From Sulfurimonas sp. (GTDB lineage: Bacteria > Campylobacterota > Campylobacteria > Campylobacterales > Sulfurimonadaceae), in assembly GCF_028694895.1 (NCBI RefSeq), contig NZ_JAQVKA010000010.1, forward strand, positions 1 to 37,410: DNA of 37,410 nt. The letters are read 5' to 3'. The notes below the pieces were generated by a model. It searched no databases. It saw only the letters and a list, made by a program, of their open reading frames with translations, and was not told where the DNA came from. Positions 1 to 37,410 of this stretch are shown here, one piece after another. The position numbers and the translations under genes were made by a program. Positions within the stretch are counted from its first letter, which is position 1. Every line of letters starts with the position of its first letter.

Positions 1-396
1 CATCCTGATTTTATGTTAGTGGTATCTTATAACCCTGGTTATCAAAACGCTTTAAAAGGGATGAAGCCAAGTACTAAACAGAGATTTATATCTCTTAGTT
101 TTACCTATCCCGAGCCAGAAATTGAAAAAACTGTTATCATCAAAGAGAGCGGTGTGAGTGAGGAGATGGCACAAAAACTTGTTGATATTGCAGGAGAGAT
201 TCGCAGACTTAGTGATAGTGATATTCAAGAAGCAGTTTCAACAAGACTCTTGATTTATGCAGCAAAACTAATGGTAAAAGGTTTTGACCCGTATCAGGCT
301 TGCATGCACTCTATAGTTGAGTCTCTTAGCGATGAAGATGATATCTTAGAAGTTCTGCAAAAACTAATCTCATTGCATTTTGCAAAGAGTGCATAA
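1..396 (+). CDS. norQ: NorQ/CbbQ-type MoxR-family AAA ATPase, C-terminal part (5' truncated by window edge)
   Basis: Frame is open to the window edge; sequence HPDFMLVVSYNPGYQNALKGMKPSTKQRFISLSF...VSTRLLIYAAKLM is typical of the CbbQ/NirQ/NorQ C-terminal half; followed directly by norE/norF-like genes. Confidence 0.85.
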   Translation, partial: HPDFMLVVSYNPGYQNALKGMKPSTKQRFISLSFTYPEPEIEKTVIIKESGVSEEMAQKLVDIAGEIRRLSDSDIQEAVSTRLLIYAAKLMVKGFDPYQACMHSIVESLSDEDDILEVLQKLISLHFAKSA

Positions 397-995
397 TGAG
401 CAAAATTGTTCATTTAAAAGAGTCTTATCCTCCGGGTGATTTTGCCATTTGGATAGTTATCTATATAGAGTTGCTAACTTTTGGTCTTATGTTTCTTGGC
501 TATGCATTTTCAAGAAGAGCTGATATTGAGCTATTTAACGCATCTCAATCAGTTCTAAACCAAGCATCGGGCTTTGTTGATACTTTGATACTTATTACAA
601 GTAGTTATTTTGTAGTAAAAGCGCTCAACACAGTAAAAAATGCAAGAATTGAGAACATTCAAGCCTCCAATGAGTCGGCTTCAAGATGGCTTTTGGCTGC
701 CATACTCTTTGGAATAATGTTTTTAATAAATAAACTCTTAGAGTTCTCAGATATATTTTCTCAAGGTATTAACCTTAGTACAAATACATTTTTTATGTTC
801 TATCTTCTTTTAACAATGTTTCATTTTATGCACGTAGTTCTAGGTGTAGTTATCCTCTTTAACATTCGAAAAAGGACAAAAATTGGCTGCTATAGCGAGC
901 AAAATTGTAGAGGTATAGAGAGTGGTGCCCTTTATTGGCATCTTGTGGATTTGTTGTGGATTATATTGTTTCCACTAGTTTATATTTTAAGGTGA
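396..995 (+). CDS. norE: NorE-like cytochrome c oxidase subunit III family protein
   Basis: 199 aa, five hydrophobic segments, FHFMHVVLGVVILF and WHLVDLLWIILFPLVYILR signatures of COX3-family proteins; overlaps the norQ stop codon. Confidence 0.8.
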   Translation: MSKIVHLKESYPPGDFAIWIVIYIELLTFGLMFLGYAFSRRADIELFNASQSVLNQASGFVDTLILITSSYFVVKALNTVKNARIENIQASNESASRWLLAAILFGIMFLINKLLEFSDIFSQGINLSTNTFFMFYLLLTMFHFMHVVLGVVILFNIRKRTKIGCYSEQNCRGIESGALYWHLVDLLWIILFPLVYILR

Positions 996-1001
996 GAAAA
1001 G

Positions 1002-1259
1002 ATGAAGAAGAGAGCTGAATTGATATGGATAGTTTTAGTGGTTTTTACTATTTTTACTTATTTTCTTGGGCAATTTGACTTTGTAAATACACTTATGGTT
1101 GGCATTTTGCTAATGACTACCTTCATAAAAGGAGAGCTTATTACTGATTACTTTATGAGTTTGAAAAATGTTAAATTAAAGTATAGAATGATACCTACGA
1201 TTTGGCTAGCTGCGGTTATGTCATCAATCGCTGTAGCCTACTACCTGCCAATACAATAA
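1002..1259 (+). CDS. NorF-like / cytochrome c oxidase subunit IV family small membrane protein
   Basis: 85 aa, three hydrophobic helices, directly downstream of norE-like gene. Confidence 0.65.
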   Translation: MKKRAELIWIVLVVFTIFTYFLGQFDFVNTLMVGILLMTTFIKGELITDYFMSLKNVKLKYRMIPTIWLAAVMSSIAVAYYLPIQ

Positions 1260-1273
1260 GAAAAGTTTATTCT

Positions 1274-2263
1274 TTACTCTAAAATACCTAATACATTTCT
1301 TTTTATTAGAGGGATATTTTTTTCTATATTGTCTGTAGAAATTGGCAATATAGAGAGTTGAATATGTTTTTGAACATCTTTTTTATTGAAAAAATCATCT
1401 AATAGCATTACCGTTTTTTCTCCAAATACATATGGTTGTTGCATCGCAGCTGCTGTTATTACTCCTCTTGGAATTAGCTCTAAAAACTCTGGTTCTGCAT
1501 CAAAAACTATTAGTAAAATCTCACCCTCTTTGCCGCTCTGTTTTATAGCGTCTTGCGCACCTTTATATCGATCTGAGCCTTGAAGCCAAATAGCTCTTAA
1601 CTCTTTACTTTGTTCTATGAGTTTTTTTGAGAAATCATAAGTTTCTTTATATGAGAAATCTACTTGCTGTTTTAAACCTTCAACCTTAATGCCTGATTCA
1701 CTCATGGCCCTCATAAAACCAGTTGTTCTAGCTTTTCCATTTTCTCTTTTTTGCGGAATTGCTACTATGCCAACAGATCCATTTTTATCCCATCCAAGTT
1801 CTTTCATTTTTTGAGCAAGAACTTGACCTATCTCATATGCTCCATTTTCATTATCTGAAGAGATATATGAGAGGTACTCACCCCGCTGAGTGCCTATATC
1901 ACTAATTATGACCGGAATGTTTGCGCTGTTTGCAAACTTTAAAACAGTAACTGCGGAAGAGGAGTTAATTGGGGATAGAATTATTGCATCTACTTGATTT
2001 TTTATCGCTTCTAAAGTGTTTTTTATCTCTGTTTTTTTAATATTGTTTGAACTATAAACAGTTACGTCATAACCTAACTCATCAGCACTCTTTTTTATGC
2101 CTCTACTCATGATTTGCCAAAATGGTATTCTTATATCAGAGACAATATAAGCTATCTTTTTCTTAGATAACTCTGTCTTAACTTCTGCTGCACCTAAAAT
2201 GTTAAAGTATGCAAAAAGAGTTACAAAGAGAGTGATTTTTACAAAGCTCATATCTATCCTCAC
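1274..2263 (-). CDS. Periplasmic sugar-binding-like (LacI/Peripla_BP_4, TorT-like) substrate-binding protein
   Basis: N-terminal signal peptide followed by KIAYIVSDIRIPFWQIMSRGIKKSADELGYDVTVYSS; type I periplasmic binding protein pattern. Confidence 0.8.
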   Translation of the reverse strand: MRIDMSFVKITLFVTLFAYFNILGAAEVKTELSKKKIAYIVSDIRIPFWQIMSRGIKKSADELGYDVTVYSSNNIKKTEIKNTLEAIKNQVDAIILSPINSSSAVTVLKFANSANIPVIISDIGTQRGEYLSYISSDNENGAYEIGQVLAQKMKELGWDKNGSVGIVAIPQKRENGKARTTGFMRAMSESGIKVEGLKQQVDFSYKETYDFSKKLIEQSKELRAIWLQGSDRYKGAQDAIKQSGKEGEILLIVFDAEPEFLELIPRGVITAAAMQQPYVFGEKTVMLLDDFFNKKDVQKHIQLSILPISTDNIEKNIPLIKRNVLGILE

Positions 2264-4594
2264 TTAATTTAAAATATCTGTTTTTGGTTCACTAAAAAAG
2301 TAACCTTGAGAATAATCGATACCTAGCTCTAAAACTTTATTTTGTATATCCTGTGTTTCTACAAATTCAGCGACAGTTTTTATACCCATTTTCTTAGCAA
2401 AATCTACAATCATTGTTACAACTACTTGAGCTTGTTTATTTGTATTTATCTCTTTTATAAGTGAACCATCAATTTTTATATAATCGGTATTGAGTTTCAT
2501 CAAATAGATAAAATTACTATAACCAGTACCAAAGTCATCAATAGCTATTTTGCTATCAAATTTTTTTATTTTATTTATAAAATCTAAAACTTCTTTAAAA
2601 TTCTCTATTGATTCTGATTCAACTATCTCAAAAACAACTCTTGGACCGATATTGTAAATACGCAACATATCGTATATATACTCTTCTATCTCTTTGTTTA
2701 AAATATCTTCAATAGTTAAATTTATAGAAAACTCTAGGTTGTTATCTTTAAACTTCTCAAAAGATTTTTCTATCATTATTTTAGTTATCGTTGAGTAGTA
2801 CTTTGTCTTTTTTGATATCTCTAAAAAGAAAAAAGGAGATATTAGCTTATCCTCATCCTTCATCCTAACTAACGATTCATACTTCTCTACTTTATCTGTT
2901 TTATTATTGATGATAGGTTGATAAACTGGAATGAAATCATCATTTATAATGGCAGTTCTTATTTTTTTTGACCAATAAATATTGTTCTCATACTCTTCAT
3001 TTAAAGATATCTTTTCACTAAAAACTATGACGTTTTCATTATTTCTTTTTGCAACTTTTAAAGCCATGTCTGCAGTTGATAAAATCTTATCTTTGGATTC
3101 AAATGATATACCAGTTGTAAAATTAAAGTTTAAAAACTCATCATTTATTTTAACGGACATATCAGCTAAGGCACTTACTAGGATATTTACATTTTTTTCA
3201 AATTCATTTTTATTTACATCACTGTTAAATAAAACATACTCATCACCTTGAAGATGATATACATTGGTATCTACATGCTCAGTCAATCCCGATATGTTTG
3301 AGCCTACTTGTTTGAGTATATAATCACCTAATTCATATCCATAAAAGTCATTAAGCTCTGAAAAATTGTCTATATTTATTATTGCAAGTGCAGGATGGAG
3401 ACTATGATTTATATCATGTATAAGTTTATATCTATTTCCTAAATTAGTTAATGTGTCAGTATTTGCAATTTTATCAAGCTGCTCTTGCTGCTTAATCATT
3501 TTAGTTATATCATGCCTAACGGCAATAAATTCAACTATATTTTGATTTTCATCTAAAATTGGTAAAATTGTTGAATCTACCCAATAATCATCCAACTTGC
3601 CTCTATTTTTCAGAGTTCCTTTCCACACTTTTTTGCGCTTTACCGTCTCCCAAAGTTCTTTGTATATCTCTTTTGGAGTATCTTTATGACTTATAATATT
3701 ATGAGATTTTCCAATTACCTCTTCTGGAGTAAAACCTGAAATTTCATAAAAATACTCATTTGCATAAATAATATTGCCTTTGAGATTTGACTTTGTAACT
3801 ATGCTTGATTTATCAAGTGCCAATTCATAACTTTTTAAAAATGCAATGTTTTGATCTAACTTATATCTTGATTCTTTAATGGACTCAATCATATTGTTAA
3901 TAGTTAATGATAGGATGGCTAACTCTTTGGAGTTATAACTAGGAATCGTACTCGTTGGTATTCCATCAACTGTTTTGTTATTAATTATTTCCATAATGTT
4001 ATTGAGAGGTTTTTGTATTATTCGATGTAGTACAAAATATATTACCAATAAGACAATTATAGTGCTAAGTAGCGCAATTATAATACTTGCATTAATGAAA
4101 TATTTGAGTTTTTCTTGCACTAACTTATCAGAGGCATAAATATCTATATGTCCCAATATTAAACCATTTTGATTCTCAATGTTATCTTGAAGATGTGAGT
4201 ATGAGTGCGCTATTTTTTCTTGATGAGATTTATTGTTTGAGTCATACTCTTCTGTTTTAGAGTTATTGTTGATTTTGCCAACTAAATACTTTGAACCTAC
4301 TATTTTTGCCATATTATAATCTTCAACAATTATTGCAAGTACATGTTCACGATTTAGTTCATTTTCTATAAGATTTTCATACTCATGTATAGAGTATGAA
4401 TCCATAAAAGGGTAGATACTGTTTTTTAATTGTATTAGACTTGTTTTGATATCGCTGTCTATATTTTTAAGAAGGTACTCTTTTGTCTGTTCATAAAATA
4501 TTTTACTCACAATAAAAACAGCAATAAGGATAGTAATACTAATTGCAAGAAAGAGTGTATAAAATATTGATCTTTGTCTATTTTTCATGTACAT
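2264..4594 (-). CDS. Membrane GGDEF-EAL protein with periplasmic loop, HAMP-like linker and PAS domain; degenerate GGDEF, EAL residues retained
   Basis: TM1 and TM2 flank a ~130-aa loop; PAS (NEYFYEISGFTPEEVIGKSHNIISH); LQGDEYVLF in place of LGGDEF; ESLVRM, INLT, IAIDDFGTGYSN, YIKID, AEFVET EAL-domain motifs. Confidence 0.9.
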   Translation of the reverse strand: MYMKNRQRSIFYTLFLAISITILIAVFIVSKIFYEQTKEYLLKNIDSDIKTSLIQLKNSIYPFMDSYSIHEYENLIENELNREHVLAIIVEDYNMAKIVGSKYLVGKINNNSKTEEYDSNNKSHQEKIAHSYSHLQDNIENQNGLILGHIDIYASDKLVQEKLKYFINASIIIALLSTIIVLLVIYFVLHRIIQKPLNNIMEIINNKTVDGIPTSTIPSYNSKELAILSLTINNMIESIKESRYKLDQNIAFLKSYELALDKSSIVTKSNLKGNIIYANEYFYEISGFTPEEVIGKSHNIISHKDTPKEIYKELWETVKRKKVWKGTLKNRGKLDDYWVDSTILPILDENQNIVEFIAVRHDITKMIKQQEQLDKIANTDTLTNLGNRYKLIHDINHSLHPALAIINIDNFSELNDFYGYELGDYILKQVGSNISGLTEHVDTNVYHLQGDEYVLFNSDVNKNEFEKNVNILVSALADMSVKINDEFLNFNFTTGISFESKDKILSTADMALKVAKRNNENVIVFSEKISLNEEYENNIYWSKKIRTAIINDDFIPVYQPIINNKTDKVEKYESLVRMKDEDKLISPFFFLEISKKTKYYSTITKIMIEKSFEKFKDNNLEFSINLTIEDILNKEIEEYIYDMLRIYNIGPRVVFEIVESESIENFKEVLDFINKIKKFDSKIAIDDFGTGYSNFIYLMKLNTDYIKIDGSLIKEINTNKQAQVVVTMIVDFAKKMGIKTVAEFVETQDIQNKVLELGIDYSQGYFFSEPKTDILN

Positions 4595-4712
4595 ACGCTT
4601 AGCATTGAAATAATGAAGTTACTCTATCTAATTTTATATTAATCAAAGGATATAGTTTAATTCACAAAGAACAGTGTAAAAATAAGTTAGATATAAGAGA
4701 GTTGTTAAATGA

Positions 4713-4788
4713 TGGTGCTCACAACTGGACTCGAACCAGTGACTTTTACCTTGTCGAGGTAACACTCTACCAACTGAGTTATGCGAGC
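4713..4788 (-). tRNA. tRNA-Val (anticodon GAC)
   Basis: Reverse complement GCTCGCA-TA-ACTC-AGTTGGTA-GAGT-G-TTACC-TCGACAA-GGTAA-AAGTC-ACTGG-TTCGAGT-CCAGT-TGTGAGC-A-CCA folds as a full cloverleaf with encoded CCA. Confidence 0.93.
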
Positions 4789-4948
4789 AAGATTGGAATT
4801 TTATCAAAAGATACTTAAACTAATTTTTCTAAACTTTAGTGTTTGAGAAGTTGTTGAAATTTATATGCAAGCCCCGATATTTACTTTTAATTTAGGTATA
4901 TTAAGTGTATAATTTCATCTATATTTAAAAAGCAGAATAAGGCAAGTT

Positions 4949-6535
4949 ATGAACTTAACCGAGTTAGAAGATATAGGCTTAAAGAATGTTAAAAAGGTTT
5001 ATCATAACCTTGATTATGATGAATTAATTAGACATGAAATTGAGAACAAAGAGTGTGTACTTACGACAAATGGGGCTACTGCTGTAGATACTGGGGTATT
5101 TACAGGGCGCAGTCCAAAAGATAAATATTTTGTAGATAGAGACCCTTCAAACAAATATATCGCTTGGGGCGATGTAAATCAAAAAATAAGTGAAAAAATT
5201 TTTAACGAGCTCTTAGTGGTTGCAAGAGAGCAACTCTCAGGCAAAGATTTATATATTACTGATGTTTATAGTGGTGCTAGTGTTGATTCTAAACGCTCAA
5301 TTCGTTTTGTTACAGAAATAGCTTGGCAAGCACACTTTGTTAAAAATATGTTTATTCGCCCAACTGAGACTGAATTAAAAGGATTTAAACCACAGTTTAC
5401 GGTTTTAAATGCTTGTAAGGCAGTAAATGATAAGTGGAAAGAGCATGGACTAAATTCTGAAGTTTTTATTCTTTTTGATATTGAGAATAACCTCTCAATA
5501 ATCGGTGGAACTTGGTATGGTGGTGAGTTGAAAAAAGGTATTTTTTCAATGATGAACTACTGGTTACCACTAGAAGGTAAACTTTCTATGCACTGTTCTG
5601 CAAACGTTGGTAAAAGAGGAGACACTGCTCTTTTCTTTGGCCTTAGTGGAACCGGCAAAACTACTCTCTCAACAGATCCTCATAGAAAACTCATTGGAGA
5701 CGATGAGCATGGTTGGGATGATAATGGAGTATTTAACTTTGAGGGTGGATGCTACGCAAAAGTTATCAACCTAAATGGCAACAATGAACCTGAAATTTTT
5801 AATGCCATAAAATCTGGTGCACTTCTTGAAAACGTTGTTATAGATGATGATGGAGTCGTTGACTACAATGATGGAAGTAAAACAGAAAATACTCGCGTCT
5901 CTTACCCTATAGAGCATATAAAAAATCATGAAATATCTTTAAGCGCTGGACATCCTGAAAATATAATCTTTTTAAGTGCAGACGCTTTTGGTATTCTTCC
6001 TCCAGTTTCAAAGTTATCTCGTGAACAAGCAATGTACTACTTCTTAAGCGGATATACGGCTAAGGTTGCTGGAACTGAGCGTGGTATAACTGAGCCAGTT
6101 GCAACGTTTAGTGCATGTTTTGGAGAGGCTTTTTTACCACTACATCCAACGGTGTATGCCAAGCTCCTTGGTGATAAGATAGATAAGCATAATGTAAATG
6201 TATATCTTGTAAACACTGGCTGGACAGGTGGAGCTTACGGTGTTGGAGCGAGAATGAGTATAAAAGATACTCGCGCTTGTATCAATGCTATTTTAGATGG
6301 TAGCATCAAAGAGAGTGAGTTTGATAATACTAAAGTGTTTAATCTTCAAGTTCCAAAAACTCTTGGAAACATAAATCCAGAAATTTTAAATCCTCGTAAC
6401 GCTTGGAGTGATAAAGAAGCATTTGATAAAAAAAGAGACATGTTAGCAAATATGTTTAATGCAAATTTCAAAAAATATCAGATTGCAAATAGCGAGTTTG
6501 ACTACTCTGCAGCGGGACCAAAGATAGAGAGTTGA
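4949..6535 (+). CDS. pckA: Phosphoenolpyruvate carboxykinase (ATP)
   Basis: [48 protein letters not shown] motifs of ATP-type PEPCK. Confidence 0.97.
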
Positions 6536-6562
6536 TCTCTTCTTTTGTCTTTAAGAAAAACT

Positions 6563-7132
6563 TTACTTTTTAATCTTTCGTTTAGTGGCATATGACATAT
6601 ACAGCCATAAAGCTCCACCAAAAACTACAAGTATTATAGGCGCTATCCACGGCTTTTGAGTAATTACTTCGGCTATTTTCATTAAAAAACCACCAGAGTA
6701 GTAACTTCCTAAACCAAAAACTAAAGCCCAAACTCCAGCACTTAAAATATTTAAAATTGCAAACTTTTTAAATTCATATTTTGTAAGTCCAATAGCTATA
6801 GGAATAAGTGTTTTAATCCCATAAACAAACTTTTGAATAAAAATAATCCAAGAACCATTTTTCTTCATCATAATATGTGCAAGAGCTAGTTTTCTTCTAT
6901 GTTTTTTAAGCCCTTCCATCATTATGCCTTTTTGATACCTTGCCATATAAAAGAGCAAGAAATCCCCAAGTGCATTGGCTATAAAAGCTATTGTTATTGA
7001 GAGAGTTAAATCCATCTTTCCCATAAAAGACATTACCCCAGCAGCAATGATTGCTACAAAACCACCACCAAGGGAGTATAGGAAAAGTCCTATATATCCA
7101 TAAGTTGCTAAATTACTAAATGTATCTTCCAT
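6563..7132 (-). CDS. DedA/SNARE-associated family membrane protein
   Basis: 189 aa multi-pass; GDFLLFYMARYQKG, FIQKFVYGIKTLIPIAIGLTKYEFKKF match the DedA pattern. Confidence 0.8.
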   Translation of the reverse strand: MEDTFSNLATYGYIGLFLYSLGGGFVAIIAAGVMSFMGKMDLTLSITIAFIANALGDFLLFYMARYQKGIMMEGLKKHRRKLALAHIMMKKNGSWIIFIQKFVYGIKTLIPIAIGLTKYEFKKFAILNILSAGVWALVFGLGSYYSGGFLMKIAEVITQKPWIAPIILVVFGGALWLYMSYATKRKIKK

Positions 7133-7139
7133 ATATCTC

Positions 7140-9122
7140 TCACAGTTTTTTTATTTTTACTATTTCATCGCGAAGGCGAGCTGCTTCTTCAAAGTTTAGC
7201 TCACGCGCTGCTTCTTTCATCTTTAGCGAGAGTTGCGTAACCATTGCTTTTCTCTCTGAAGCAGGCATTTTATCCATTTTTTTATTTTTTTGGTAAATAT
7301 CTCCATACTCTTCAACTTTTAGATTTTCATCTAGCTTTCTGATAGTAGTAGTTGGAGTAATGCCATGAGTTTTATTGTACTCATCTTGCATCTCTCGTCT
7401 TGCGTTTGTTTTATCTATTGCTCTTTGCATAGAGCCTGTTACCTTATTTGCATATAAGATAACTCTTCCGTTTACATTTCTAGCACCTCTACCGATGGTT
7501 TGTATAAGAGAAGTCTCACTTCTTAAAAAGCCCTCTTTATCGGCATCCATAATTGCTACAAGGCTAACTTCTGGCAGGTCTAACCCCTCACGTAGAAGAT
7601 TTATCCCAATCAAAACATCAAACTCGCCTTGGCGAAGTGAGCGGATAATCTGGTTTCTTTGAATTGTGTCTATGTCAGAGTGCATATACTCAACTCTAAT
7701 GCCCAAATCTGCTAGATATTTAGTTAGTGCTTCTGCCATTTTCTTTGTCAAAACAGTGATTAACACTCTCTCATTTCTAAGGGTGACTTTTTTTATCTCA
7801 TCATGTATATCTTCTACTTGATTTGTAGATGGTTTTATCTCTAAGATTGGGTCGAGTAGCCCAGTTGGACGAATAATTTGATCTGCTTTTACGCTAGAGA
7901 GTTCAAGCTCATAAGCAGATGGTGTTGCTGAGACAAAAAGATAGTGTGGAGCCTTGTTTATATACTCATCGAGCATCAAAGGACGGTTGTCAAGAGCGCT
8001 AGGAAGGCGAAAACCATACTCAACCAAAACTTCTTTTCTAGCCCTATCTCCTGCATACATCCCACGATACTGAGGAAGCGATACGTGTGACTCATCCACG
8101 ATAACTAGATACTCTTTATGATGGAGTGCGAAATAGTCCAAAAGTGTATAAGGTGCTTCTCCTGTTTTTTTCTCAGTTAAAAGTCTTGAGTAGTTTTCTA
8201 TCCCTTTACACATTCCGGTGGTTTGAAGCATCTCTAAATCAAACTCAACTCTCTGCTTTAATCGTTGATGCTCTACAAGCTTGCCCTCTTTTTTGAAGTA
8301 TGCAAGTCTATCATCAAGCTCCTCTTCGATCCGCTTTATAGCCACCGCTAACTTCTCTTGACGCACACTAAACTGTGAAGTTGCGTATATAGTAAACTGT
8401 TTATGATCTTCGAGTTTTTTGTTATCAATGGTATCAAAAGTGTATATCGCTTCTATCTCATCTCCAAAAAATTCTATACGGATTGCCTCTTGCTCAAAGT
8501 AAGGAGGAAATACATCTAAAGTCTCCCCATTTACACGAATATGCCCACTATCAAAATATGTATCATTTCTTGAATAGCCCATTTCAATAAGCCTAAGAAG
8601 TAGTTTTTTCTGAGGAATCACATCCCCAATGGAGACAGATTGAACCATGTTTTCATATTCTTCAGGGTCACCTAAACCATAGTTTGCAGAAACAGAAGCA
8701 ACAACTATGACATCATCATAACTAAGCAGATTTGCAGTAGAAGAGAGACGAAGGCGCTCCAGCTCGTCATTTATCGCACTATCTTTTTCTATAAAAAGGT
8801 CTTGGCGAGGGATATACGCTTCTGGCTGATAGTAGTCATAGTAAGATACAAAGTACTCAACATGATTGTTTGGAAAAAACTGACGAAACTCACTATAAAG
8901 CTGAGCCGCAAGAGTTTTGTTATGTGTCATGATGATGGTTGGCATCTTTACATTTTCTATAACACGCGCCATTGTATGTGTTTTTCCACTACCAGTCACT
9001 CCCTCTAAGGCTTGATAACGATTGCCTTTGAGGATAGAATCACTGAGCACTTTTATAGCTTCAGGCTGATCACCTGCTGGTTGATAAGGAGATACGACTT
9101 TAAAATTTGGCTGATTTTTCAT
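7140..9122 (-). CDS. uvrB: Excinuclease ABC subunit B (start trimmed to MKNQPNFKV relative to ORF track)
   Basis: [52 protein letters not shown]-terminal UvrB/C domain; the ATG at 9122 gives the usual N-terminus. Confidence 0.97.
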
Positions 9123-9275
9123 TAATGGAATTATAACTAAACGAGGATAATGCAAGAGAACTAGTAGTTTAATCTATTGTATAATATTTTAAAGTTTTAT
9201 CAGGTTTAGATAATAAAAAGATGAAGTTAATAAAGCTTCTAAATAGGTCTTATAATAATATTTAAAAGGATTAAA

Positions 9276-9986
9276 ATGGAAAATAAAATTGTACTCATTA
9301 CAGGAGCAAATGGTGGTTTAGGTACTGCTTTTATAAAGAAAATATTAGAGCTAAATCCAAGTAAAGTTTATTGCAGCGCTAGAGATATAAAAAGTTTAGA
9401 AAATATAAAATCTATAAGTGCTAAAATTGAAGCAATAGAGTTGGATATAGCGTCAAAAGAGTCCATAAAAAAAGTACTCTCAAAAATAGATAAGCTTGAC
9501 ATTCTTATCAATAATGCTGGTGTGAACTCAAATTCTAGACTATTTGATGATAGTTTTTTAGATATAGAAGTAAATTTAAAAGGAACTATTAATCTAACGC
9601 AGGCGCTTTTTGAAAAACTAAAAGCTTCAAAAGGCACAGTAGTCAATGTTACTTCAATAATTGCATTAGTAAACCTCCCAATCCTTGCAAACTACTCTAT
9701 ATCTAAAAGTGCCTTGCACTCATTCTCGCAAGCACTAAGAGCTGAGTTTGGGCTTTTTGACGGCGAAGTTTATGAAGTACTTCCCGGACCAATAGAGACA
9801 AAAATGACAGAAGGCTCGCCTATGCAAAAGGCACAACCAGAAAATATAGTTAATGTAGTTTTAACTTCTATGAAAAACAAAGAGTTTGAAATCTATCCTG
9901 ATGAATTTGCATTAATGGTAAAGCAAAGACTCAAAGATGGGCCTGAAAAACTTATAGAAGAGTTTTCTATGTCCATTCAAGGGTAG
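9276..9986 (+). CDS. Short-chain dehydrogenase/reductase (SDR) family oxidoreductase
   Basis: VLITGANGGLGTAF (Rossmann TGxxxGxG), NNAG, and YSISK catalytic motif. Confidence 0.92.
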   Translation: MENKIVLITGANGGLGTAFIKKILELNPSKVYCSARDIKSLENIKSISAKIEAIELDIASKESIKKVLSKIDKLDILINNAGVNSNSRLFDDSFLDIEVNLKGTINLTQALFEKLKASKGTVVNVTSIIALVNLPILANYSISKSALHSFSQALRAEFGLFDGEVYEVLPGPIETKMTEGSPMQKAQPENIVNVVLTSMKNKEFEIYPDEFALMVKQRLKDGPEKLIEEFSMSIQG

Positions 9987-10033
9987 ATTCAACTTTAAAA
10001 TTTGCCTGAGTTTTCATTGGTGGAGTTATATCT
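9986..10033 (-). pseudogene. Relic of a uvrB 5' end (diverged duplicate)
   Basis: 48-bp alignment to 9091-9138 with 8 mismatches; minus strand reads MKTQANFKVE.. versus [10 protein letters not shown].. in intact uvrB, then stops after 16 codons. Confidence 0.75.
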
Positions 10034-10101
10034 TTATATTATGAGTAGGGTCGGTTTTATACAATCACAAAAAAGGTACTAAAGGTACTTTAACACATAA
10101 A

Positions 10102-10494
10102 ATGAAAGTAGAAAAGATGTTATATAATGAAGTTACAAAAGAAAACCTAAATAAGATGGTGCTTTTGTTTTATTCAAAAGTTTTAAAAGATATTGTTGTT
10201 GCTCCGTTTTTTATTGAAAAATTAGGAGACGATATGAAAAATGATAAATGGCGTCCTCATTTAGAGATATTAACAAATTTTTGGGCTTCCATCGCTCTTG
10301 GGGATAGTGCTTATAGAGGTAGCCCATTTGCTCCTCATCTAGATATCGAAGGTATCTCAAGAGAAGCATTTCAAGGCTGGTTGAGACTATTTTATGAAAC
10401 TCAAGATAGTATCTATGTCCCAGAAATCGCCGATTTTTTTAAAAATAGAAGCACGCTAATAGCTGGTAATTTCATGAGGAATTTAGGAGTTTAA
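10102..10494 (+). CDS. Group III truncated hemoglobin
   Basis: FYSKVLKDIVVAPFF, HLEILTNFWASIALG, FAPHLDI, FQGWLRLFYET match truncated globin group III. Confidence 0.85.
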   Translation: MKVEKMLYNEVTKENLNKMVLLFYSKVLKDIVVAPFFIEKLGDDMKNDKWRPHLEILTNFWASIALGDSAYRGSPFAPHLDIEGISREAFQGWLRLFYETQDSIYVPEIADFFKNRSTLIAGNFMRNLGV

Positions 10495-11355
10495 AAACCT
10501 ATCTTTATAGCTACATTTTTTACAAAGCTCTTCAACTGCAATATTCTCTTTAAAACCGTCTATCATATCGGTTGCTCTTTTTGAGAAGAGTATATCTCTT
10601 AAACTCTGCTCATTAAGATTGCCAAGATTTATAACTCCATCGCCATCCAAGCAACATGGTACAACAGTGCCATTTGCTAGTATGCCAATATGTGAAGATA
10701 GCCCATAACAAGGTGCGTGAGAGTTGTGAGTGGACTCTAGTGAGGGCCATTCAAAATAGCTATCAAAGTTTAGTAGTACTTTTGGGGCAAGGCGCAGAGA
10801 TTTTATCTTCTCTTTATAGATAGTCTCAGTATCAATAGTTGTATTAAAAAAAGAGTTTAGTTTCTCAAATATGAGTTTATTATATGACTCTTCAGAATAG
10901 ATATCATCAAGATTCCAAAGACGAAGATTTATAAAAGGCTTGGAAAAGTCCTCTAGTTTTTGTGAGCAAACATCTAAAACATGCCCTATATACTCTTCAA
11001 AGCTAATGTTTAGACTATTTTTGTTGAAACTGTTTAGTGAGATGTTTAGTTGGCGAACTGCTTCATGAAAAAGTGTTTTAGCACTATGTTTAGAGAGATA
11101 GTAACCACTTGTTGTTAGCTCTACTTCAAAGTTGTATTTTTTAGCAATATCAAGATACTCATGTAAATTAGAGAGAAGCAGAGGGTCTCCCATCACATGA
11201 AAGGCTAGAGTCTTTGTATATGGAGTCAGTTCTTTGAGTGTTTTTTCAAAGAAATCAAGAGACATAGTTTTTGATGGATTTGCTTTTGGAGGGCAAAAAC
11301 TACAAGCAAGACCGCAAATATTTGTTACTTCAATATGGACACGATGAAACTGCAT
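10483..11355 (-). CDS. Radical SAM / SPASM-type protein
   Basis: CGLACSFC (CxxxCxxC) near the N-terminus; C-terminal Cys cluster CYGLSSHIGILANGTVVPCC...CKKC. Confidence 0.85.
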   Translation of the reverse strand: MQFHRVHIEVTNICGLACSFCPPKANPSKTMSLDFFEKTLKELTPYTKTLAFHVMGDPLLLSNLHEYLDIAKKYNFEVELTTSGYYLSKHSAKTLFHEAVRQLNISLNSFNKNSLNISFEEYIGHVLDVCSQKLEDFSKPFINLRLWNLDDIYSEESYNKLIFEKLNSFFNTTIDTETIYKEKIKSLRLAPKVLLNFDSYFEWPSLESTHNSHAPCYGLSSHIGILANGTVVPCCLDGDGVINLGNLNEQSLRDILFSKRATDMIDGFKENIAVEELCKKCSYKDRFLNS

Positions 11356-11513
11356 AAAGCTCCTTAATGATTTTGCAACTTTAGCATAAATAAATTAAAA
11401 CTTAAAAGAAAGAAATAATTATAAAGCTACAAGTAATTTAAAAGTTAAATCGGATAAAATTTCTCTGATTTAAAAATTTAGAGCGTAACGCGTTCTTACC
11501 AAAGGATACAAGC

Positions 11514-11645
11514 ATGAAAAAGATTATTTTATTAATCGCATTAACTCTAGGTGCCCTACAAGCTGATAATATCGTTCATTACGATGTAAAAGAGGCTAGT
11601 ACTACAGTTAGTAAACCGAATCACCCGACAACAGATATTTATTAA
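11514..11645 (+). CDS. 43-aa putative secreted micropeptide (not in supplied ORF track)
   Basis: AAAGGA Shine-Dalgarno, then MKKIILLIALTLGALQADNIVHYDVKEASTTVSKPNHPTTDIY; classical signal peptide with ALQA-D cleavage-like site. Confidence 0.65.
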   Translation: MKKIILLIALTLGALQADNIVHYDVKEASTTVSKPNHPTTDIY

Positions 11646-11670
11646 TATCTAAAAATTTTATTTCTCCTTC

Positions 11671-11699
11671 TAAAATAGGTCTTACAGTGGCCTGTTTTA
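11671..11699. terminator. Stem-loop, possible bidirectional terminator between the micropeptide ORF and the convergent corA-like gene
   Basis: taaaatagg..cctgtttta inverted repeat (one G-U) in an AT-rich intergenic region. Confidence 0.5.
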
Positions 11700-11717
11700 G
11701 TGACTTACCCACCTTTT

Positions 11718-12500
11718 TTAAATTTTCTTCTTTACAAAATATATAACTCCAAACATAATAACTGATAAATATATCATGAAAATTGCAACGCTGTTTGTTC
11801 CTGATGCCCCATCTGAAAAAGGAAGGCCGCTTGTATTCATTCCAAAAAAACCTACAACCAAATTTAGTGGTAAAAAAATCGCAGAGATTATCGTTAAAAT
11901 ATAGATTAGATGATTCATTCTTTCGTTTGTTTGTGCATGATGAAAATTATAAAGATAGTCTAGTTTTGATAGTTGCAGTTTTGCTGAGTTAAGAGTTCTC
12001 TCTAGATGCTCATGTAAATCCATATAGTGATTGATAGGAAATTTTTTAGTATCTGTATAATACTCAATCATTTTATCCATCGTTGAAGATGCGTGCATAA
12101 GTACACGTTCTACTCTCACAATATTGCGTTTAAGTTCAAGCCATTTGTTTATAAAAGATTTTTGTGTTTTGTTTAGGTAAAGTGCTTCTTCCATATCGAC
12201 AATCAAATCACGATATGTTTCAAAAGATTTAAGCAGATTATCTATTATCGTGTCTAACATTTTATATGGTGCTTCAAAGCGATTTCCAAGCTCTTCAAAA
12301 ATATCTTTTTCTCTAGTGTAGATATAACTATTATCACTTGTGATGATAAATCCTATAGAGATTAACTCAAGTTTTTTATCTATAATAGGTAATCTTACTA
12401 TCAACATATCGTAGTTATCGTTTTCATCAAATATGGAGGGATGCATAGGATTTTTTAAGTCATCTAAATGAAGATCATCTAGCAATTTAACTATATTCAT
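11718..12500 (-). CDS. CorA-family divalent metal ion transporter
   Basis: C-terminal two-helix region with GFFGMNTSGLP (GMN motif) and basic tail. Confidence 0.9.
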   Translation of the reverse strand: MNIVKLLDDLHLDDLKNPMHPSIFDENDNYDMLIVRLPIIDKKLELISIGFIITSDNSYIYTREKDIFEELGNRFEAPYKMLDTIIDNLLKSFETYRDLIVDMEEALYLNKTQKSFINKWLELKRNIVRVERVLMHASSTMDKMIEYYTDTKKFPINHYMDLHEHLERTLNSAKLQLSKLDYLYNFHHAQTNERMNHLIYILTIISAIFLPLNLVVGFFGMNTSGLPFSDGASGTNSVAIFMIYLSVIMFGVIYFVKKKI

Positions 12501-12516
12501 GCTATATCCTTATGGT

Positions 12517-13959
12517 TTAATTTGAGCAAAATTCAACTCCATTTTCTTGTAATCTTTTTACAATTTTTTGGCTTAATTGAGATTTTAGCTCCATAATGTG
12601 GTGGTATGGAGCAGCGTACCAAATATATAGAATAAAACATGACGTCTTAGTATCGGGAACAAAATGGATACGAGGCCTAAACTCTCTAGAGCGCATATCA
12701 TATCTCCTTCTTAGACTTGAAAACTGTTTTGAAGCGACTTCCATGTATTTTCCAACGCTCTCATATGTTATCTCTGTTACCAACTCTTCTATTTTTTTTG
12801 TATCAGCATTAAAAGGGATTTTAAACTCTATAAGATCATAGATAGTCTTCATTCTATCATGTGTATAGTTATAAACATAATTTGTTACAAAAAAATTGTT
12901 TGGTATAAAAACAGTTCTTCCTGAGCGTTTTAACTCTAGGGCAGTCGTGTTGTTTATGCTTTCATAAAGTGTAACTTGAAATAGTGAGATGTTTATAATC
13001 TCTCCTATGATTTGGTTATTGTTTACTTGTATAAGAATTCTATCTCCAACTTTTATAAAGTTTCCAAAGGAGAGTTGAAACCAAGTTGCTATACTTTGAA
13101 GGTACTCTTTCATACTGATAGTTATTGCTGCTGCTATCACACCAATAAGCGTTGCGGCATAAATAATGTTACTGATATTGAAAATAATCAACATAAGTAA
13201 AACAAGAAGAAAAAAGATAATGTTTAGCACTCGCTTTAATCTAAAGAGTCTATCTTCGTTATCTATTTTTTTTGTTATAAAGTATTTGAGAAGATTAAAA
13301 AGAATAAAAATTAAAATTAAAATTGCAATTTTAATCATATAAATTGGAAGTTGAGTCTGTTTGAAAGCCGCTAATTCGCTAAGATATCTCTGTTTTGTAC
13401 GCTTTAAAACCTCTTCTTTATTATCCAAGAGTCCTCTTGCATTTTCAAAAAAATCTAATGCTTTTTTTAGCTGATACTCTTTAAAAAAATCTCTACTCTC
13501 TAAAGCTTCGCTCGCTTGTAACTCTTTTTCTAAGAAGGTAACTGCATCGTCAAACTCTTGTTTTAAGATTTTTAAACGTTGAGTTTGTATGTTGAATTTG
13601 CTCTTTAGACTTGTAAATAAATACTCTATTAGCCCTATATCCTTGGCATCTTCAACAGTGATTTTCTCTAGCAGTGTATCAAAAGATTGAGGGAGTTCAT
13701 CTAGTATTTTCTTTTTACTAGTTTGAAGTTGAAGCAGTTGATTTAACTCTATTTTTTTCTTAGGACCCGCTTCTCTTATACTTCTCTCTATAGCTTGAAT
13801 CTCGCCATCAAGGGCTTGGGCCTTTAGCTGATTATTATATGTTTGTAGCCATATGTTTTTTTCTTTTTCAAAATATAAAAAATCTTCAGCATTTAAAAGA
13901 GATAACAAAAAACTAAAGCCAACTATAAAATACGCTATTTTTTTCATCAAACGCTCCAT
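12517..13959 (-). CDS. MscS-family mechanosensitive ion channel with N-terminal signal peptide/coiled-coil region
   Basis: Central TM helices followed by ISMKEYLQSIATWFQLSFGNFIKVGDRILI and the MscS beta-domain pattern. Confidence 0.88.
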   Translation of the reverse strand: MERLMKKIAYFIVGFSFLLSLLNAEDFLYFEKEKNIWLQTYNNQLKAQALDGEIQAIERSIREAGPKKKIELNQLLQLQTSKKKILDELPQSFDTLLEKITVEDAKDIGLIEYLFTSLKSKFNIQTQRLKILKQEFDDAVTFLEKELQASEALESRDFFKEYQLKKALDFFENARGLLDNKEEVLKRTKQRYLSELAAFKQTQLPIYMIKIAILILIFILFNLLKYFITKKIDNEDRLFRLKRVLNIIFFLLVLLMLIIFNISNIIYAATLIGVIAAAITISMKEYLQSIATWFQLSFGNFIKVGDRILIQVNNNQIIGEIINISLFQVTLYESINNTTALELKRSGRTVFIPNNFFVTNYVYNYTHDRMKTIYDLIEFKIPFNADTKKIEELVTEITYESVGKYMEVASKQFSSLRRRYDMRSREFRPRIHFVPDTKTSCFILYIWYAAPYHHIMELKSQLSQKIVKRLQENGVEFCSN

Positions 13960-13961
13960 AC

Positions 13962-14993
13962 TTATGAAATATAAATTTCTTTTAAAACCTTTATCATACT
14001 CTCAACTGCTCTTTTTGTAGTTGTTTCATTAACTGTATGATAACCAATAGTTGGAATCTGGAGTGTTGTGCCCTGAATCTCGCCTTTTGTTGCAAAAATC
14101 AATCTTCCAAGTTCAGTAGTTCCAAGAGAGCTAATAGTTCTGTTTTTTTGCATTTTATTTTTTAAGTATGTATCTTTGAAGTTGAACTTTATCTTCTCTT
14201 TGATAGCTATTTTTTTTATTTTATCTTTAAGAGGAGATCTAAAAACTGCATTTGAATCTCTATGTCTTAGAACTATATCTATATTTCTAAGTTCCTCTAG
14301 TGTCGGGTAAGGACTAGTGTCTAGAACCAAAAGCTCATTGGTTTTTATATCAAAGCGTCTAAACCACTCCAATAAAAATCTCCAACTTCGCCCCGCCTCT
14401 TCAGACGCTGTAAAAAAAGCTGTACCTTGATAACCTATGGCATACATGTAGATAATCATTGCAACACTTATTACATTATCTAACTGTGCAGAGATTAAAT
14501 CATCTTTAATGTCGAGCTTATCCATAAATGCTATTGGCATCCCAGGTGTAAGATAATCAAAACCGTCAATTTTAAAAATAATGTTGTTTCTTCTCTGGCA
14601 AAGATAAGCTTCTTTTATAGAGCCAAGGCCTAAATATGTGCCAGACCATGGTTGGTAAGCTTGAACTTTTTCATCAACAAATCTAGCTGTAAAGTTGTGT
14701 AAAAGTTGCTCTGAATTTGAATCTCCTGTTAAGTCCGCTTTGTTTTTTGCGATAAATGCAGCGTATTGAAACTCATTATGTCCCGTACAAACAAGACCAT
14801 GTCTATCAGAGTGCGCTGAAATATATCCACGCTCTGGGTTGTCTCCTTTTGCTACTAAAACACCATCATAGTATTCAACTGTAATTCCACGCTCTTCAAG
14901 CTCTCTTTTTATAAACATAAAAAATGGCTGTTCAGCACCTACAACGCTTGGTATTCTTATTAGTTGTTTTAATATATCGTAAAAAAGTTCCAT
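13962..14993 (-). CDS. M42/M20-like (MH clan) metallopeptidase
   Basis: Putative metal ligands retained: SAHSDRHG, SAQLDNV, ASEEAG, VLDTSPYP, GYHTVNE. Confidence 0.85.
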   Translation of the reverse strand: MELFYDILKQLIRIPSVVGAEQPFFMFIKRELEERGITVEYYDGVLVAKGDNPERGYISAHSDRHGLVCTGHNEFQYAAFIAKNKADLTGDSNSEQLLHNFTARFVDEKVQAYQPWSGTYLGLGSIKEAYLCQRRNNIIFKIDGFDYLTPGMPIAFMDKLDIKDDLISAQLDNVISVAMIIYMYAIGYQGTAFFTASEEAGRSWRFLLEWFRRFDIKTNELLVLDTSPYPTLEELRNIDIVLRHRDSNAVFRSPLKDKIKKIAIKEKIKFNFKDTYLKNKMQKNRTISSLGTTELGRLIFATKGEIQGTTLQIPTIGYHTVNETTTKRAVESMIKVLKEIYIS

Positions 14994-14995
14994 GA

Positions 14996-16048
14996 TTATT
15001 CTATTATCTCTTCATTATTTAGTTCAAAAAATTCACTAAGCTCAATTGTATTTTCATTAAAGTGCTCGATTCTATCTTCGGCAACTTCAAGATTTCTAAA
15101 TTTTGCAATGTGAAAAACAGCATCACCTTCTTGTACGAGAGGAATCTCAGATTTGCCAATGATTACTCCATCAAATGGCGCTCTTAACTCAAAACTATTA
15201 TCTCCAATAGCTTCATCAATAAATGCAATTAGCTCATCTTTGCGTACAGTGTCGCCCAAAGCCTTGATTGTTCTTAGCATACCACTCTCAATGGAACGTA
15301 TCCACTGGCTACTTTTTGTAACAAGAGGGTTTTTCTTCTCAGTTTTTTTTATTATTTTTGGAAGCATACCGCTCTCTCTAAGCACATTTATTATCCCATT
15401 TACACCGATTCTAATGCACTTCTCATCAAACCTTAACGCTTCTCCTGCTTCGTATAAAAGTATAGGAATCCCCTCATCTTGTGCAACAGCTCGAAGTGAG
15501 CCATCTCTTACTTCAGAGTGCAAAATAACAGGTGCTTGAAATGCTTTTGCAAGGTTAAATGTATAACTGTTATCTATATTTGTTCTTATATGAGGAAGGT
15601 TTGATTTGTGGATGGAAGCGGTATGTAAATCTATACCTAAATCACATCTTCGCACTATTTCATCAAAAAATATTTTAGCAACTCTACTAGCCAAGGAGCC
15701 ATGAGTGCTCCCTGGAAAACTTCTGTTTAGATCTCTTCTATCAGGCAAATATCTAGATAAGGTCATGATTCCATAAATATTGACGATTGGAACAAGGATA
15801 ATCGTGCCATGTATCTTTTTTAAAATGGCTAATTTTCGAAGACGTCTTATAATCTCTATACCATTTAGCTCATCTCCATGAATAGCGGCACTTATAAAAA
15901 TAGTTGGGCCACTCTTTTTTCCTCTTATGACGTGAATAGGAAGTTTTGTCGGTGTATTGTAGAGGTTTGGGAGTTCGAGGTTTATGCTAAGAGACGCCCC
16001 CAGTGGTATCTCTTGCCCATATAAAATAAGTTTTGCGCTAGATGACAA
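14996..16048 (-). CDS. Succinylglutamate desuccinylase/aspartoacylase (AstE/ASPA, M14-like) family protein with C-terminal lipoyl-like domain
   Basis: AAIHGDELNGIEI (HxxE), DLHTA, LLYEAGEA motifs; C-terminal barrel-sandwich GMLRTIKALGDTVRKDELIAFI. Confidence 0.88.
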   Translation of the reverse strand: MSSSAKLILYGQEIPLGASLSINLELPNLYNTPTKLPIHVIRGKKSGPTIFISAAIHGDELNGIEIIRRLRKLAILKKIHGTIILVPIVNIYGIMTLSRYLPDRRDLNRSFPGSTHGSLASRVAKIFFDEIVRRCDLGIDLHTASIHKSNLPHIRTNIDNSYTFNLAKAFQAPVILHSEVRDGSLRAVAQDEGIPILLYEAGEALRFDEKCIRIGVNGIINVLRESGMLPKIIKKTEKKNPLVTKSSQWIRSIESGMLRTIKALGDTVRKDELIAFIDEAIGDNSFELRAPFDGVIIGKSEIPLVQEGDAVFHIAKFRNLEVAEDRIEHFNENTIELSEFFELNNEEIIE

Positions 16049-16981
16049 TTAAGCTCCAATGCTATCTTTTTTAATTTTTCTTTTTTCTGGGTTTATTTCG
16101 CTCTTTGGACGTATGTTTTTTGCAATATACTCCATGATTTTTCCAGCAATATCAATCTTTGTAGATTTTTCAATTCCTTCTAATCCAGGAGAGGAGTTTA
16201 CCTCCATAACAAGTGGTCCTCTGTTTGATTGAATCATATCAACTCCGCAGATTCCAAGACCCATAGACTTTGCGGCTGCTAGAGCTGTATCTTTCTCTTT
16301 CTTTGTAAGTTTATGTGCTGTTGCAGTTCCGCCTTGATGAAGGTTTGATCTAAAATCTCCCTCAGCGCCTTGACGTTTCATGGCACCTACAATTTTTCCA
16401 TCAACGATAAATACTCTTATATCTGCTCCGCCAGCTTCTTCTATATACTCTTGAACAAGTAGATTTACATCCATTCCATAAAAAGCGTCCAAAACAGATT
16501 TAGCAGCTTTTTCACTATCCACTAAAACAACACCAACTCCTTGAGTGCCCTCTAGTATCTTAAGAACAAGTGGAGCACCGCCGCTTAGGGCTATTACGTC
16601 TTTTGCATTTGATTTGTTCGAGGCAAAAACTGTTTTTGGCATATCAACACCATTTTTGGAGAGTATTTGAAGACTTCTAAGTTTATCCCTACTTCTTTTT
16701 ATAGCCAAAGAACCTGTTGTGCTAAAGACATCCATCATCTCAAAGTGTCTTACCATCGCAGTTCCAAAAAATGTTCTACTAGCACCAATCCTTGGGATAA
16801 TAGCATCAGGAGTTGGGAGCTCTTTTCCTAAATAATTTACTTTTAATTCATCTTTCATTATCTCAATGCTGCATTTTAGGTAGTCTATAACCCTTACTTC
16901 CCAGCCTCTCTGCTCAGCTGCTTGAACTAATCTCTTTGTTGAATATAACTCTTTATTTCTTGATAATACGTAAATTTTCAT
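16049..16981 (-). CDS. rimK: RimK-family ATP-grasp alpha-L-glutamate ligase
   Basis: LKILEGTQGVGVVLVDS, QEYIEEAGGADIRVFIVDGKIVGAMKRQG, GVDMI..GPLVMEVNSSPGLEGIE. Confidence 0.93.
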   Translation of the reverse strand: MKIYVLSRNKELYSTKRLVQAAEQRGWEVRVIDYLKCSIEIMKDELKVNYLGKELPTPDAIIPRIGASRTFFGTAMVRHFEMMDVFSTTGSLAIKRSRDKLRSLQILSKNGVDMPKTVFASNKSNAKDVIALSGGAPLVLKILEGTQGVGVVLVDSEKAAKSVLDAFYGMDVNLLVQEYIEEAGGADIRVFIVDGKIVGAMKRQGAEGDFRSNLHQGGTATAHKLTKKEKDTALAAAKSMGLGICGVDMIQSNRGPLVMEVNSSPGLEGIEKSTKIDIAGKIMEYIAKNIRPKSEINPEKRKIKKDSIGA

Positions 16982-16998
16982 CTTCTGCTTCTTTAGGT

Positions 16999-17424
16999 CT
17001 ATTGTGTCTGTTTTGTGAGATATTCTTGCGAAACATCAACTAAAAATCTTTTTGCTAAAAACTTTCTTCCTATTAGCATTGGATATTTCATATCGGAGCG
17101 ATTTGTCAAAGAGATAACTGTGAGGTAACTTTTACCAAAGAAGTCAACTTTCACCCTAATAGAAGGCCTGTTCTGAGTCTCTCCATTGGAACTTTTTACT
17201 CTTTTCATCTGATAAAGAGGAAGCGATATTTTTTTCCCATGATATGCCTCATGAACTTCATCAAGCAACCTAAAGTGAACAATGTCATCTTCATCTATAT
17301 ATATATCATCGCAGTGCAGGGCATTTGAATCAGCTCCAGTATCAACTTTCGCGTCAAGGTTATAAAGTTCTAAATCTGGGATTGATATAATCTCTTTTGT
17401 ACCAATAATTTTCTTTTTTAACAT
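16999..17424 (-). CDS. RimB-like retropepsin-type ATP-dependent protease family protein (RimK-associated)
   Basis: DAKVDTGADSNALH (DTGA aspartyl protease motif), YPMLIGRKFLAKRFLVDVS; adjacent to rimK. Confidence 0.85.
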   Translation of the reverse strand: MLKKKIIGTKEIISIPDLELYNLDAKVDTGADSNALHCDDIYIDEDDIVHFRLLDEVHEAYHGKKISLPLYQMKRVKSSNGETQNRPSIRVKVDFFGKSYLTVISLTNRSDMKYPMLIGRKFLAKRFLVDVSQEYLTKQTQ

Positions 17425-17644
17425 TGAGCAAATCCGATATTTTGGGTAGATTATAACATATTTTCTCTAAGTGAAATAGGAGTTTCCTTTAAGGTTATTT
17501 TTAGCAAATTTTTTTTTATTTGTGAGTATAATTTTGTTTGAACAAAATGGAAATTAGGGTCTTGATGGTAAGTACATTAAGAGTGTTGCGTGTATTGCGT
17601 AATAAAATTCACAGTAGTGAAATGTATTTGTTAAGAGGGCAAAT

Positions 17645-17887
17645 ATGACGTTTAAAGATTTAGAATTTATTCTCGAACTAAATGTGGTAATGAGAAAAGA
17701 TATCGATTATATCTTAGATTTTAGTAGAAAAAATGGCATCGATAACGAAGGTATAGATGACGAACTAAATAAAATGGGTTATGAGAGAATCGTTGAAAAT
17801 GAGCTTGAGTATGGATTGGATGAAGATGAGTATGAACATACAGAAAAGTTTCAACATAGAAACAAATTTTCAGAAGATTACGATTAA
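17645..17887 (+). CDS. Small acidic hypothetical protein (80 aa)
   Basis: Strong SD (aagaggg) 5' of ATG, open frame on otherwise empty strand. Confidence 0.65.
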   Translation: MTFKDLEFILELNVVMRKDIDYILDFSRKNGIDNEGIDDELNKMGYERIVENELEYGLDEDEYEHTEKFQHRNKFSEDYD

Positions 17888-17896
17888 GTAGAGAGT

Positions 17897-17922
17897 TTGA
17901 TAGCACGCTTCTGCGCTATCAA
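17897..17922. terminator. Stem-loop between convergent genes, putative bidirectional terminator
   Basis: ttgatagc...gctatcaa 8-bp inverted repeat between the 17887 stop and the proB stop. Confidence 0.6.
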
Positions 17923-17929
17923 TCATTAA

Positions 17930-18694
17930 CTATTTTTTTACCTCAAAAATAGTTCCTAGTGTGTGTTTGTCTTGTAAAAGATATGATTCTGCAGCACTAA
18001 GGTCAAATCCATTACATAAAAACATTTTAAGTCCTTTTTTTATCAAAAAATCTGCAGCTTTTAATTTTGTCACTATACCACCGGTTGCAAACTCATTATT
18101 TGGTGTTGATTCATCAAAAAGTAAATCTTGTGGAATTTCATTTATTATTTTATAAATTTTGGCATCTTTATTCTCTTGCGGATTTTTATCATAATAACCA
18201 TCAATGTCACTTAGTATAACTAGCAATTCTGCTCCAGTAGCATGCGCGACATTTGCGGATAGTTGATCATTATCACCAAAGAGCTGTTCTGGAGTGGAAC
18301 TTATATCATTTTCATTTATGATAGGTAAAATCCCATTGTCTAAATGTGCATCAATAATCTCTTGAAACATAGTTACTCTTTTTCCTGAGTCAAAATCATC
18401 CTCTGTGAGTAAAATTTGTGCTGTTGGGATATCATAAATATCAAATTTATTCTTATAAGCTGTCATTAAAATAGGCTGGCCAGCCGCAGCAAGCGCTCTT
18501 TTACCAATCTGTTTTCTCTTATCTAACTTAAGCGTTGAATAGCCCGCTGCAACAGCTCCAGACGTTACTAGAATAACCTTATATCTTGTTCTTAGCTTGG
18601 CTATTAGCGTTACAAGATTGAGCATACGCACTTTAGCAATTTCGTTGTTTTGCGTTAAAACTGCTGTTCCAACTTTTACTACAACTCTTTTCAT
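17930..18694 (-). CDS. proB: Glutamate 5-kinase
   Basis: VVKVGTAVLT, LVTSGAVAAGYSTL, ALAAAGQP, INENDIS, FGDNDQLSANVA, ATGGIVTKLKAA. Confidence 0.96.
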   Translation of the reverse strand: MKRVVVKVGTAVLTQNNEIAKVRMLNLVTLIAKLRTRYKVILVTSGAVAAGYSTLKLDKRKQIGKRALAAAGQPILMTAYKNKFDIYDIPTAQILLTEDDFDSGKRVTMFQEIIDAHLDNGILPIINENDISSTPEQLFGDNDQLSANVAHATGAELLVILSDIDGYYDKNPQENKDAKIYKIINEIPQDLLFDESTPNNEFATGGIVTKLKAADFLIKKGLKMFLCNGFDLSAAESYLLQDKHTLGTIFEVKK

Positions 18695-18842
18695 AAACTT
18701 CCTTTATATTTTAAAGATGCTCCTATTGTAACAAGTCAAACATTTTATTTTTATTATAATGAGTAGTTAGAAGAGTTAATGGCCATAGATAAATTACAAA
18801 TTATGATAGAATTGTGTTTATATAATTTAGATAGGATTTTTT

Positions 18843-19070
18843 ATGCATGAAGAGACAACTTTAACAAAACTAAACGATAAAATATCAACAATTGTGGAAC
18901 ATTATAAAGCATTAAAAGAGGAAACTGAGACGCTTAGGCTTGAGAATGTAAGACTTAAAGCCGAGAGTGGACTAAAGAGCCAAGAGATAGAAAAACTTAT
19001 AGAACAAAATGCACTTAAAGATTCTGAGATAGAGTCAATTGTAGATAAACTAGAAAGTATTATGGCCTGA
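18843..19070 (+). CDS. Small coiled-coil protein (ZapB-like architecture)
   Basis: 75 aa, almost entirely heptad-like; immediately upstream of the ZapA-like ORF. Confidence 0.6.
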   Translation: MHEETTLTKLNDKISTIVEHYKALKEETETLRLENVRLKAESGLKSQEIEKLIEQNALKDSEIESIVDKLESIMA

Positions 19071-19074
19071 GAAG

Positions 19075-19293
19075 ATGAGTAAAAAAATAGGATTAAACAT
19101 AGGTGGCCGCCGTTTTGATGTTGATGTTGATGATCAATTTGCATCTTTTTTAGAAAGAGAGATGAGAGCAGATTTTAATATAGAAGGGAATAACGATTTA
19201 AAAGCGCTACTTCATGCGTATGTACGCAAAAATCATGAGTTATATCTTCAAGAGCAAAAGATAGAAGAAATCACAAAAAAATTAGAAATCTAA
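19075..19293 (+). CDS. ZapA-like small protein
   Basis: 72 aa, KIGLNIGGRRFDVDVDDQFASFLEREM resembles the ZapA N-terminal beta-hairpin, followed by coiled coil. Confidence 0.5.
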   Translation: MSKKIGLNIGGRRFDVDVDDQFASFLEREMRADFNIEGNNDLKALLHAYVRKNHELYLQEQKIEEITKKLEI

Positions 19294-19358
19294 TACAAGA
19301 TTTATTCTTATATAAGTTAAGAGTGATATAATTCCATCCTCTTTAATAGAGATGGTGT

Positions 19359-19435
19359 GCGCTCGTAGCTCAGCTGGATAGAGCACTGGTTTGCGGTACC
19401 AGCGGTCACACGTTCGAATCGTGTCGGGCGCACCA
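19359..19435 (+). tRNA. tRNA-Arg (anticodon GCG)
   Basis: GCGCTCG-TA-GCTC-AGCTGGATA-GAGC-A-CTGGT-TTGCGGT-ACCAG-CGGTC-ACACG-TTCGAAT-CGTGT-CGGGCGC-A-CCA cloverleaf. Confidence 0.95.
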
Positions 19436-19472
19436 TTTAGTAAAATGCCTAATTTAGGCACCTTCGCAAATT

Positions 19473-20213
19473 TTAACTATTTATCTCACTCTTTAAAATT
19501 TTAGCAAGCTCACTACAGTTACTTATTTTTTCTTTATAACTCAGAGTTTCATCTAAGAGTATCTCTACAAAAGCACTTCCTACTATTACGCCATCAGCAC
19601 CTTTTACTTTATCTTTTGCTGTTTTTTTATTTACTCCAAAACCTACATAGATAGGTGTTTGTGTAAACTCTTTTATATTTGATAAAATTGGTTGTAAGTC
19701 CTCTGCCTTACCAGAGCCAGTAATACCTGTATAAGCAACCATATAGATAAACTTCTTAGACCCTTTTACTATCTGCGCAATTCTCTCTTTAGAGTCAGTT
19801 GGTGCTACAAAACTAATGTTTGAGAGAGCGTTTGCCTCAAAGAGGTTATTAAACGCTGAACTCTCTTCATGTGGTAAGTCAGGGATAATAAACCCACTTA
19901 GCCCAATCTCTTTTGCAAAAGGGAGTAGTTTTTGCATATCTTGTTGATAGAAGCTATTGAAGTATCCCATCCAAAGAGTATCAACTTTAGGTGCAACTTC
20001 TTTAGAAATCTCTACAAGATCTTTAAATCTAAATCCAGACTCAAGCGCTCTATGATTTGCAAGCTCTATTAAAGGGCCATCTGCCACTGGGTCTGAAAAA
20101 GGAACTCCAAGTTCAAGTGTATCTACTCCATTTTCACTTAGTGCTAATGACAAATCAACACTAAAAGATTTTTCTGGGTAACCAGATGTAATATATGCTA
20201 CTAATTTTTTCAA
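19473..20213 (-). CDS. trpA: Tryptophan synthase alpha chain
   Basis: AYITSGYPEKSFS, LELGVPFSDPVADGPLIELANHRAL, GFIIPDLPHEE. Confidence 0.96.
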   Translation of the reverse strand: MKKLVAYITSGYPEKSFSVDLSLALSENGVDTLELGVPFSDPVADGPLIELANHRALESGFRFKDLVEISKEVAPKVDTLWMGYFNSFYQQDMQKLLPFAKEIGLSGFIIPDLPHEESSAFNNLFEANALSNISFVAPTDSKERIAQIVKGSKKFIYMVAYTGITGSGKAEDLQPILSNIKEFTQTPIYVGFGVNKKTAKDKVKGADGVIVGSAFVEILLDETLSYKEKISNCSELAKILKSEINS

Positions 20214-20638
20214 TTGTTTTCCAAATCAGGTAATTTTAATAGAGAAAATTTTATATGGCTTAGCTCATTATCAACTCTTAAATCATTTTTCCAAGTATTA
20301 AACATATCGCTAATCTCAAGTAACCAATTTATAGTCTCTTCATTAACGCTTGAATAATTTGTCTTGATATTTTCAAGCGCATCTTCAACAAAAGCTGCAA
20401 GTTTTGTCATTGGCGTGATTTTTAAATAAGCTGAAGCTGATTTGATATTGTGAAAAACACGAAATAATTCACTAATACTTAGCTCGTACATGCTAGGCTT
20501 TGATAAATCTATGATCATAACATCCATAGAATCAACCATCATGGAGTAGTGCTCAAGGAACTCATCAACTATTTCATAATCAAAAGTAGAATCTAAATCA
20601 CTTTTTACGCCCATAAAGTATTTCTCCCCTAAGTCCAA
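20210..20638 (-). CDS. Hpt-domain-like protein
   Basis: ELFRVFHNIKSASAYLKITPMTKLAAFVEDALE matches the Hpt phospho-His helix (HxxKxxA); 4-bp overlap with trpA. Confidence 0.7.
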   Translation of the reverse strand: MDLGEKYFMGVKSDLDSTFDYEIVDEFLEHYSMMVDSMDVMIIDLSKPSMYELSISELFRVFHNIKSASAYLKITPMTKLAAFVEDALENIKTNYSSVNEETINWLLEISDMFNTWKNDLRVDNELSHIKFSLLKLPDLENN

Positions 20639-20690
20639 AATTATATCTATTTTTAGTTAAAATACTTTTTATTAAAATAAAGAGTTGAAT

Positions 20691-21482
20691 ATGGCAAAAA
20701 AAATGACAATAACTTCTATCAAGAAAAGTAAAGGCTCGCATCCTTTGGTTATGATAACTGCTTATGATGCACTTTTTGCAAGGCTTTTTGAATCAAGTGC
20801 AGATATGATTTTAGTTGGTGATAGTTTAAATATGAGCTTTGCTGGAAGAGCTGATACACTTAGTGCAACACTTTCTCAGATGATATATCATACAAACGCG
20901 GTTGCAATGGGAGCAAAAAATAGTTTTATAGTTTGTGATATGCCTTTTGGAACGTACATAAACAAAGATGAGGCGCTTAGAAATGGCATCAAAGTTTTTC
21001 AAGAATCAAGTGCAGATGCTCTTAAAATCGAGGGTGGAGAAGATAAGGCTGAGATAGTTAGCCATCTTTGCTCAAACGGAATCGCAGTATGTGGACACAT
21101 TGGACTTTTACCACAAGCTTTTAGAAGTGAAGGCGGTTATAAAGTAAAAGGAAAAACAGAGGATGAGAAAATTCAACTCATAAAAGATGCTAAGGCTATA
21201 GAGAAGGCAGGTGCTTTTTGTATGGTTATAGAGGGAGTAAAGGCAGAAGTTGCGGCAGAGGTTGCAGCATCAGTAAAGATTCCAGTTATAGGAATTGGCG
21301 CTGGCAAGGATGTAGATGGGCAAGTTCTTGTGTTTTCTGATATGCTTGGGCTCTTTGAGGAATTTACGCCAAAGTTTGTAAAAAAATACCTTGATGGCGC
21401 TTCTTTAGTTAAAGAGGCAATAAAGAGTTATGCCGATGAGGTTAAAACAAGAGAGTTTCCTCAAGATATACATACCTATTAA
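20691..21482 (+). CDS. panB: 3-methyl-2-oxobutanoate hydroxymethyltransferase (possible alternative start 20685)
   Basis: [54 protein letters not shown]. Confidence 0.96.
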
Positions 21483-21490
21483 GAGAAGAT

Positions 21491-22504
21491 ATGCAAAGAA
21501 TAGTTGAGATAGAGCGTTTTGATAGCGAAGAGATTGTTGAGGTAACTCTTCGCCCTAGTGCATGGAGTGAATACATTGGACAAGAACAGATTAAAAAAAA
21601 CCTTGGTGTTTTTATAGAGGCTAGTAAAAAAAGAGCAGAAGCACTTGACCATGTTCTTTTTTATGGACCTCCTGGGCTTGGCAAAACAACGTTAGCTCTT
21701 ATTATTGCAACTGAGATGAATGCAAATATAAAAGTAACTGCAGCACCTATGATAGAAAAAAGTGGCGATTTAGCAGCGATTTTAACAAACTTGGAAGAGG
21801 GAGATATACTCTTTATAGATGAGATTCATCGTCTCTCTCCAGCCGTTGAAGAGATATTATACTCCTCAATGGAGGACTTTCGTATAGATATCATCATAGG
21901 AAGTGGGCCAGCTGCTCAAACTCTAAAGATAGACCTTCCACGCTTTACTCTCATCGGGGCTACAACAAGAGCTGGAATGTTATCAAATCCTCTTCGTGAT
22001 AGATTTGGAATGAACTTTAGAATGCAGTTTTACTCACCAGAGGAACTCTCTAAAATAATCTCTCAAGCCTCTTTAAAATTAAATAAAAAAATAGCAGATG
22101 AAGCGTGCGCGGAGATAGCAAAAAGAAGTAGAGGAACTCCTCGTATAGCACTTAGGCTACTGCGTCGTGTAAGGGATTTTGCAGATGTTGCTAATGAGCA
22201 AGATATAAAGCACACACGGGCTCAATATGCGCTTGATGAGCTTGGTATAAATTCGCATGGGTTTGATGAGATGGATATCAAGCTTTTAAATCTTTTGGTT
22301 AGTGCTAACGGAAGAGCGATGGGGCTTAGTACAATTGCAGCCGCTCTTAGTGAAGATGAGGGGACAGTCGAGGATGTACTAGAGCCTTATCTTATAGCAA
22401 ATGGTTATCTAGAGAGAACTGCTAAAGGAAGAAAAGCAACACCTTCAACTTATAAAATATTAAATGTTACAATGCCGGTAATTGATGATGGAGGTCTTTT
22501 TTGA
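21491..22504 (+). CDS. ruvB: Holliday junction branch migration DNA helicase RuvB
   Basis: [67 protein letters not shown]. Confidence 0.98.
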
Positions 22505-23544
22505 AACCACAATATTTTGTAGCGATACTTTTTGTAACATCACTTTATTGGATGTATCTTCTTTATGCTCCATTTTTACTAGGGATAATTATCGCTGCGC
22601 TTTTAGCAATCTCTACTTCAAATATTCATAATTTTTTTGAAAAGGTATTAAAGTCAAAGTTCTTAGCAGCTCTTTTTTCTAGTATTTTATTAGCTGTGCT
22701 ATTTTTTGTACCACTTGGATATTTTTTAGTAACTCTTAGTATCCAGTTAAATAGTGTAGATCCTGCTGTTTTTAAAAATATTGAGATAACGATAAGAGAT
22801 TTCTTGGCAAATCCGCCAGAGTATTTTCTGTTTTTAAAACCTTATATGGATAGTACGATACAAGATATCAGTATAAACTCTATTGCTTCGTATATATTTT
22901 CATTTACAGGAAATATTGGCTCTTTGAGCGTAGCATATTTAAAAAATGCATTTTTAGTAATTATCTTTTACTTCTTTGCTCAATATAGCGGTGGCTTTAT
23001 TATTGATTTATTAAAAAGAGTTGTTCAGATGTCAGTAGATGAAACTACGTTGCTAGCAAAAGAGTTGTCCTCTGTTATGAGTGTTGTTTTTTACTCTATC
23101 ATCATAAATGCAATGTTTCAAGGGATACTTTTTGGTCTAGCAGTATCGTATATGGGTTACAATGGACTTCTTTTTGGAATCATGTACGGGTTTGCTTCGC
23201 TTATCCCAGTGGTTGGAGGCGTTATAATGTGGCTTCCATTTACTCTTTATGAGTTTTCTATAGGGGAGAGCTCAAATGCTATTTTTATAGCACTATATAC
23301 AGTTATAGTAATCTCTATAATAGCGGATACATTTGTCAAACCATTGATTATAAAAGAGCTAAATATAAGACTCTTAAAAGAGGATGATGCTAGGATGAAT
23401 GAGCTTATCATCTTCTTTGCAATCATTGCTGGACTTACAACTTTTGGCTTTTGGGGTATGATTTTAGGGCCTGCAATTACTGCTTTTTTCCTTACAATAT
23501 TAAAACTATTTGAGGCAAGAACAAAAGAGTATGAGGGGGCTTAA
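22501..23544 (+). CDS. AI-2E family (PerM-like) transporter/permease
   Basis: Multi-pass; [22 protein letters not shown] and [18 protein letters not shown]. Confidence 0.88.
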
Positions 23545-24431
23545 CTCTTTTTTTTATAGATTTGAGGGTAATTACTTTTAAATCTTCTGTGTATCCAAAA
23601 CCAAAACTTTGGCTCATCAAATATAAGCTTTGTGAGCCAGTCTGCTTGAAGTTGTGTTGCTTTTTTTATATCCTCTTTTTCATCATCACTTCTTGGCACG
23701 ACAATCTCATCAAAAAATATAAGAGTGTAATTCTCTTCATCATCTGTTTTTATGGTTGTTGGAATAATTGCAGCATTATATTTTCTAGCCAAATATGCTG
23801 GAGTTGCACTCTGATGAACTCTTTTACCTAGAAAATCAACTTCAACACCCTCTCTTTGATTGATTGCAGTGTCTATGAGTATCCCACTAGCTTGCCCATT
23901 TTTAACAAGTTTTATAAGTGGTTTAATGACATTTGATTTCTCTAGTGATTTATTTGAAAATTTAGAGCGAGACTCTAATACCCAGTTTTGATAATCCAAG
24001 TTTTTCATCTTTTTAAATATAGCGTGTACACTCTCAACTGAGTTCCCAATTGCCGCTGCTCCAAGCTCCCAAGCGCAGTAATGAGACGTTACATATATGA
24101 TGGCTTTTCCCTCTTTGTGAGCTTGATGAACAACTTCTATATTTTTTATAGTTACCTTTTTCTCAAGCTCTTCTTTGCTCATATGCCTTAGTTCCATTAG
24201 GTGAAGAAAATTAAGCAGTAGATTTTTAAAACTATATTTGATGATCTCTTTTTTCTTTTCTTGGCTTATCGTATCTTCATAGATAAAGTCTAAATTTATA
24301 TATCCTATATTTCTATATCTTGATGAGAGATAGTATGCCATGTTTGCCAATAAAACAAAAAAACTTTTACGTAGTTTTTTTGGCATAACCATCAAAAACT
24401 TTTCAAAGAGTAAAAAAAATTTAAAACCCAT
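23541..24431 (-). CDS. LpxL/HtrB-like lipid A acyltransferase
   Basis: TSHYCAWELG (HX4E), GILIDTAINQREGVEVDFLG, KFWFWIHRRFK C-terminal motif. Confidence 0.87.
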   Translation of the reverse strand: MGFKFFLLFEKFLMVMPKKLRKSFFVLLANMAYYLSSRYRNIGYINLDFIYEDTISQEKKKEIIKYSFKNLLLNFLHLMELRHMSKEELEKKVTIKNIEVVHQAHKEGKAIIYVTSHYCAWELGAAAIGNSVESVHAIFKKMKNLDYQNWVLESRSKFSNKSLEKSNVIKPLIKLVKNGQASGILIDTAINQREGVEVDFLGKRVHQSATPAYLARKYNAAIIPTTIKTDDEENYTLIFFDEIVVPRSDDEKEDIKKATQLQADWLTKLIFDEPKFWFWIHRRFKSNYPQIYKKKS

Positions 24432-24532
24432 TATTAATATAATCCCTACTACAAATTTAAAAGCCGATTATATCAAAATGTAAAGATGCCTTTGGTATAA
24501 TTGCCATTATTTAATAAAACAAGGCGGAAAAA

Positions 24533-25438
24533 ATGCTGATATCTGATATGCAAAATTTTTCTGAAGGCCGCACAAAAGCTAGAGCTTATTTCTGTTATCT
24601 CTTTTCAAAAAATATTCAAAATAGACTTCCTTCACCATCAGTAGAATCGATTATGCCTCGACTTTTAAAGATAAAAGCGGAGCTGGAGAATTGTGATGGA
24701 GTTTATCTTCTTGATAACAGAGGCGTTCAAGTCTCTCCTACATTTACCAAAAACAGACAAATTGATGAAGATGCAGGAAGGATTAGATCTGATCGTGCAT
24801 ATTATTATAGAGCAGTAAAAGAGGGTAGATGTACTATAACTGATCCATATCCATCGCTTATGACGAGCGATTTATGTATCACAGCCTCACAACCAGTATA
24901 TGATGACCATGGCGAGTTAAAATTTGTTGCATGTCTTGACATGCCTCTTAACGAGGTTATAAAAATCTCTAGATCAAGTAAGTTTGATAAGTTTTTTACA
25001 ACTTTTTTTAAATACTCGTATGCGATTTTCTCAGTAGCACTAGTAGCAGTTGCACTGCTTCTATTTTTAAAAGGAATGCAGAGCTTTTTTGTATATGAAA
25101 TATCACCAGAACACTTTAATATAAAAGATGTATTTGAAGCAACGATTTTACTAACACTTGCTCTTGCAATATTTGACCTAGCAAAAACCCTTATAGAAGA
25201 GGAAATTTTAGGCAGGAATAAAGAGAACAGCATATCAGGTCCGCATAAAACCATGGTTAGATTTTTAGGCTCAATCATAATCGCTCTCTCCATAGAAGCG
25301 CTTATGTTAGTATTTAAGTTTGCTATTACTGATCCAGAAAAATTACTCTATGCAATGTATATAATTGGGGGCGTATCTATGCTCTTAATAACATTAGCAA
25401 TATATATAAAATTTACAAAATTAAAGATTGATGAATGA
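24533..25438 (+). CDS. PDC/Cache-like sensor protein with four C-terminal TM helices and no recognisable output domain
   Basis: ENCDGVYLLDNRGVQVSPTF...RAYYYRAVKEGRCTITDPYPSLMTSDLCITASQPVYDDHGELKFVACLDM; hydrophobic helices only in the second half. Confidence 0.75.
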   Translation: MLISDMQNFSEGRTKARAYFCYLFSKNIQNRLPSPSVESIMPRLLKIKAELENCDGVYLLDNRGVQVSPTFTKNRQIDEDAGRIRSDRAYYYRAVKEGRCTITDPYPSLMTSDLCITASQPVYDDHGELKFVACLDMPLNEVIKISRSSKFDKFFTTFFKYSYAIFSVALVAVALLLFLKGMQSFFVYEISPEHFNIKDVFEATILLTLALAIFDLAKTLIEEEILGRNKENSISGPHKTMVRFLGSIIIALSIEALMLVFKFAITDPEKLLYAMYIIGGVSMLLITLAIYIKFTKLKIDE

Positions 25439-26046
25439 TAGGAATTGTTGATTATAACATGGGAAATTTGGCAAGTGTTCAAAATGCATTTGCTAAAATC
25501 GGAGCACAAACAGTTGTCGAGAGTGATCCAAAAAAATTCAAAGAGTATGATAAGTTAATACTTCCTGGAGTAGGTGCTTTTGGCGATGCAATGGCTCATC
25601 TAAGAGAGAGAAACATGATAGATGCCATAAAAGAGTTTGCTGCAAGCTCTAAGCCAATTTTAGGGATATGCCTTGGTATGCAACTTCTCTTTGAGAGTTC
25701 TGAGGAGTTTGGAGAGCATGAAGGATTGGGGCTTATCAAAGGTAAGGTAGTAGCTTTTGATACATCTAAATTTGAAGAGACTCTAAAAGTACCACATATG
25801 GGTTGGAATAGAATGTTTACAAAAGAACACCCTCTGTTTAAAGGCTTAGATGAGGAGCATTATCTCTATTTTGTACACTCTTTTCATGCTGTTTGTGAGA
25901 GTGAAGAGGACTCTATCGGCAAGACTTTTTATGGGTATGAGTTTACATCTGCAGTTGCTCACGGTAATATCATGGGAATTCAGCCTCACCCAGAAAAAAG
26001 CCATGAAAATGGGCTTAAAATATTAGAAAATTTTACAAAGTTATAG
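25435..26046 (+). CDS. hisH: Imidazole glycerol phosphate synthase subunit HisH
   Basis: IVDYNMGNLASV, LPGVGAFGDAM, GICLGMQLLFESSEE, GIQPHPEKS. Confidence 0.97.
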   Translation: MIGIVDYNMGNLASVQNAFAKIGAQTVVESDPKKFKEYDKLILPGVGAFGDAMAHLRERNMIDAIKEFAASSKPILGICLGMQLLFESSEEFGEHEGLGLIKGKVVAFDTSKFEETLKVPHMGWNRMFTKEHPLFKGLDEEHYLYFVHSFHAVCESEEDSIGKTFYGYEFTSAVAHGNIMGIQPHPEKSHENGLKILENFTKL

Positions 26047-26055
26047 GAATTTAAA

Positions 26056-26766
26056 ATGACGTTATATCCAGCAATTGATTTAAAAGATGGCAAAGCGGTA
26101 AGACTTACAAAAGGTCTTATGGAGAGTGCTAAAATATACTCTGATGAGCCATGGATGCTTGTTAAAAAATTTGAAGAGATGGGTGCAGAGTGGGTTCATT
26201 TGGTTGATTTAAACGGCGCTTTTGCTGGAGAGCCAAAAAACTTAGAGCAGATTATAAAGATAAGAGAAAACTGTAATGTTAAGCTTGAGTTAGGCGGCGG
26301 TATTCGCGATGAAGAGACTATCAAAAAAATGTTAGAAATTGGTATAGATAGAATAATTCTAGGCTCTATCGCTGTAAAAAATCCTACATTTGTAAAAGAG
26401 ATGGCGGCAAACTATCCAATAGCAGTAGGCATTGATGCAATAGATGGCTTTGTAGCTGTTGAGGGCTGGGGCGAGGTTAGTGCTATGCGCGCTACTGATT
26501 TAGCAAAAGAGTTTGCAAATGCTGGTGTTGAAGCAATTATCTGCACAGATGTTTCAAGAGATGGCACACTAAGTGGAGTAAATGTTGAGTTTACATTAGA
26601 GATAGCAAATGCTAGTAAAATAACAACTATTGCTAGTGGTGGCGTCAAAGATGAGAGTGATATAGAAGCTCTTGTTGCTACAAAAAAAATAGACGGAGTT
26701 ATCATTGGCAAGGCTTATTATGAGGGCACACTTGACTTAGCCAAGATGTTTAAAAAATTTACTTAG
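26056..26766 (+). CDS. hisA: Phosphoribosylformimino-5-aminoimidazole carboxamide ribotide isomerase
   Basis: [48 protein letters not shown]. Confidence 0.97.
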
Positions 26767-26845
26767 GCATTACTTAATCATAAAATAAATAAAATTTAGG
26801 TATTATTGTCTCTAAATTTGCAAATATTTATATAAAGGATTTCTT

Positions 26846-27220
26846 TTGAAATTACTTGTTGTTGATGACAGTTCTACGATGCGTCGTATAATAAAAAACA
26901 CATTACAAAGACTTGGTCATACAGATATATTCGAAGGTGGGGATGGCGTTGAAGGTTGGGGTGTTTTAGATGCTAATCCTGATATGGACATGTTAATAAC
27001 AGACTGGAATATGCCTGAGATGAATGGCTTAGAACTTGTTAAAAAAGTTCGTGCAGATGCTCGTTTTAAAGATCTTCCAATCATTATGGTAACAACAGAA
27101 GGTGGTAAAGCAGAGGTTATAACTGCTCTAAAAGCTGGTGTTAACAACTATATAGTAAAACCATTTACTCCTCAAGTTTTAAAAGAGAAGCTTGGCGCAG
27201 TTATGGGTATTGATGCGTAA
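26846..27220 (+). CDS. cheY: Chemotaxis response regulator CheY (TTG start)
   Basis: LLVVDDSSTMRRIIKNTLQRLG, LITDWNMPEMNGLELV, NNYIVKPFTP. Confidence 0.96.
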   Translation: MKLLVVDDSSTMRRIIKNTLQRLGHTDIFEGGDGVEGWGVLDANPDMDMLITDWNMPEMNGLELVKKVRADARFKDLPIIMVTTEGGKAEVITALKAGVNNYIVKPFTPQVLKEKLGAVMGIDA

Positions 27221-28053
27221 TGCAAGAACATTACTTTGAATTAGTTATTAAGGCCTCTTCTCATATTCCCATTTTTTCGGACTTTTTAGCAGATACATTG
27301 CCAGTTGGCTTTGAAGAAACAGATGATGGTTTTATAATTAGAAGCGAAGATGAGCTTGATACTATAATGTGGGGATTAGAGCAACTTAGAGAAGCTCTTC
27401 AAAAAGCGACTGGCGAAGTTATAGAGCTTGAGTTTAAGCAGACTAAACTTAAAAACAGTGACTGGGTAAAAGTTTATCAAGATAGTATTCAACCTCTTTG
27501 TATCGATAAGTTTTATATACATCCTACGTGGGATGCACCAGATGCAAATTTAATCAATATTGCAATAGACCCAGCTTTAGCATTTGGCACTGGGCATCAC
27601 CCAACAACAGCTTCTGCACTAAGAGCAATTGCAAAATATGTAAAAATTGGTGATAGAGTTTTGGACGTTGGATGTGGAAGTGGAATTTTAGGAGTTGCGG
27701 CAATAAAGCTCGGAGCTGTAGTAGATGCATGTGATACTGATACTGCATGTGTTGAAAATAGCCAACTAAACACAGAGTTAAATAGTGTAAAATTTAATAA
27801 GCTTTGGGAAGGTTCTTGTAGCTTAACTAAAGATAGCTATGATGTCGTCGTTGCTAATATCGTAGCAGATGTTTTGATATTTATAGCAAACGATTTAAAG
27901 AGTGTTGTAAAAAAGGATGGGATCCTTATCCTATCAGGAATTTTAGAGAAATATGAGTCAAAAGTTTTAAAATTTTATCAAGATTTTGAAATCTTAGAAA
28001 AGATTACCCAAGATGAGTGGGTAACATTTATACTAAAACAAGGTAAAAAATAG
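27220..28053 (+). CDS. prmA: Ribosomal protein L11 methyltransferase
   Basis: AFGTGHHPTT, VLDVGCGSGILGVAAIKLGA, VVANIVADVL. Confidence 0.95.
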   Translation: MQEHYFELVIKASSHIPIFSDFLADTLPVGFEETDDGFIIRSEDELDTIMWGLEQLREALQKATGEVIELEFKQTKLKNSDWVKVYQDSIQPLCIDKFYIHPTWDAPDANLINIAIDPALAFGTGHHPTTASALRAIAKYVKIGDRVLDVGCGSGILGVAAIKLGAVVDACDTDTACVENSQLNTELNSVKFNKLWEGSCSLTKDSYDVVVANIVADVLIFIANDLKSVVKKDGILILSGILEKYESKVLKFYQDFEILEKITQDEWVTFILKQGKK

Positions 28054-28055
28054 AT

Positions 28056-30056
28056 ATGCAAAACAAAGATAATAATAACAATAATAATAATTTTTTCAAT
28101 AAAAACCCACTTATAACTTTTGCAATATTTTCAGTAGTTATCATCCTGCTTTTTAAGGCTTTAATAGGTGAGAATGGTTCTGGTGAAGCATCATCTGCGG
28201 TTGGAAATAAAAGAGCAAAGCAGATAAGTTATTCAGAGTTGAAATCATTAATAGAGACAAAAGGTGTAAACAAGGTTGATATTGGCCAGAGTTATATAAA
28301 AGCGTACTCTGCAGATGACGCAACTCTATACACTACAAGAATTGTACCAAGCGATACAAAATTAACAGAAGAGCTAGATAAGCAAGGTATAGAGTACAAC
28401 GGATTTAGTGAAACAAATTGGTTTACTGAGATGTTTGGTTGGTTATTTCCATTTTTGATTATTATAGCTATTTGGATGTTTTTTGCAGGACGTATGCAAA
28501 AAAGTATGGGTAGCGGAATACTTGGAATGGGTAACTCCAAGAAGATGATTAACTCAGAGAAGCCAAAAACAAAGTTTGATGATGTAGCTGGTGTTGAAGA
28601 GGCAAAAGAGGAAGTTCAAGAGATAGTTGACTTCTTAAAATATCCTGCTCGTTATGTTGAGATAGGTGCAAAGATTCCAAAGGGTGTTTTGTTAGTTGGA
28701 AGTCCAGGAACTGGAAAAACTCTTCTTGCTAAAGCTGTTGCTGGAGAGGCAGATGTTCCGTTTTTCTCAGTTACTGGCTCTAGTTTTATAGAGATGTTTG
28801 TTGGAGTTGGAGCAGCTCGTGTTAGAGATCTGTTTGAACAAGCAAAAAAAGATGCACCAAGTATCATTTTTATAGATGAGATTGACGCTATTGGTAAGAG
28901 TCGTGCAGCTGGTGCTAATATGGGTGGAAATGATGAGAGAGAGCAGACTCTAAACCAGCTCTTAGCAGAGATGGATGGTTTTGGTACAGATACTCCTATC
29001 ATCATCTTAGCAGCTACAAATAGACCAGAGATACTAGACCAAGCACTTCTTAGACCAGGACGATTTGATAGACAAGTTTTAGTTGATAAGCCTGACTATG
29101 AAGGCCGTATTAAAATTTTAAAGGTGCACGTCAAAGGCGTTAAAATAGCAGACGATGTAGATCTTGCAGAAGTTGCTCGTTTAACTGCTGGCTTGGCTGG
29201 TGCTGATTTAGCAAATATTGTAAATGAAGGCGCACTCTTAGCTGGGCGAAAAAACCAAAAAACAGTAACTCAAAAAGACTTTTATGAAGCAGTAGAACGT
29301 GCTTTAGCTGGACTTGCTAAAAAATCTCGCAGAATTAATCCTAAAGAGAAGAAGATAGTTGCCTATCATGAGAGTGGACATGCACTTATGGCTGAGACAA
29401 CAATTGGTGCTAAAAAAGTATCAAAAGTTTCAATCGTTCCTCGCGGACTTGCAGCCCTTGGATATACGCTAAACACACCTGAAGAGAATAAATTTATGAT
29501 GCAACGTCATGAACTTTGGGCTGAAGTTGATGTTCTTCTTGGAGGCCGCGCTGCAGAGCAGGTCTTTATAGGTGAAATCTCAACTGGCGCTGGAAACGAC
29601 CTTGAGCGTGCAACAGATATCATCAAATCTATGGTTCAACACTATGGGATGAGTGATGTTGCAGGACTTATGGTTTTAGAAAAAAGCAGACACTCGTTCT
29701 TGAGTGGTGGCTATGGACAATCAACTAGAGAGTACAGTGATAAGATGGCTGAAAATATGGATGAGTTTATAAAATCATCTTTAGAGGAGCGATATAAGGC
29801 TGTAGTAGAGAGACTTGAGCTCTACAGAGATGCAGTAGAAGAGATGGTTAAGCTTCTTTATAAAAAAGAGAATATTACTGGAGAAGAGGTAAGAGATATT
29901 ATTATTAGCTTTGAAAAAGAGAACAACCTTGTTTCAAAAGTAAATATAGTAGTAGATGATATTGAAGAAGAACTAAAAGCAGACGCAAAGATGGCACAAG
30001 ATGCAGATAAAGAAAAAAATATAAAACATAACAAAGAAGACAAAGATGAAGAATAA
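28056..30056 (+). CDS. ftsH: ATP-dependent zinc metalloprotease FtsH
   Basis: GSPGTGKTLLAKAVAGEA, FVGVGAARVRDLF, HESGHAL; C-terminal extension acidic/lysine-rich. Confidence 0.98.
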   Translation: MQNKDNNNNNNNFFNKNPLITFAIFSVVIILLFKALIGENGSGEASSAVGNKRAKQISYSELKSLIETKGVNKVDIGQSYIKAYSADDATLYTTRIVPSDTKLTEELDKQGIEYNGFSETNWFTEMFGWLFPFLIIIAIWMFFAGRMQKSMGSGILGMGNSKKMINSEKPKTKFDDVAGVEEAKEEVQEIVDFLKYPARYVEIGAKIPKGVLLVGSPGTGKTLLAKAVAGEADVPFFSVTGSSFIEMFVGVGAARVRDLFEQAKKDAPSIIFIDEIDAIGKSRAAGANMGGNDEREQTLNQLLAEMDGFGTDTPIIILAATNRPEILDQALLRPGRFDRQVLVDKPDYEGRIKILKVHVKGVKIADDVDLAEVARLTAGLAGADLANIVNEGALLAGRKNQKTVTQKDFYEAVERALAGLAKKSRRINPKEKKIVAYHESGHALMAETTIGAKKVSKVSIVPRGLAALGYTLNTPEENKFMMQRHELWAEVDVLLGGRAAEQVFIGEISTGAGNDLERATDIIKSMVQHYGMSDVAGLMVLEKSRHSFLSGGYGQSTREYSDKMAENMDEFIKSSLEERYKAVVERLELYRDAVEEMVKLLYKKENITGEEVRDIIISFEKENNLVSKVNIVVDDIEEELKADAKMAQDADKEKNIKHNKEDKDEE

Positions 30057-30699
30057 TCTTTTACCTATCGCTAAAGAGGGCTGGAATTATGTTATAGGTG
30101 CAGTTATTGCATTTATTATTTTTACTTTTTTTGATTTAAATTTTTTAGAATTTACAGCATTTTTAGCAACTCTGTTTTTTATTTTTGTATTTAGAAACCC
30201 TGAGAGAGAGTATGTTATTTATCAAGAAGATAGTGTTGTAAGCCCTGTTGATGGAACAGTAATCTCTATAGAAGAGTTGCATAGTGATGAGCATAAAGGT
30301 TACAAAGTGGAGATAGATAGCACATATTTAAATGTTGCTCTTCTTAGGGTTCCCTTTACTTCAACGCTTCAAAGCGTTAAGGTAAGTAGAGGAGCTAAAC
30401 TCTCTGCACAAAGCCCACTCTCAAATAGTATAAATGAGAATGCAGAGCTTACATTTACTGATATAAAATCATCAAACAAGATGAGAGTTGTGCATAAATT
30501 AAAACAGACTTTTAAATCAATTGATATTGATATTATTGAGGGTCAAAATGCACTCCAAGGTGCGAGATACGGACTTATGATAAACGGGATAACAACGCTT
30601 TATCTACCAGAAAATTTCAGATTAAATGTAAGTCTTGGAAGTGAGCTTAGAGCTTCTGATACACTTATAGGTTATTTTACAAACGAGAGTAAAAAGTAG
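30046..30699 (+). CDS. Phosphatidylserine decarboxylase-related membrane protein
   Basis: N-terminal TM pair then RNPERE..VVSPVDGTVISIEE and YLNVALLRVPF..; short Psd-like fold pattern. Confidence 0.78.
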   Translation: MKNNLLPIAKEGWNYVIGAVIAFIIFTFFDLNFLEFTAFLATLFFIFVFRNPEREYVIYQEDSVVSPVDGTVISIEELHSDEHKGYKVEIDSTYLNVALLRVPFTSTLQSVKVSRGAKLSAQSPLSNSINENAELTFTDIKSSNKMRVVHKLKQTFKSIDIDIIEGQNALQGARYGLMINGITTLYLPENFRLNVSLGSELRASDTLIGYFTNESKK

Positions 30700-30718
30700 T
30701 AAATATACTATTTTTTAC
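30689..30718. terminator. Bidirectional terminator-like hairpin between convergent genes
   Basis: gtaaaaagtagt-aaatat-actattttttac (one G-U) with A/T tracts on both sides, overlapping both stop codons. Confidence 0.7.
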
Positions 30719-33053
30719 CCTCTGATAAACTCTTTTGCAACATTAACTTATCCACATCAATATCAAAATCAAAATATTCAGAGATGAAATTATTTTTATA
30801 TACTCGTGAGAGTTGGATAATCGCGCCCTCATTGTTTTTTGATTCAAGATATAAAAGTCCTAGAGCATAACGACTTTCTATAAAATTAGTATCTTTCATT
30901 TTAGATAACTCTAAAAGAGCAATAGCATTTTCATGATGTTCAGCTGCAGTTGAAGCAACTGCGCCTAAAAATAGGGTTTTAGCATCTGTAACTTTTAAAT
31001 TATCTATGAGGTTATTATAAAGTACAAATGACTCCTCATAAGCTTTGTCGTATAGTGAAGCAAGAGCAAGAGCGCTTGTTATTTCGCGGGTTTGAGATGT
31101 TGTACCTGCTAATACCTCTTTTAATTGTTCTCTTAAAAAGTATAATTTTCCAGTGATTAGATTTTGTTGGATATATAGGTACCTTGTAATATAGGCGCCA
31201 TAATAGAGATCTGTAAAACTAAATTTTTGAACTTTTAGGTAGTTTATTACTTCACTTGCATATCTTTTTTCTTCCAAAGAATTAAAGAGCGTATCTATTT
31301 GCATCAAATGAGGAAGTATCTCATCTGGAAGTAGTATTGTGAGCTTGTTTGCTGCTTTTTGCGCTGCATCTATATTGTTTTGTTTGAGGCCAATTAAGAT
31401 GTCAAGTGCAAGATAAAGTGGTCTTTGCTGATAATCTCTCTCAAACCAATCAGAAGCTGATAGATAGTTGCCCTCACTAATAAATAGAAGCGTTCTATAT
31501 AGATCTATCTCTTGTGAAAACTTTTCATTTGATAGTTCGTCTTTTATAAGAGAGAGTAATTTTGTACTATCTTTATCAATTATCTGAGAGCACATAATTG
31601 CATATATCCCAGAAATATAGTTTTTTGCATCTAAATTATAAGAGCGAATAAAATGTTTTTGAGCATCTACAAAATTGCCAAGTTGAGCGTATGTTAGGGC
31701 AAGGTTATAGTGTAGTGCTGAGTGTTTTGGCTGAAGTTCTACAAGTGAGAGAAGCATCTCATTTGCTTCTCTGAGCTTAAAAGAGAGAGCTTTTTGAATA
31801 GCTTTTACTATTCCAATATTTACACTAGAAGAAGATGCGCTTTTTTCAAGATACTCTTTTGCCGAGTCAACATTATCTATAAAAATATTAGTATTTCCCT
31901 TTCTTATGTAGCTAATGGTTTGATTTGCATTAAAGATTTTATATGGCGAGAAGTAAAATATTTTTTGATAAGTGATAGCTTTTGAGTTGTTGATTGTATC
32001 TCTGTAATGCTTTTGTGCAAGGCTTGTATCAAAGAGTGAATCTTTTAATTTGACTTTTATTGGATATGGTTTATATACCTCTTCACCAAAGATAGCTGTC
32101 GCATTTTCTATCTCTTTTGCTCCTTCTTGAATCTGGCCAGCTTTTAGGTTTATGTAGGCTATGGCAAGTTGCGCTTTCATTGGCTCTATACTGTTTTTAA
32201 TTGAATTTTGAAGATATTTTTTAGCAAGTGGTAAATCTCCTACTCTTGCATAAAGAAGTCCTAGAGAAAAGTCATCTTTAATTGAAGCAGTTTTTTCTAA
32301 GCTCTCAATTGCATTTATATTATTATCAAAAAGAGCATTGATTTTTGAGTTTAGGCTGTTTTGTACTTTGTCATACTCATCTGTTGTTGGATTATTAAGT
32401 GAGCTTAATGCTTCTAAATAGTTTTGATTGTAATAGTTGATAAGTGTGTAGTAGTAAGAGTATAAAGGGGATGATCTCTCTTGTGGAAGATATGCATATG
32501 CTAAATCTATGTAGTATCTAAAGGTAGCCTCATCCTCTAAATGAAGTGCGCAGACTGCGGCATTAATTGCACTTACACATCTTTGCTCATTGTTTTGTAT
32601 AGCTTTTACAAATGAGTCAAGAGCCGTTTTGTATTGAGCCTCTTTGATTTGTGCAACACCTAAGTTGTATGCGGAGACTGCTTCACTATACTGCGCTATT
32701 TTTTCATATAGAGTTAGGGCTTCATTTTTTGAACCACTAGAGTAAAGATAGTCAGCTTTTGCTATCATGTTCTCAATTTTACTAAGCTCAACGGGCTCTG
32801 TAACTCGACTCTCTAGTCTATCTTCTATATGTTGAGTAGATGCAATCTTAGACTCTTTTGATGACTTTAGTATTGTAAAAAATATAATTGTGCCAAGGAT
32901 TAAAACGCCTGCACCAATGGCTATATTGATGAGTTTTTTCTTTTTTTTAGATAAAGAATCTTCGGTTATTGAACTATCTGATGCACCACTATCATTAGCG
33001 GCATCAATGTCTTCAATAATTATTATCTCTTCTTCTAATCCATTAGCCATCAT
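30708..33053 (-). CDS. Large TPR-repeat membrane-anchored protein (781 aa)
   Basis: N-terminal acidic cytoplasmic tail, KKKKKLINIAIGAGVLILGTIIFFTIL anchor, then many TPR-like helical pairs (e.g. SALHYNLALTYAQLGNFVDAQKHFIRSYNLD). Confidence 0.85.
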   Translation of the reverse strand: MMANGLEEEIIIIEDIDAANDSGASDSSITEDSLSKKKKKLINIAIGAGVLILGTIIFFTILKSSKESKIASTQHIEDRLESRVTEPVELSKIENMIAKADYLYSSGSKNEALTLYEKIAQYSEAVSAYNLGVAQIKEAQYKTALDSFVKAIQNNEQRCVSAINAAVCALHLEDEATFRYYIDLAYAYLPQERSSPLYSYYYTLINYYNQNYLEALSSLNNPTTDEYDKVQNSLNSKINALFDNNINAIESLEKTASIKDDFSLGLLYARVGDLPLAKKYLQNSIKNSIEPMKAQLAIAYINLKAGQIQEGAKEIENATAIFGEEVYKPYPIKVKLKDSLFDTSLAQKHYRDTINNSKAITYQKIFYFSPYKIFNANQTISYIRKGNTNIFIDNVDSAKEYLEKSASSSSVNIGIVKAIQKALSFKLREANEMLLSLVELQPKHSALHYNLALTYAQLGNFVDAQKHFIRSYNLDAKNYISGIYAIMCSQIIDKDSTKLLSLIKDELSNEKFSQEIDLYRTLLFISEGNYLSASDWFERDYQQRPLYLALDILIGLKQNNIDAAQKAANKLTILLPDEILPHLMQIDTLFNSLEEKRYASEVINYLKVQKFSFTDLYYGAYITRYLYIQQNLITGKLYFLREQLKEVLAGTTSQTREITSALALASLYDKAYEESFVLYNNLIDNLKVTDAKTLFLGAVASTAAEHHENAIALLELSKMKDTNFIESRYALGLLYLESKNNEGAIIQLSRVYKNNFISEYFDFDIDVDKLMLQKSLSEGKK

Positions 33054-33100
33054 CTACCTTGAGGTTGTTTATTTATTAAAGCAAAAATAGTGCCATAAAA

Positions 33101-34348
33101 CTAGCTTAAATAGGGAGTTAGCACCTTTGGAATAGTGATGCTTCCATCCTCATTTTGGAAGTTCTCCATAATGGCTACAAGAGTTCTACCAACCGCTAAA
33201 GATGAGCCGTTTAGTGTGTGAACAAATGAGTTTTTATCACCGTCTTTAAAACGGATTTTTGCTCGTCTTGCTTGGAATTCTCTTGTGTTACTTACAGAAC
33301 TTATTTCGCGATATGTGTTTTGTCCAGGGAGCCACACTTCAAGGTCAATCGTTTTAGCCGCACCAAATCCTAAATCTCCACCACATAGTCTAACAAGACG
33401 GTGAGGAAGTTCAAGCGCGCTTAGTAGATCTGAAGCGGTTTGCACCATTTCATCAAAGATCTCATCACTCTGCTGTGGTTTAGTGATACTTACTAGCTCA
33501 ACTTTATGAAACTGATGCTGTCTTATCATCCCTCTTGTATCTCTTCCAGCCGCACCTGCTTCTTTTCTAAAGCATGATGTGTAAGCCGTCATTTTTATAG
33601 GAAGCTGATTTGCAGCCAATATCTCATCTTGATAAAGGTTTGTTACTGGAACTTCTGCTGTTGGTATTAAAAAAAGTTCTTGATCTTGGAGTTTATAAAG
33701 GTCATCTTCAAACTTTGGAAGTTGTCCAGTGCCTTCTAGTGCTGCACGGTTTACAATAGATGGAACACTAACCTCGTCAAAACCTCTCTTAGAGTTAAAG
33801 TTAAGCATAAAGTTTATAAGCGCTCTCTCTAGCTTCGCACCCATTCCAAAAGAGACGCTAAAACGACTAGTCGCAAGTTTTACACCTCTCTCAAAATCTA
33901 TCCAACCATTTTGCTCAGCCAGTTCCCAATGCTCTTTTGGAGTAAAAGAAAACTCTCGTGGAGTGAGAACTTTTTTTATCTCTACATTGTCATTTTCATC
34001 TTTACCCTCAGGAACGTCATCATCTGGAATATTTGGAATTGACATAGCCAGAGACTCAAGAGCTTCTTGCTTTATGCGTTGAGTCTCAAGCGCTTCGGAG
34101 ATTTTGATTTTGTTCTCATCTACTTTTGCTTTGAGCTCAGTCGTATCTTTGCCCTCTTTTTTGTAGATACCAAAATCTTTACTCATGCTGTTTTGTGCTG
34201 CTTGAAGAGTTTCGTACAGGGCTTTTGCAACTTTTAACTCTTCATTTTTTATCTTTAAATTCTCAAGCAACTCGGCATCAACGCCTTTACGAGATAGTTT
34301 ATTGCTTATTGTTTGAAAATCTTTTTGTAGTAGTTTTAAATCAATCAT
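33101..34348 (-). CDS. serS: Seryl-tRNA synthetase
   Basis: [84 protein letters not shown]. Confidence 0.98.
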
Positions 34349-34361
34349 TTTTATCCTTAAA

Positions 34362-35270
34362 CTATATTAATATATCGCGAGCTAGTTGAAACTGGTTTGC
34401 ACTCATGAGATGAATCTTTGGATGGAGCTTTTTTAGACCTAAGAAGAGATTCTTACTAAGTTCAAATCCAACTCTATACTCTTCATCACTCCCTTTTTCA
34501 TGTGCTTCTCTGAGTAACTCTATCCACTCATTTGGTACATTTATCCCTGGAACGTGAGCTGATAAAAACTGAGCAGTACGAAGTTTTGTGATAGGAAAAA
34601 TTCCTAAAATAAGTTCAGCATTTTTGTTTTCATTGCTGTTATGATTGTTCGCAGCATCTTTTAGTTCAAGTAGGAGTTTTGCACTCTGTATATCATAAAC
34701 TGGCTGCGTGATTATCCCCAAAGCTCCATGCTTTATCTTCTTTTGCATCTTCTTTTGAAGTGTTTTTGGGTTTTTAGCATAAGAGTTCACAACAGCAAAT
34801 GGATAAATCTCGCGAGGCTGATGTGCTAAAGGCTTACCTGCAAAATCAATACCACTATTAAAACATGCAACAATCTCTAAAAGGAGTGTGCTATCAGCTT
34901 CAAAAACACCTTTTGTGTGAGGTTGATCTGATATGGTTGCAGGGTCTCCTGTAAGTGCTAAAATGGCTCTAACATCAACTTCGTTTGAGCCTAGTAGGTC
35001 TGATTGAAGAGCTATTTTATTTCTATCACGCATACTCATTGTTGCAATTGCTGGCTTGTTAAATCTATCTTGGAGCATCTTTGCAGCAAAGAGAGAGTTG
35101 TACTTTAGCTTTGCTAGAGGGTTGTCTGTTGTTGTAAAGCCATCCACTAGTTTATCTAACCCTAACTCCGCTATTGTCTCTATTATTGGCGAGAAAATTG
35201 GTGAGTGTGATGGTGTCGTCTCAAGTGTTATATAAGTGTCGTTTTTTAGTTTATTTATGAGTTCATCAAA
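34362..35270 (-). CDS. Methylenetetrahydrofolate reductase family protein (MetF-like; start probably ~35270 rather than 35303)
   Basis: [57 protein letters not shown]. Confidence 0.82.
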
Positions 35271-35290
35271 CAAAAAGCATCCTAAATGGG

Positions 35291-35308
35291 TATAATTGCG
35301 CAATTATA
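35291..35308. promoter_or_regulatory. 18-bp perfect palindrome TATAATTGCGCAATTATA with opposed -10-like elements
   Basis: Directly read; located between divergent metF-like and serB genes with TATAAT on each strand. Confidence 0.65.
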
Positions 35309-35327
35309 ACAGATAGGGAAGTAATAT

Positions 35328-35951
35328 ATGTTGAAATTGGCTGTATTTGATTTTGATTCTACGCTCATGGATGGCGAGACTATAGATTTTTTTGCACAAG
35401 AGCTTGGACTTGGCGAGAAGGTGAGTAAAATTACTGAAGCTGCCATGAGTGGAGAGCTTGATTTCTTTGAGTCTTTACAACAAAGAGTAGGCCTACTTAA
35501 GGGCCTTGAGTATAGTGTAGTAGAGAGAATTAGCCAAAATCTGCCATATATGAAGGGCGCACAAGAGACGATTAAAGAGCTAAAGAGCAGAGGTATGAAA
35601 GTTGTCTGCTTTAGCGGTGGATTTAGAAGTGCAACTGGATATGCTAAAAATATTTTAGGATATGATGCAGATTTCTCAAACGTGTTGCACCATAAAAATC
35701 AGATTCTTACAGGCTTAGTAGGTGGAGACATGATGTTTAACTACTCAAAAGGTGACATGTTGACTCGCTTACAAGGCCTGCTTGGAGTACAAGAGAGTGA
35801 GACACTTGTTTGTGGAGATGGAGCAAATGATCTCTCAATGTTTGCTCATGCTGGGACGAGAGTTGCTTTTTGTGCAAGAGAGATACTTAAAAAAGAGGCA
35901 AATATAGTGATTGAGACAAAAGATTTAACGCAAATTTTGGAGAAGATATAG
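35328..35951 (+). CDS. serB: Phosphoserine phosphatase (HAD family)
   Basis: LAVFDFDSTLMDGETI, VVCFSGGFRSATG, VCGDGANDLSMFAHAG. Confidence 0.94.
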   Translation: MLKLAVFDFDSTLMDGETIDFFAQELGLGEKVSKITEAAMSGELDFFESLQQRVGLLKGLEYSVVERISQNLPYMKGAQETIKELKSRGMKVVCFSGGFRSATGYAKNILGYDADFSNVLHHKNQILTGLVGGDMMFNYSKGDMLTRLQGLLGVQESETLVCGDGANDLSMFAHAGTRVAFCAREILKKEANIVIETKDLTQILEKI

Positions 35952-36271
35952 TGCTAAAAAATAGTATTTGGAGACAGTATAACAGTGAAAACAATTTTAG
36001 AGAGTTGTTGGCAAATTTTTGTAAAATCAACGAAATTGATTTGATAGAAGATGATAAGACTCTTTATAATGTGCTAAAGGCAAAGCTAACAAAAAAAGAG
36101 CTTAAGCTCTTTGCTATGGATAGCGCGGCCGCGAGTGATGAGATTATAAAGGTTGAGTTTTCTTATAGTGATGAAGAGTTGAAAAATGCAAAGTTCAAGC
36201 TCTATAAAAAATTAAAGCAAGACAAAGTAAGGCTAAACTTTAAAGCTAGTTCTGTAGAAGCTTTTGAGTAA
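35951..36271 (+). CDS. Hypothetical protein (106 aa), GTG start overlapping serB stop
   Basis: Coupled TAGTG overlap with serB; charged, no recognised motif. Confidence 0.65.
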   Translation: MLKNSIWRQYNSENNFRELLANFCKINEIDLIEDDKTLYNVLKAKLTKKELKLFAMDSAAASDEIIKVEFSYSDEELKNAKFKLYKKLKQDKVRLNFKASSVEAFE

Positions 36272-36277
36272 GCTAAT

Positions 36278-37410
36278 TTATAGAAGAATCTTAAATGAGA
36301 CTCTTCTTGACTTCTCTTTATCTTCATTATCTTGAACTATAACTCTCTTTGAAAAACTAAGACCGCTACCTTTTAAGAGCTCACTAAGCCATTTTTTTGT
36401 CTCTATGTTTTGTGTGTTAAATATATAGCTTATGGTTGAGAATGAACGCTTCATTGATAGTTCTGTATTGTTTATATAACCTTTTGAAAAATCACTACTT
36501 CCCCATTCACTTGATGTGTGCCCACTTACTTCAAGTGTTTTAAATAGCTCTTTGTTTTTCTTTAAAAACGGTAGTAACTTGAGACTAAATTTTTCTAAAA
36601 AAAGCTTTTGCGCTGAAGTAAGAACAAACTCTCCAACATTAAAGTAGAGGCTCTTATCAATAAGTTCTATACTCAAATCTTCTCTTATTTGTAGTTTTTT
36701 AGCTGCAATCTCATCTTTAAAAAGTTCTAAGAGTTGAGCATAAAAAGATGTAGTGGTTGTTTTTTGTGTGACTTGTACCATCTTTAGATTACTATCTAGT
36801 TTTACTATCCACATATTGCTCTCTTGAGACTCTTTATCTGTATGAATACCAGCTACTCCAATTTGAGAGTTATGTAAAATAGTAAGTGCATAAAAAGCGT
36901 CACGTGCATCAGATCCATAGTGCTCTTGCGTTAACAACTTAAACTTACTATCTAGAAGCATAGCAAGCCCGTCTGTGTTGTATGTATCTTCAACAACACC
37001 AACTCCGACTATTTTTCCATCAGAGAACTCTTTTATATCTTTTAGGACTGAGGCGTAATTTGTGTAAATAATCTTATCAAGAAGAATGTTTTTTTGTAAA
37101 TCTATCTTGAGTAATCTTATCTGCTCTTTGTTTAAATCATTTGCTTGAGAGAGCGATAGAACAAAGTTGTTATCTCTTAATTTAAGTATTTTATGTGCAG
37201 TTGTATTTTTCTCGCCCTTTATATCAAAGAGCCAAATCTTCTCTCCGTTTTGTGTAACTCTTAAGATGGTTGGAATCTTTGAGCTGCCACTACTTTTTTG
37301 ACCAAGTATAACGATAGAGCCATCTTCAGCCTCTACAGCGTCAATTCCGCTATCATCTTCAGGTGAGCCATACTTTTTACTCCACAGCAACTCGCCTCTA
37401 CTTGAAAATC
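36278..37410 (-). CDS. OmpA-like C-terminal domain protein with N-terminal propeller-like repeats (5' end beyond the window)
   Basis: Frame is open to window edge; WSKKYGSPEDDSGIDAVEAEDGSIVILGQK repeat-type segments, then LEVSGHTSSEWG...NNTELSMKRSFSTISYIF OmpA-like motif. Confidence 0.8.
   Translation of the reverse strand, partial: FSSRGELLWSKKYGSPEDDSGIDAVEAEDGSIVILGQKSSGSSKIPTILRVTQNGEKIWLFDIKGEKNTTAHKILKLRDNNFVLSLSQANDLNKEQIRLLKIDLQKNILLDKIIYTNYASVLKDIKEFSDGKIVGVGVVEDTYNTDGLAMLLDSKFKLLTQEHYGSDARDAFYALTILHNSQIGVAGIHTDKESQESNMWIVKLDSNLKMVQVTQKTTTTSFYAQLLELFKDEIAAKKLQIREDLSIELIDKSLYFNVGEFVLTSAQKLFLEKFSLKLLPFLKKNKELFKTLEVSGHTSSEWGSSDFSKGYINNTELSMKRSFSTISYIFNTQNIETKKWLSELLKGSGLSFSKRVIVQDNEDKEKSRRVSFKILL

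Follow-up and report, generated by a model that had tools for sequence, protein, structure and literature searches.

A Sulfurimonas rimK operon with three hydrolases and two membrane proteins, and the genes that recur beside rimK

A RimK glutamate ligase of Sulfurimonas is encoded in a compact gene cluster with three hydrolases of different classes, a mechanosensitive channel, and a divalent cation transporter. In related genomes we found that the M42-type hydrolase occurs almost exclusively together with rimK, and that MscS, CorA, and Kef genes repeatedly lie beside rimK. RimK has been known for decades, and the purpose of bacterial glutamate chains is still debated. We propose that the genes described here belong to an extended Rim system, in which a polyglutamate cycle is linked to the osmotic or ionic state of the cell, and we regard this reading as about evenly balanced between right and wrong. 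The window is the whole stretch of DNA analyzed, 37,410 nucleotides in length; its host, Sulfurimonas, is a marine sulfur bacterium.

Gene content and protein families of the operon

The sequence-only reading of the window described a tight six-gene minus-strand operon, and this description stands: all six open reading frames were verified, spanning positions 11718..17424, and Pfam backs all six families. They are listed here in operon order, followed by a divergent neighbor for which we claim no membership.

16999..17424, minus strand: RimB-like retropepsin, 141 aa (PF05618, DTGA catalytic motif)
16049..16981, minus strand: RimK alpha-L-glutamate ligase (ATP-grasp), 310 aa (NF007764, PF08443)
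14996..16048, minus strand: AstE/ASPA-fold zinc hydrolase with a C-terminal beta domain, 350 aa, TTG start (PF24827)
13962..14993, minus strand: divergent M42 aminopeptidase, 343 aa (PF05343, M42/TET fold of the model)
12517..13959, minus strand: MscS-type mechanosensitive channel, 480 aa (PF00924, membrane segments)
11718..12500, minus strand: short CorA-type divalent cation transporter, 260 aa, GMN motif (PF01544)
17645..17887, plus strand: small acidic protein of an unnamed family, 80 aa

From the RimB-like gene to corA, the genes are separated by 17, 0, 2, 2, and 16 bp. Tight spacing by itself is ordinary in bacterial operons, and the feature that exceeds chance is the conservation of partners across genomes, not the spacing. 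A scan of the operon region for promoters and terminators returned nothing exceeding chance, so we infer co-transcription from spacing and conservation together. The same six genes occur in the same order in a MAG of S. crateris (locus L163), where the AstE-fold protein is 90% identical; this species, the nearest relative with a name, places the genome in Sulfurimonas.

RimK passes the S6-glutamate-ligase equivalog NF007764 (362 bits, cut-off 331), scores 215 bits against PF08443, and aligns over almost its full length with the solved Pseudomonas RimK 7qyr (phmmer 8e-106). The retropepsin exceeds the Pfam cut-off for PF05618 (78.6 bits), carries the sequence KVDTGAD with its DTG motif, and is predicted to be cytoplasmic, with neither a signal peptide nor a membrane segment. 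Of four RimB/Rlo models it scored best with the RimB model NF052261, yet it reached only 69.7 against a cut-off of 200, and we therefore call it RimB-like. Across 79 Campylobacterota rimK loci (one per genome, covering 6.5 kb around rimK), rimB adjoins rimK in 72, and a relative's locus, L018, encodes a natural RimB-RimK fusion, a kind of hybrid already known (PMC11957791).

This pairing recalls the RimABK/RimBK systems of Pseudomonas, in which RimK and a cytoplasmic RimB-type retropepsin are likewise encoded in one operon. RimK makes poly-alpha-glutamate, in chains that reach 28 residues, and RimB both stimulates RimK and cuts polyglutamylated RpsF (PMC11957791). Unlike those systems, the Sulfurimonas operon is without the RimA phosphodiesterase, adds the AstE-fold, M42, MscS, and CorA genes, and has a retropepsin that falls under the RimB equivalog cut-off. 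A second point of comparison is rlo, a paralogous retropepsin/ATP-grasp operon of Pseudomonas aeruginosa that controls hypoosmotic tolerance (PMC12239564). RloABC also combines a retropepsin, an ATP-grasp protein, and a membrane protein, but here the retropepsin is without a signal peptide, the ATP-grasp protein is a true RimK, and the inactive-transglutaminase membrane protein RloB was not found among the operon neighbors. The operon thus lacks the features that define the Rlo system.

As with the retropepsin, the family name first given to the AstE-like protein had to be loosened. It matches PF24827 with 141.8 bits, but it is not a succinylglutamate desuccinylase, scoring 28.3 against the equivalog cut-off of 305.65 for TIGR03242; its top NCBIfam model is DoeB, also below cut-off (107.9 vs 402.7). 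Residues H57, E60, H142, E200, N108, and R109 are invariant across 18 diverse relatives. Following the ASPA/M14 pattern, we take HxxE...H to be the zinc site, with a catalytic Glu, and N108-R109 to be a carboxylate-binding pair. The structural model (pLDDT 86) has DoeB (6twm) as its nearest PDB fold and, further down, CphZ (8eip), the dipeptidase that finishes the breakdown of cyanophycin, another polymer made by an ATP-grasp enzyme. We predict that the AstE-fold enzyme is exo-acting on glutamyl peptides, in the manner of a carboxypeptidase or dipeptidase. Its gene lies beside rimK in 36/79 Campylobacterota loci, and rimK is present at 45/63 AstE loci outside the phylum.

The cyanophycin enzymes CphA, CphB, and CphZ offer a parallel: an ATP-grasp enzyme makes the amino-acid polymer, a peptidase is dedicated to it, and a hydrolase of the AstE fold completes degradation, although the polymer differs and a retropepsin here stands in place of CphB. 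Membership in the cyanophycin system itself was rejected, the CphA model TIGR02068 scoring RimK at 71.4 against 850 bits.

The M42 enzyme and its pairing with rimK

The M42 protein scores barely above the PF05343 cut-off (24.5 vs 23.2 bits). Its model (pLDDT 79.5) matches M42/TET aminopeptidases, among them 2gre and 2wyr, at identities that are mostly 11-18%. Five metal ligands and the catalytic Glu are retained, and H61, D63, D172, E198, E199, D225, and H319 are invariant in relatives. Fold and metal-site residues are those of M42/TET enzymes such as PhTET1 and PepA, but the H-x-D-E of typical M42 enzymes is represented here by a conserved H-x-D-R-H-G. Active-site residues are accordingly intact throughout the set of one glutamate ligase and three hydrolases of different classes, as the sequence-only reading had it. 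The protein is too distant from characterized members for its substrate to be inferred from sequence, and its proposed role, removal of N-terminal Glu from glutamyl peptides, is a prediction. Together, the M42 and AstE-fold enzymes would account for the exo-acting steps that polyglutamate turnover has so far lacked.

Of 200 Campylobacteria genomes, 19 carry rimK and 16 carry the M42 gene, and all 16 M42 carriers have rimK (Fisher 6e-21); at the genus level, the 8 M42 genera all fall within the 10 rimK genera of 47 (1e-7). Both p-values are naive, being blind to shared ancestry, as are the others given here. A sample of 200 genomes from the family gave the same picture, with rimK in 61/63 M42 genomes and in 55/55 of the good ones; the assemblies of the other two M42 genomes are incomplete (79% and 88%). 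The M42 gene adjoins rimK in 47/79 loci, and M42 and AstE both adjoin it in 21/79. In several genera, however, such as genus g9, the M42 gene is distant from rimK, and linkage alone therefore cannot account for the co-occurrence. This near-exclusive pairing of M42 with rimK is new. An apparent 689-aa M42 fusion at locus L136 proved to be an artefact created by a stretch of N and was discarded.

A ligase and an M42 peptidase in one operon, with osmotic neighbors, would also be expected if RimK made a small glutamyl compatible solute that the M42 enzyme degraded, in the manner of the NAGGN dipeptide osmolyte pathway. The sequence-only reading drew this analogy, and it did not hold up: the protein matched none of the NCBIfam M42 models, those of the NAGGN pathway included, the synthetase model TIGR03103 gave RimK 41.6 of 569 bits, a generic ATP-grasp score, and the equivalog places RimK as an S6/polyglutamate ligase. 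We consider this route very improbable.

Channel and transporter genes at rimK loci

The exact six-gene order was found in 3/79 loci, all from close relatives. Individual partners recur far more widely. Within 6.5 kb of rimK, an MscS-type gene is present in 30/79 loci (2.2 expected), CorA in 27/79 (0.7 expected), and a Kef-type antiporter in 8/79 (2.0 expected), where expectations derive from genome-wide means of 4.2 MscS, 1.26 CorA, and 3.7 exchangers and contig ends are scored as absence; at least one of the three lies near rimK in 50/79. In contrast, 0/17 rimK-bearing genomes have a CorA gene 6.5 kb or less from the gene for S6. Mapped onto a 124-row RimK tree, labels change at least 23 times for MscS, 16 times for CorA, and 7 times for Kef, counts in which gains, losses, and missing data are mixed.

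The channels themselves are diverse. The operon MscS (28.4 bits against PF00924, cut-off 20.2) has a hydrophobic N-terminus and then a long extramembrane region ahead of the pore domain, and orthologs occupy the same position at seven other loci (L072, L094-L097, L100, and L101). At 40% identity, the rimK-side MscS proteins, whose representatives were checked with Pfam, form four clusters and a singleton, and they include 480-aa, about 450-aa, 163-186-aa mini-MscS, and 304-603-aa classical types encoded upstream or downstream of rimK on either strand. The operon CorA, at 118.8 bits against PF01544, is the sole CorA of the assembly. Since AstE, MscS, CorA, and Kef are each absent from many rimK loci, none is strictly required. 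In relatives, the hydrolases, MscS, and CorA are recurrently linked to rimK, and the lack of co-conservation that the sequence-only reading had named as a refutation was therefore not observed. That reading treated MscS and CorA as fixed operon members; they are instead interchangeable neighbors, with unrelated channel subtypes in different lineages. A search of open-access papers found no report of rimK linked to channels, and it is a new observation that genes for mechanosensitive channels and ion transport are repeatedly sited at rimK without being orthologous.

Such a pattern could also arise if rimBK, CorA-MscS pairs, and peptidases had gathered in a tolerant neighborhood as a modular stress island, without a common pathway. 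The narrow distribution of the exact order, the adjacency of CorA and MscS away from rimK in genomes G308, G343, and G221, and the unlinked M42 genes are what an island would predict. However, M42 co-occurs exclusively with rimK even where unlinked, and independent arrangements are repeated in two phyla. At AstE loci outside Campylobacterota, moreover, MscS is near in 17/45 with rimK and 2/18 without (p 0.03), in a biased sample of 63 loci picked by AstE similarity, many of them from Alteromonas and hence not independent. On this evidence we judge the island unlikely.

MscS beside rimK-astE recurs in Gammaproteobacteria. Outside the phylum the arrangements vary: a mini-MscS lies inside rimK-astE-mscS-rimB at L222, many Alteromonas have one that diverges from rimK, MscS is upstream of rimB at L204, and rimK-mscS is followed by corA at L189 and L198.

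A proposed polyglutamate cycle and its possible outputs

What carries over from the earlier interpretation is the ligase and hydrolase set and the linkage of the hydrolases, MscS, and CorA to rimK, from which we outline the extended Rim system. RimK would link glutamates into alpha-linked chains that are either free or attached to the tail of a protein. These chains would be cut internally by the RimB-like retropepsin, which may also stimulate RimK, as in Pseudomonas. The AstE-fold enzyme at one end of each fragment and the M42 enzyme at the other would then release glutamate, which would rejoin the pool. Coupling of this cycle to the osmotic or ionic state would explain why MscS, CorA, and Kef recur beside rimK, suggesting that the glutamate polymer helps cells through osmotic or ionic change. 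The independent recurrence of channels and transporters at rimK in two phyla would give polyglutamate a concrete physiological setting.

Published observations bear on this coupling from both sides. Glutamate-pool depletion and osmolality have been discussed for RimK (PMC11957791), and rimK (K05844), a mechanosensitive channel gene (K03282), and a magnesium uptake gene (K03284) are each commoner in brackish than in marine relatives (PMC10219603). The control of hypoosmotic tolerance by the paralogous rlo operon (PMC12239564) is a further hint in favor. Conversely, a P. aeruginosa rimB deletion grew normally under hypoosmotic conditions (PMC12239564).

A more specific and more tentative version of the extended Rim system, which we think improbable as it stands though worth stating, casts alpha-polyglutamate as an osmotic and charge buffer, a general and reversible polymer store with ribosome modification as one output. 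After a hypo-osmotic shift, polymerization of free Glu would lower particle number while keeping carbon, nitrogen, and negative charge, and K+ and Mg2+ would move through the MscS, Kef, and CorA partners. After an upshift, RimB and the AstE-fold and M42 enzymes would depolymerize the chains, restoring K-glutamate.

Alternatively, the operon might serve ribosome tuning only, with the S6 tail modified and de-modified to adjust translation, AstE and M42 clearing the few glutamyl peptides set free, and the channels being co-expressed stress genes that are not directly connected. RimK does exceed the S6-ligase cut-off, S6 of this genome ends ...FEKDEEE, and RimABK remodels translation in Pseudomonas (PMC11957791). 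Yet S6 tails are acidic and mostly Glu-terminal in genomes with and without rimK alike, so that co-adaptation is not visible and the tail, which the sequence-only reading had proposed to check, does not discriminate rimK carriers and was dropped as a marker; in addition, three hydrolases with recurrent MscS, CorA, and Kef exceed what tail trimming needs. We consider ribosome tuning alone rather unlikely, and less likely than the extended Rim system.

Channel C-termini were also considered as RimK targets and set aside, a shared acidic tail being absent by eye. The small acidic protein encoded at 17645..17887 ends ...KFSEDYD and matched nothing in Pfam and NCBIfam searches. An obligatory RimK substrate was rejected for this family, as it also occurs without rimK, beside a SnoaL-like gene. 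Its homologs nevertheless adjoin rimB/rimK or M42 in many genomes, and the family is enriched with rimK (14/19 vs 7/181).

A small acidic protein family beside rim genes

One gene of the window encodes a member of an unnamed protein family:

17645-17887, + strand, small acidic protein

Family members are 72-112 aa long, with a core ID.EL.K.GY and a tail rich in Asp/Glu, and homologues were found at loci L014-L018, L024, L071, L072, L087, L089-L092, L094-L100, L102, L104, L108, L110, L132, L133 and L143 of other genomes. Their genes adjoin rimB/rimK, or M42 directly, including in genomes with M42 unlinked to rimK. Across 200 sampled Campylobacteria genomes, the family occurred in 14 of the 19 with rimK versus 7 of the 181 without it. 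The small acidic protein is a possible target of RimK.

A SnoaL-like gene (PF07366) adjoins the small acidic protein gene at L264, L266, L274-L278 and L281, in genomes both with and without rimK, and SnoaL-like genes recur at rimK loci (L020, L071, L075, L076, L130, L132, L133, L137-L139). In genome G077 (L280:1495-2216), the small acidic protein adjoins an Rlo-like retropepsin with a hydrophobic, signal-like N-terminus.

Fusion, remnants and second copies of operon genes

RimB and RimK are naturally fused in a 472-aa protein (L018:6576-7994) within an otherwise typical Sulfurimonas rim locus. AstE remnants in two genomes, one of 33 aa between rimK and M42 (G216:C5:27182-27280) and one of 113 aa where rimK is not detectable (G033:C43:18471-18809), suggest that the AstE gene decayed repeatedly.

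At rimK loci L106, L110, L117 and L125, the first AstE-like gene is followed in tandem by another, which has diverged and encodes 363-368 aa; L110 also carries a second RimB-like gene.

Downstream of the operon lies a gene that also adjoins the operon in close relatives:

10483-11355, - strand, radical SAM/SPASM protein

Channels and transporters apart from rimK

A short CorA adjoins a large MscS away from rimK in three genomes (G308:C1:2154827-2156150, G343:C1:952169-953488, G221:C1:29069-31157), as if CorA-MscS were a recurrent pair in its own right. At L022:5908-9050, M42, mini-MscS and a Kef-type antiporter form one run, with that genome's rimK elsewhere.
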